The notes under the pieces: model-generated
Database searches by the model: none
Told to the model about the DNA's origin: nothing
What the model saw: only the letters and a program-made list of their open reading frames with translations
In this document: positions 1 through 64,000 of the stretch, piece by piece
Layout of the letters: each line of letters opens with the position of its first letter
How positions within the stretch are numbered: position 1 is the stretch's first letter
Assembly: GCA_037042915.1 (NCBI GenBank)
Contig: CM073194.1
Coordinates: 4,836,001-4,900,000 of the forward strand
Direction of reading: 5' to 3'
DNA: 64,000 nucleotides
Origin: Auricularia sp. M13
Taxonomy: Eukaryota; Basidiomycota; Agaricomycetes; Auriculariales; Auriculariaceae
Program-made: the position numbers and the translations under genes

Positions 1-44
1 CATTTACTTACAACAATTATTTTCGTACAGCATGTTATGAAAGC

Positions 45-1745
45 CTACGCAATCCAGAACCAGATCCTTTCCAGCCAGTTCCGAGGCGTGATAACAGGCC
101 AAGTGGGTTCCAGACGGTCGATTTCAGCCTTACCGGACCAGATATCCATATCCTCGAGCTTGACAAACCTGGTCTTCTTGACGAACTTGTAGCCAAGGAA
201 CAGCGACAAGAAAATCGGTATGTCGATGTACGGCGGGATGAACGACTTGGCGCTGAACCGTCCCGGGAAGAACGCGTCGAAGCCGTTGAAGAAAGCGATG
301 AAGAGGCAGAAGAAAATTGAGAAGTACGCGAGGTAGGGCTGGCCGCGCGCGCGGTACGGCATCGACTCGCGCGGGACGCCGTGGAACTGGAGCGCCTTGT
401 AGAAGCGCACATAGGTGAAGCACACGCTCGCCCAGACGATGAGCGTGCTGACCGCGCTCAGGTTGCTGATCCAGAAGAAGACCTCCGCCGCGCGGTTGTT
501 GACGTTAAGGTACACGAGCAGGCTGAGCAGCGTCGTCGCGCCCACGCACGCGTACGGCACGCCGAACCGCTCGAACCGCAGGAACGCGGGCGCCTTGCCG
601 TCCAGCGCCGCGCTGTACAGCACGCGCGTCGACGCGTAGAAGAACGAGTTGCCTGCAGACCACGCAGAGGTCAGCACGACGGCGTTGATGATCGACGGCA
701 GCGCGCTGATGCCCGCGTTGGAGATCGCAATGACGAACGGGCTCTGCGCGGCGCCCGGCGCAGAGCTGCTGATCGCGTTCAGCAGTTTCGGGTCCTCTGA
801 GGACACGCAGAGGCCGACCAGGAAGAGCGCCAGCACGTAGAAGATGGCGATGCGCCAGAACACGCGGCGGATGGCCTTGGGAATGTTGCGCCGCGGGTTC
901 TCGGTCTCGCCGGATGCGACGACGACCATCTCGCTGCCGCCTTACGAGAACGTTGCCTGGATAAACACCTTCCAGAACGCGAGGAAGCGGCCGAGCGCGC
1001 CGGGGCGCAGGTACTCGTTCATTGGCCCAGGGTTGTTCCAGTACCGAAAGCCGATAACGTCGCCCGAGGGCGAGCCGCCGACGGTGATGATAAACATGAG
1101 CAGGATGAGGACGACGATCGTGGTGAGCTTTATGGCGCCGAACGCGAACTCGGCCTCGCCGTAGACGCGCACGGGGAAGCAGTTGACGATGACCATGGGG
1201 ACGAAGAAGATCGTGATGAGCGCGGCCTGCGGGATGCTGTGGTCCCAGAAGTCAAGCACGACGACGGATATGGTGACCTCGATTGGTACGCCGATCGCGA
1301 ACTGGTACCAGTAGTTCCAACCGAGCGTGAAGCCCAGCGCCGGGTCGACGTAGCGCGCCGCGAAGATGGGCACCGCGCCCGGGATGGGCAGCCACGCCGC
1401 CATCTCGCCCAGACTGTTGATCACGCAGTACAGGTTGAAGCCCGTTATCGCGTACGACAGGAACGTGGAGAGCGGCCCCGCGAGCGACAACACCTGCCCG
1501 CTGCCGACAAACAGGCCCGTGCCGATAGCGCCAGACAGCGCGAGGAATTGGACGTGCCGCGATTTGAGCCTGCGGTCGAGCGTGCCGACATGCTGCGCGT
1601 GGGGCTCCTCTTGCGCTTCCTCGACCTCGACCTGCTCGGCCTTCTCGTTATCGCTGGGCTCCGAGTGCACGCTAGGAGTTGCGTGCGGCTGGTGTGCAGC
1701 TTGCTGCGCCTCGATGTCATCGCGTACCGACATCCTTTCCGTCAA
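45..1745 (-). pseudogene. Amino-acid permease (AAT/Gap1-type), single nonsense codon
   Basis: This would be a plasma-membrane amino-acid:proton symporter of the fungal AAT family. The reading frame has no introns and runs from ATG at 1745 to a stop at 45, about 566 codons, the usual length for the family. A hydrophilic N-terminus of about 60 residues precedes the first helix, which carries the family signature around GAIGTGLFVGSG; further helices follow to a C-terminal IWFWIA. At 942-944 a TAA interrupts the frame exactly where homologues have Tyr or Phe in the FSYGGSE-like motif; the frame continues unchanged on both sides. One base change (TAC/TAT to TAA) explains it. A splice explanation fails because GTAAGG starts at the stop and the next AG is only about 10 bases on. 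Either a recent pseudogene, a sequencing error, or two half-proteins; I favour a recent pseudogene. Confidence 0.88.
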
Positions 1746-2310
1746 CGCCGTGTCTCGGACAAGGCTGCCTATTGAGGAGGATGGGAGAGCTGGGCAAGGG
1801 AGCGCGCATCAGTACGATGATGCCCCAGGTTTACTTCTGAAGTTCTTACGTTGACAGTGCACGCGCTCAGGTATTCTGCCAAGGCAGTACGACAGGATCG
1901 ACCGCCGTCATAGCAGTGGAGGTAACCGTGGACACGGCGAACGACGACGACGATGTTTCGCGACTGTAAGAGGGTTCTAAGGCAAGAGTGGTGCGGAGTT
2001 TTCGCGACCGCGTTGCTCTCTGCCACTTCATATCTGACAATGGTTTCATCTAGGGATCTGCACTATTCCCACACCGTGGGAACGGCTCGTACTCTGGCCC
2101 TCCAACAGAACTCACGAAGCTGGACTTTTCTTGCGACTTGCAGCCTGCAGAAACAGCAAAGCTTGCATGGCGCTGCGTGCTCTATTCCTCTGGGCTGAGA
2201 GCTGCTGGAACATTCTCGTCGACGGACTCGAGCCTGGTTCATCCTTCTCCCGGCGGTCTACAAATGGGTCACGCGGCAGCAATCGATCCCACCCCACACA
2301 CACAGTGACG
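1746..2310. other. Divergent intergenic region
   Basis: This gap separates the 5' ends of the permease pseudogene (leftward) and the NmrA-like gene (rightward), so it should hold both promoters. I see no convincing TATA box, repeat or additional gene in it. Confidence 0.5.
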
Positions 2311-3333
2311 ATGATCGTCCTCACAGGCACAACGGGCGGACTCGGCTCGTCCGTGCTCAAGCACATCCAGAAACTCGTCGACCCCTCGCAGCTCATCATC
2401 TCGCTCTACAACCCCTCGAAAGCGCCTCTGGTCCCGCCCGGCGCGCAGGTCCGGCGGGGCGATTATGCCGACCCGGCGTCGCTCGACGCAGCGTTCGCCG
2501 GCGCAGACACCCTGCTGCTCGTGTCGTACCCCAGCATTGCGCACACCCTGCGCGTGGAACGCCACAAGGCGGCGATCGATGCTGCTGTCCGCGTCGGGAT
2601 CAAGCGTATTTGGTACACGAGCCTGGCGTTTGCGGACGGGAGCGTCAGCGAGGTCATGCAGGCGCATTTGGACACGGAGGCGTATATTAAGCAGAGCGGA
2701 TTGGTGTATACCATCGTTCGCGAGGGCATTTATGCAGAGTCATTCCCGCTCTACCTCGGTGCGCGCAGTCGACGCTGAACTCGTTGCAGTTCAGCGCTGA
2801 TTCGGCTCATAGGTTTCTTCGACCCGAACAAAGGCACAGACGACGTATACGTCCCCGGAGACGGCAAGATAGCCTGGGCGTCGCGCGACGACCTCGGGGA
2901 GGCCACCGCCAGGCTCATTGTTGCGGTAAGTACGGCCGAGCATGCGCCTGAGTGGCTACTGTAAGTCACGACATTGACGTCACGCGCACAGGACACACAC
3001 AAGAACGAGACCATCCTCCTCTCCGGCCCGGCACGCAACAATCTCACGCTCGCCGAGCTCGCGGCGGTCATTTCCCGGCTGCTCAAGCGCAACATACGCG
3101 TCAACATCGTCTCAGTTGACGAGTACGTCGCTCGCAACCGCGATGCTCCTCCGCCGCGCAACGACGAAGACTTCTTGCGCAAGTGGGCCAAGACGTTCGA
3201 CGCGATGGCCCGCGGAGAGACTGGTGTCGTCACGAAGCTCTTGGAGAGTATCCTTGGGAGACCGGCCATCCCTGTGGAAGAAGTACTGGCGCAACAAATG
3301 GGCCAGGGAGCTCTAGAGCAATATGCGAAGTGA
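2311..3333 (+). CDS. NmrA-like NAD(P)-binding Rossmann protein
   Basis: Predicted exons 2311-2758, 2813-2925 and 2992-3333 give a 300-residue protein. The N-terminus MIVLTGTTGGLGS carries the TGxTGxxG dinucleotide-binding motif of atypical short-chain dehydrogenases. Later segments match the NmrA/quinone-oxidoreductase-2 layout: a distance-limiting DTLLLVSYPS strand, the WYTSLAFADGS segment, and the YTIVREGIYAES segment that follows the core fold. Family members either reduce small carbonyl or quinone substrates or act as redox-sensing regulators, and the substrate cannot be told here. Both introns are short (54 and 66 bp) with good donors (GTGCGC, GTAAGT) and AG acceptors, and phases sum correctly. 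It is cytosolic, with no signal peptide or membrane helix. The ATG at 2311 was chosen because it directly precedes the Rossmann strand. Confidence 0.9.
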
Positions 3334-3675
3334 GAAATGATTCAATGTTGTAGTACTATGCTAATGAAATTTCAATTATTCTTCAATGTGACCGGCGTTA
3401 CCGACTGCATTTGCATATGCATGTGTATTCGAGCGCGGCGGAGGCGAGACTCCCGCCCAGGAAATGTTTTCTGAGAGATGGCATAACAGTTTCTCAGTTT
3501 AGCACTCATCCTGGGATGTCAATGCGAGGCCAGTACGAGCCTTGTTTGAAGTTTTCTCATCATTGAGAGGTGTACGGCTGTTCCGATCGTGGCCGGCATA
3601 GTCAATTTCCTCGGTGAGCCTTTGAAATGTATGGCGGGCCATTCTCTCGACGCTAATTGACAGAAACAAATGACT
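3334..3675. other. Intergenic, nothing recognised
   Basis: This is the 3' flank of the NmrA-like gene, AT-richer than the coding sequence. No gene or repeat was recognised before the inverted repeat that starts at 3676. Confidence 0.5.
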
Positions 3676-5452
3676 ATGTCTCAAAAAGTGCGAGAGGCCG
3701 ATCGGGCCAGACAAAGCCAGATAACCAGATCTGGCCAGATCGTGCACCAGCATGGGTCATATCTGGCAAAATCTGGCTCGTTCGGGCAAGATCATGTATA
3801 CAGTGAGAATGCAGCGCATAGTAGGATGTTGTACTTACACAACCTAGTGAGCATACACACCACTTCAAAAGTTGAAGTAAGTAACTTCGTTCCATTTGCC
3901 GAGAAACACCTCACTGCCCATGTGATCGACAACAGAGCGAGTATTGTATGCACAGAGCGGGCAGACTGTAACATATGTCAATGCCAGGCCGAGGAAGAGG
4001 GCATCAAACTCGCCGATGAGTTGAACTCACGTTCGGTATCGTTTGTCAGAGCGAAGCAGCGCCGCAGCAGAGCCCACATCACCCCGCTCATTGACAAGGT
4101 AAATCGGGATGCTGAGCTCGCCATCAGCTGAGCTAAATGAGCGCGAGGAGGCCTGAGGTGCAGAAATAGTATGCAGTAGCAGGCACATCTGGCCATTGCG
4201 CGCGCCGCATTGTCCTCATCGTGTTTGTCTCCGCCGCGCTGCACTGCAGCGCGTGAATTGTCGCCGCAGCTGCCAGGCCAACCTGTGGCCAATGCACTGT
4301 ACAACATTTGCAGCGTGTGCCAAACGCGAGGTTCGTTCCAGTCGGAGCAGGTCAGAGCCCTCAACTCGGAATACAGTAGGTGGCGCGTTGTGGAGCAGAA
4401 TATGGTTCCGGAAGCTCCATTCCAGACAGTCTCCACATTGGCTCAGTTGTCTAAGAGCCCGTTCGGCAACCGGCTCCGCTCAGCTCGGCCCCATACAAAC
4501 TCCGAGCGGACCCAAGCCGAGGACAGCCCGACGCAAAGCGGAGCAGAGGGGCGTTCGGCAACCGAGCTCCGCCTCCGTCTGATCTGCCTGCAACAACTCT
4601 CGGTGACATTTTTGCCTCCGGTATGATCCCGAGTCAAATGTTACTGGGAGGGCTCCCAGCCAAACCACGTGCTCAAGTTCAGAATGTTGTAGTGAAAATG
4701 TGTAGATATATCAATTTTGAGCATTTTTATATGCCAAAGAAAGACTTTTAGTAGTCAGGTAGGAATGTAGAATATAGACTGTGCCAAGGTGATCTTTCCT
4801 ATCTGGCTCACAGCTCAAGACAGTCATTGGCAGTTTTGAAGGCTCAATTTTTCCCTTAGTCTTTCTAAGTAACTGTATGACCCAGATATAATCCAGAAAC
4901 CTGAGTAAATACGGGGTTGTAGGTAAATACTGTTGACCGAGGGGAGGCCGAGCAGCGGACTGTTCGGTAACCGCGCGCTCCGCTCCTCCGCCCTGCCTTG
5001 GGATTTGCATCCGGGGCCGGTGCGGAGCTGAGCTGAGCGGAGCCGGTTGCCGAACGGGCTCTAAAGCGCGCGACTCCACTCAGGCTGGTGGAGAGCCGGA
5101 GGTTCGAATACGCTCAAGTCCAAAATTAATGTACACAGCCGACTAGTAGAATAGTTTAACATTGAAATGTAGAAGGTAATCGTAAGAGCTTGTAATACCC
5201 TGGTAAGTAGTAGTAAGAGCTCCGAAAGAGTCGGGCAAGTGAGTGCTAGTATTTTCTTATATACAGGCCCCCAACCAAATCGACGTTGACCGAACCAGAT
5301 CTGTGCAGATTTGGGTGTCTGGCCCGATCATGCCAAAGGTGAATGGGTCGGGGCTTTGCTTCCCAGATCTGGACTATGAGCGGCCAGACGACCAGATCGG
5401 GGTCGATTGACCTCGAGACAGCCCGATAGGGCCTACACACTTTTTGAGACAT
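3676..5452. repeat. Possible 1.78-kb element bounded by imperfect inverted repeats
   Basis: The sequence ATGTCTCAAAAAGTG at 3676-3690 recurs inverted at 5438-5452, and the next 20 bases on each side remain similar (both include a GGCC...ATCGGGC block). Both ends then run into segments rich in AGATCTGG/CCAGAT motifs. The interval contains the better-defined Harbinger-like MITE at 4455-5061, so this would be an older, disrupted host element. No transposase is visible and I could not define a target-site duplication, so the boundaries are tentative. Confidence 0.4.
4455..5061. mobile_element. Harbinger-like MITE, 607 bp, TAA target duplication
   Basis: A perfect terminal inverted repeat of 32 bases begins GAGCCCGTTCGGCAACCGGC at 4455 and is mirrored up to 5061. 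The element is flanked by TAA at 4452-4454 and 5062-5064. A 3-bp TWA duplication and a TIR beginning G..C.GTT are hallmarks of the PIF/Harbinger superfamily. No transposase is encoded, so it is non-autonomous. Two further TIR-like blocks lie inside in direct orientation (around 4551 and 4957), suggesting nesting or internal duplication. Confidence 0.75.
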
Positions 5453-5513
5453 TATGAGAGGAATCCTAGTCGACGGCCCATCTCCATCGGGATGAGAGGA
5501 CTCGGGTGCATTG

Positions 5514-5837
5514 GATGACTTCCCGTCGCAGTTTAGGAAAAGTTTAGGATGAGTTTAGGAGACTCGTCAATCGCGCTCGCTCGGTTATCAATCTGCGACG
5601 CCTACATCAAATCCGCATTCCTCCTCCTGTCTGCAAGAGAATCTCTTACGCCGTTACAGACTGACTGAGCTCTTCATTTGCTCCTGAACCATGCCCATAA
5701 CCCTAGGGACTTTTGAGCCCATTTGAGCAGGAATAGAGGTTTAGAAAACCCATCAGTAAGTGATGCGGAGCATCATCCTCTCCATCACGTTTCCTAAACT
5801 CGTCCTAAACTCTCCCTAAACGCGACGGGAAGTCATC
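5514..5837. mobile_element. MITE of 324 bp with CATTG target duplication
   Basis: The ends GATGACTTCCCGTCGC (5514) and its complement (to 5837) form a TIR that continues, slightly degenerate, for about 45 bases through a run of GTTTAGGA-type units. CATTG flanks both sides (5509-5513 and 5838-5842), consistent with a 5-bp target duplication. There is no coding capacity. The right end lies 113 bp upstream of the glutaminase start codon, so the element sits in or beside that gene's promoter. Confidence 0.72.
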
Positions 5838-5950
5838 CATTGGCATCATTTCAAATTGTGCGGCACGACCGCCGCATCAGCGCCGGTAGCGCGCGACACC
5901 ATGCGCAGTCAACGCTCTTTCCTCTTCTCTTTCGTTACGAGCAGGCCAAG

Positions 5951-8900
5951 ATGCTCGCCGCGGCCTTTCTCTTGCCATTCCTTTCCGCGGCCTCGCTCGT
6001 TCTCGCCGCACCCAGTTGGACTTCCTCGCCCCTTGAACCCGCCGCGATCCCTCTCGCCGTCCGCACGCCGTACCTTTCTGCGTGGCTGGCCGGCGAGCAC
6101 GAGCTGAGCAGCACATGGCCCACGTTTTGGACTGGATCGGTCCGTCCTTTTCTCGCGCGTGCCTTGTAACTCGATTTCTAATGGTTTGTCGTTATAGATC
6201 GTTGGGTATGTGCAAACTCGCGCAGTGCCCAACTTGACGCGTGCTGACTCGGGTGAACCGCAAGCTGGGCAGGCTTTGCACGCGTCGATGGCGTTGCATA
6301 CCGCACAATGGGCAACGCGCCCACCGACGGCGCGGAAATCGCCCACCAGCAGAGCGTCAAAGTCAGTCGAGCCCTCCTGCGCGCCACCGTGTGCCAGGCT
6401 GTAACATCCGCGACCAGATCAACGCCAGCACGACGGAGTTTGTCCTCCAGGCTGGGGGTGTGGAGCTCATCTACACGTTCCTTTCCCCTGTCGAGGTCTG
6501 TGCCCGCCAGCAGCTGTTTGACACCGTCTGACAGTAGACGCCGCCCGTAGCCAAGCGACCTCGCGCGGCAGAGCCTGCCGTTCTCGTACATGACCATCGG
6601 CGCCCGCTCGACGGACGGCGCGGAACACCAGGTCGAGGTGTACGCCGACATCAGCGCCGAATGGGTCTCCGGCGACGTTAACAAAAACGTGAACTGGAGT
6701 CTTGAGCGCAGCAATGACGGGCGCTTTGTCGTGCACAAGGTCCAGCTTGAGAAGGAGGAAGTCTACACCGAGATTAATGACCGGATTGAACGTGAGTACA
6801 GTCTGCACTGTGCGCGCTCGCTTTTCTGACTTGACGGCAGACGGTTCTGCATACTTTGCCACGACGAGCGTAAGCCCTCCTCCCGCTCTTCCCGAGCCAC
6901 ACTCTTACTCAACTTTCCCTTACGGCCAGTCCGCGAGCCTGACGTGGGCACAAGGCGCGGACGCCGCCACGCGCGACATGTTCGTCAAGTCTGGCAGGCT
7001 GAGCGGCAAATCCGACGAGGGCGCGCGGCCGATCAACAAGGACTGGCCCGTCTTCGCGTTCGCCTCCACGCTCGGCACCGTCTCGCCCTCCGCCGTCGGC
7101 GTCCCCGTCACCTTCGCTATCGGCCACGTCCGCGACCCCGTCGTGCAGTACGTCGTGCGCGGCGGCACGCAGGAACGCGCGCCGTACTGGATGACGAAGT
7201 GGAGCACGCCCATCGACGCTGTATGCTTGTGTCTTTCTTTCTATCGTCGCGGCCGATGCTGACACGTGCGTCGTAGATTGCTTTCTTCCTGCAGGATTAC
7301 GACAGGGCGCTTGTGACTGCTGCTGCTGTCGATGCGGCGCTTGTACAGCACGGCGCGGCTGCGGGCGATAACCACGTCTCGCTGCTCCGCCTCTCCCTGC
7401 GCCAGGCGCTCGCGGCGATCGAGCTCACCGTCGGGCGCAAGGCGGATGGCTCACTCGACGCTGACGATGTCTTGGTGTTCATGAAAGGTGCGCCGCGAAG
7501 CGAGCAACTTTCAACTGCATCTTTTCCCTGACGCACATTCTTTCTTTGCTGTACTCAAGAAATCTCCTCTAACGGCGTAAGCACGCCCATCCGTCCTGTT
7601 CGTCGAATTCACTGACGTACCATGCTTTCGCTGCAGAACATGAACACAGTGGACGTCATCTTCCCCTTCTGGCCGCTCGCGCTGTACGCCAACCCCGAGC
7701 TGGGCAAGCACCTCATCGAGCCGCACTTCCGCTACCAATCCACCGGGCTGTATCCGTGCGTCCTCAACAGTCTATTGCGCGTGTATGTCCTCCGCATCCT
7801 GACGGTCGTATTCAACAGCAACCATTACGCCGTTCACGATCTCGGCGCGCACTATCCCAATGGCATGTCGACGCATATCTAGTCAATTCTTATTGAATGC
7901 TGAATGCATGGATGTAGCGACGGGCCACAACGACGGCGGGGACGAGGCAATGCCGCTCGAGGAGTGCGGAAACATGATCATCATGGCGCTCTCGTACGCG
8001 CAGCGCTCGGGGGACAACAGCCAGCTCAAGCAATACGTGCGTATCCGTCCTTCTCCTTCTTTCCCCCTCCCCGTCCTCCTCAGCTCAAGGACGCCTGGAC
8101 AGTTCAACCTGCTGGACGGCTGGACGAGCTACCTGCTGCAGAACGCGCTCGTGCCCGCGAGCCAGATCAGCACGGACGATTTTGCGGGGCCGCTCGGCAA
8201 CCAGACGAACCTCGCTGTTAAGGGCATCATCGGGATTGCGTGGGTTTTGCATTCATGCGCGGTCGTCTAAGTCCTGACTGTTGGTACAGGGCCATGGGCG
8301 AGATCGCCACGCTGACTGGCAACACGGACAAGGCGGCGCGGTACACTGTGCGTATGCTCGCAGCAGTTATTCGACGCTGAATGGACGCACGATGCAGAGC
8401 CTCGCGAAGGACATGGTGACCCGCTGGCGCGCGCTCGCGACGTCGACGGATAGGAAGCATCTGAGGCTGAGCGTGCGTATCTCATCCTCGTGATCAAGAG
8501 TTCTGCGAAGTGCTCACTCCCGGCTGCGTGTGCGGGTGCAGTACACTAACGACGCGTCGTGGGGACTGGTATATAATCTGTATGCGGACAAGCTTCTCGG
8601 GCTGGACCTCATCCCGAAGGACATCTATGATATGCGTGCGTTCTTTTTCTGCATCTCCGTCGCGTGCAACTGAAAACGGCGACGCGAGCAGAGACGGCGT
8701 GGTACAAGCAGAATATGGGCGGCTATGGCATCCCGCTCGATACGCGGCACGCGTGGACGAAGAGCGGTACGTCCTACGCCACCGACTCTGATTTTACTCG
8801 ACGCTCATGCGCGGGAATACAGATTGGGAGATCTGGACGGCCGCGGTCTCGGATAACCAGCTGCGCAGCGCGCTCGTAGATGCTGTGGTCCGCTACGCAT

Positions 8901-9349
8901 CTAACGCCGGCGCTAATGCCGGTGCGCCGCTCGGCGACTTGTACGAGTCCGACAAGGGCACGACGACCATGTTCCGCGCTCGACCTGTCGTCGGAGGCCA
9001 CTTTGCGATCGTACGTCTCATCGCTCCCTCTGGCCGCAGTGCGATGCTGACATTATGTCTCACCTGCTTAGCTCGCTCTTCAGTACGCATTCTCATATTT
9101 CGTAGGCGCCTAATCTTCCTTGCTGATATTGTGCTCTGCGATTTCAGACACGACTCGCTCAGCGCCAGTCTGCAAGGAGGCTCTTCAGGTTCAGGCAACA
9201 GCAAAGGCGGTTCTGGCAGCTCGGACGGCGACGGCTCGGACGGCGGGTCCAGCGGAATCGACGACGACCTGAACGGCTCCCCTCGCTCCGCGGCATCTTT
9301 GCTCTCTATTGTTATCGGCTTTGCACTCGCTCTGCTTCCCTTCTTCTAA
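5951..9349 (+). CDS. gtaA: GtaA-type glutaminase, secreted, probably GPI-anchored (20 exons)
   Basis: GtaA enzymes hydrolyse L-glutamine to glutamate and ammonia outside the cell. Exons: 5951-6139, 6198-6205, 6265-6361, 6418-6495, 6551-6791, 6841-6869, 6930-7220, 7277-7487, 7560-7576, 7637-7755, 7819-7862, 7918-8036, 8103-8239, 8290-8347, 8398-8472, 8542-8635, 8692-8766, 8823-9010, 9072-9082, 9148-9349; 760 residues. A signal peptide opens the protein (LAAAFLLPFLSAASLVLA). Family blocks follow in order: PLAVRTPYLSAWLAG, TWPTFWTG, LARQSLPFSYM, DVIFPFWPLALYANPELG, GHNDGGDEAMPLEECGNM, GIPLDTRHAWTKSDWE and FRARPVVGGHFA. After the family's usual end comes a Gly/Ser/Asp-rich spacer of about 45 residues and a hydrophobic terminus (SLLSIVIGFALALLPFF), typical of a GPI signal. 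Oddities are an 8-nt exon and one GC-AG intron (7863-7917). Assigned by family resemblance. Confidence 0.9.
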
Positions 9350-9727
9350 TCCGTGCAGCTACAACATCCTTTATCTAATTCGTGCAGTGGGCTTTCCCCT
9401 AACTTATGCACTTCATCGGGTGTACGTACCGTCTTTTAGATTATTGGTTTAATTTACTGGCCGGAGGTTTCCAAACCGTATTTGTGCCTGGCGCTATGAT
9501 TCTGGGCTATGTGCTACGTCCTTGCACTACCGAGGCGTTCCCCTCAATGTCTTGCAAAAGATCTGAGCCGGTCGAATTGTGAGCTGTTTCACTTTCAGGA
9601 TCGCCAGGCATCGACATCGAGGAACGGAAGCAATGGTCCGTGACGTCATACTCTCTCTAGTATATAGCGCAAGGCGCTCCTCGACAGCGATCTTCACAAA
9701 CAACTGCCCAACCAGATACTTTCCAAC
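9350..9727 (+). promoter_or_regulatory. Intergenic region with CRE-type site and TATA box
   Basis: Just upstream of the small gene at 9728 lies the perfect palindrome TGACGTCA (9641-9648), the binding site of CREB/ATF (Atf1-type) bZIP factors. It is followed 12 bp later by TATATAG (9661-9667), about 60 bp before the start codon. The spacing suits a core promoter with an upstream activator. The remainder of the gap shows nothing recognisable. Confidence 0.55.
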
Positions 9728-10324
9728 ATGAACGCCAAAGGACACGTCAAAGGCGCCGTCGCCAGCCTCGCCTGGCACGAAACGTACCCGCACTCTAAGG
9801 AACACCCTGAGATTATGGAACGCATGCGCGAGCATACCGAGAAGTGCGTGACGATTCGGATTCTAGCTCTCAATTCCTCAGCTTTTCCACTGTAGGGCTG
9901 TGCATGAGCTTGACCAGGCAAAGGGGAAGGGATTCCGCGAGTCCCTGGAACATAAACGCGAGGCGAACCGCGAAGTTGCTGCGGCAAAGGTCGAGCATGA
10001 GGTGCGTCTAACCCCCTTGCTTCGGGTTTATCATTGCCTAATTCTGTCGAAGATCGCCATGGAGAAGTACCAGCAAGACGTCTCGCCTGAGATGAGAGAA
10101 TACGAGGAGCGCAATGAGCGGAAGATCGGTGAGTTATACAGCCACACCTCGACAGAATCCATCTCCCGAGCTTGTATGCTGATAATTTTTCTGTAGTAGA
10201 GCGTCAAGTACGAGACGAGGAAGCAGGTACTGTACGCAAGGACGAACCTGACACGCGGACAGGAAACTTTGGCGAATCCGGGGTATCAAGAATGGGCACT
10301 CTACGCTTTGCTGGCGCGCATTAA
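9728..10324 (+). CDS. Small charged helical protein, unknown function
   Basis: Predicted exons 9728-9843, 9896-10001, 10053-10128 and 10197-10324 give 141 residues. The protein is very rich in Glu, Lys, Arg and His and almost certainly mostly alpha-helical, with segments such as HPEIMERMREHTEKAVHELD and MREYEERNERKIVERQVRDE. It has no signal peptide or membrane helix. I do not recognise a family. The C-terminal RTGNFGESGVSRMGTLRFAG part is less charged. The three introns are 51-68 bp with consistent phases, which supports a real gene. The CRE-like palindrome and TATA box upstream suggest bZIP-dependent, possibly stress-responsive, expression; that is inference only. Confidence 0.7.
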
Positions 10325-10461
10325 TTGATTCGTCGTGGCTTCCGTACGATACTGTAAGCTGTATAATGAGACAGCCACACGTAGGCTCGCAGTAAGCGCT
10401 TGGGTGATATCTCTACTTAACTAACAATTATTATATATTGTATATATAAGCGCTTGCCAGC

Positions 10462-10535
10462 TTCCATCGTGGTCTAACGGTTATGATTCGCGTCTCTCAC
10501 ACGCGCGACCGGGGTTCGACTCCCCGCGATGGAAC
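10462..10535 (+). tRNA. tRNA-Glu (anticodon CTC)
   Basis: The acceptor stem pairs TTCCATC with GATGGAA. The D-arm carries the GTGGTCTAACGGTTA A-box. The anticodon stem CGCGT/ACGCG encloses the loop CTCTCAC with anticodon CTC. The T-arm CGGGG-TTCGACT-CCCCG carries the B-box. No intron is present. A T-rich stretch 15-35 bp downstream can terminate RNA polymerase III. Confidence 0.95.
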
Positions 10536-11690
10536 GCCTCTATAAGAATTTCTTTTGTGCGCAGTGCTTTCTTTTTTTTTTATTTTGCGCCTCTCCTGCT
10601 GTTCCACAGATTACACTTGTTGCGTTAGCCTACCCTGGAACCTTTAGAGCGTACATTACATACTCCGGACTTGAATGACAAGCGCAACCCTGAGAGCCTG
10701 AGGGGTGACGCAAACCAAGCGTGTGGGTGGACTATTTGACCCACCAGCAGGCGCACAGGAATACCACCACTCAGGAGGAGTTGAAAGCGATTACCGACCT
10801 CCGCGGCCGACGCTCCTCTGAGTCAAAGCTCCTGTCCCCTGTCGCAGAATCATGGCCTCAGATCTTGCAAGTTCTCTCAGTATTCAACTTACAGAAGTTC
10901 TAGTCCCATTTGCAATTGCAGTGGCTATATAGTTTGATGGACGATTTTCTAATTCGCGATGGGCGTAGTACTCAGAGTCAGAGCTTCCTGCGCGCCCGCA
11001 AGTTGTATGCACAGCCACAACTGCACGCAAATCCTCAGCATAGCCACTAAGAGCGCGTGGTTGAATTGGAGCCGCATCCGAAACGGGCAGGCATCGCAGC
11101 CGAAGCGCTTGGAATTGGCCATGGGACCCGGAGCGCACGAGTCTCGGGAAAGCAGCGGGAGAAAAGCGGCCAAAGGCACCAGAATACAGATTGCGGGACT
11201 CAGCAGTTTCAGTCAGTACAGCAGCAGCAGTATACAACAATGAGAGAGACGACTCGGACTCGGACTCGGAGGACTACAAGCGAAGCAAAACCTGGGAGCG
11301 CGAAGAAGCAGACACACAGTAGACACCGTTCCCGAACCCCTCGAATGACGAAACCATGTCAACAGCAAGGGATCAGGCAAGGCAAGGGCAGCGCGCGGGG
11401 GCGAATGTGAAGGTCAAGGTGGTAGAGACAGGGACAAAAGGGCACACGCCACGATGGGCGGGCAACCGGCCCGCGCGTCATCGGGCGCGCGGTGGGAGAT
11501 TTGGGCGCCCTGCGCGGACGGGACTGTTGGTGTGTGTTGGCGCCGGAAGTAGGAAGGGGGTTCAGGGAAGCGGGCCCAAATAGCAAAGTTAGGAGTCTAT
11601 GGGCAAACGAAGTCAGACTCAGACCGAAGCGCGTGTCCGGGAAAGGACGCGGAGGGAAGCACCTGCCTTGAGCGCAAGAAACACAGACGT
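10536..11690. other. Intergenic, no gene recognised
   Basis: It begins with T-rich tRNA terminator sequence. Beyond that I found no spliceable gene; open frames here are short and of odd composition. A short GACTCG microsatellite lies near 11255-11270. Confidence 0.4.
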
Positions 11691-13158
11691 CTATTGGCGG
11701 TGGACCTTGCAGAAGCCCTCGCCCATTGTTGTGCAGGCCCAGCACGTCGCCACTGTAACAAAGGACGAATTTCCCGATCAGCGGCAGCGTCTCTCTAGGA
11801 AGAAGGGAAATTCCGAAGTCAGGTGCGTACCTCGGTCTTTTTGCTGGTGCTGCGGGACTGGTACGGGCGAGGGTGGGTGGAGAGTCTGGGAGGACGAGGA
11901 TGCGCTGGACACTGAGCGCGGCGCGTGATGGTCGCTCTCCTCCGGTTCGGAGTACAGCCACACTGGAGCCGGTGCAGCCGGCGGTGCGGGAGATGAGCGT
12001 GCGGGATGCGGGTGAAGGGGCGGGTAAAACGGTTGCGAGAGCGTCTCAAAAAGGCGTTCCGGTTGCGGGTGAAACGCCTGCGCGGAATGGCCTGCGCGTG
12101 CGCGTGACTCGGGGGCTTGTTGCCACGACGAAACCATGTGGTCCGGCGACAGCAGCAAGTCCGCGATGGGGGCACCTCGTCTGCGTACAGGAAGTGGCGA
12201 GTGCTGTTGTTGCAGTTGCAGTTGCTCGGCTTGGGCGTGGTTTCCGTGCGCTGCCACTGATCGACGTTTAATATGAGTGCGCTATACTCGGCAGGGACAC
12301 ATGACGTACTATCATCGGGCGGGGCAATTTCGTGTGGCACCTCGACAGCGAATGTGCGAGACTCTGCATCGTCCATGTATGCGAGTGCAGAGACCTCCCG
12401 CGGCGCTGGCCAACGCTTTCCCTTGTGAAGACACTGCCGGTGGCGTGCGTTGTGCTCGTCCAGACGAGACTGTTAGTCGCAAATCAGATCAAGGGTCTGA
12501 GACATGTGCACTATTGCACTGGAGACCAAGTCATACCAGAATGTAAGCGTGCCATTGAGAAATTTCGTCCTCGACCCAAACGTTCGCCTGGGCCTCGGGC
12601 TCCGGCCGGGGGGCGACGGGCTCAGCGAGCGTGGGCTTCACGTCGAGTTTAGGCTTCACAGACTTCTTGGCCTTGCGTTTGCGATGCACTTGCGCAGAGC
12701 CAGCGTCGGAATCGGCTTCCGAGCCCGACTCATAATAGGAGACAGGCTTGGGCTTGCCTCTGGCCGCGCGCGTTGTCTGACGAGTCTTGATCTGGTACGG
12801 CGCCGCGGCGTCCCGTGGGCCGAGTATCGGCTGCTGGGTCGACAATTTGAGCATTGCAGCGCTGCTGATGCCGGCCGCGTTGGCTTCAAGAAATGGGTGG
12901 TGGTGGTCGCAGGGAGAGAAGCTTCGGCGGCAAACTCCGAGCTTCCGGGCGCACGCAAAGAATGGAATGAAAATCGGCGCGGGATCGTCAGCTGCCGGCG
13001 GTTCCAGCTTCTCGTCCTGTGCAGAAGGCAGCCTTCGCGTGCCTCAGGCGCGAGCTGTTGCCCCCACGCCCGCCACCCGCACTCGCGACGAAAGCGGAGC
13101 GGCGGCCTGCACGCGTGCAGTGTGAGCAGATGCAACAGATCGGCATCTTGGGTGCCAT
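11691..13158 (-). CDS. Unrecognised Pro/Gln/Ser-rich protein
   Basis: Supported exons on the minus strand are 13016-12537, 12469-12310, 12256-11831 and 11752-11691, about 375 codons with matching phases and good splice sites. The 5' exon is unresolved; a start with good context is at 13158 (MAPKMP, then a Cys-rich stretch CCICSHC). The first supported exon has Cys/His pairs (FACARKLGVC, SFSPCDHHHPFLEAN) then a basic region with KTRQTTRAARGKP and RKRKAKKS. The later part is low-complexity, with Gln, Pro and Ser runs and a DLLLSPDHMVSSWQQ segment. Basic nuclear-localisation-like clusters and the disordered tail would suit a nuclear regulator, but I recognise no domain. The 3' end is the weakest splice call. 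Confidence 0.5.
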
Positions 13159-15728
13159 TGTGCCTGAATCCTCGGCAATGATCCCGATCACGAACCGTAT
13201 AAAAGCTTGATTTGAGAGTTTCGCTGGCCGCTTCAACAACTGCTCGTCTGGGAACCGATGGGTGAGAAAACTGCAGTGTGCGGTCGAAAATCACTGCTGT
13301 GAGTCTGGAACGGGCCTCGGATGCGGATTTTGCCAAGCCCCGCCGGCTGATCAAACTGCCCTGCGCAGCCACCTGTTTAGATTGCGATTTTGCATTTCTA
13401 GCCGGGACGAGCCTCGAGCCGCAAGTGCACCCACCCAGCTGCTGGAGGCGCTCTGAAAAACATTTCTTGCCACAAAATATAAACGATATCAGAGGAGTAA
13501 CCAGGAGAAAACAACGTGATATTTTTAGTCATCCCCGTATCGACAATCCCCAGAGATCATTGCTGTGGCAGATGCTGGGATGCAGGAAGTGACTAAAGCC
13601 TGGCGATGCCGGCGCTCGACGCAAGCCCCGAGTCCCCCCAGATCGTTTCTCGCGACGAGTAAATCGATCGGGACACTGCAGTCCTGCAACCTGCAATGAA
13701 ATCGGACGGGCCCAGACGCCGTGCGTCGGACAATGTTTATCGCCACGGCCAGAATGTGCTGGCGCTTGTGGGCGCCCACGCCCCACGCGGATCCTCGCTC
13801 CGTCCAGACACTCAGCACTGCAATCGCGCAGGGTCGCCCCCTGCGCCGTTCACGCTGTACACCTGTACGCTGCACTTTCGCAACTTGCCTCGCACCAGGT
13901 GCAGAGGGAGAGGGGCCGAGACGCTGTGTAAGCCTTGCCTTGGGTTCCCAGATCTGAGATTGCGAACGAGATTCGGATGGGGCCCGGTGGACGCAGCTTC
14001 CTTCTCCGCGTCCCCATGGCCGTCACACCCATCTCTCCCATCATCTCCGGGCACCACCCCCGTCTTGTCGTCTGTGAATAATATAAACTATCATACGTTG
14101 TATGTGGGGTATTTCCATTTCCCCATAATCCCAGGAACAACTTATCCAGGTTGTTGGCGCTGCTACACAGCCACGCCCTGAGTGATCTACTTCCGGCAAG
14201 GTTGTGTTCCGTTACAGGAAAGAAGCCTGAATTCATCCCCGCTCTATGTCCTCTAGAACTACGCAAGAAAATCTCATTCCGGTAAAGAAGCTATGAAAAT
14301 ATCTGTATGTATGTTTCTCTGTGGAGGGGAGAGTTTGGGCCGAAAATTCCCCGCCACAGCTGCGAGTTGCCTGTGGCACTACGCTCCACTCACGGCCCCT
14401 ATACCCGACTCCCCGAAGGCAAAACGGAACTCCTGGACCAGAGTCATTCGCACGCTCAGGATCGACTGTGAAAGAGTCAAGTCTGGCCCGTGTTACATAC
14501 CCTCAACTATGTGCGCAAACATTGCCGCGGAAACTCGTCCCGCAAGCACTGACATCCCGCGCCGTGTAGCCCAGATTTCGTCCTCGCAGCCAGTAGCATA
14601 GTAGCATCAATGAATTAACTGCGTGATACGCATTCCCCGTGCATATACTGAAGTCTAACGGCGCAACATGTGTAGCACGCGAGGGTCGATGTAGACTGGG
14701 CAACACGGAACGTTCATGTATTGCTTCGGACGCAGCGCACTGATACTTATACGCTCGATGTCAGTGCTGTGCCTGAGAACTCCCATGCCAGCGCTTTCCA
14801 AACATTCATCCGACTCGGCCCCGGACGAAACACGTAGCATGGCGAAACTACTGGTACCGCGATGCTGTGACAGTAGCGTTGCACTTGAAGGCGTACATTA
14901 TACGAGAAGCGCTTTTTGACACCAAGACGACCGGTCCAGGACCCAGGTCTGAGCGTTTCATTGTCGTGACAGTGGTCGTTGTCATCGCCACTGACAAATA
15001 GGATCTGCAAGGTTATGTAAGCAGTCTGGTTTCGTTCCATTCCGCCGGACTTTGAACAAATCTCGGTGAATATTCACGATCATTGTCTATTATGAATGTC
15101 ATGGGATGGAAATTTGTGAGCATATTGGATCGAGTACTTGGCCATGAATACGTCACCCGGAGATTAAGTCGTGGAGCACGCGTACGCCGCTGTGCAGCGT
15201 GCTAAATGGCCGGGACGTGCGCAGCAAGCCGTGTGGCTGGTGCGAGCTGAGCAAGCCTGCGTTGGACACTGTGCTGCGGATGCAGTCAGCCGCTGTCGAC
15301 CGACGCTAAACGGAGGGATACTGAGAGTTCCTGGACTTTGTCAGCAATAAGCGTACGCGTTCAGTTTATGATCTTCTGTATGCTGACGATGGACCCTGCC
15401 GAAACACCGGAATCTGTAAGCATACGCAGCAGCGTACGCGCGTTGCTCTCCACATATGCACGATACCCAACTACGCTCTATTCGCTATGCATTGGAATTC
15501 CTCGACTTGGAGACCTTGCTCCGCCGCCATTTCACCAGTTGCGATCGTTGCTCTGACCTTTGCGGTTGCAACAAGCGCGGGATACTGGTGATACATTAAC
15601 ACTGATCGCGGGATGCCGGAAGCACAGCGCACCGCCACGGAATCTGCAAACATCTCCGTGCCCATATAAGGTGTGCTCCGCTGATGGGTCGCATTCCCCA
15701 TACCCTCTGTCACTCATACACTCACCTC
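13159..15728. promoter_or_regulatory. Long intergenic region; TATA box before the monooxygenase
   Basis: About 2.5 kb without a recognisable gene or repeat. At its right end CATATAAG (15663-15670) lies 58 bp before the monooxygenase start, a plausible TATA element. Short open frames in the rest show no family resemblance. Confidence 0.5.
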
Positions 15729-17204
15729 ATGTCCTCACCGTCGCTGCCTGCTGCTGTAGACGTTGTCATCGTGGGCGCGGGCCCGTCCGGGATGGCATGC
15801 GCGCTGTCGCTCGCCGCGCGCAAAGTGCCGTTTGTTATCGTTGATGCGCTCGCCGAAGGGCGCAACGGCTCCCGTGCGGTCCTCGTGCAGGCCAACGCGC
15901 TGGAGGTGAGTTTCCCATGCCTCCAATACTTCCTGCGACACATGCCGAAGTGAATCAAGAACTGAAACTGTGTGTTCGCAGCAACTGGAATCCGTGAACC
16001 CTCAACTGGCGGCCGAAATCGTAGCTGGCGGCGTGAAGTCCGAGAAGATAGCGTCGGTCGACCTGCAGGAGCGGCCGTTGTTCAGCCTCACCATGTCCGT
16101 GAACGCCAAGCGCGGTACGAAGTACCCGTACTCTCTGCTCATTGGGCAGCACGACGTCGAGCGCATCATGCGTTCGTATCTCCATCGCAGCGGGACGGAT
16201 ATCCACTGGAACACACGCGTGGTCGCCTTGCAGGAGGCCGGGAACCGCTACGAGCTGCGTCTGGAGTCCGGCGCGAGCATTACTGCGCGATACGTCGTCG
16301 CCGGAGACGGCTCGAAGTCGATGGTGCGATGCGGTTGGCAATGGCAGTTTCTGTTCCAGTTGCCAATCTGATTTCCTTTCTCTGGCTGGCCGGTGCTGAC
16401 CAATTTGCATTGTTGCAGATTCGATCTTTCGCGGGGATCCGGTTCCTAGACCCGAGCACCGGGCTCGACGCGGTGCCGTCGCCGCGCGACCCGTCGTTCA
16501 TCGTCGCGGACGTGATCTTTGAAGCGCCACTGCCGAAGAACGTGCCGCGCGACCACCTGCAGATGATGATGGGCCCCGAGGGCGTGCTCCTCACCGCGCC
16601 GATCATCAACCACGCTGCGCCGGTCGGCGACCCGCATGCGATGAACCTCTTCCGCCTCTACATCGGCATGCCCACCACGCCGCCTTCGGCGCCTGACGCC
16701 GCGTTCATCCAAGACATTCTCGACCGCCGCGGCCCGGGCTCTCATCTCCCCCAGTTCGACGTCCCGCGCGTACACAGCGTCCTCACGAGCTCGCGCTACC
16801 GCACGCGTCCTGCCCTCGCGGAGAGATACGTCCACCGCTCGGCAGGCGGAGCGTATATCCTCCTTGTTGGCGACGCGGCTCACAAGCACGGCCCTGCGGG
16901 TGGGCAGGGCATGAATATGGGCATCTGCGATGGGTGCGAGCTGGCGGAGGCCATTGACGCGCACCGCACGGGCAGCGCTGGCGAGAAAACCGACGACATT
17001 GCAATATTCGACGCCTACTCCGCCCGTCGGAAGAACATCGCGTCGAAGGTCATCGCCATGGTCGAGAACATGACCGAAGTCGAGCGCGGCGGGAACGGCT
17101 GGGGCACGTACCTCCGTATCCTCGTCATCGGCACGGTCACCAAGATCCCGTTCATCCACAACACAATGGCGTGGCAGGTTAGCGGTCTTTGTTACCGGAA
17201 GTGA
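15729..17204 (+). CDS. FAD-dependent aromatic-ring monooxygenase (FAD_binding_3 type)
   Basis: Exons 15729-15905, 15982-16323 and 16419-17204 give 434 residues. The N-terminal VDVVIVGAGPSGMACALSLA is the GxGxxG FAD site. A SRAVLVQANALE segment and the DG motif (YVVAGDGSKSM) follow. The second FAD motif appears as YILLVGDAAHKHGPAGGQGM followed by GICDGCELAEAI. This is the order of class A flavoprotein hydroxylases (phenol or salicylate hydroxylase type), which use NAD(P)H and O2 to hydroxylate aromatic substrates. The protein is shorter than the roughly 600-residue phenol hydroxylases because the C-terminal thioredoxin-like domain is absent. The last residues (WQVSGLCYRK) look like a natural end. 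The substrate is unknown. No neighbouring gene suggests a cluster. Confidence 0.9.
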
Positions 17205-19166
17205 GAGCTCTATTTTCGAAAGTGGTGGGCATGGGACTAGGGGTCTTGTTGTAGGGAATGTTCCTGTTGTTATTTCTAGACTGTTGTGCTATTATTTATG
17301 ATAGATATTGCCGACGTAATACAAGTGTTCATTATCGCTAAATTGCCGAGTCGATGTGCTTTCCACGGGATGCACGCGTTTCTAGACATGAGATGTTCAA
17401 CTGCGGTATGCAGGCAGTTGTAGACTCGAATTTCCGCCGCCAAGTCAGCGGGCCCTCGAGCTGCGGGAGGTAAGCAAGGCATCGAGCGAAAAGCCTGCAT
17501 GCCTCAATGCTCGGCTAAGAGCTGCGATGGTTCGACATCAACGGTATCGCTCGTAGAGAATATACTGTCATCGACCGTATGTCCCGGAGAATGTGGCCCG
17601 ACCAGAGGCAGAGCACCTCGCGTCTTGGATATGTATTGTGCTTCCGGACGCCTCGCTATCGCATGCATGGGAAGCGCGTGTATCAGGCGTTGGGATTCCC
17701 CGTGTCGCCTCCATCGCACCGCACAAGCAGAGCGACAACGCCAAGCGAGACGACAGCGACGCTGACATCGACGCCAATTGCCATGATACACCCCATTTGA
17801 GGACCGGGATACATTGATTGAATGGCCGTGAGAAACCTGGTGTTCGTTATGATATCCGTGAGTCGGGTTGAGGACTTCGTTATGATAAAGCATCCTCACC
17901 TCCTGAAGACGTAGGGACTGAAATGATCGTTGACTCGAGGGCACCATACTTGAGGACTGTCCGTTCAATAGTGTCTGAGGAATTAAGATTGAGCTCGGAA
18001 AATCTAAAGCTGCGTCGAGCGTACGTTCGACGTCCCGGTGTCGCTACCCGAAGGTACACTACCTCCATCAAAAAGGCCTGTTGCAGGCGCGTCTTGGGCC
18101 TGTTTAGGCATCCCTGTGTCTGATTCGTGGGCTGAGACCTCTTCATTGTCGGCGTGAACGCCTGAGCCGTCGCCGTTCAAGTCGCCGTACAGCCCGTCAT
18201 CGTCATCTGGAGAAATTGCTCTCGATGCCTCCATCACCTACACCTCCTGCGAGCGCCTGGTCAAACACAAAAGTTCTGAACCATAACGGCAGACACGCCA
18301 AGATGCTTGATCATAGAGAGTGGGCGGGGGTGGTAGAGCAGTCGTATCGGGCTCACAATCACAAGGCCTGCATATAGATAGAAACACCGCACCAACCAGC
18401 CTCAGAGACGTAAAATCATGCATCAAGTACCACTTTTCCCTTTGATTTAATGGGAGTCTGGAGTTGTGTGTCGTCTGCCATCGAGTTCTGTTAGGGTGTC
18501 TTCTGATGTGTGCGTATTAGAAGAGCGCACTGATTCAGAGCATGGTGAGGGGTATTAGTGACACAGGCCGGAGTACGTTGGTTTCTGCCCGCAACGCTGC
18601 AGAAAATTGAACACCAAGGACGGGCAGGAGCAAAGCATGCGCAGCGGAGTTTCGCGGGTGCAACTTTGTCAACCTCGCCGAGTCGCCAAACCGCTATCCT
18701 GGCGAGATCTGAACTGATAGCGGCAGCCTGAACGTAGCTGAACTCGAAAGCATTGCGCGGCTCCTCATTGGCGCCCTGTGGCTTAATGTGCACTTGCAAG
18801 GGCTACTTCCTGTCGGGCTCATTTTTTTCTGTTTGATCATCGACACAACACCCAGAGCATACCGTCTGCAGACTGATATTGGCCATGCTTTTGACGACAT
18901 GGTGAATGCATCGCATGTGACCGCGTGCACCCGCATGCTAGGCCTCGACAACCGCCTGTGTCTCGACGCTCTAGGCCTGCTGAGTGCTAATTCGTGTCCT
19001 TTCGTACCCTGAGGCCTGAGTGTTTGGTTACCTGGCTTCTCGTGTTCGCCTCTGCCTAGGACTCGGGATCTGTCGCGCAAGCGATAAGGGTGCAATGTCC
19101 GGAAATACTGCGTTTTCTGGAGTTATACTACATTGTGCACAAAAAGTGCGAAAACACGAGACCCAT
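17205..19166. other. Intergenic with possible gene remnants on the minus strand
   Basis: No gene can be assembled with confidence. An acidic minus-strand frame (18004-18237; SPDDDDGLYGDLNGDG) and a segment at about 18700-18790 reading HIKPQGANEEPRNAFEFSYV on the minus strand look protein-like. The latter recalls the end of an ectodomain of the membrane-protein type seen at 35323-36763. They do not connect through clear splice sites. Confidence 0.3.
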
Positions 19167-19604
19167 TCAGCGCTCGTATCCAGGAGGAGAATTCGATGGG
19201 CCTTCCCCGCTATTGGTATAGGAATCTTTCCGAGCTATGCGGCCCAGGCTAGCTAGTATTGCGTCGACAGTGAAGCCCGCCTGCTTCATGACTCTGCGCA
19301 ACGCGGCAAGCTTCGCAGGGTCGTCCAGGGACGATGAACTAGACCGTCGCGCAACCACCTGTTCAGTCTTGTTGGATGCGACGAGTAGACGTTTCGGATC
19401 TCTCTCATTTACGATGGCCGTCTCAGCGCTCGGTGTCACGTCGTAAGGATGCAAGGAATCCCCGATTGACTCTACGTCCGAGTCGGCGCTGCGCTTGCGA
19501 CGAAGTGCCCTTCTCCGTCTCACATAGCACAGGATGGCTACTAGTGTGATGAGTGGATAGGATAGGATAGGATAGTATTGTAAGACGGGGAGGTCCCTTC
19601 AGGA
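19167..19604 (-). pseudogene. Tail of a single-pass membrane protein, 5' truncated
   Basis: The frame opens at about 19604 with a hydrophobic segment (LSYPLITLVAILCYV) followed at once by the stop-transfer cluster RRRRALRRKR and a Ser/Asp-rich cytoplasmic tail of about 105 residues ending SNSPPGYER. The tail includes KQAGFTVDAILASLGRIA, a motif that recurs near 43990 and, more loosely, in the tail of the gene at 35323. No ectodomain is found upstream: a stop appears at once and the LINE begins 250 bp away. It is probably the remnant of a gene cut off by transposon insertion. A missed upstream exon is possible. Confidence 0.5.
19550..19577. repeat. GGATA microsatellite
   Basis: Four to five copies of the pentamer GGATA lie inside the membrane-protein remnant. 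Confidence 0.6.
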
Positions 19605-19897
19605 ACGACCGTTCTGCGTGCGCTATATACATATAAACACCGCAGACACCGAGCAATAGACCGCGCGGACGTTTCAACACAGACACTGTCACCGGCCATT
19701 TGAGGCAGGCCGTCGGGTAAAACTCAGCAGTGGATAAAAAAACCCAGTGGGATAAAAAACAACCACTGCCAAGAATGAGGTACTGTTCCCAGCCCACCCA
19801 TATAACTCCCCGACCGCCATGACACTGACCAAGCTGAATTAACTCTAGACAGTCCATTAAACGGCACTATAAAAATGCGCAGGCATGACATTTTCGT

Positions 19898-22386
19898 TCA
19901 GTCGTAGATTGGCAACGCATCAAAGCATCGCAGGACATCTCGAACATAGCGTGCAAAAGCTGGCAATGTCGAATCAGTAGCTGCAAAATACTGAAGTGCC
20001 ATCTTCAGCTCTCCTGCTGCGATCAGACGGAGGCCATGTAGGCCGCCAAGGGAGTGGGCCGTCCAGAGGAAGTCCTTCCGCAGAGCCGACAGTTCAGCTG
20101 ATGCGTCACACACAAACAATGCATGAATAGGATCCTCGACCGCCTGCGCGCAGAAGCGGCACCGGCGCAGATCATGGTCTGCACCCGCATAGCGCATGCG
20201 TTCGACAGCCAGGTTATGTTCGGATAACAGCAGCTTAGTCAGCGCCTCCCTATGATCGGCAATCTTGAGCTTGAGATACGAGCGGAACGCCATGACTGGG
20301 GCTGAGCCCCATGGATCGTCATCTGTTCGCTTTGGATTTGGCCGCCCAACCAAGAGATCCAGCTTTGGGTTCTCCGTGATAGCGTCCTTGACGTGCTCTG
20401 TAGCTGCAGCGGACAGCTGTGCTCGGGCACTCTCGACGTCCTCGACGTCTGCACGGTATGAGATCAGCACCGGCACCGGAAGGAGGGCCAGAGCTTTCAT
20501 CAGATCATCATACCATGACCTGTGCCCTGCCGTCGCAAGGGACACAGAGTCGAGCAGAGCACGATGGACCAGGCTGTCTGATGGCTGCTGCAGCGCGTAC
20601 CCTAGCTGCCGCAGGCACAAGTCGGCTCTCCGATAGCGGATGGGCATTATGCCCGTCTCAGAGAACCGCGGTGCCACACAGCTGTTTGGCCGCAGTCGCA
20701 GAGTCTTGCGCAGATACATCAGCTGCATCCTCTGCAGTTTCTCCGTCGCCGAGTTTGTAGCGTCTGGACTGATGTCGGCACCATGCGTCAGGTGCGGGTC
20801 GACGAGCGCCATATAAAGGCGCTGTGCCACCGTCGGCGGCACTCGCAGACACCTCTGGTCCAAGACTCCAAAGATCAGGGAGGATATGACGTGCGCGCGA
20901 TCCGCCTTGAGCGAGGTGTGCACGCAGAAGTGGTTGCGAGCGGACGATTTCAGCGTCACACCCACATACATCTTCTCCTCCTGATACGGAACCGGACGTC
21001 CGTTCAGCGTGAAAGCTGGCCACGATGCGGGTGATCGGCCAAGCGGCATCCACCACGACTTCTTTCCGTTGATCTGCAGTAGGTTAAGGCAGCACCAACG
21101 GAAGAGAGCGTCTAGTTTTGCCTGCAGCGCCTGGGGCGATGTGGAAAACAGAACAATATCATCCGCCTGCTCCAGGTGTGCAACACGTGCACCCGCTAGT
21201 ACGACGTCCGCGTCGTTGTCCGGTAACACCAGGTCGCGGAAGAAGAGCAGCCACATAATTGGTGAGAGCGGGTCGCCGATGAGCACACCCATGTCTGAGC
21301 TGAATAGGTCGGAGTGCTCGCCATCCAGGCGGACACAGTACGACATGTGCTGATAGATGAATCGGTACATGTCGAACAGCGGCCCGCGCATACCAAGGGC
21401 ATGCAGCTTTAGCCATAGGATGGAGTGGTCCACGGAAGGGAACGCGTTTGCAATATCCACCGAGGCCACGTACAGAGCACGCTTGTTTGCACAGGCACGC
21501 TCCGCAGCGCAGCGCAATATGAAGACATTGTTGTTAGTGCGCTTGCCAGCCCAGAACCCATTCTGCGTTTTGGGGACGAGGTCGTTGTCTTCCACCCACT
21601 CGCGAACGCGGGCATCGATCAGCATCATGAAGAACTTCAGTAGACAGCTCTCCAGGCCAATAGTGCGGTACGCATTCGGGTCCGTCGGGTGCCCGCCCCG
21701 CTTCAGGATGCCAGCGAGAATAGTCAGCAGCCAGTACTCTGGGACTACGCAGCCCAGTGTGCAGCTGTTGAACAGTTCCGCGAGCGCATCATTCGGAATA
21801 TCCATAAGAACCCGAAAGGCTGTCTTGTCAAAGCCCGTGGATTTCCCCGGGGGACGCGACCTGTCAGCAGTGCGGTTAGAGCAGACGCAGTAGCCCTGCA
21901 CTGTAGATGGCACCTTATCCTTGATTTAAGGCGAGCAACATCCTCCGGGCTGAACTTCCTGCGGAAGTACCCCTTCTCAGAGTCGTCGTAGGTGACATCG
22001 CCAAGTGCGGCGGCTTGCAGTCTGACACGCTCGATGTGCGCTGCATCGAATTCTGGCGGGGGTACGAGCGGGGCGTTCATGCGCTGCATGTACACCAGCT
22101 GCAGCGCTCGCATCGCTACCGCCGCCTCTCGTGAGCGGGGATGGGAGACGTGGAGCACGAGCTTCCAGAACTGGACGTCATTCCAGACGGCCTCCAGAGC
22201 ACCCAGGTTCTCTGCCGCCTTGCAACGCCGTGCTTCGCGTCCTCGATGGAACTCCGACGTCGGTTCCCGCGTCGGCATATCAAGTGACGGAGTCGCTGGG
22301 CGCGCGGTCTGCTCCTCATTTGCCGGCACGGGGGTCCGGGGCAGGGATGTGTAGACCTTTGCTTCGGCGCCCGGACCCACACACAC
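19898..22386 (-). pseudogene. LINE ORF2, 3' half: linker, reverse transcriptase, zinc finger
   Basis: This encodes the reverse transcriptase that copies LINE RNA at a nicked target. The polymerase motifs are in order: QNGFWAGKRTNNNVFIL (fingers), SVDIANAFPSVDH (motif A with catalytic Asp), GVLIGDPLSPIMWLLF (motif B) and LEQADDIVLFS (motif C). Motif C has Gln where most LINEs have Tyr or Phe before ADD. A thumb region follows, then near the C-terminus a zinc-finger pattern C-x2-C-x8-H-x4-C (RCRFCAQ...IHALFVC), usual in LINE ORF2 proteins. The first 450 bp are in another frame; a one-base loss near 21930 (around ARLKSR) separates them from the RT frame. The stop is at 19898. Confidence 0.9.
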
Positions 22387-23192
22387 TGTCACGGCAGAGC
22401 GCTCGTCACTCGCCGAGACCGACGCCCAAGAGAGGAGAGAGGGACGAGGAAGAACGGACAAGCGATACAATTGACCAGACCAAACCTGGGGTACACGCAT
22501 CTACACCCTACAACCTATATACCCTTCCCCCAGGGTCCGATGATCCGGTCCAGGGTGATCCCGGAGCTCCAATCGAACCTGGTCCGAGACAGGACAAAGG
22601 TGCCGAGGTATGCTATCCACATACACACCCACCGAGGGCACGAACCGGGGAGGAGGGCACCTCCCGAGTGCACGGGGAGAGCGCCGAGCGGCTGAGGCCA
22701 CGGGCCGAGGGTCCGAGGATGTAGCCGAGCTTGTACCAGGCGATGACAACCGGCCTACTATCCCTCCGAGGGGTGTCGCACCAGCGAGGAGTCCAACAGA
22801 GGCGTTCCAGACCCTCCGAGGTCGTTCAGGGTGGCCCACCGAGTTCGCCCGAGGTCAGAAGGGGATCCTAGAGTCCATCCCGAGCATCACAACACCCATA
22901 CCCGACGCATACAGCGAGGGGAGAGCTGCCGAACCCTGGTCCAAGGATAAGAAGCCTCCACCGAGCCGAATTGGGGTATGCGCCGAGGTCGTCTCACCCC
23001 CTAGACCGGTAGAGAGCGGCGCATCGATCATATCCCGAGTTGAGCAGCCCGAGGCGTATAACCCTGGCCGAGTCTCCGTTCGAGGGTAAACAGTGCGCCG
23101 ACTGTATGCAGCAGCGACCGAGCGCTCGGCGAAGCGGCGTAAAACCCGCGGACGAGCGGACAGAGCTTGCGACGGCCGTGATGACCGCAACA
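22387..23192. repeat. Left LTR (806 bp)
   Basis: TG...CA-bounded direct repeat. It contains CTATATACCC (around 22517), a candidate TATA element for rightward transcription. Confidence 0.87.
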
Positions 23193-23361
23193 TAACCCCC
23201 CCTTCAAGCCGCGAGCCGAGGGAGTGTCCGAGAGAGGGAGGCGAAAGGCGGGGAGGACGAAACAACGGACCGAGGGCGCCGCGGACTGAATAGCAATTCA
23301 GTTCACGGTTTGACATAAAGCGTCGGCCTGTCAGTTTGCTTCTTGTCCTCATACCACCACC

Positions 23362-24487
23362 ATGCCCGCTACAGACCGCGTTGACAACGTCCGCGCCGAC
23401 CAGCCCAGCAGCGGGGCGCCCGCCTGGGTGCCCGTGTTGGACGACTTTGTTCTTTCTCGCGCCCGGCCCGAGGACCTGGAGGCCCGCGTCGTCGTCCTCG
23501 GCGACGCCGTCAACCGTATTGTCGCCGCGCTCGTTGACCCTGGGATCCCGCCCGCGCACCGTGACTTGGCCCGCCACCGCCAGCTTGAGTTCGAGACGGA
23601 GCGCCGCTTGTTGCTCGCGCTGTTGCCTTCCGCCCATGTCCTGGCAGCCAGTCTGGCGGCGTGCTCGTCGCCGTCGGACGCGCTGCTCCTGCCGTCCATG
23701 ACCGTGCCGCCGTCGCCGTCCGACCCTGTCCGTCCGCTGGCTTTGCGCTTGCCCCCGTTGCCGTCGGACGCTGCCTCCCGCCCGCGCTGCTCGGCGTTGA
23801 GGATTCCGCCCGGGCACCCGTTATACGCTGAGTGCAAGGAGCCCGCGCCGTCGTCGTCCACTGCTGCTCCGTTGCCGCGCCGTCCCGTACCGGCGTCGTC
23901 GTCGTCCCGCGCGCCGGGGCCGTCTTTCTCTGCGCGCTCGGCGCCGACCCCTCGTCCGCCGCGCTCGTCGTCTGCTGCCCGCGCGCCGCCCGCGTCCGCG
24001 CCACCACCGCCGACACTTCTCCACCACCCGCGACGGCCGAGGACACCCCCGGCCGGTGTGTACGAGCGTCGCGCTGCGCGAGCGGCGTCAGGCGTGGGAT
24101 AATGCGTTCGCCGACGGTCTGATCGACCGCCACGGGTCCCGACGCGTCGGTAAGTGCTTTGTTCTGTTGCTGCTGGTAGCGGGGTATTAACATTCGGCAG
24201 CCGTGTAGCCGATCGTGGACCGCGACGATGAGTGCCTTCCGGCGCAGGGGCTGGCGGCGTGCCTCGAGTGCTCGCGCCGGAAGGTGAAGTGCTCGTGGAA
24301 GGATCTGCGCGCGCCGCTCGGGTTCGGGACCAAGACCGGGAAGGGTTCCAAGGCGCCGGCGTCGGACACGCGTGCGCCGCCATCTCGCTCCCGCGCCGCG
24401 TCCGTCGTACCCCAGGCGCCCGCGTCGTCGTCGTCTCGTGCCGCGGTCTCGGACCGCGAAGGAGAGTCTGCCTGCGCTGCCTATTGA
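23362..24487 (+). pseudogene. Internal gene of the LTR element: Ala/Pro/Ser-rich protein with Cys cluster
   Basis: From ATG at 23362 (MPATDRVDNVRADQ) a helical N-terminal region of about 100 residues (DLEARVVVLGDAVNRIVAAL; DLARHRQLEFETERRLLLAL) leads into a long Ser/Pro/Ala-rich stretch. The frame then ends at 24102, while another frame continues with protein-like sequence (ALRERRQAWDNAFADGLIDR). After a probable intron donor near 24150 a third segment (DRDDECLPAQGLAACLECSR, then RKVKCSWKDLR) shows C-x2-C-x6-C, like the first half of a fungal Zn2Cys6 cluster or a degenerate Gag zinc knuckle. The frame breaks suggest decay or unresolved introns. It may be Gag-like or DNA-binding; I cannot decide. 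Confidence 0.5.
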
Positions 24488-25797
24488 GGCACCGAGTGCG
24501 GGCGTCACGGCGGCCGCGCCCCGCTGCATCCCAACTTCATGGCGCAGTTCGCGGCGGCGTGGTCATTGGTTGCCGGGGAGCCGCTCCGCCAGCGTCGTCG
24601 CATGTGTCCGTGCCTTTGCGCTCGGCCATGCGCCGCGGCACTCGTTTTGCGGCGGGTACGGCGGCGCGGTCGTCCCGCTCGTCAGTTACACCGGGGCGAG
24701 CTCCTCGCGCGCGTCGGCACCACCTGAGTCGGGTCCGGAGGAGGAGGAGGAGGACGAGGACGAGGTAGAGGAGGTGGAGGAAGCGATGGACATGGACTGA
24801 GGATTCGGTTCGGCATCCTGTACTTAGTCTTTCTTGTCGCAATGGGCGCATGTACAGAATATAAATAGCTTTCTTGAATCTGGGACCGAAGTGGGAGTCC
24901 GAACCAGCGCAAAGACCAATTGGACTTCTTTCTGCGGGTCCGGGACTTTGGCTCCAGTCGTCGGCGTATCCATCCTGGTGTGGCACCTTCCGACCCAGGC
25001 ATCCTGCGGCCGACTCCAAGGTCCGGGAAAGGTTGGATTCCAGTCCTGTGCTGTGTCCTGTTGGTCCGACTGCGCCTGCGCACCGACCCATAAGTGATAA
25101 GGGAAATAAGGAACGTGTGGGATCCGCCGTCGGCGGCTGGGGTTCGCGCAGCGAGTGAAGTTACTGGTTGCTGGAGCTTCGGCGTGAGCTCGGGGCATCG
25201 TTAAACGTCGTACATGTCGTCCCGCCAGCGGCCGGTGGTTCGTGACGTCCTCGGGGCGAGGGTGTTCATATCTCGGGCGTTGCGGCGCGTGCATCCAGTC
25301 CATCCGGATCACGGCCGAGGCCCCATCTGCCGATGGCGTGCGAGAGGGGGGGGTGTAACAGCTGTGGCTTGAGCGCGCAAGTCCAGACAACCGGGGTGGG
25401 GTTTTGGGCGTGGGCGAGTGTCTCGGTTTACTCGCCGAGGTGGAGGGTGCGAAGGAGGTGCTGCACCAGGGGTCGCCGAGGGCGGGATCGGGGTATCCCG
25501 CGCGACCGTGTGGAGAGGCTGTGCCAAGGGCTTGGTCATGCGCTGCGGCCGATGGGATGGAGATAGGGCCTTGGCAGCGGACGCCTCGCTTCTCGGTGTG
25601 GATGGCGACTCCGAGGGAGAAGGATGCGGGTGCCAATGGACCTCGGCCGGTGCACAGCGGCTAGCTGACGGCGAGGCCGGCCTGATGAGGTCGTCGGCGT
25701 GACACACGGGCGATAGTAGTCGGGAGGACGTCGCGGCCGTGTGGGGAAGAAGAAGAGGGATGAGCGTCGGTCGAAAGGGAGTGAAGGTTTGGTCTTA
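24488..25797. other. Internal region of the LTR element, right part
   Basis: This GC-rich stretch between the Cys-cluster exon and the right LTR shows no domain. An acidic Glu run is encoded near 24735-24790 on the plus strand (SGPEEEEEDEDEVEEVEEAM). Confidence 0.4.
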
Positions 25798-26654
25798 TGT
25801 CACGGCAGAGCGCTCGTCACTCGCCGAGACCGACGCCCAAGAGAGGAGAGAGGGACGAGGAAGAACGGACAAGCGATACAATTGACCAGACCAAACCTGG
25901 GGTACACGCATCTACACCCTACAACCTATATACCCTTCCCCCAGGGTCCGATGATCCGGTCCAGGGTGATCCCGGAGCTAAAGGGTCCATTCACCATCAT
26001 CTCCCATGATGCCAACACCCTACCACACCTCCAATCGAACCTGGTCCGAGACAGGACAAAGGTGCCGAGGTATGCTATCCACATACACACCCACCGAGGG
26101 CACGAACCGGGGAGGAGGGCACCTCCCGAGTGCACGGGGAGAGCGCCGAGCGGCTGAGGCCACGGGCCGAGGGTCCGAGGATGTAGCCGAGCTTGTACCA
26201 GGCGATGACAACCGGCCTACTATCCCTCCGAGGGGTGTCGCACCAGCGAGGAGTCCAACAGAGGCGTTCCAGACCCTCCGAGGTCGTTCAGGGTGGCCCA
26301 CCGAGTTCGCCCGAGGTCAGAAGGGGATCCTAGAGTCCATCCCGAGCATCACAACACCCATACCCGACGCATACAGCGAGGGGAGAGCTGCCGAACCCTG
26401 GTCCGAGGATAAGAAGCCTCCACCGAGCCGAATTGGGGTATGCGCCGAGGTCGTCTCACCCCCTAGACCGGTAGAGAGCGGCGCATCGATCATATCCCGA
26501 GTTGAGCAGCCCGAGGCGTATAACCCTGGCCGAGTCTCCGTTCGAGGGTAAACAGTGCGCCGACTGTATGCAGCAGCGACCGAGCGCTCGGCGAAGCGGC
26601 GTAAAACCCGCGGACGAGCGGACAGAGCTTGCGACGGCCGTGATGACCGCAACA
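25798..26654. repeat. Right LTR (857 bp, with 51-bp insertion)
   Basis: It matches the left LTR throughout except for a 51-bp insertion at about 25979-26029 and an A/G difference (22943 versus 26405). Confidence 0.87.
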
Positions 26655-28130
26655 CACACAGACTCCGCAGTTATCGACGGCGGTGTTGCGGGCAAGTCTG
26701 CCAAGAGTTCCACAGGAGGAAGTAGAGCACCAGCTTTAGCCAGACGGTCCGCCTCTTCATTCAGACAGTTGCCTGAATGTCCTTTCACCCATTCAAAGCA
26801 GGTTGCACCTGAGCGAGCAGCGAGGATGTTCACCGCCGGAACAATGAGATCTGCGTTCGCGCACGTCCACCCCGTCATGGCGTAGGTCGGGGCCCAGTGG
26901 CAGAAGGTGTGGATGACGTGCTCAGAGTCTGTAAAGATGCGCAAATCACGATTGCTTTGAGCCTCGCGCGCGGCATAGAGCACAGCATAGAGCTCGCCGC
27001 GGTTACTGGTTTGTGCTGCCGGTACGCGCAGGGCAAGATTTCTGGAGCTCCCTAGACCCCAGCAAGCACCGGCGCCTGCGCGTGCGGACGCCATATTGGC
27101 ATGCAGACAAGAGCCGTCTGTGTAGACCGACACGAACTCGTTGGTAATCAAATTCTGCCGTTCGCCGTACAGCGCAATGACCGCCGTTTTGGGCGACATC
27201 GCCGCACTGAGCGTGCTCTCCAGCAAGCTCTCTATCCCTGCCGACATGGCGGTCGACCGGATTTGCAGAGAGCGGCGCAGCGGAGGTAGAACCGCGTTGT
27301 TCTCGCGCGAGTCAGCGGGCTGTGTGGCCTCAAGCACGAGCTCGCAGCACAGCGGCGCGTGATCCGACCAATAGTTGGGGACGTCGCCCACGCTCAGGTG
27401 AACGCCGAGGTCGTAGGCTCTCTTATTACACACCACATAGTCGATGACCGTGGACCCACGCTCCTGACCCGAAGTGAACTTCGCAGCGTCGGGCGATGTG
27501 CCGTTCATGATCCCCAGGCTGTGCTCAGCCAGGATATTGGTCAAGGAGCGGCCGCGAGTATCCACAAAAATGTCCGCAGAGCGGCGCGCGGGCGCCCAGG
27601 CAGCGGGCTGGACATTGCCCGACCGATAGTTGTGGTCACCGAAGACATACAGTGGCCGGTCGCTTCTAGACGCGCATGCAGCAACAGCAGCGTTATAGCG
27701 GTCGACGACATTTGTGTCACCATCGTCCAGAAACGGCGAGCCCACCGGTGCAAGATAAGCGTTTATGGCACAGGCACCGAGGACGTCGAGTACGAGGATG
27801 TCTGGCGACGAGAGATCCATTCTGAAGACATGCGGGATAGCCGTGCGGACAAGAGCAAGTACTCCTCCCCACTGGCGCGCGAGGTCGCGCCTGAAAGGGC
27901 GCGGACATGAGTAAATGGTATACCCTCGCGGCAGGGGAATCAGATCGTCCTGGCCAGGCAATAGATGCGTCTCCTGAAGGAAAATAACATCATATTCCAG
28001 TAGAATTGCCACGAAATCGTTCTCTTCGAGCTTGGACTCGAGGTCGCCAGCAATATTCCACGAAAGGAGATGAACTAGGACTACATGAACACAGATGCAT
28101 AAAGCAACTGATTCTACATACGCGTTCTCT
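26655..28130 (-). pseudogene. LINE ORF2, 5' half: AP endonuclease and RNase H
   Basis: The endonuclease nicks target DNA and the RNase H degrades template RNA. Endonuclease motifs in order: LLSWNIAGD, FLQETHLL (catalytic Glu), PLYVFGDHNY, STVIDYVV and YWSDHAPLCC. RNase H follows directly with all four acidic positions: VYTDGSCLH, SNRGELYAVLYAA, RIFTDSEHV and WVKGHSGNCLNEEADRLAKA. The frame overlaps the end of ORF1, whose last codons are ATG-TAG. It then runs into the LTR element within SITAESVCV and, after virtual removal of the insert, continues into the RT half. RNase H normally lies after the RT in LINEs, so the order here is unusual. Confidence 0.88.
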
Positions 28131-28599
28131 TGTGGCTGCTGCCAGTCTGAGCATCGACGGCGTCTCGGAAGACAGCATCCTGCGAGGGCAAGACGTTGTC
28201 ATACTCCTGCACGGTCAGGGCCTTGTAGTCCTTGTGCTTCGACGGCCAGTTCTGGAGAACCAAGCGACGCGACTCCTCGTGTTCGAAGAAGACGATAACG
28301 AAGCCCTGGTTCTTCTTGTTCAGCTCGACGGCATACGGCCGCTCGCGGTCCACAGCGTTTGCCAACGTGTCCAGGATGCGGACTACGTCGATGTACAGCT
28401 TCTTGCCGTGCGACTTCTGGAACGCAGTTGACGAACCGACGCAGAGAGCATAGAGCTCGGGGTCGATACGCGCACGCTTCGCCGGCCTGTTGCTCGTACC
28501 CGCCTGCGGGGCTGGCGAGCGGATATCGCCAGAGAGACTATTCCGGCGTAAAACTCGGCTGCCTGAGTCGCTGAGCTGGTGGGCCGTAGAGCCAGGGCG
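28114..28599 (-). CDS. LINE ORF1 (C-terminal part)
   Basis: An open frame of about 160 residues, opening after a TAG at 28600-28602, reads a Ser/Pro-rich lead (SGDIRSPAPQAGTS), a basic PAKRARIDPELYALCV segment, and a folded-looking region (KKLYIDVVRILDTLANAVDR; NKKNQGFVIVFFEHEESRRL; NWPSKHKDYKALTVQEYDN). Position immediately 5' of the endonuclease ORF and the ATG-TAG overlap mark it as ORF1, the RNA-binding or chaperone protein. Sequence upstream to about 29000 may encode its N-terminus in another frame (28629-29003), separated by stops. Confidence 0.6.
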   Translation of the reverse strand, partial: RPGSTAHQLSDSGSRVLRRNSLSGDIRSPAPQAGTSNRPAKRARIDPELYALCVGSSTAFQKSHGKKLYIDVVRILDTLANAVDRERPYAVELNKKNQGFVIVFFEHEESRRLVLQNWPSKHKDYKALTVQEYDNVLPSQDAVFRDAVDAQTGSSHKRTRM

Positions 28600-29705
28600 C
28601 TAGATGTTTCCTGGGCTTGTCGATCGCGTTAGTCCCCTTGCTTGGCGAGCTTGCTGGCTTGATGAAATGACATACCGGTAGGGCGGCCCAGGGGTATAGC
28701 GAGTTGATTATTATCATGATCGTCGTCGTTTCTGTCCCCACTACGATTTGGCGGCCGGGCCTCATTGTGTGTTCCTTTTCGTCCAGGTTGTTTCTCTGAC
28801 CCGTGGTGATATGAATGGGGGTGGTGATTCAGCCACAACGACAGTGGCTGCCCTCCATCCGAATCAGGCTCATATAGCCCATTTCGCGAGTCGACTGGGA
28901 AGCAAGGTTGCAGATCGACTGCCTGATTTGCTTCGAAGTCGTCCCTTTCCTGGGATGCGACTACAGTCGAAGAGATTGCTCGCTGTGCAACCAGGCTTGT
29001 CATAGGTTAACCGCCCTGCAAGGTGTTGCTTGAGAGCAGGCCCTTTTAGTGTGAAATACTTAGAGGCTAACCGCGGATGAAATGTAGAACGTGAAAATAA
29101 TGGGAGTGCGAAGTGAAGTGAACAACCAGGTTCTGGAGACCGGCGAAGGGATGCTAGTACGACGTTGTATACTACATGTTGTGGAGAGCCGCCGCGCGGG
29201 TCAGTGATTTGCGGTGGATCTCCTGTAGACACCGCACCCTGACTGCTGCCATGGCGTGTTATATTCGGTATTGACCATGTTCGTTGGGCACAGAAAAATG
29301 AACATAGTGTTTCTGAGCGACGGTCTATAGAGCTACCTTCCTCGAGGAGCGGGAGGTCGTCCGACGGATAAACATAGAAGCTACCATCTGAATATCATAC
29401 TAGATAATTCTGTACAGTTCATTCCTGACAGAGAGACGGGAATCATGAGCCGTTGAATCGCCACAATGAGCGGCCCCGGATGTTCTCGGCGCGTGCTCCG
29501 CCGGCCTTCGAAATTGTGGCGAGCTCGAGCTTTCTTGACTCCGACCACGCACCTGCCCACCGTACCCCACATACAGCCTCTCCGCTTGCGCCTCTCTTCA
29601 TCCGCGCGCGGGTAGCAATTCCGGGACTTGATTCTGTCTGTCTGCGCTCACTGGCAATTCGCCCACAAATTTATCGCCTGGCCTAGCATTGTCATATCCC
29701 GCAAG
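28600..29705. other. LINE 5' flank and promoter region of the RidA gene
   Basis: The left 400 bp may belong to the LINE 5' end (ORF1 N-terminus, frame-broken). The rest is ordinary intergenic DNA before the RidA-family start codon. No further gene was recognised. Confidence 0.35.
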
Positions 29706-30119
29706 ATGACTTCTGGAACGACGGTACACAGGACCTCTAACCCCTACGAAACGGCATTCGGGTACTCTCGGGCGGTCCGCAGAGGGCCATATGTCTTTGT
29801 CTCTGGGACAACGTCCATACTGCCGGCGACTGGCGAGCTTCGGCACCCTGGCTCTGCCTACCTGCAGGCGCGTGCAATATTCGACGAGATATTCTTGGCT
29901 ATCGCGGCTCTAGGAGGCGTCAAAACGGATATTACCCGCGTACGCATGTTCGTCGTTGCCCAAGACAATTCGGAAGATGTCGCGCGAGCAATGAAGGAAG
30001 CTATGGGCGGCCACACCGCGTTCGCTGCGACGATGATCTGTGGCGCCAGCTTCGTCGACGAAGCCATGCTGGTTGAGATTGAAGCAGATGCCATCGTGGA
30101 GGATTCGAGCTCAAGCTGA
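29706..30119 (+). CDS. RidA/YjgF/YER057c/UK114-family protein
   Basis: A single exon of 137 residues, the normal length for the family. RidA proteins are small trimeric deaminases that hydrolyse reactive enamine/imine intermediates from PLP enzymes; related RutC-like members act in pyrimidine or aromatic breakdown. The N-terminus SNPYETAFGYSRAVRRGPYV followed by FVSGTTSILPATGEL, then YLQARAIFDEIFLAIAALGG and KTDITRVRMFVV, follow the family pattern. The end region carries FVDEAMLVEIEADAIV, whose Glu-x-Glu-A is the usual C-terminal strand; the Arg in TRVRMFV corresponds to the conserved arginine that binds substrate carboxylate. No signal peptide; cytosolic or mitochondrial. The start is the ATG nearest the conserved N-terminal strand. 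Confidence 0.93.
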   Translation: MTSGTTVHRTSNPYETAFGYSRAVRRGPYVFVSGTTSILPATGELRHPGSAYLQARAIFDEIFLAIAALGGVKTDITRVRMFVVAQDNSEDVARAMKEAMGGHTAFAATMICGASFVDEAMLVEIEADAIVEDSSSS

Positions 30120-31028
30120 CACTGGCGCGCGACTCTGTCTTCACGGCGGTCGAGTGCTTACGAGGCTTATTTTGCAGGCCATTCTTGTTTTCGAGCAGTA
30201 TCAGTACGCCGTCTTCCTGGAACAGCGACGAACCGCCGTCGTGCGACCTTTCTGCTTTGCTGCTCAGTTCGCCGCCTGCCAGTGCCAGCGCCCGTCCAGG
30301 CGCTATTATCGGAGATTCTAGCACTACTTCCGAATGACGGGCGCCCCGTCCTGAGTAGGTCTACATCACAACATCCTACAGTATGCTATCAAACTTTCTC
30401 GCTCGAGGGTTGAATCTTCATACCGGTGTTTCCGCTTGAGGCAGCACAGTTACCGCGCAGCGTCTTCAACGCAGGAGATACAACTTGCGGCAAAGCGATC
30501 AAGCAGAGAAGACTAGAGGGCCTGCCGTCCGTTTAAGCGTCGGCCGTACTGTTACCAACGCCAGCGGTCAAGAGAAAGCGCCTCTCAACTTACAATAACA
30601 CGCAACATTCGCTCGGCCACGATCCGAATGCGCAATCAGGGCGAAAGTTCGTGACTGCGGTACCTTCATTTCTGCGATAGGCCCATCAAACCTTAGTCCA
30701 GAGCTCGACGCTATTATGGAATCTGAAGCACCGCCGCGCCGTCACGGCGGTATGAACGACGCGACGGACATGCCCGCGCCCTCACATGCTATGCTCCGCC
30801 GAGTCTTGAAGATGCTATTGTCCCGGGCCCTCAGACCGGCTCAAGCTGCCGTTGAGGGTCGCAGAGCTACGGACGCCACACCTTGAAGCTGATGGGAGAG
30901 ATGCCACGCTCAGCGAATTCGCAGCTATTGTTCCCCGCTGACTGCGTCTGTGGCGGGCTGACACGTGCGACCCACGCATGGCTCGCCCATGCAGTCGAGG
31001 TCGCCGCTCCTGCCCTTCCTAATAGTCA
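30120..31028. other. Intergenic, nothing recognised
   Basis: Short open frames only, with no splice-connected gene or repeat seen. Confidence 0.4.
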
Positions 31029-31715
31029 ATGGCCATTCCTCCCGCGTTCAAGCGATCCTCTTCCCTGCAGCTGATAGACCACGCTCCGATTTTGAATTCT
31101 GCCAGCTCATTCTCCCGGCACTCGTCCCGCACCCGGCTTCCCCACCTCTCGTGGGCATTGATTCAAGCGCAGATAGACTCAGTCTGCGACCTTATGCTGG
31201 CGCCCGTCGGGGCTTTCCTATAGCATCGGGACCACGTTCTCTTCTGGCTGGCAACAGGCGCACAAGCCCCTATTCCTGGACTCATCGAGGATACGTCAGT
31301 GCTGCTAGGCGCCGAGCGAATCGCGCCGTTCCGAACAGATTTCATTTCCGAGATGCTTCCAGGTCCACTTGGGTGGGCTCGCCGCCCTGAGCCCGTTCCC
31401 ACAGCCCGTTGCCCTGCTCGTTTGCTTGCTATCGTTCCTGGGATCTGTTGCCTCTGGGATTGCGTTCGGCAGGATGCGACTGGGACTTGCGGCCCCGATC
31501 TTATTGTTGCAATTGTGCCGGCCGCGCGCGGGATCAATAGCACATCAGCAGCGATCGGCGCTGCTGTGGTCGCATTCTCAGACGCGTGGCGCGAAGTGCT
31601 GCTCCAGGGCCTCTCCCGCCGCACTGTCCGCAAACACCTGCAAATCTCACCGCGCCACGACCGTGGTGGGCTGGTTTGGTATTTTGGGCGAACAATAGGA
31701 AAGTACCTATCATGA
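31029..31715 (+). pseudogene. Possible unknown gene with one in-frame stop
   Basis: One frame runs from an ATG at 31029 to a stop at 31715 (about 228 codons), broken only by TAG at 31221-31223. Around that stop the sequence looks protein-like (DSVCDLMLAPVGAFL before it, HRDHVLFWLATGAQAPIPGL after it). A second frame from 31369 encodes a hydrophobic stretch (PQPVALLVCLLSFLGSVASG). A 45-nt intron (31179-31223) could also remove the stop, but its donor GTCTGC is poor. I recognise no family; it may be chance. Confidence 0.25.
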
Positions 31716-32248
31716 CAACATACTTACTGCGCCAGGCCTTTGAGCGAGTAACTCTCAGATTCAGCGCGATCCTCCGATGTTCAGTGGAGTTGCTGATCAG
31801 GTGGTTGACGACGAAACGCTATAGCGAAGGTTGTTCTTTTTCCTGGCGATGGGGTGATTGTTTTTTCTCCGCTCGTTCATCTGCGCTCTCCGCCGCTGGC
31901 TTTCGTCCGCTCTGCCGTTGATTGTGGCCCTGGCTTATGGCTCTAAACTAGTTTCATGATTCCGACCCTGCGCAGGACGCGACCGTGCAATTATGAGCTC
32001 GGAGCCAGGCCGTGATGTATCCGATGGTCACACGTGGTGACTTCCTATTTGGGCCGGTTCAGCCTGCCAACCGTCGGCATCTTTCGCATCTTTTTTGTGC
32101 GGTGGCACGGACCGGACAATTGGGGTGTCGGGGGATTCATATCCTGCGGCGGAGGTATAAACAACCCATGCCTCCAGCTTTGACGCTTTTTCGCTCTTCG
32201 CTCCCTCTCCCCCGCCCGTCGTCCCTCGTTTGGCCCTAAACGATCGTC
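31716..32248 (+). promoter_or_regulatory. Promoter region of the HMG-box gene
   Basis: TATAAACA at 32156-32163 lies 86 bp before the start codon. A pyrimidine-rich stretch (CTCCCTCTCCCCCGCCC, about 32202-32218) precedes the ATG, as often seen in fungal promoters. Confidence 0.55.
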
Positions 32249-34126
32249 ATGGACAGTAGTGCGTCGCTATCAGTTCTCGTAGACCCTCATCTGTGATGCC
32301 GACGCCGGTTCCTTGAGCAGCCACTGCGACAGCGTCGAGCGCCGCCCCCGCGCAGAAGGGCGTGTTCAACTTCACGTTTGCGCCGAACATCACGCCCGAC
32401 ACATTCGTTTCCACGGTCCCTACTGCATCTGCCGCCACACCCGCAGGCTCCGACGAGGCGTCCGCCGCCTCTCCGCAGTCCTCCACGCCTGGCAGCAGCT
32501 CTGCGCAGTTGTTCCCGCCGTCCTCCCCCCGCGGGCGTACTCACCCAAAACGCCCCACACACTCCAAGCGGCGCGGCTCCGGCCACATCCCCCGCCCGCC
32601 CAATGCGTTCATTCTATTCCGGGCAGAATTCGTCAAGAACAGGCACATTCCCGACACCATTGAGACGCAGCATAGCGGACTATCCAAGATTGTCGGTGCG
32701 TCCCTGTTCCCTGACAGCTGTCACCGGTGCCTGATGCTCATGCGTGCGTACGCAGGCGCATGCTGGCGGAAGCTGCCGTTCGAGGAGCGCGCGATCTGGG
32801 AGGAGAAAGCCAAGTCTGCCTCTGAAGAGCACAAGGAGAAGCACCCGGGGTACAAGTACCGGCCCGCGCCTGCGAGGACGGCGTCCAAGAAGAACTGCTC
32901 GCCATCGAAGCGCGAGACTGCTGCTCAGAAGCCGCTGCAAATCACCGCTCCCGCCCAGCAGCTCGCGCAGGTCGAGCGCAAGGTCGAGGACGTCGCGCAG
33001 CTCCTGCTCAATGGCAAGCGCGGCTCCGAGCTCAACGCCGCGTTCAACGACCTACAGCGCGAGCGAAATCTTCGCCAGCCACAGCAGCCCTCCGCCTTCG
33101 CGCCATTCGCGGCCGCCGGGCCCTTCGGCTACCTTCCGGCCCACCTTCAGCATCGCCGGTCGTCGTCTGCTCCCCCGACTGAGAATGCGCAGTTCATGGC
33201 CCCGATGCACCGCAACTCCATCGTCTACGCGCACAACGACTCTCACCTTGACGCGGCGCCCTTGGCATCGCTGGCCGTGCGCAGTCTTGCGCTCGAGCCC
33301 GCGATGGGCAGCTTCGGCCTGTCTCCGAACATGATGGACAGTTCATCTCCGCCCCCGCTCATGTCGGGCCCTGTGAGTGGGGATGCTGAAGCGATTGCCG
33401 CCGAGCTCTTCGGCGCTTTCACGCAGAACCCATTCGCCGCGGCCGACTCGCTTGGTCAGGCCCAGCAGCCGCCATCGGACGCCAACAACTTTGTACGTCG
33501 CCATCTCTTATCGCCCGATGTTTACCGCGCTACAGCATGCTCACCCGCCTTTCCAGAACTTCCCGATGGAACAGCAGCTGTCACAGATGTCCGAGCTGTT
33601 CGACCCGTCCTTCATGGCCGGCAACTTCTCGCCCATGGACGCCCAATTCCCCGCCCCGATGGACGCCGGGGCTTCGTTCACGTACGATGTGTCCACGCCG
33701 TCCTTCCCCACCGACACCATCCCGTCGTCGAGCGACCTTGCCTCCTGGGCCAGCATCCCCGTCCACCCCAGCCCCCCGGCAGAGATGCCTGAGCTGCTCG
33801 ACCCTTCTTCGGTACAGTACCCGGCAGACTACGGAGCCTGGGCACCTCAATCACACGCTAGCCCTGCCGCGGCGCAATACAACCAGTACAACTCCCAGCC
33901 CGCGTCCACATACTACAGCGGCCCCCCTTCAGCTGCCTATGCCCCGCGCGTTGCAACCGACGGCATGTCGTTCACGACGTACGATTCGTCGGCCCCTGTA
34001 ACGCCCATCATCGAGCCCGAGGAGAAGGCCTTCTATCAGTACGTGAAGGATAACCTCAACCTCGTCAGCCCGACCCCGACCTCTGCGTACGGCATGCCCA
34101 ATTTCTTGACCAACACGGCTTACTAG
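32249..34126 (+). CDS. HMG-box transcription factor (MATA_HMG/Ste11-like)
   Basis: Exons 32249-32258, 32321-32695, 32756-33492 and 33536-34126 give 570 residues. The single HMG box (about residues 85-160) reads HIPRPPNAFILFRAEFVKNR, TIETQHSGLSKIVGACWRKL and PFEERAIWEEKAKSASEEHK, ending GYKYRP; the IPRPPNAFILFR start is typical of fungal sequence-specific HMG proteins of mating and development. A Lys/Arg segment follows, then a long Gln/Pro/Ser/Asn-rich region probably used for activation, ending with SYGMPNF-like low complexity. Exon 1 is only 10 nt; it was chosen because it gives an ATG in phase and a GTGCGT donor. The second intron (60 nt, inside the HMG box) keeps frame if unspliced but would insert a Cys-rich loop, so splicing is assumed. 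Related proteins control mating and fruiting. Confidence 0.9.
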
Positions 34127-35322
34127 CTGGTGTTTCCCTCCCCTCGCGCTTTCCCCGCTCAGGCTGCTCGCCTGCTCAGCCTGTTTACGCCCAAATCACG
34201 CTCCGTAGTCACGCCAGCGGGCGGATCGCCCGATGCCACAACCCCCCGGATTTCTTGTCTAAGGTCTTGTTGTAGCGTCTCGAGGATCTTCCGCTGTATC
34301 GATTTCCCCACTCTTGTCCCGCCCCGACCACTCTCCGCTCTTCGCTCTCCCCTGGATGCTCTCCCGCTTGGCACGTAGGTGCTGGGCTCTGTATTTTTAC
34401 GCATTGCTCTCGAGTCGCGCATCGGATATCGATACCCTCGCCCCGCGTTTATTGCAGTAGTGCAGCTGTACATACTTTTCGCATCCTTCGCTGTAACTGG
34501 TATGGCCTCCGCGAGGCTCCCCCTTCCTTCCACGACCCCACGCTCGTTATGCCCTCTTCTCTTCCCCTTCCGTACACTCTCCTCTCCTCTCCTCCCGCTT
34601 TGTGTACTGTCGATCTCAAATAGAACAAGCAGTTCACACCTCCGGCATCGTCGCGGGAGCTATAGAGAAACGGGTGACCTTCGAGAAGGCCCGCGTTTCA
34701 GCTGCGTCTGTTCTTGGTCGGGAAAGAACAACAGTGGCAATCAGAAGCTTCCTCTACAAGTGACGCCTGGATTTCATTTGCCAAGGCTGACAGTATCTAC
34801 GATTCGAGCCGCATGGCGCATCGACCACGAGACTTTGGACTGGAGGGCCAGAACTCGAAGGTGCTCAACATTCAATTGATTACTCAGCGGGGTAGCGTCC
34901 CTGTGCACACCACTGTCTAGCGGGTACGATCTGAGACTGCTACCTTACCCTAGGCGGAATCCCGCCTCAGGAAGCTCAATTCTAACTAAATGGGATAAAC
35001 AGGTGCTGTGAGCGAGTTGCTTGACAACAGGACAACAGGGAAAGCAATGCTCAATTCCCATAAGGGCCATAACATCCCAATGTGGCCAGCCGCTGTATAT
35101 ACTACATGAGCGTGACTAGCAGCAGTCGAGGAGAGATTTCCAAGTACATAAACGGCTGAAAGACTCTGAAAGGTGGTATATACTTGCATCTGCCAGAATG
35201 TCGATTATACCGATCGAATTTTACATTTCTACATGGCTTCACGGCGTTGTAAGATCTCAAACAGCAGAATATAACGATGGGATAAGTTCCGCTCCTGGAG
35301 AACACGGGATGCACCGTCAGGG
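34127..35322. other. Intergenic between converging genes
   Basis: The 3' flanks of the HMG-box gene and of the leftward membrane-protein gene meet here. Pyrimidine-rich tracts around 34540-34600; no gene or repeat recognised. Confidence 0.45.
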
Positions 35323-36763
35323 TTAAGGACCCTGAGCATAGGTTGGAGGAGGAACGTCCGGGGAAGCCTCGGGAGCATGCGCCCCGGACTGCGGCAATCG
35401 TTCGAGGAACGCTCGCAACGACGTCGCGGAGATGCCGACGTGCTGCATCGTCGCTTGGAGAGCAGCAAACTGCGGTGTCGGAGTGGAATGGACATCCTCC
35501 GGCTGGCCTAGCGAGTCGACGTGAGTGGCGGGCGCAGAATGCGAGCTTGAGGAATGCGAATAGGATCGCGAGTCTCTACCCATCGTATGAGATGCCGCTT
35601 TCTCCACGGATGAAGACCCGGAAGGGAGCAAGCCGCGGTGCTTAGCGCGGAGGACGGCGTCAGGGTGCTGGCCAATTCGCATCCTCCGAGTCTCATGCCC
35701 TCCTACGCTGCTGCCGTGCGAGACGCTAGATGTGTCGCCTTCTCTGACTCGCACAGGTAATGGCGACGGCGTGCTGCGTCGTTTTCTCCTCCTCAACCAG
35801 AGGAAGAAAATTGCCGCGACGATGAGAGAAACGACGAGAGGTACGCTGACGGCAATCGCAGTGATCGTCGTACTATGGGCATGCTGATCAGACGCTCGAG
35901 TATCCTCCGGCAGTTCTGTCTGCGCGGTGCCAGTGGGGTCTGTGCGCGATCCAGTGAGCGTATCAGTCTGAGTCAGAGAATGAGAAGAACGAGGCACGGT
36001 CGTGCCAGACGGTGTAGCAATTGGACTGGAGCCCGAGGACGTCGGCGTCGTGAACGGTGCGGGAGTCTCCACGCGCGGTATCGCGTCTACAGAACTGCAA
36101 TTGGATAAGAGACGCATCTCACAGTAATGCACATAAACCACCTACTCATCGGTCGCCTCGGCGTCAAACGTGTTAACTCGGATATACCGTCTAGCTCCCG
36201 CATTTCCATAGTTGCTCGGGTCGAACCAGAGGTTTAGCACGTGCCGCCGTGTACCGTCCAGGTTCGCGGCCTCAAATACCGTAACATTGAAGTGCCGTTT
36301 GCCGTCTGGCGACGTAAAGTCCGCTGCGGTGGGCTCTCCGCCGTCTATAGATCCGAGCGCGCGTGCGCCGTCGGCGTCTGTGATCCCTGCGACTGAGATT
36401 CCGGTTCCTGAAGCATCCACAGTATAATGAGAAACTTGTAATGAGAGAGCTGTGGTCTACGTACCTTGAAAGGTAAGCTGAAGACGAGCCGACGGGCCCC
36501 AGGTTGATGTGATTTCGCCGCGCCATGCGCCAGTTATGCGTTCGCGCCACCTATAGTTCAGTACAACACGTCCAGCCAGTCAGCTTTGCAGCGGGCGCCG
36601 TCAAGTACCAGCTTAGCGAAAATGCGCACCAGATGTTATCGCACGCGCTGCTGCTCTGGTTCCCACATTGCTGCGGGTCCGTCGCGACCGCCGGGAGGAA
36701 GAACGTATGGTCGTCATAGCTCCCAATCTCAGTGACGAAGACGTCGTTCGCAGCGTCGGACAT
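35323..36763 (-). CDS. Single-pass membrane protein with beta-rich ectodomain
   Basis: Minus-strand exons 36763-36609, 36550-36465, 36407-36146 and 36094-35323 give 424 residues. The ectodomain (about residues 1-165) resembles the beta-sandwich ectodomains common in Agaricomycetes: AWRGEITSTWGPSARLQLTF, GTGISVAGITDADGARALGS, HVLNLWFDPSNYGNAGAR. A Ser/Thr/Pro-rich stalk follows, then a membrane helix (AIAVSVPLVVSLIVAAIFFLWL), the stop-transfer RRRKRRS and a Ser-rich cytoplasmic tail ending DVPPPTYAQGP. The intron before exon 2 has a perfect branch site (TACTGAAC). The N-terminal exon lacks an obvious signal peptide, so the true start may be an additional upstream exon; an in-frame ATG also exists at 36856. 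Function unknown; the layout suggests a cell-surface sensor or adhesion-like protein. Confidence 0.75.
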
Positions 36764-37759
36764 AGTCCCGCGCGTAGGCTCCACTCGCAGGAGTGGACGA
36801 GCTTGAGTGGACAAGAGGGGTGGAGACCGTTTATCGCTGCCGACGGTGAGAGTCAAACAATAATTTGTCCAGCACCTGTCAAAGCATCACCGCCCAGCGG
36901 AGTGATCGAACAAGCCTAGGTACAGACCTGTGCGCCGTTGCACTGTATACAGTACCTACTCCATGTATGCCCCCTCCCATCATGGATGGCGCTCGGCGCC
37001 GTTTGGGCGCCATAATACCGTTCCGGCCGTATTTTACGGGTCCGGCACGGTACGGTCGAGGCTCTGAGAGCTCATGATCAATAATACGGCCGTCTTTCTA
37101 CGGGCCGGCCGTGGTAAGCCGTGGGTGGCCGTTCAACAGTACGGCTTGCAGCCCTACCAGTGCTCGCAAGCGGCAATACAGAGGCAAAAAAAGGTCTAGA
37201 AAGAAGCGCACTCGAGATGCTGATATTTGACTATCCACTAGAGGACGATCTCGCGCGGCTCGCGATACATCGTGGTCTTGCACTGGAGCCCGGGCGCTGC
37301 CGCAGGCCCTGCCTTTCTCTCGGACCCTTGCGCGGGCACCCGCGCCGCTTATTCCTTCTTTCCTGGTCTACATTGTAGAACTAGATCATGACTATGGCTG
37401 CTCGGGGCTCGTCCTGCTCCGAGCTTATCATGTCCGAAATCGCTATGCGCACGAATCGAACAATGCAAGGCCCGAATACGTACCGAATACGCGGCGCAGC
37501 TGGCAGTCAACCGTATACACAGGAAGGAACCTAGAAATTTCCGAAGCTCTGAAATCCGACCAAAATTGCAACCCCAGGAAAATCTGTAGGAAGAGTTGAG
37601 AAGTTGCATTTCTGTCAGAATCTTGGTTTCTCCAGTGTCAAAGAGACCAAATTTTACATGAGAATGAGAATTTGGATTCTTTGGGGTCCCAAAAGCCACC
37701 GTTCTGCGATTTCGGCAGCATTTTGCCTTCTCCGGTTCGGAAAAGTCGACGGTTTGCGC
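36764..37759. other. Intergenic, GC-palindrome-rich patch
   Basis: Around 36980-37140 there are short inverted GC motifs (GGCGCTCGGCGCC; repeated TACGG/CCGTA units). No coding sequence was recognised. The right part (37560-37759) adjoins the hairpin below and may belong to the same repeat. Confidence 0.4.
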
Positions 37760-37931
37760 CCGACGGAGATATCGGCTTTCTCCAGCCATGGGGACAATAT
37801 GATGTGGTTGTAGTGTTGCTAAATTCACAATATGCCTGGAAATTTTTGCATCACAACGGGCCTGGATTTTGCAACACTGCAACCACATCATACTGTCCCC
37901 ATGGCTGGAGAAAGCCGATATCTCCGTCGGG
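37759..37931. repeat. Near-perfect hairpin, 60-bp arms, 51-bp loop
   Basis: The arm at 37760-37819 (CCGACGGAGATATCGGCTTT...) is repeated inverted at 37871-37930 with only about two mismatches. The right arm ends 13 bp before the TATA box (TTATATAAGG, 37944-37953) of the downstream kinase gene. It may be a small MITE or an insertion next to the promoter. Confidence 0.8.
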
Positions 37932-38015
37932 GCTGCCGGGCCATTATATAAGGACGGCTGCGTCAGTCGTTTCTTCCCCAACCGAACCCAACCCCCACTC
38001 GATATCAGCCCCAAC

Positions 38016-39304
38016 ATGGCCGATCTCTATCCGAGGGACATCCCCAACAAGATTGAAGGCCTTGAGGCTCTGTACAAGCGCCTCGGGGACTGGAAGGCTG
38101 CTGACAGTGTTGCACCAGCACTGCAAACACTGACATTGGGGACCGAGTTTGTATACAGGATGAGCGAGAGGGAACTACGGCCGCGCCCCGAGTCCGACTG
38201 GAAGCATGGATGGAATGCCGACTTCATCAACTGCCAGCAGCGGTGTGCACACTTCGAGTGGCCGCCCACGCGTCCGAAGCACAACCTGCAACTCGAACAC
38301 TCCACCATTTCCAACCTTTCTCTACTCTCCAGCTCGTCCCTGAAGCCAGTGTACGTGGGGAACGCCGGCTCTGCGAGCTCTCTGGTCCGCGTATTGGTCA
38401 AAGTGTATCAAGGCAGCCGACAATTCGACAACCTGAAGGATCCAGCCACAATGCGTGACATAGGCACGCAGGACTCGAAATACTACCGCGGCATGTACTC
38501 GAGGCTGATTAAAAACTGGTTGGACCTTGTCGTTTCCTTTCGAGCAGAAGCCCTGGCGTACTGCAGGATGACCTGCTTCCAGGGCTCGATCGTCCCGCAC
38601 GTGTATGGATTTTTCCAGGTAAGCATAGGTACCAAGTCAAATTGCATGCGCTGACTTATACCGGGCAGGTGTCGCTGCCGAATCAAGAACCGGCAATGGT
38701 GGTAGTCATGGAGTACGTTGAGGAAGACCTTAACGGGCTGCATACTGCACTCGCCCAGACGCGCGCTGACACTTTGGATGAAATGGTACCGGTTTCCTCT
38801 CATTTTGAGACTTGTATCTAACAAATTTATTCATTAGGGCATGGGCATGTTTGCGGCATTGCACGCTATGACCAATTGCCAGGTCTTCAACTACGATCTG
38901 AACCGAGGAAATGTCCTCTGGCCCTCGGGGAACGTCGTCCCGACTCAGCTGACGCAAACGGGACTGATGCGATTCCCGGTCCTAATCGACTTCGATTCCG
39001 CCGGAAAGCTGAGTCCAGGGAGCAGGCTCAGCGCTCTGCTGCTGTGAGTTTCACATTCCATTGATGCCATGCTCACCCACCTTTGACCTGTAGAGGACTT
39101 GGGAGTCTGAAATACGTACTGGTCCCTTCTATTAGCTGGGCTCGGTCTACTGGCCAGAGGCACGACCAGCCTACAGGCTTCGATACTGACGAAATCGATG
39201 AGTGGATCCTGGAAGTGATGGAGCGGCGCCACCCTGACACGAAGCGCCTATATGAGAGCTATGATAAGGTTATTTGGGAGGCGGCATTCACAAAGAACAA
39301 GTAA
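38016..39304 (+). CDS. Atypical protein-kinase-like protein (copy A, intact)
   Basis: Exons 38016-38618, 38669-38785, 38838-39043 and 39094-39304 give 378 residues. The sequence resembles the divergent protein-kinase-like families expanded in mushrooms. Visible kinase elements: RVLVKVYQGSRQ (the Lys strand), MVVVMEYVEEDL (hinge), FNYDLNRGNVLW (catalytic loop, Asp-x4-Asn kept but HRD His replaced) and VLIDFDSAGKL (the metal-binding DFG equivalent). Catalytic Asp, Asn and DF are retained, so activity as a kinase or small-molecule phosphotransferase is possible. A TATA box sits 63 bp upstream. About 125 residues precede the kinase fold (from MADLYPRDIPNKIEGLEALY) without a recognised domain. Related copies lie at 49643-51870 and 59382-61085. 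Confidence 0.8.
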
Positions 39305-40066
39305 TGCCATGTTCTGTATACATTGATAGAGGCACAGCATGAGGCTTGTTTGCAGTGTCATGCGGGCATGCCTAGTACCCAGCAGCTTCTGTCTACTACT
39401 ACTATGCACTCCCGATATATCTGTGATTTGCAATCGCTCTGAAGGAGGGGGAGCTCGGCAACAGCGACGTGCAAAGCGTGATCTGAACAATCACCGGTGT
39501 GAGTGGAAGATACTTGTTCTAAGGAAGTATAGTATGTCGTAGCGCGGTTAATGCAGGCAATACTGTGCGCTGAGGCCTACGGCGGATGACGGGATTGGAT
39601 GGTGGGTCCGATGTTGCTCGCCAATTCCTGCTCGCTAGGGCAGCAAACTGTACCCGTAAAACCGTATTACAGCGCGCCGTACACGGGCACGAACACCGTA
39701 CCGTGTGGCCCACCCAGCCTGCCACGCAGCTGAACCGCTACGGCGCGGAAGTTCGCAAATACGAATGCGCATTTTCTCAGAACAATGCGAGTGCTTCCGC
39801 GATCGAACAAACAGCAGCGGTGCTTGCAGTCCACAATCGCAGTGCTGTTGCCAGTGCCTGTGGCGTCAAAACTGCTGAGAGAACGAGCGCTGCTATGGAT
39901 TACGATTATACGGGAGGCACAGTGTCCGAAAAGTGCCCAGGGAGAGTAGAGTACAACAGGTTGCACGGTGAATTGTCCTGCCAGTTCGGAAATGCGGTTG
40001 TCGGAAAGCATGCAAGACGATGCGCTCGAGAATCGGAAATAAAGAAAGAGCCAAGCCGCCCCCAAA
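39305..40066. other. Intergenic, nothing certain
   Basis: A plus-strand frame (39586-40206) overlaps the end of the next gene but shows no domain. TACGG/CCGTA-rich stretches at 39650-39710 recall those at 37000-37100; no clear repeat boundary was found. Confidence 0.4.
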
Positions 40067-41767
40067 TCAATGCCACGGCGACTGCCCATCGTCAAAAAGC
40101 TGCGCAAACTGCATGGTGGGATAAAACGGCACGTCGATGCTGCGTATCCTCCCGCCCACAGCGCGGTGGTCCGGGCGGCCCAGCGACGCCTCGGCGCCGC
40201 CGATGACCTGCGCGAGGCGGCCGAGGTTCGAGTTGCCCGAGACGACGAACGCGTCGGCGTACCGGCTGTACACCGTCAGCTCCGCGACGAGCTGCCGCGT
40301 CAGCGCGTGGCGCAGTGTCGCGGACGCGCGCAGGAAGTCGGTTTGTGTCCAGCGGCGGGAGGATTGTGCTTGGGCGGTCGAGTTGGAGTTGGAGCGTGGC
40401 ATGAGAGTTGGATGGACCCCGTAGAGACGGTCGTACTCGGCCTGTTCGCTGGGCGAGAGCTCCTCTGACGGGCTGAGGATGATCTCGAATTGGCTGTCGG
40501 TGTCGAGCTCTGTTAGTCGCTCCACCAGGCCCGTCTCCGCCGTCATCACGACGAGTAGAGGTTTGGGATCGCCCGTTTTGTGGCCTGGGAAAGGGTTGGG
40601 TGTGAAGTCTTTCGAGTAGAGCCGGGCGAGCGCTACTTGGGCTGCATGGAAGTAGGCGCTGAGGTCGTCCCTAAGGCGAGAACAATCAGCTCACGCGATC
40701 ACCATTGGAGTCAAAACACATACTGCCGCATATGAGTCCCCACGCGTGGAGGGTCCTGCCATTCCTTCTTCTTGTCTCCTAATCGAATCTGCAACCTGGA
40801 CTATGTCAATAAGACGGTCAAAAATCCGACCGAGAGACGTACACAACTACAGGACGCCGCGTCCGGCTCTCGAGATCGTCCAAGCCGAGTTTAGCGCGCA
40901 GTCTGTCGACCTGCGCCTGCATCTTCTCGTTGGGTACCCATTCCTTCTCGAGGACAGCGACCTGCTCGAGGAACGACTTCTCGGTGCCGCGGACGACGCT
41001 CTCGCCGTACGGCAGCGTGACGTGCTCCGAGTCCATGGACCACATCTTCGTCTTGAGCAGAAACTCGTCCATCGCGTCGTGGTCGATCGAGCACTCCCGC
41101 GCAAGGCGGTCGAGTCCAAACTGGGCTTCGTGCCCGCGCGAGAGGTACAGGCGCGTCGCGTTCTCCCAGCCGTGCTTCCCGAATTCAACCCATGTGCGGC
41201 CGGGGCGGTAGTTGAACGTGTCGGGCGGGAGGTCGCAGTCGAAGGTCGGCGGGACGAAGATATCGTCCAGCTTGCCGTAGATCCAGACGTTGGTGTCTGC
41301 CACGACCGTCCAGTTCATCTCGGCCGACAGCGCTTTCGCGCGCAGCTGCGCCAAAGTCAGTGTGACCACATTTGTTCTGTTCCAACAAATTATATGGTGC
41401 GTACATAGTGGTTGTATTCAGAGCCAAAGCCCGCTTGCAGCATGTCTAGTTTGCGTACCAAAACGCGTTTACATTCAGAGCCGCGCGAGGGCGCTGGCGC
41501 AGGCTGTTGCGTCGCGCCTGGCGTGACCAGCGTCGACGACGAGCTCGGCACGCGTCGCCGCAAGGCGGCAGCAGTCGACACGACGCCGACGGCGCCAACA
41601 AGTATTAGCGCCGCCACGACCGCATTACGACTGAGGGGCCACCGCCATCGGGATTTGGGGCGGACATCGGGCTCGCCGTCCTCGACGTCGAGCGGCTCGA
41701 GCAACGCGGTCTTGACGTCGTCTTCGTCGCGCTCGCTGGTGGCTACCGGAGCATAGGCTGCTGGCAT
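40067..41767 (-). CDS. Type II membrane glycosyltransferase, GT23/FUT8/NodZ-like
   Basis: Minus-strand exons 41767-41405, 41345-40843, 40795-40724 and 40670-40067 give 513 residues. A short cytoplasmic N-terminus (MPAAYAPVATSERDEDD...) is followed by a signal-anchor helix (NAVVAALILVGAVGVVSTAA), the topology of Golgi glycosyltransferases. The luminal part starts with LQAGFGSEYNHYLRAKALSA, similar to the nucleotide-sugar entry strand of alpha-1,6-fucosyltransferases. VVVLQIRLGDKKKEW corresponds to the HVRRTDK motif of FUT8/NodZ, and DAFVVSGNSNLGRLAQVI to motif III. FUT8-like enzymes transfer fucose from GDP-fucose to glycans. Fungi differ in GDP-fucose use, so donor and acceptor are uncertain. 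The 47-nt intron with GTACGT donor removes two in-frame stops and restores the motif. Confidence 0.7.
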
Positions 41768-42104
41768 GTGGGCTGAACGGGATGGGCTCTGGGAAGGGTC
41801 ATTGACGCGCAGCCGGCATGGACACAGGAGCACTGCCCGCGCGCCGTCGGACTCAGCGCCTAAATTGGGATCGAAGACTTTCGCATGACATTGACAATGA
41901 CACAACTGCTGCGCGAACTCAGTGCAATTTTTTCATGAATCCATGCGTATGGGAGGTGGAGACGAGATAATAGCTGTAACTCTCTGTGATGTGTTGTCGA
42001 TGTTAAGAATCTCAGTTGACTGTTGAACGAATGCGGTAGATGTTCTCAGACCGACTTTCGAGGTCTTCATGAGTGAGTTCACGAGCGTACAAAGAACGCG
42101 TATA
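41768..42104. other. Upstream region of the glycosyltransferase gene
   Basis: Contains its presumed promoter; no distinct element seen before the foldback repeat. Confidence 0.4.
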
Positions 42105-43649
42105 CAGTGACTCAAACAATTGATCAAGTGTTTGCTTGATTTGGAAAGCGGCAGTTATTTCTCTCCTCACAAGGGGTATGGTACCCTGAGATTTTTTTCA
42201 CATATACTATACCTTCCTGGCTACATAATTGTCATAGGAAGTACCATGCTATCTGTCAGGGTTGGAGCGCTAGATTTCGAACAATTGGGGCAGTGCACTT
42301 GATCAATTTCTTTGCCAGCAATCCCAAACCGCATTTGCACCAGGTAGGAGCCTGGGAAGCATTCCCCACGAGCTGAAGCTAGCTTTGGGGTGCTCATGGG
42401 GTGTCATGGATGCAATTCCATGGAGTCTCACCCATTGTATATGCTACCAGTGTTCCAGTTGATGTTCGGTGGTCAGAACCCAGTTATCGTGCTGCTGCAC
42501 ACCAACACGAGCCACAGGTGGTACTAGGCTACCCTGTATGGTCATAATACTAGCTTTGGTCATATTCTCAATCATTTTCACGAGGTTCCCGGCGTCCATA
42601 CCCTTTACGTCAATATTCCGATTCTGCAGGTGATCAGGGTCCTCGGAGCTCTCCCTCAACTAGGCATCTGTAACACGAGGGCAGAGCTTAGAATGTTTCA
42701 TTTTACTTGTTATTAACCTATTCTCCAGGTCACCGAGGGCTGGGAGGCCCAAGAACATGAGCTGGCGATGGTTTGACCTGACTTGTAGTTTTGCTCGACT
42801 TGTACCAATAGCCACAGCCACCTCTTCCAGGCCCCAGAGGTGGCCGTATCTGTCCATATCCCTGCCTTTGTGTTTGAAAAGGTGTGCAAGACCAATATTG
42901 TGGCTGTTAAATACTTCTGGACCTGAGAAGATGTTGCTGTGGCTATTGGTACAAGTCGAGCAAAACTACAAGTCAGGTCAAACCATCGCCAGCTCATGTT
43001 CTTGGGCCTCCCAGCCCTTGGTGACCTGGAGAATAGGTTAATAACGAGTAAAATGAAACATTCTAAGCTCTGCCCTCGTGTTACAGATGCCTAGTTGAGG
43101 GAGAGCTCCGAGGACCCTGATCACCTGCAGAATCGGAATATTGACGTAAAGGGTATGGACGCCGGGAACCTCGTGAAAATGATTGAGAATATGACCAAAG
43201 CTAGTATTATGACCATACAGGGTAGCCTAGTACCACCTGTGGCTCGTGTTGGTGTGCAGCAGCACGATAACTGGGTTCTGACCACCGAACATCAACTGGA
43301 ACACTGGTAGCATATACAATGGGTGAGACTCCATGGAATTGCATCCATGACACCCCATGAGCACCCCAAAGCTAGCTTCAGCTCGTGGGGAATGCTTCCC
43401 AGGCTCCTACCTGGTGCAAATGCGGTTTGGGATTGCTGGCAAAGAAATTGATCAAGTGCACTGCCCCAATTGTTCGAAATCTAGCGCTCCAACCCTGACA
43501 GATAGCATGGTACTTCCTATGACAATTATGTAGCCAGGAAGGTATAGTATATGTGAAAAAAATCTCAGGGTACCATACCCCTTGTGAGGAGAGAAATAAC
43601 TGCCGCTTTCCAAATCAAGCAAACACTTGATCAATTGTTTGAGTCACTG
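42105..43649. mobile_element. Giant foldback element, 714-bp inverted arms, TA target site
   Basis: Arms 42105-42818 and 42936-43649 are the same length and nearly identical (two differences noticed), with a 117-bp centre. The ends read CAGTGACTCAAACAATTGAT, and TATA flanks both sides, consistent with TA target duplication. A CAGT-type end with TA duplication is characteristic of Tc1/mariner elements. No transposase is recognisable; open frames simply mirror each other between the arms. A transcript across it would form a roughly 700-bp duplex. Confidence 0.85.
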
Positions 43650-46600
43650 TATAATGAGCAGAACACAATCACCGGCCGGAGTACGCTCTCTCGACTTCAG
43701 AGGAAAGGATAGTCTATCTTCGACAGCATCTTCCCGGTCCCTATACTGCACCCCGTTGTCTCAGCAGTCTAATCTTTTGGAAGATAGTTGCACATAATAA
43801 TACAGTACCTAGTGCGTTCAAGAATCAAAGAGGCCAATTCCTATGGTCAGATGATGTACACAGAGGCAACTAGAGAATTACAAGGCTGAATGCAGCTGAA
43901 ATAATTCGGTGAATGAAGATCAAGTTGTAATCTTAATAACGGTTTCTCTCAGAGCGTCTGGCTGCTTGAGCCACGCGGCTTAGAGAAGCCAGAAGTGTGT
44001 CGAGAGTAAAGCCTGCAGGCTGGATATCGACAGCCCGGCTCAGAGCTTCGAAGTTCTTAATAATCACTGTCTAACACCTTTGTGTTGGCAGTTTAAGGAG
44101 CGTGGCTATTTTTTATGAGGATCGTAGATCAATTCCGAACCGACATGGTGCATGTAACTTCACCGAATTTAACAGCCGATCTGAAAGTCGGGCCACCGCC
44201 TGTATGGGTCCGCTAATGCTGTGGCCTCGTGCGCCTTTATGTAACCGGTCTGAAGAACCATGGGAGCCAGAAATTCTGGCTCGTTTTGAGACATCAAAAG
44301 GCCAAGAGCAAGAGCGGCGGAAACTGCCGAGACGCGCCTCTTTCTCTCTCTTCTCCGATTCTCCTCAGCAACTCCTCGGAACAAGGCAACCACTTCCAAG
44401 CTGAATTACGCCCTCTGTTACTGGTAAAACCAGTCCCTACGAAACCTGTAGGGTTTCAGCTGATGCACTTGAATCTTTTCAGCCATCAAATACTGTGGAA
44501 AAATGAGCTAGCAGCTTCAAGGTTTCGGTGCGCTTAGCTCTGTGGCTGCAGCATCCAAAAATCACTCAACCTGTAAGTGCAGGCAGCACCTCCGGTCCGA
44601 TGACATAATTGTCAATCACTGCAGTCAGCGAAGATCGTAGCGCCGCTAGATTCGCGGCAGTCACCGACTCCTTGGGGCATAAGGCAATGGTAGATGGAAT
44701 AAGAGCTTTATTTAACAATACAAGTCGTCTGGACAGCCGAACTGTCTTTAGAGCAGAGCATCTGATGAACTTGTCCTTAACATACTGAAAACGGCTGTCT
44801 ACACGATGGAAGGGGCCCTGAAGTCGTCCATCGGCCCCTTGTTCCATTGTAGCATCTAGTAACCGCACCCTGAGTGCTTGTCGATGGCTTTGCAAGTGTG
44901 GTCGTTGTTCAGCCGCAACACAAGTCCGCGGTTATTGATGAGCATCTCAACGGGGAACATGCAGAAAGCGTGACTGCACGTAATTCATTACGACTGCTGC
45001 AATTTCAGGTAAGGAAAAGCTCGGCTAGATGGGAGAAGGACGTACCGGAGTGAAGGCTGAAGCGGCGCGCAGGTCGTGCACACTACATCAATGTGCCAGT
45101 CCAGCTGTTCGTACCAAACGACACATCCGCCGTGATAGCACGGCTTGCGCCAGTGGCTACACAGAGTCCGGGCCTGGTGGATGTGCATAGCGGGTAAGCG
45201 GCTGAGCGTGCGCTGAATCAGGCCAGTGAGCGCGGTGTCATTCTTACCGTTGCCAGCGGTGAGAAGCTAATTATGTGTTGCGCAAAACGGCACCTCGTTG
45301 CTGTTGATGCTCATGATGCTGCGAGGCTCCTCGTTGTGCTTTATTCGGCCCGAAGCTGGAACACCACCGTCCAGAGCGCGTGCTGCGCGCAAATAGTCAC
45401 AACTCAGTTCCATTTCGACAACGAAAGCCAGGGCACCGTTGGCAAAATTACTCTGGGCGTCAGACTCTCGGACTTGACGTCGAGCGAACAAGAAGCACAT
45501 TGGACTCCCTCCCAATAAGCTCGTAGCCGGCACGTCGTCATCCGCGTCGTGGCTGCGTTATGGTTGGTGAAGGTAGTGCGGTCGCGGCACTCGCGCGAGG
45601 TCGCTTCGCGCCTCGCCGCTCGTGCCGCTCCAATCTGATAGCCGTAAGATGGCCGACCACGAATCCAGCAACCTACAGCTTGAAAAAGGCGTGCGACAGA
45701 GGAAGACACATACGATAGCATGGCGCCTTCCATCGTGAACCAGCACAACTTTGTAAGCTGGATTAAACAGGAGTGATAAGCCTCGATGTACTGGTCATGA
45801 GTGGTAGTTACGCGACGGCGTGAGAGAGCTTGCGTGCGAAAGTGAAGACCCTGAAAAGAGATTGTCGCAAACAAATATGCGAGCCGAGCCATCTGACGAT
45901 TGTGTGGGTGCCGTCGCAACAAGGAGAGCGCGCCGCAGTTGCCCATGTCGTGCCGCTCCAGCTGGGGCTCCAGCGCCGGGGCCGCGGCTCGCCGGGCGCG
46001 GGCAGCGTAGGCAGCGGCAGCAGCGGTGGACGAGCCGGATGAGCTTCGCTTTCAGCACGTTCATGCCAATGAATCGACCGACAACGGCAGCGACGACGAC
46101 GGTGACGGAGCAGCCGGTGAAGCAGCACCTGTACTCCAGCCTGAGCTCGCAGAGAGGCCGACGAGCCCGGCAGGGTCGACATCCAGAGCTCGAGATAGTG
46201 ATCAGCTCTGAGAGTACGCCTCGAGATTCGAGTGGTGCAAACATAGCGCCAGTTGCTGGAACTGATATGCCGATGGATGCAGTCCCTGTCAGCAAGAGCG
46301 TAACGGGTCATAGACGTGTTTGGTTAGATTGCAAAAGGTGCACCGTGCAATAAATTCGCTGGCTCTGAATAGAGCGCAGCATCGAAATATGAATAGGTCG
46401 GTAGGTAAGAGATTAGAGCCTTTCGGAGTTTGACCCGGGCCGAAATTACGAACATATCTTGAGTACTCGATTGACTGAAGTGACAGAATCTTGGTATGCA
46501 AGTTGAAGTCAGTAAGGTAATAGACACCATAAGTGCTTGGCTCCGAAGCTGTTTGCTAATCGGAAGCACTTTAGTTTGAGTTGCGAGGCCTTCAGATTAC

Positions 46601-47305
46601 AACGAGTCAAGACAGTCATGGCCATCCTCAGCAAGGGTGATATGCACCTTCAAGACGTCATTTGACCTGAAATAACTCACACAGGCGCTATCTCTATGTG
46701 CGTAGTCAAGTTAAGGTAATCATGAAGAGTATTCAACATAAGGCCGCCAACATTCGACCTTGAAGTTACATAGCTTCCAATCCAGCTCCAGAACTTCGAC
46801 AAGGGACACAAATCATATGAACTGGGCCCATGAAAATGCAGTTGTGAATTCGATGGGCAGTCGTCGCAGCTTTACAGGCATCCGGAGGAGCAAAGCCGTT
46901 ATGAAAGAAGGTGACATGATGCCGCCGTGACAACAATGTGAGACGAGATGTTAGATTTTTATAGGAGCTGCCGTTAGGTAGCTGTAAAGTGAGAGGAAGG
47001 GGGGCACGAGCAAGAGCGTGTTTAGAGGTCAGTTACCAAAGAGGCAATCCTCCCGGAGGCTGTTTGCAAAATCCCATTGGACCGGCATTCGGGCCGAGAT
47101 TTTTCACTGTTTCAACGAAAGACACCCTCAGGAAAACCGAATTACCTTATCAGGTAAGACTATCGTCTAACCTAATAAGGAGTCGGTGAAGCGCGAAGCG
47201 CGCGGAGATTGGCAGTTCGCGCTGAGCATGTGACGCTGGGGAGGCATATTTATAGCGACCGCCCCGCGAAACGTCCCGCGATCCACGCGTTCCCCTCCGC
47301 TCACG
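43650..47305. other. Long gene-poor region with a membrane-protein tail fragment
   Basis: About 3.6 kb without a gene I can assemble. Minus-strand codons at 43933-44060 read EALSRAVDIQPAGFTLDTLL then ASLSRVAQAARRSERNRY and a stop, resembling the tail motif of the remnant at 19167-19604; no upstream exon fits. Other frames (44566-44895 minus; 45267-45533 minus) look mildly protein-like but match nothing known to me. TATTTATAG at 47247-47255 is the likely TATA element of the MFS gene. Confidence 0.4.
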
Positions 47306-49404
47306 ATGTCCGAACACGAGAAGTCGCGTGAGGAGCGCGTCGAAACGGCCACGCCCACGGAAAAGAGCGACCGCGACACGGAGAAGGCTGGCAATGCCGC
47401 GGCTGCGGCGCCAGTCGTGATCGACGCGCGCGGGCAGCGGCGCCTGCTGTTCAAGCAGGATGTCCTCATCCTCCCGCTCACTGCGCTGATGTATCTCTCG
47501 GCGTACCTGGATCGAGGGAACGCTGGCAATGCGCGGTACGCCAACTAGCCAGCTAGCCAGCCCCCATGATTAATTCCCATTGATCGGTGCGCAGATTGCA
47601 GGGACTGCAGGCGACAGTGCTCGGCGGGAGCGACACAAAGTACTCCATTGTGCTCATGTCGTTCTACATCACCTACATCGGTGAGCTACGCGAGAAAAAG
47701 TTGGAAGGATCCAGCTGACCGCGCCTGCTGTAACTGACAGTCTTCTCGATTCCGGGCACGCTTCTCGCGAAGGCCATCATGCCTTCGACGTCCATCGCGC
47801 TTGGCTGCCTGATTTGGTCGATCGCGGCGTCGTCGATGGCGGGGGCCAGGAACTTCGCCAGCGTGGTCGTTTGCAGGTTGTTCATTGGTATTGGTGAAGG
47901 TACGCATGGGAATTAATTTCACTCCGCCAATCGGCCTCTCATCCATACTGCAGCCATGTTCGGCCAGGTAAGTAATCTCGCCATCCCGTCCCGTAATTCA
48001 GTTCTGAATTGTCTGGTAGGCTGTTATTTTCTATTACAGCATGTGGTACAAAAAGGACGAGATCTCGAAGCGCGTCGCGTTCTTCATTGGCGCGGGCGTG
48101 CTCGCGGGTGCATTTGGCGGCCTGGTATGTATCCCGCACTCTCCTTCGCACGTCTCACTTATGAAATTGGATAGATTGCGTATGGCGTCGCGCACATCCA
48201 CCACCCGGCCATCGCATCCTGGAGGATTCTCTTTCTCATGTGAGACAGAATTTGAATCTCCTTCGGAGCACTTCGCGCTCAACAATCCTGAGACAGTGAG
48301 GGAATTCCTTCTTTCATCCTCGCGATCTGCGTCATTCTCTTCCTCCCGTCGCGTCCGGACCGATCGCGCTATCTCACGACAACCGAGCGCGAACTCGCGC
48401 TCGCACGACTGAGCCTCGACTCACTTAACGAAGGGCACAACGGCGTCGATTGGGACGGCGTCAGGCGCGCACTGACCTGCCCGTGGATCTACGTCATGGC
48501 CGTCGCGTACTCGTGCATGAACTGCACACTCGGAAGGCTCGTTTAATACGCTTTCTATCTCTACCACGTCGTCTCATGCCGTCGACAGTGTCTCCGGCTT
48601 CCTCCCCACGATCGTCAAGTCGCTCGGCTACTCGAACGCGGACGCGCAACTGTTCACCGTCCCGCCGGTACGCAATTCCCCCTTGACACACGCGTCCCCT
48701 CATAGCTGACGCACGACAGTACGCCGTCGCGCTGGTCTTCATGACGGGCCTGTCCGCGGTCTCTGACCGCATGCGCTCGCGCGGCATCTTCGTCGCGCTC
48801 GTCTTCACGCTCAGCGCGATCGGGTGGCTCATCCTGCTCGTCGTCGAGACGAACCAGCGCGCGCGCTACTTTGCCACGTTCCTCACCGTCATTGGAGGTC
48901 CGCTCTCCCATACGCACATGTCTTGGTGGGATGCTGATGCCAGACCTCTCTGGCAGGCTACGCGGCGATCCCGCTCATCACGAGCTGGACGTCGAACAAC
49001 ACCGGCTCGCAGTCGCAGCGCGCCGTCTCGCTCGGCCTGCTCAACAGCGTCGGGCAGTGTCTCAGCATCGCCGCGAGCTTCCTCTTCCCCTCGTCCGAAG
49101 GGCCGGGCTGGAAGAAGGGCTTCGGGACCAACATCGCGCTCAACATCGTATGTCTTTCTTTGATTGTGTCCCCGCTGCTGATGTCGACCGCGTATGTAGG
49201 TGGCGATCACCATCGCACTCAGCTTGTCCGTGTACTTCCGCAGGGAGAATAAGCGCAGGAATAGCGTGGAGGGTCCGCCGAAGGAGGGCGTGGTGTTGGA
49301 TGCTGTGAGGCTGCATGATTTGGCGCCGGGTGAGCGATGCTGTCTCTTTGAAGGGGACGGAGCCGAGACTTACGCTTGACGCAGGTTTCCGTTACACGCC
49401 ATAA
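47306..49404 (+). CDS. MFS transporter, allantoate-permease (Dal5/Tna1) family
   Basis: Anion:cation symporter-type major facilitator importing organic anions such as allantoate, ureidosuccinate, nicotinate or similar. Exons: 47306-47535, 47595-47680, 47741-47899, 47954-47967, 48020-48124, 48175-48239, 48297-48536, 48589-48667, 48720-48897, 48957-49147, 49200-49329, 49385-49404; 498 residues, normal for the family. After a charged N-terminus come the family signatures LPLTALMYLSAYLDRGNAGN, FIGIGEAMFGQAVIFYYSMW and KRVAFFIGAGVLAGAFGGL, SWRILFLIEGIP, and in the second half SVSGFLPTIVKSLGY and SWTSNNTGSQSQRAVSLGL. One junction (48537-48588) has a GC donor; either a GC-AG intron or slight damage. 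Substrate unknown. Confidence 0.9.
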
Positions 49405-49642
49405 CGGTGTGCGGTGCTATAACGAATTGGTCACGATGCGACCCTGGACGAGGGTTGAATGTATGATAGAGACCTGTGTCATGAAAATCGACGCGAATTG
49501 CGAGTTCCACTGGGACTGGCTGGAGATGGCGCCACGACGTAAAGTACTAGCCAGATCTTAGGATCAGATCCATTTTCATGAGACCGTGTCTGCTCCGATT
49601 TCAAAGCGTCTTGCTCTACTGCACGCAACTCGTGGCGCTCTA

Positions 49643-51870
49643 TCAGTCGACAAGACAGTCCCATTTCGGTTTGCGGTCCAGGAATCCCTCCCGTACGTCA
49701 AAGAGCCGACTGCCAAAACACGGGCTCCGCACGACATTCTCGTCCCACTATGGATGTAGAACGTTGATGTGAACTCCGAGTTCGCAGAGGGACCTCAGCG
49801 CACTACGAATTTGTGCGGTCAGTCGATGCGTTTTCGAGCTGGTTTGATAAACCGGACTTGTAAAACGAGTTTTCATGTTAGACATCGATTTGTTCTCCGT
49901 GACCGATGCAAAATCCAGCAGGACTGGGAGCGGGGCGCTACCGCCGTGGATTGTCGATAGCGTCTGGTCGATCCAGAGGACGTTCTGTTGCGACTCGTCG
50001 AAGTCATATATGCCGCAACTCGTCACGGTCTTCTGTAAAAATTCGGGACGCTCCTGAGCGCTCAGGAACCGGCGAGAGCCGCTGAGCAGCCTGAGCGACC
50101 CCGGGGTTCAGGAGCTGCTCAGGGGGTGCTCAGGAGCGCTCAGGAGCGTTCCCTGAGCACCTCAGGCCGCCTCAGCGACCGCAGGCCTACCCTCTCGCTC
50201 ATTTTCTTGCTTGCTCATCGCCGAATAATCGCAAAAAGAAATAAAATATGGCATAAAAGACGTTTATTCATATCAATATTTACAGAAGGATACAAGAGCG
50301 CGTTTCCATGCGCACGTCCAGGCCTCGGTGGCCAGAGCCGATTCGGCGGGGAGAGATCGCGGGCAGCGGGTCTGGTATGCCGCGACCGCACTGCCCGTCA
50401 CGTTCCAACGTAACCTCGACATCCGCCCTGGAGCGCGTTGTGAAGTGCTGGTCGCGCGCGACGGATCTAGAAGACGGTAAGATAGGTCGGTGAACTGGCG
50501 CTGATGAGGATAGGGGGCAACATACCGACGAGGAGCCGTTGCGCGTCGAGGGCTATCAGGTTGGGTCCTGCGACAAACATGAGTAGCTGGTTACAGGTGG
50601 CTGGCTACGTACCTATAAGTTCGCTTTTGCGCTCGCAATGCCCTGTGGGAACGAGTCAGTAGTTCGCGCCAGCCAGCAGAGCCCAGAGCAACCAGTGGAC
50701 CAGGACAACCAGCAGCCAGCTCAGAACCAGGCAAGGAGACATCAGACGAGCCAAAGACAGACAGACAGACAGACCAGAACCCGAGCACGCTGGCGACAAA
50801 GCCCGAGTCAAACGAAGCCAGAGGCAGCCCAGCAATAAAAACTGAACGAGGGAAAGGAACAAGTGCGCCTAGCGCAAATAGCCACGGGACAGTGAAAACG
50901 CGCAGATGCTTGGCTTGCGGAACTTGGGCGCAGCGTGGAAGACGTACGGGGGGAGCGTGGGCGGAGCGGTCGAGTCGTACGACGCAAAGTTTTTTCGAGC
51001 TCCGAAAAAGCCCGGCTATCCATCCCGGCGACCAGTGCATTACATTACAGTACTTACCCCCTGCCAAAGCGGGCTATAGCGTATAATTTCTGTGAGTGGT
51101 GCACGGACAAGGCATGGAATTGTCATTCCGTTCAATAACTGATTTACATGTATAATTTGGGTATAATTATTGATACAATGTATCATATTCATCCTACAGT
51201 ACCTATGTATCTGGAGAGCGTTGTGTCGTAGGTGCTGAAGTCACGAAACGCTCATGCGCTCTCGTGCTCTCGTGCTCAGGAGCACCGGCTGAGCGGCGGG
51301 AGAGCCGGAGAGCGCCGAAGCACAGCCTGAGCATGAACCGCGTGCTCAGGAGCAATCGGATTTTTACAGAAGGTGTGCGTCGCAGCGATCATTCCATATG
51401 CCTACAATGCGCTGAGCATATTGTCGATCCCGGCAAACAACTGGGAGACCGACCAAATCGTTGAAAGCACAATGGGAAGCGTTTCAAGCTGTGGTAGCTT
51501 GGCTGATTCCACATACTCCATTATCAGGACGATCGCAGGTTCCTCGGAAGGCAGTTGCACCTGTTATAGTATGGCTGCAACAGAACTCTCGTCGCCGCGA
51601 TTGTGTTAAACTGAACCTCGAAGAAGCCATGCGCATGAGGAACGACGGTTGCCTGCGAGCGCTGCATGCATTTGCACGCCCAGGACTCTTTGATGTAAGG
51701 CACCAGAGCGTTTCGCCAGACGTTTTCGCCCCCCACCGTCGCACTCAGGCCCATAACAGCCTCCGAGATCGAGCCCTGGCCACCTCGACAGAAGAGCCAG
51801 CGACGGTTTTCATCAAGCCTTTGTAAACGTGCAACGTGCAAGGAAGGCTTTCCGCGTTGAGCATTGGCAT
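49643..51870 (-). pseudogene. Kinase-like pseudogene (copy C), split by a transposon
   Basis: Minus-strand reading shows the same kinase family as at 59382-61085. The N-lobe (LPCTLHVYKGLMKTVAGSSV) has a frameshift near 51770 before GENVWRNALVPYIKESWACK; then VQLPSEEPAIVLIMEYVESA (51540-51480); then the 1343-bp insertion at 50030-51372; then SCGIYDFDESQQNVLW, PLPVLLDFASV and RSLCELGVHINVL. A TAG at 49748-49750 replaces a Trp found in copy B, and the remaining C-terminus (RLFDVREGFLDRKP) is still readable to a stop at 49643. At least three lesions make it nonfunctional. Confidence 0.8.
50030..51372. mobile_element. Non-autonomous TIR transposon, 1343 bp, in kinase copy C
   Basis: The ends CTTCTGTAAAAATTCG (left) and the complement of CTTCTGTAAAAATCCG (right) form a 16-bp TIR with one mismatch. 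GT flanks both sides (50028-50029 and 51373-51374); removing the element and one GT restores the sequence seen in kinase copy B. Both subterminal regions carry many GCTCAGGAGC/GCTCCTGAGC units in both orientations, as in transposons with subterminal transposase-binding repeats (CACTA-like). The interior has no transposase, a GACA microsatellite near 50756-50772 and AT-rich stretches. Confidence 0.82.
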
Positions 51871-52586
51871 CAACTCCCACAGCTTCGATGCAAGAACTGC
51901 TATTTGAATGTGGCGCTGGGGAAGTGCAGATGGGTGAGGGAGAGATGAGAGCGCGGACCGGTGCAGAACGTCGTCGCCAGTGCTTCGATACACAAAGAGC
52001 GACTGAGCAACGGCGAGCTACAGATTGATGGGCGAGAGCTAAGAATGCGGACCGCTGCAGAACGCCGTTGAGAGTGGCGCATGCGAGTCCGGATGCAGTG
52101 GGCGCGGGTGATGCAGATACCCACTCTGGCAACCTCCGGACGATCGCTGAGCACATGGGATGATACTATCCAAGGCTTCCAAGGGATCTGCGCGCTGGCG
52201 GCCAAGAAAGGCAAAGCGTCGTTAGTCGCTCGGCTGCAGACAGGCCCGGGTGTCAACAAACTCAAACCGCACGTTGCGGGAATGCGGAGAGAAATGCGAA
52301 GCTGGGCGAAGACGGTGCGGTTGCTGAATCAGACGTGATAGGTGGTTGATATGATATGATGATATCTCCAAGGATACCGAGGGCAGCAGAGTCTGAGCAA
52401 TAAACTGTATAGTAAAGACTGAAAACGATGGCAAAAGGCAGAGACGGCGAGAGTTGGTGCAGAGATTGCCATCGCTGAAAGTTTGAGGACGGCGGAGGTT
52501 GAAAGAGGCTCATCTGGCCGCCCGTCGCTCGTTCCGTTCGCCCGTTCCGTTTATCGTACCCCACGCTCGTTGAGCATGCTAGTCAG
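51871..52586. other. Region between kinase pseudogene and next gene
   Basis: The left part may be the eroded 5' portion of the kinase pseudogene, with two similar units (around 51990 and 52060) containing CGGACCG-TGCAGAACG-CGTCG. Nothing else recognised. Confidence 0.35.
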
Positions 52587-55500
52587 ATGACCTCGAGCGC
52601 GACGGCCACCCACACCCACCACTCGCCCGCCATCTCCCGCCTCACCCAGCTCATTGGCAAGCGCTCGCCCCAGCCGGCCCACGCCCAGCCCGCGGTGGCT
52701 GCCTCGCCCAGCGCCGGCGGCGTTGGCGGCGACGACGAGTGGTACATCCCGTACCGAGGCCCGTACGAATCGCCCAAGCAGCCGAAATCCGCGGCGCCCG
52801 CGGTCAACGCGACGTGGAGCGGCGGCCAGGGCAGCGGCTGGCACGCCGCGGTCACCGACTCCGAGGCCGGCTGGACAAGCGCCAGCGAGCGCGAGGACGA
52901 CGGCGGCGGCGTTCGAGGGCGCAGCAGTCGCCGGCGCGCGCTGACGACGGCGGCGCCGCAGCGCAAGAGCTTCGCGAGCTCGGTGTACGCGCCGAGCAGC
53001 AGCCGCATGAGCGCGCCGAGCTTCCTCAGCCTCGACGACGGCGGCATTGGCGAGAGCCCTGCGCCCCCCGTGCGCAACAGCGTGCTCGCATATTATGCTG
53101 GTGCACCGCAGGCGCCAACGCAGCCTGAGCAAAGCACCAGCGCCGGCACCCACAGCCGCTGGAGTCTGTTCAAGCGACAGAGCTCGCACAATCTGGCTCA
53201 GACGCCGCCGCGCAGTCGTACGAACACTCTACAACCTCAGTCAACCCAAACGCAGTCGCAGCCGCACGCGTACAACCAATATGGTTACATCCCGCCGGCC
53301 CAGCACCCGCAGGAGCGCACGCTGCGCCAAAAATCCTCAGAGCCTTTGCTCAGCACCTTCGGTCGCACCTCTATCTCGCCTTCGGCTGCTCATCCATACG
53401 CCCGGATGAGTGCTGCCCAAATTTCCAGGCCGCTCGGTATCGTCAGTCCGCCTCAGGGCGGCACCTTCCATGCTCAAGCCCAAACGCATGGTACGTCCCC
53501 AACGCATCTAGGGTCGTGCTGCTCGAAGCGCCTCAGAAGCTGTTGAGCTCAGGCTTGTTAACCCGAGTCCTGTACAGTGGCATCTAAATGGTCTATGCCA
53601 TGCTGCACCTCTGCTTGCATGCTGCCATTTTTTTTTCTGCAAAATAGTTGTGCGATTTTCCGTACGCATGCTTGCAGTGGTGGTATGACATGGCATAGGT
53701 GATTTGGATGCCACTGTACAGGACTCGGGCTTACCAGACTGGCTTAAGTTGTCAGGGACCTCAGGCATTAATTGCCCTCAGACCTGCTTGAGCTCACCCG
53801 TCCATAGCTTTGCACCCTGTCATTTCCTCAGTGCGAACCTGCTAATGATGTTGTCCTACAGCGCCCCAAGCACAACACTACCAGTACCATGCCCAACAAC
53901 ATGCCTTCCCCCAACACCCATCCTCTGCGCCACCTCAGACCTCGCACCAGCCCGACACCCACCTGCACCACCACCACCAACATCCCCAGCATGCCGCCGA
54001 ACCCGTTACTCCACCGCAACAGCGCCTCGCACCACCCGCCCGCGGCGGCGGCATCCTGCGCGGCCTGAAGGCGTCGCTGTCCTCGCCGAACCTGCGCGCG
54101 GCGTTCCACCGGCTGTCGCCCTCGCCCGCGCACACGCCGCCCGCGCAGACCGCGCCGCGGGTGCTCGAGGCGGAGACGTGGTGCGACGCGCTGCTGTTCC
54201 CGCGCCCGCGCTTCCGCGCGCACGTCGTCTCGCCGCCGCCGTCGCCCGGCGAGCAGCAGGAGGTCCTACGGGAGCGGGAGCGCGTTGAGAAAGAGAGGGA
54301 ACGGGAGAGGGAGCGCGACGTGCACCCTATCGAGAAGATCGGCGAGGAGGTCGACCGCGAGGAGCGCCTCAGCCGGCAGGGCACGCGGCTGCGCAAGCGC
54401 TCGCATACCCTCCGCCCGTCCGCGAGCACGGCGAATATTGCGTCTGTCCATGCGCGCGATGCGCCGAAGACGCTCGAGGGCGTGCTGCGCGAGGGATCCG
54501 AGCTCGATAGGGAGCGCAGCCAGTGGGACGCCCAGGCGCGCAGGAGCTTTGCGAATAAGCGCAGTAGGAGCTTGAGCCGCTCGGCGTTGCGGAACGCCAA
54601 GGTGCGCGTGCAGCAGGCCGACTTTGTGGACGAGTATCCGGCGGCAACGCCGGGTGCTGACGGTACGTATACGCTTTTGCGCTTCTATCTCCATGCTGAT
54701 GGAGCTTTATTGTTTGTAGGGAAGACAAGAGGTCTCGAGAAACTCGCCGTCGTCGCGTTCGCGCAGACCGGGCGCGTGCGCACTGTGACTGGTGGAAGCA
54801 GCAGCGCGCATACGAATAGTCGGCGCGGCGAGGACAGCAGTCATACGCGCAGTGGCGGGAGTAGAAGCGGTCATTCGCGGACTACGTCGCTGGGTACGTT
54901 CTGCGGTCTATATCTGCCAGCCCCAACCACGGAACTTTTCTGTCTCGTTGGCATCGTGCTTTCCGTTGCACATACCAGTTTTATATTCTTGCGAGCTTCC
55001 CGCCTTGCTTGCTTCATGTTTCTATTTCGTCTCTTGCCTCTCCTCGCACCAGCCATCCAACCCATTTTCTCGCATGTCGTCGCGCACCTTCCACGCAGGA
55101 TACACGACGCGCTTGTCCACGCCGTGTCGACTATGCCCTCTGCGTATTCTAACGCAGCCTGCGTTCGCAAGCCTACTCCGCGTTTCTCGCCTCCATCCTG
55201 CGTCTTCATGATTCCTCGCCGACCTCGGGTTCATTTCATTTAGTCGTTATCGCTGACTGACGGTCCGTGCACCCACAGGCACGAACCCGACGCATTCGCA
55301 CGCGCATTCGCATCGGCGCTCTGAGTCTTGGGGACGCGCGGCGCTCAAGAAGGCTGGTATGGCGAGCAACTGCTTTGACCCCGCCGAGTCGCCCACGCCC
55401 ACAACAGAGCGCGGGCACGAGGCCGATATCGAGAAAGCGCTCATGAGCGGGGGCACGGTTCGGCTCAAGGTGCGTCTGTTGCGTTTCTGCGTCGTGGGGA

Positions 55501-58411
55501 AAAAAAGGAGCTGACTTGTTTTTCGCTTCTCTTCCTTGCACTTCATCTTTATGCCACCACCCCCACTCCTCGACCTTGTCCCGTTCGGCTTGCCATGCGC
55601 GTTCTGGGCCGTCGATTTGCCTTTTGCCGCGCGTGTGGGCGACCCCTGTCTATCCTCCGCGCTGCCTGCATGCAACCGCGCGACGCTGGCCCTGCGCCAT
55701 TTGACCCTCCGCCGTTTTCACATCGACCTCCACAACACACAACACTTGGGCCACTCACGACCCCGTCCCGAAAAAAAATCAACGTCAACAACTGCAATCT
55801 CAACATGCGCTGCTGGCCGACGTTCCAATTCCGGCGGCGCTCGTATCCGCCGACCAATACGGCGTATCTGCAGGTCCGGAGCCGCGCGAGCGAGGACGAG
55901 CAGCAGCGCGAGGTGCTCGAGATCGCGCCGTCGCCCGTTACACGGGCGCACCCTGCGCAGCCGCGCGGCGTCGCGACGCCCAGCCCCGTCGTGGGGCTCG
56001 CCGTCAGCACGCCGGAGCCGCAGCCGCCCGAGATCGTCATACACGCGCATCCGTACTCGCCGCACTCGCACACCCACAACCACAACCACAACCACAGCAT
56101 CACGAGCTCGATTAACTCCAACTCCATCGCGGCGCGCCACCGGCTCCCGCCGCAGGCGCCCGACGAGCCTGCGAAGGACAAGGACCCCGGGAAGCGCATG
56201 TACGCGCTCAGCAGGAGCGGCGTCATCCGCGAGGTACATGCGCGCGAGCTCGCGGCGAGCCCGATGGCCAGCCCGCTGCGCGAGCGCATGCCCGCGAACA
56301 TCCCCGGCTCGCCGTCGAATGGCTCGCATGCGCACAGCTCGACGGCGTCGCCCTCGCAGTGGGGCGTGGACCGCACGGCGGACCTGCCGTTCATCGACGT
56401 CGACCCCGCCGATGTCTCCGTCGAGCGCGATGCGGACGGTCGTCCGCTGAGCATTGCGCCTGCGCGTGGCGGCCGCGAGCGCAACGCGCGTGCGTATGCC
56501 AATGCGGGGGACCGCACGAGCACTCTTGGCGTTGAGGAGGTGCTCGCAGGGGCCTTCCGCCGGATGTCGACTGGCGATGAGGAGCTCGATGTGGCAGCAG
56601 CGGGGACGTTCGGTGGGAATGGTGCGGGCGTCGAAGAGGCGCTCGCGGCGTATGCGCGCATGCAAGATGGCCGCGGGCTCGATGACGAGCGCGATGGTGA
56701 CATGGGCGCCAGCACGCCTGCGCTGACCCGGGCACCAAGCGAAGAGGCCGGACAGACGCTTGCCAGCAGCAAGCTTCTGCGGAGCGACCCTAGCCTTGGA
56801 AATTTACTCTCGAGGGAAGCCAGTGGAGCCAAGGCGCGCTCGACCCCGGCGCTCCTCGAAGAGGATGGTGCGGACTTTTCATTCGTTTATGTTCAGCTGC
56901 TTAATTTTTCTGTAGAGCGCAAGATTTCAGAGGACTCACTCGGTGCATCCTCGCGCTCATCTCCGAAGGTGTCGCCCCGTCCACTGGGGAGCATCGACGA
57001 TCTCGAGCTGTACCGCGATCTGTTCTGGGACCCGAACAGCGAGGGGCGCCCGCTGGGCCACGCGCGCAGCGGCAGCGCCCTTGGGCTTGCTGTTGGTCAT
57101 GGCCACGGTCATTCGCGCTCGCCTAGCGGCGGCGGGCGTACAGGAAGTGCAGGTGGGCGGGACACTCGATCGCCCAGCCAGCCTCAGTCGCATACCGGAC
57201 ACCAGCGCACAGAAAGCGCGGGTGGGCGTGCACGGTCGCCGAGTAATGCCCATACCCACACGCATCAGCGCACGGAGAGCTTCGGCAACGCCAATGGGAA
57301 CGGCCATGCACACCAGCGCTCGGAAAGCGTCGGGAACGGGAATGGCGCCGCCAACGTGACGCACTCGCACACCCGAAATAACAGCACGTCGTCCACGAAG
57401 GTGCCGTTCATCGCGCGGCATCCGCGCCCGTCATACTCGCCCACGCGCCGTGAGTATTCGCCCACGCGTCACGATTACTCGCCGGCCATCCGCGAACGCG
57501 AGCAGGACTCCTACTTCCAGCCTGCCGACCTGCAGGAGCTGGAGCCCCCAAAGCGCGTTGGCCGTTCGCGCAGCGGGACCTTTGGCAGTACCTATCGCCG
57601 CGATGTGCCCAGGGATGTGGAGCTTGAGAGCGAGGAGGAAGAGCGTACGTTCTCTCTTCCTAAATGAGCGCGTGAGGGCCATGTGCTGATTGACATTGCA
57701 GAGACCGTGCACATCCAGGCGCAGCGGCCCATCATGCACACGATCAACGTTACTACGCCGCGGCCAGACGAAGAAATTCGGAGCGCGCACCCGAGCTTGA
57801 CGCTCTCCCCGGACGGCGGGACGCTCAGCCTGGTGTACGACCCGCCGAGCGCGCTCGACGTGCACCCGGACAGCGCGCACGCGCGCGCATCATCACAATT
57901 CAGCCCAGACCCGCGCCTGTCACTCAACGCGCCGGACCCACGTCACTCGCAGCTAACCCGGGCGAGCTACGCCACCACCGCGAGCTCGAATAACCTCAGC
58001 TTGATCGCGGACTTCCCGAGCCCGCCGACGCAGGAGCTCATGAGTCGCGCCGTGCATGGCTACTTTGCCAGCCAGAACGCGCACGGCCACCCGCTGCGCG
58101 ACGACGAGAGCGCGACGCATTATCAAGCGGTCAGCGAGGAGTCCTTGCCCGGCCGATTGCACGCGGAGCGGCTGCGCGGGGGTGATGGCGAGACGCCGCG
58201 CGGGGTGTACGGTGTTGCTTCGCGCGCTGCCATCAGCGAGGAGGGCGAGCTGGACGGCGAGGACGATGCGTCTGCGGAGTACTTCCACCCTCAGCACCGC
58301 GAGCGGCGCGAGCTGCCGCTGCCGTCGATGGCGCGCGCTAACCGCAGCACGTTCGGCGGCGAGGGCGAGCTTGCCGACGCGTGGGAGGCGCAGCGGGCTC
58401 GGTACGACTGA
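52587..58411 (+). CDS. Large low-complexity Ser/Arg/Gly/His-rich protein
   Basis: Predicted exons 52587-53490, 53862-54662, 54720-54893, 55279-55469, 55874-56867, 56916-57644 and 57702-58411 give about 1500 residues; all phases match. It is mostly disordered with Ser, Pro, His and Gly repeats (HTHNHNHNHS; several SAGGR/TESFG-type repeats). More ordered islands include GGILRGLKASLSSPNLRAAF followed by HRLSP, EAETWCDALLFPRPRFRAHV, ALKKAGMASNCFDPAESPTP, and ADLPFIDVDPADVSVERDAD. No signal peptide, membrane helix or enzyme domain is visible. The conserved-looking islands resemble Agaricomycete hypothetical proteins possibly tied to cell polarity or signalling, but I do not recognise one. Introns 1 and 3-4 are long (371, 385 and 404 bp); the first holds a hairpin repeat and the acceptor of intron 4 (55873) is uncertain. 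Confidence 0.72.
53562..53729. repeat. Hairpin repeat within intron 1
   Basis: Arms 53562-53602 and 53689-53729 (beginning CCCGAGTCCTGTACAGTGGC) are inverted copies differing at a handful of positions, with an 86-bp loop. It is probably a small MITE; the host intron is 371 bp against the usual 50-60 bp. Confidence 0.7.
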
Positions 58412-59381
58412 TAGCTGAGTGCGGCCATGTCGTCGTTCCTGCAACCTGTCCTACTTCTTCCCCTTGCTCAACTTCGTTACTCCCCTGCATTTGCCATTAC
58501 CATTCCTCTCCTGCCCACCCCTTCATGTTTGGATTACTTTATTCCTCCTCCGCTCCCTTCCTTTCTTTCCGTTACGTCCGCCACGTTCGTCTTCACTCGT
58601 TTGCTCGTCTTTTGATTCGGAATTCGGAATGCTCTCGTCTTGCTACACCGTCACGTCTCCAGCTCAGGCTCTTGTTTGCACTTCAGTCCGGTCTCCCGTC
58701 TCTCGTCCTCCTGTCTGCTCTCTTTCTGTCTTGCCGTGCCTCTCGTTCACCACCTTACTACCTCATTCCTGTGTTTAGACACATTGTGGATCTTTATGGA
58801 ATACCGCGCGCGCTGTGGAGGGATGGAAGACGGATGGAGTGCGCACTCTGCGCACTCTCGTGTGACCCGAAGGAAGAGCAAGACCGGGCTTGGAGCCGAC
58901 TATCGGTTTAATCCGTACCTTGGCACGAACCTGCGTTCAATCATTTCACCACAAATGACCTTCCGCTCTCGAGAACCTGTACAGTTTATTGGATCGGCAA
59001 GATCGAATTTGGGCGGCGTCAAAACTCTAAATGTGAGCCTCTCTTCTTGGTCTAACCCATCATCGCTGTCTTATCTCTGCCACGTGAAGGCCCTAGTATC
59101 ATGACGATGGCGCCAGCCCGCCGCACTCGAGAGCTTTCAGCACCAAGAGCCCAGGCTTTGCAGCAGGCGATCATCACAGCTTGCAGGGCGATGATGCCGC
59201 TGCATCCAGACGATGAGTACGTGCGAGGCCTTAGTGCCTTCCAAAGTCGTTGCTGGCCGCACTTTTGCTCAGAGATTTTGATCCCCACGAAGACCTCTAA
59301 CCCACGCTGCTTGGCACTCTCACACAAACCGTCACGCATTATCTCGAGCGCCACAACTGTGCCAGATCGCCTATTGCACGA
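58412..59381. other. 3' flank and intergenic
   Basis: It starts with a pyrimidine-rich 3' flank (58430-58760). A frame from 59101 (MTMAPARRTRELSAPRAQAL) may be the original N-terminus of the F-box gene, now separated from it by a frame change and stops near 59235 and 59306. Confidence 0.4.
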
Positions 59382-61085
59382 TTGTCGGTGGAGGTGCTGC
59401 ACATGGTCTTTGAGCACATCCCACTCCCAGATCAAGTCTCCGTCTCGCGGATCTGCTACGCTTGGTGTGAAGTATCGAGGAAATACCCTATCCTAGTTCC
59501 TTCGGACGCGGTCAACCACCCGACGAAGCTATTGGGCATGCTTCGGTCACACCAGAGGACGACATCTGTGGTTCGACATGTGGCCATACCCCTAGACTCC
59601 CGAGGATCGCGAACGGGCTTTACCTCGACGATGATAGATTGTGTCCCTTGTCTTGCACACCGTCAAAGGCATGCCTACCACGGCCCAGAGCCCGTCAATT
59701 TGTACTACAGTATACCCGCGCGATTCCCGCAAGGGTCAAGTTCCTGTACCGATCTGAGAGTAGGCACCATCGAATAAGCCAAGCATCCAAGGTATATGGT
59801 AGACTCACACTATTCCCGCACTTTGCCACATTCTTTGTCGGCTAGAGACCGGGCGGTGTTGATTTGTTATTTGTCCAACGTTGCCCTTCTGTCAACCTCA
59901 TGACCGACGCCTATCCCCACGCCATTCCCACAGACGAACAAGGAAGACACGACCTCTTAACCCATCTAGCCGCCTGGCGCAAGCGTGCCAAACCAACCGA
60001 GCTGCGCACCCTAGTCCTCGGAGGGCAAATCGACACTGGCCAACCGGTCCCAGTGGCCTATACCTCGACCACCGCTGGCAATTACCACCGGTGCGAACCC
60101 CTGTGCAACCATTTTGCGTGGCCGGCCGCTCGTGCGCGGCACGACCTCGTCTTCGACGCTGTGATCCAGATGACACCATTGAACGTCCAGGCGCGCGGAA
60201 GACCCGCGTTGCAGGCGCAGGTCTATAAAGGCCTGATGAAAAATTTTGCTGGCTCTTCAGTTGCGGTGGCCGTCAAAGTCTACCAGGGCTCGATCTCGAA
60301 GGCTGCTATGCGCATGAAGACATCGATCGAAGACGACGTCGTCTGGCGGAACGCTCTGCTGCCGTATAAACAGGAGGCGTGGGCGTACGGGTGCATGCAG
60401 CGCTTGCAGGGCACCGTCGTTCCTCATGTGTATGGCTTTTTCGCGGTAATCACTTCACTCTTCGCAGCATGTCAACGATAGTTCTAATGTTAGCCACAAT
60501 AGGTGCAACTGCCGTCGGAAGAACCTGCAATCGTCTTGATAATGGAGTATGTGGAATCAGCCCAGCTACCGCAGCTCGACAAGCTCCCGATTGTGAACCA
60601 AGAAGCATTCAACGATCTCGTTCGTAGCGCGGTTACTGACAAAGATATGGAACTTATTCACACCATCTTAGGCATACGGAATGATTGCTGCCACTCACGC
60701 CGTTACGAGTTGTGGAGTACGCGACTTTGACTACTGGCAGCAGAACGTCCTCTGGACCGACCAGAAGTTGAAGACCGGCCATCGCGACGTGCCGCTTCCG
60801 GTCCTACTGGATTTTGCACTGGTTGGGGAGAACAATTCGACGTCTGCAATGAATAGCTCGTTTCATAAGTCAGTCTTGTCCAGCTCGATAAAACATGACT
60901 GACCAGACACTCGCAGTGCTCTGATCTCTCTCTGCGGACTTGGCGTTCATGTCAATGTCTTGTACACGTGGTGGGAAGCCTATATAGTGCGGAACAGGCA
61001 TTTCCCTCGGCTCTTTGACGTCCTGGACGGCGCGTTGGACCGCAAACCAGACAGCGATGACCCTGACTGGTGTCTCGTTGAGTGA
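59382..61085 (+). CDS. F-box and atypical kinase-like protein (copy B), 5' half damaged
   Basis: The left part encodes an F-box (LSVEVLHMVFEHIPLPDQVS followed by VSRICYAWCEVSRKYPILV), normally the Skp1-binding adaptor of SCF ubiquitin ligases. After a one-base frameshift near 59720 and an intron (59792-59845) comes a leucine-rich-type segment (LRTLVLGGQIDTG) and then the kinase fold. Kinase exons: 59846-60445, 60503-60631, 60672-60868, 60917-61085 (about 365 residues). Elements: VAVAVKVYQGSIS, AIVLIMEYVESAQ, VRDFDYWQQNVLW (Asp-x4-Asn kept), PVLLDFALVGEN, ending DDPDWCLVE. The kinase half is intact; the F-box half has a frameshift and upstream stops. Either two adjacent genes (kinase alone active) or a decaying F-box-kinase fusion. 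The 40-nt intron at 60632-60671 is unusually short. Confidence 0.6.
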
Positions 61086-62700
61086 TATTGGTCGCACTGC
61101 TTCTGTTGTAATGACTGATCCATATGTACCTGAATACATCGTCGTCGAGCGATGGCCGCAACCCCTTCAACCACGTGCCCTTACTGCCCACACACCGTCG
61201 AGTCCGCCTGCCACCCAGGCTCACATGCCTAGTTTACCCCGCCGAACTCATAGGCGCAAGAGACGGCTTATCTAAGAGCCAAACTGTACAGTGCTGCGTG
61301 CCAAACTCTATCGTCCGGGAATCCCGGAATCAAATCAATAAAGTCAACGCCCGCAGGGGCCGCCCCAGAACCTTGCTATGACACATGTCAGATTCTAATC
61401 GGCCGTCGGCCACCGGTGCGGCCCGGGGACAATGGCACAGCAGAGGGTACATAGAGGCGCTGACAATTCTGCCTGTGGGTGTCCGGCGGTGCGGAATGCA
61501 AGATTCACCACTGCGCACGGGGAGCGGAACACGTAGTATCGCCCACAGAGAGGGAGGGATGCCACGAATATTCTCGCGGCTACGTGCGGCTGGGCGCAAT
61601 GATTGGAACGGACGAGGCGGGGGGTCGACAGCGAAAATTTGGTCGCGGACGTGTCGTCCGGAACAATACCACGAGCGAGTGGCACACAAAACGCAGACAG
61701 GTATTCGGCGGGCGGTGGGAGGCGTCATGCAGGGAGCGACATACTGTAACACTGGGCAGGGGAATTGCGCACGAAGAGTAAAGCGTCGCAAGTCCCAATC
61801 CAACGAAGACGCAGTATGTATACGCAACCGTGACGGAATGGTCGAGTGCCTCGGGCCAAAACTCATTGGCACGATGGGTAAACACGGACGCACTGGCAGG
61901 GAACTGATGGGGGAGGCACGGCGCGAGCGAGACGGGGGAGTGAACTGGCACGCCCTCAGCATACTGACGAACCCCTAGAATTAAAGGGAATGGCGACGAC
62001 GCCAGTGTACTGTATCAAATCCCATCGAGCCTGCTGCAGATTCGGCGAAGCCTGAACGAGTTGCGGGATCATGATGCCTGCACTGGCAGCGCTGGGCGAG
62101 GGGATGCACCCAGGATAAATATCGTGCACGGGCTCCGAGTTCAAGTTGTAGGTTGCGCGCGGCGCACGAGATCGGGAGGCTTGTTGCCAGTGTGGGGCGG
62201 TTATCTCAACGTATTCGGATAACGCGTCGCAGAGCGCAGTGAACGCCGTTCCGAGTTGGAAGTGCGCACTGCGCAGCAACGACCAGCGAGGGCCTTTCAT
62301 CATTCGGCGCGGAGAGTACTACTAGTGTAGCTGCCGCAAGAGACTAGCATGCAAATACCGGTACAGTCGCACCGGTGGATGATGAGTTATCCCAGGTATT
62401 CCCGAGGCCGAGAACGCTGCAGACGAGCCCCAGAGCTAGAGCGCTGCGACATCATACATGAAACCGAAGCAGTCGTATGGCAGGCAGAATCCAGATCCGA
62501 TCGCGAGCACAAACTCAAGAGAGAAGACCTCGAAAGCCACGGTACTACTTACAGTCCCAGTCGGCTCTTCACGCAGCCAGAAGCCACACCATCGAGCCTC
62601 AGTCTTTCCGACACATGCATTGCCCATATTCGAGCTGAGTGACTCGGACGTCGCCCAGACGCTCACTGCGCGCGAAAGCCGGACTGAAACATGAAAAATG
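61086..62700. other. Intergenic with a possible small minus-strand gene
   Basis: On the minus strand an ATG near 62620 begins MGNACVGKTEARWCGFWLRE, an N-myristoylation-like start followed by a GTAAGT donor, and a frame at 62303-61956 (RSAHFQLGTAFTALCDALSE) could be a later exon, but I cannot join them cleanly. No other gene recognised. Confidence 0.3.
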
Positions 62701-62949
62701 AAAAAGAGGGGGGGGGGGAGTCCGTCATCGGACGCTCTGGCCGTCACTGCTTATCAGGCAGATAGTAGGCACAGTCGCAAGTCCTCAGGAGTCGGGGGCG
62801 GGCCTCCGACCCACTCGGTGATCGAATTTTGCTGGGCCCGCTCCCCTGTCGCCAGCCGCCATCCAGGAAAGAGTGGTTTGAGTTGGGGTCGAACCCTCGA
62901 CTTTTGACGGGTCCCCCCAACGGGTCTTGTCACTACGCCCACTCGGTTA
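62701..62949 (-). repeat. tRNA-related pol III-type repeat (SINE candidate)
   Basis: On the minus strand an A-box-like TAACCGAGTGGGCG (62949-62936) is followed by a B-box-like GGGTTCGACCC (62896-62886) at tRNA-like spacing. The stretch runs on to a T5 tract (62705-62701) that could stop RNA polymerase III. No tRNA cloverleaf forms, because the acceptor strands do not pair. A 12-bp hairpin with a 4-base loop (ACGCCCACTCGG ... CCGAGTGGGCGT) overlaps the A-box. A single copy in the window limits confidence. Confidence 0.4.
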
Positions 62950-63179
62950 CCCGAGTGGGCGTTCGTACCTGCGTGAATGTGGAATATATATCGTAAGCCT
63001 TTGCCGCTCCGCCAGGCCGCCCTCACAGCCCAGAGCTAACACTGTGATGACCGATACGTATACCCAAGTACAGCGATTCAAGGTGCTAGCTGGGTCGTCA
63101 TACAGTAATCAAGACCAAGACGGAGGAGGAGGAGGAAGAGAGGCGGGATCAGCCGTCGAGCGTCTATCCTTTCTCCCCC

Positions 63180-64000
63180 ATGCCGCCCAAACGGAAACGC
63201 AATTCAGCAGGTACGCCCAGCGGTAGCGCCGTCCTGACCTCCCGCGCCCTCGCTCATGCTATATTTTTCAGCCGCAGAAGCCGACGCCGACAGCCCCGCG
63301 CCTGCAGTACGTCCTCGCTGTTCCTCCCGATGTCGCGTGCCACGGTGCTAACTTGCCCGCAGCGCAAGAAGAAAGCAACGCGCACGAGCTCAGCAAACAC
63401 CGACACCGACAGCGCGCTCGACCTGCTTGTCCGCGCGCGCGCAGCTATCCAGCAGAGCAAAGAGCGCTCGCCGAAACTTCAGCAGCTGGTTGCGGCGCTG
63501 CGCGCGCTAGACGCGGGGCCGACAGTGCGGCTGCCGCGCGCCGCCCAGGCCGACTCGGACGCTGTGCGCTTGCTGCGCGATGCGGTGCTTGCCCTGCGCC
63601 AGGCGGGCGGGGACGTGTCGGACGGCGTGAGGGCGGCGGTCGCCGAGGTACGCGCGTGTCATGCGTCTGCTGTCACGCTCTTTGTTCATGGATTTTGGCA
63701 CTGGAAGATTCAACAGCTCGTAGAGCCGCAGGCATCAGAGGAGATGCCAACGGTGAGTTCTGTGCCGTTCGTTCTATATTTTAATTTCTCAATGCTGGCG
63801 CAAGACGAACGGCACGCCAAAGCCAACCGCAAAGACAAAAGCGACGAAGACGAAGACGCCGGCGAAGCCTGCATTGGCGTCAGCGAGCGCGTCGTCGACC
63901 GCCGTATCAGTTGTCCCGCCCGCGACGAAGGCCAAGGCGGCCAAGGTCGTGGTGGAGGAGGGGACGCCGCCGCCGGAGTACACGCTCGACGACGACCAGG
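63180..64000 (+). CDS. Ala/Lys-rich nuclear-type protein, 5' part only
   Basis: Exons 63180-63210, 63272-63306, 63363-63647, 63717-63752 and 63805 onward to the window edge. The start MPPKRKRNSA is a nuclear-localisation-like cluster with good context; phases match through all four introns. Next come SALDLLVRARAAIQQSKERS and an amphipathic helical region (PKLQQLVAALRALDAG, VRLLRDAVLALRQAGGDVSD), then an Ala/Lys/Thr-rich low-complexity stretch (TKATKTKTPAKPALAS) recalling linker-histone-like tails, and finally TPPPEYTLDDDQ at the edge. Function unknown; probably nuclear or DNA-associated. The ATATATAT at 62994-63001 may serve as TATA element. Confidence 0.7.
   Translation, partial: MPPKRKRNSAGTPSGSAVLTSRALAHAIFFSRRSRRRQPRACSTSSLFLPMSRATVLTCPQRKKKATRTSSANTDTDSALDLLVRARAAIQQSKERSPKLQQLVAALRALDAGPTVRLPRAAQADSDAVRLLRDAVLALRQAGGDVSDGVRAAVAEVRACHASAVTLFVHGFWHWKIQQLVEPQASEEMPTVSSVPFVLYFNFSMLAQDERHAKANRKDKSDEDEDAGEACIGVSERVVDRRISCPARDEGQGGQGRGGGGDAAAGVHARRRP

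Follow-up and report, generated by a model that had tools for sequence, protein, structure and literature searches.

A LINE in the basidiomycete Auricularia sp. M13 has a domain order in which a type 1 RNase H lies between an AP-type endonuclease (EN) in front and a non-LTR reverse transcriptase (RT) behind, all encoded on the minus strand. It lies within the window, the whole 64,000-nucleotide stretch analyzed here (contig CM073194.1, positions 4,836,001 to 4,900,000). We put at roughly three in four the probability that the window holds a dead, LTR-interrupted copy of a distinct APE-LINE lineage in which ORF2 is arranged as EN-RNase H-linker-RT-Cys/His, ORF1 stands upstream in relatives, and capture of an RNase H1 is probable. 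Most described LINEs that have RNase H place it behind the RT. With a selected, RNase H1-like domain ahead of its RT, the lineage shows that a LINE polyprotein tolerates RNase H on the other side of the RT.

An Interrupted Copy in the Window

Both EN and RNase H are matched by Pfam in one open reading frame (26456-28012, minus strand), and the RT match covers residues 72-310 of another (19898-21913, minus strand; Table 1). This Pfam order, together with the D-E-D-H-D positions read by eye in alignments, upholds the original prediction that an RNase H with its catalytic positions kept lies between the EN and RT. The EN of the window copy includes SWNIAG, QETHL, GDHN, IDY, and SDH, which we take to be its functional motifs. 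Among solved proteins, the RT reading frame matches R2 best and L1 ORF2p more weakly.

A nested LTR element splits the LINE. When its flanks are joined by script into an empty site, residues 5-631 of the uninterrupted relative L031 match a single frame across the junction, just as had been claimed for excision of the LTR element, and residues 638-1280 match in another frame. One frameshift is thus left in the window copy, between 21913 and 21841 (about 21.84-21.91 kb). Because this frameshift ahead of the RT survives LTR excision, the window copy is dead. The earlier account of this copy did not include the residual frameshift.

Table 1. Parts of the LINE copy and its nested element (positions within the window)
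Feature	Positions	Strand	Basis or remark
LINE 3′ tail, (CTATC)4	19556..19575	-	element extends beyond 19898 to there
RT ORF with C-terminal Cys-His motif, catalytic motif QADD	19898..21913	-	Pfam RVT_1 7.4e-20
Frameshift-bearing stretch, linker/RT boundary	21841..21913	-	L031 matches by tblastn in two pieces, each in its own frame
RNase H-RT linker, RT side of LTR insertion	21914..22381	-	tblastn with L031; ORF 21745-22500, minus strand
Nested LTR element, separate from the LINE	22387..26654	.	LTRs 22387-23192 and 25798-26654; TSD CACAC
Linker start after RNase H, EN side of insertion	26655..26725	-	L031 match across joined flanks
RNase H domain, D-E-D-H-D complete	26726..27133	-	Pfam RNase_H 2.2e-23; phmmer to solved RNase H1 1.4e-20; alignments
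AP-type endonuclease	27359..28078	-	Pfam Exo_endo_phos 1.2e-9; N-terminal reach from L031 match
Possible ORF1 3′ end	28114..28365	-	by position only

Relatives Share the Domain Order

All LINE copies described here come from the assembly that contains the window (52.1 Mb, 14 contigs). An EN/RNase H protein query gave 83 matches, and since scoring covered the best 83 of 163 candidates, copy counts are lower bounds. We set aside 68 matches in which only the LTR-derived tail of the query was matched (query positions 425 and above), which leaves at least 15 loci, the window included. The EN-RNase H-RT order is present in 12 of these 15 loci. Some of the 12 include a domain that is truncated or frameshifted; at C8:1864450, the RT match is limited to query residues 26-140. 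Three loci lack a part of the arrangement: at C2:3668794, EN and RNase H are matched but no RT match adjoins them; C5:702961 is limited to an EN match interrupted by three stops; and C2:4224422 matches RNase H and RT but not EN. An RNase H match 3′ of the RT was found in none of the lineage's 15 loci (again a minimum).

Seven loci (L031, L032, L033, L035, L036, L037, and L038) have a single open frame of 1286-1472 aa that spans all three domains, and Pfam gives EN-RNase H-RT in 6/6 of the uninterrupted ORF2s scanned (the seven minus L035). In each of these six, an AP-type EN and a non-LTR RT occur together in one ORF, as in APE-type LINEs, and a general Pfam scan, rather than one with a dedicated model, lists no restriction-like endonuclease domain at E 0.1. 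The order common to 12/15 loci and the seven single open frames agree with the earlier view that this is one element and not two neighbors. The outcome named in advance as contrary to it, relatives with RNase H after the RT or with none before it, was looked for in the element's own assembly, where the counts (12/15 EN-RNase H-RT, 0/15 after the RT) favor the prediction. No relatives turned up in viral and prokaryotic contig collections, as would be expected of a fungal element; this result carries little information.

For comparison, we hand-picked elements of the same genome and scanned eight ORFs; the comparison LINEs were selected for a post-RT RNase H and so do not amount to a survey of all RNase H matches. 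By Pfam, L045-L047 are EN-RT-RNase H and L048 is RT-RNase H, the upstream part being absent from the fetched sequence. We infer that L045-L048 are Tad1 members. The 1694 aa fetched for L049 hold EN and RT but no RNase H and resemble L1 ORF2p (2.4e-45), L051 and L058 show RT only, L058 being a member of the EN-RNase H-RT lineage, and L054 is a stand-alone RNase H protein.

Reverse Transcriptase and Place Among Known LINEs

We built an RT tree of 24 sequences, comprising 12 from the lineage, four LINEs with post-RT RNase H, five L1-like elements, and three R2 elements; L034 (frameshift) and L039 (no RT motif) were left out. The lineage RTs split from the 12 others at 99.8/100. The proposal of a distinct fungal LINE lineage therefore stands insofar as the RT clade is separate from the three other groups compared, Deceiver and Inkcap not being among them. 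Joining the lineage with the post-RT RNase H LINEs scores best, a tentative placement given the AU p-values of 0.08 and 0.064 for the alternatives. The catalytic motif is HADD in 10/12 and QADD in 2/12 lineage RTs, whereas nine other fungal RTs have YVDD, FVDD, YIDD, YADD, or FADD (YVDD, FVDD, YIDD, and YVDD in L045-L048, respectively). We modeled L031 from its RNase H through its C terminus with AlphaFold (pLDDT 72.4, pTM 0.58); the best Foldseek matches of the model are R2 (2.8e-15) and L1 ORF2p (4.2e-15).

With uninterrupted relatives of the same order in the genome, the EN-RNase H-RT lineage is a real LINE branch, and perhaps an undescribed one. It is possible, though we doubt it, that the lineage belongs to one of these two published fungal clades and that its order is already described: the available portion of PMC4427930 reports Deceiver and Inkcap as new non-LTR clades beside Tad from a fungal genome survey, and that of PMC9674265 names an Inkcap LINE in a mushroom, but in 2015 PMC4640811, in the text available from it, called an RNase H upstream of the RT unique to the oomycete element Utopia. 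No fungal EN-RNase H-RT element was reported in the literature searched, including the available part of PMC5718144, and this is a weak indication, as most subscription papers fall outside the search.

Known elements resemble the lineage in some respects and differ from it in others. According to the accessible sections of PMC4640811, RNase H occurs in the I group, plant L1, Proto1, and Dualen, as well as in Utopia. Utopia, as described there, is like the fungal lineage in having RNase H upstream of the RT, but it has a restriction-like endonuclease instead of an AP endonuclease, targets U2 genes, and has R as the fourth catalytic residue of its archaeal-type RNase H, where the fungal lineage has H. 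In plant and oomycete L1, a LINE has likewise captured an extra RNase H, but that domain is of archaeal type and sits at the C-terminal end of ORF2 (PMC5348765, available in part), whereas the fungal lineage has an RNase H1-type domain before the RT. Elements of the Tad1/I group share an AP endonuclease, RT, and RNase H in ORF2, and it is with L045-L048 that the RT grouping scores best; the fungal lineage differs in that its RNase H precedes the RT, bears a closer resemblance to RNase H1, and retains the handle region (below).

Origin of the RNase H Domain

Sequence comparisons suggest that the RNase H was likely taken from a eukaryotic RNase H1 and inserted between EN and RT, independently of the post-RT RNase H of Tad/I-type elements. 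Read by eye, D-E-D-H-D is kept in 11/11 aligned RNase H domains, and the fourth catalytic position is H in all 11, none of which has the archaeal-type R. The domain is under purifying selection, with pN/pS of 0.21, 0.23, and 0.37 in three diverged pairs and, from a small number of changes, dN/dS of 0.31 in the close pair L035/L036. In Foldseek searches, the RNase H part of the L031 model has its best matches among RNase H1 structures, including 6vrd (TM 0.84, 35% identity) and human 2qk9 (TM 0.82), with TM taken by target length.

We located the cellular RNase H1 of the host via its hybrid-binding domain and read its exons by eye. Lineage RNase H domains are 34-38% identical to this protein and 33-41% identical to human RNase H1, whereas their identity with the four post-RT LINE domains averages 22-26% (25-31% in another, earlier alignment); the four post-RT domains are themselves 17-22% identical to host RNase H1. 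These values speak against the idea that the domain is an ordinary Tad/I-group RNase H moved forward in ORF2, or an ancient conservative form of it, with no new capture of RNase H1. That alternative, which we regard as unlikely, also runs counter to the maximum likelihood topology, in which lineage RNase H and host RNase H1 stand together versus the rest (support 91.3/88), and lineage, host, and human RNase H1 versus the post-RT domains, E. coli, and L054 (86.3/82), and to phmmer searches, in which lineage member L038 finds RNase H1 at 6.1e-23, whereas the whole post-RT ORF2 of L045 gets no hit to a solved RNase H within a cutoff of E 0.01. It does draw on the AU tests, in which a common origin of the RNase H of the lineage and that of the post-RT LINEs is not rejected (p 0.26, or 0.42 in a smaller set), and on the best-scoring RT grouping given above. 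The two-tryptophan handle region of RNase H1 can be read either way: it is present in the lineage and is a gap in the four post-RT domains, but it also occurs in E. coli RNase HI and so may be ancestral.

A chimera, or a chance neighborhood of two elements, as the interruption and frameshift of the window copy might suggest, is extremely improbable given the order common to 12/15 loci, the seven single open frames, and a conserved stretch that runs into RNase H in relatives, and we reject it because uninterrupted copies of the same order are found in this genome.

The lineage has a canonical RNase H in a new position. The benefit of RNase H to non-LTR elements is described as poorly understood in the part of PMC5348765 available, and a lineage of this kind offers a direct way to test it.

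Element Ends and Mobilization

Simple repeats form the 3′ tails, with (CTAC)n in L034, L035, L036, and L038, (TAC)n in L031, L033, and L044, and the pentanucleotide repeat of Table 1 in the window. Tails were thus seen in 7/14 oriented loci scanned with set patterns, in addition to the window; the other 7/14 showed none with the patterns used, and some of these are degraded or cut. L035 is 5′-truncated and starts inside L036, with 97.7% identity between the two, while L036, L040, and L034 have a longer common 5′ part. No convincing LINE target-site duplication was found in the three loci tried, the longest common flank words being 5-6 nt.

Domains and ends together suggest movement by target-primed reverse transcription. 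The EN would nick the target DNA, and the RT would use that nick to copy the RNA, beginning at the repeat tail. The RNase H adjoining the RT could then strip RNA from the hybrid, allowing the second strand to be made.

Junctions Between ORF1 and ORF2

The arrangement of ORF1 and ORF2 is diverse, in ways that hint at recoding. Of the 15 loci, which comprise L031-L044 plus the window, all but L042, L043, and L044 were examined at the junction. In these 12, ORF2 is -1 relative to ORF1, the two open frames overlapping, in six (window, L032, L033, L037, L039, and L041), in frame with ORF1 after a single UGA in five (L034, L035, L036, L038, and L040), and +1 without overlap in one (L031). In eight of the 12, the stretch from the ORF1 stop to the EN motif lacks an in-frame AUG; the only one in L034 sits just 5′ of the EN motif, and the remaining three have one farther upstream. 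In the window, the EN frame is open from 82 nt upstream of the stop of the possible ORF1, and no slippery site was seen at the junction. This ORF1 candidate has no significant match to the ORF1s of relatives and no Pfam match.

Among the -1 junctions, G TTA AAC precedes the stop in L032 and L037, and T TTT in L033, L039, and L041. The five UGA stops have TGACGGTGGCAGACGGG in common, a pattern with 5 exact matches in the assembly; the reversed control pattern of TGACGGTGGCAGACGGG gave one match with one mismatch allowed. RNA structure 3′ of the UGA was ordinary in the three copies folded (z 0.46, 1.57, and -0.36), and synonymous conservation there showed no excess over other stretches, so read-through remains a lead. 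Because copies within each junction type are related (the five same-frame copies to one another, L032 to L037, and the ORF1s of L033, L039, and L041 among themselves), the number of independent junction cases is small.

One tentative scenario, to which we attach little confidence, is that a distinct fungal LINE clade captured a host-type RNase H1 between EN and RT and makes its ORF2 mainly as a fusion with ORF1 by recoding: some sublineages would frameshift by -1 at slippery stops, and another would read through UGA-CGG. We know of no LINE lineage that switches its mode of recoding while keeping the fused product.

The Nested LTR Element

None of the five internal ORFs of the nested element, all of which were scanned, has a Pfam match at E 0.01. 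Its LTRs, of 806 and 857 bp, differ by one 51-bp indel and 1 mismatch over the 806 bp compared, and the LTR element that splits the LINE is young.

ORF1/ORF2 Junctions and the Reverse Transcriptase Motif

ORF1/ORF2 junctions in this LINE lineage look recoded, judging by the sequences at the boundary. On inspection, UGA-CGG lies between ORF1 and ORF2 with the frame unchanged in five loci (L034, L035, L036, L038, and L040), while ORF2 overlaps ORF1 at −1 in others, at the site G UUA AAC UGA (L032 and L037) or at U UUU followed by a stop (L033, L039, and L041). An in-frame AUG ahead of the endonuclease (EN) motif is absent in 8/12 junctions inspected. The aromatic residue usual in the catalytic motif of reverse transcriptase (RT) is replaced by H or Q in all 12 RTs of this lineage compared (HADD 10/12, QADD 2/12; L031–L033, L035–L038, L041, L044, L057, L058, and the window).

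Neighboring and Related Sequences

The ORFs adjoining the LINE in the window are presumably host genes. The LTR element nested in it is probably young and nonautonomous, because its LTRs are near-identical and none of the five internal ORFs scanned has a Pfam match.

Features in the window and at a comparison locus
Feature	Location	Strand	Remark
ORF with Pfam FAD_binding_3 match	window 15972–17204	+	adjoins LINE
Nested LTR element	window 22387–26654		near-identical LTRs
ORF with Pfam HMG_box match	window 32362–33792	+	adjoins LINE
Host lone RNase H-like protein	L054:321–1499	-	

Among the matches listed from an assembly search with the EN/RNase H protein (best 83 of 163 candidates), those to the nested element's LTR recur in rows, which suggests head-to-tail arrays of LTR elements at both runs on contig C3: five matches spaced 3.46–3.47 kb (G000:C3:2500400–2514460) and four spaced about 4.1, 2.6, and 2.6 kb (G000:C3:4075045–4084575).

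On contig C2, EN and RNase H occur without RT (G000:C2:3668794–3670086), and an RT lies about 36 kb beyond on the same strand (G000:C2:3706217–3708004); the two are possibly a single element separated by insertions. The lone RNase H-like protein at L054 seems to have lost its catalytic His, since that region reads IPRALNQRAD.
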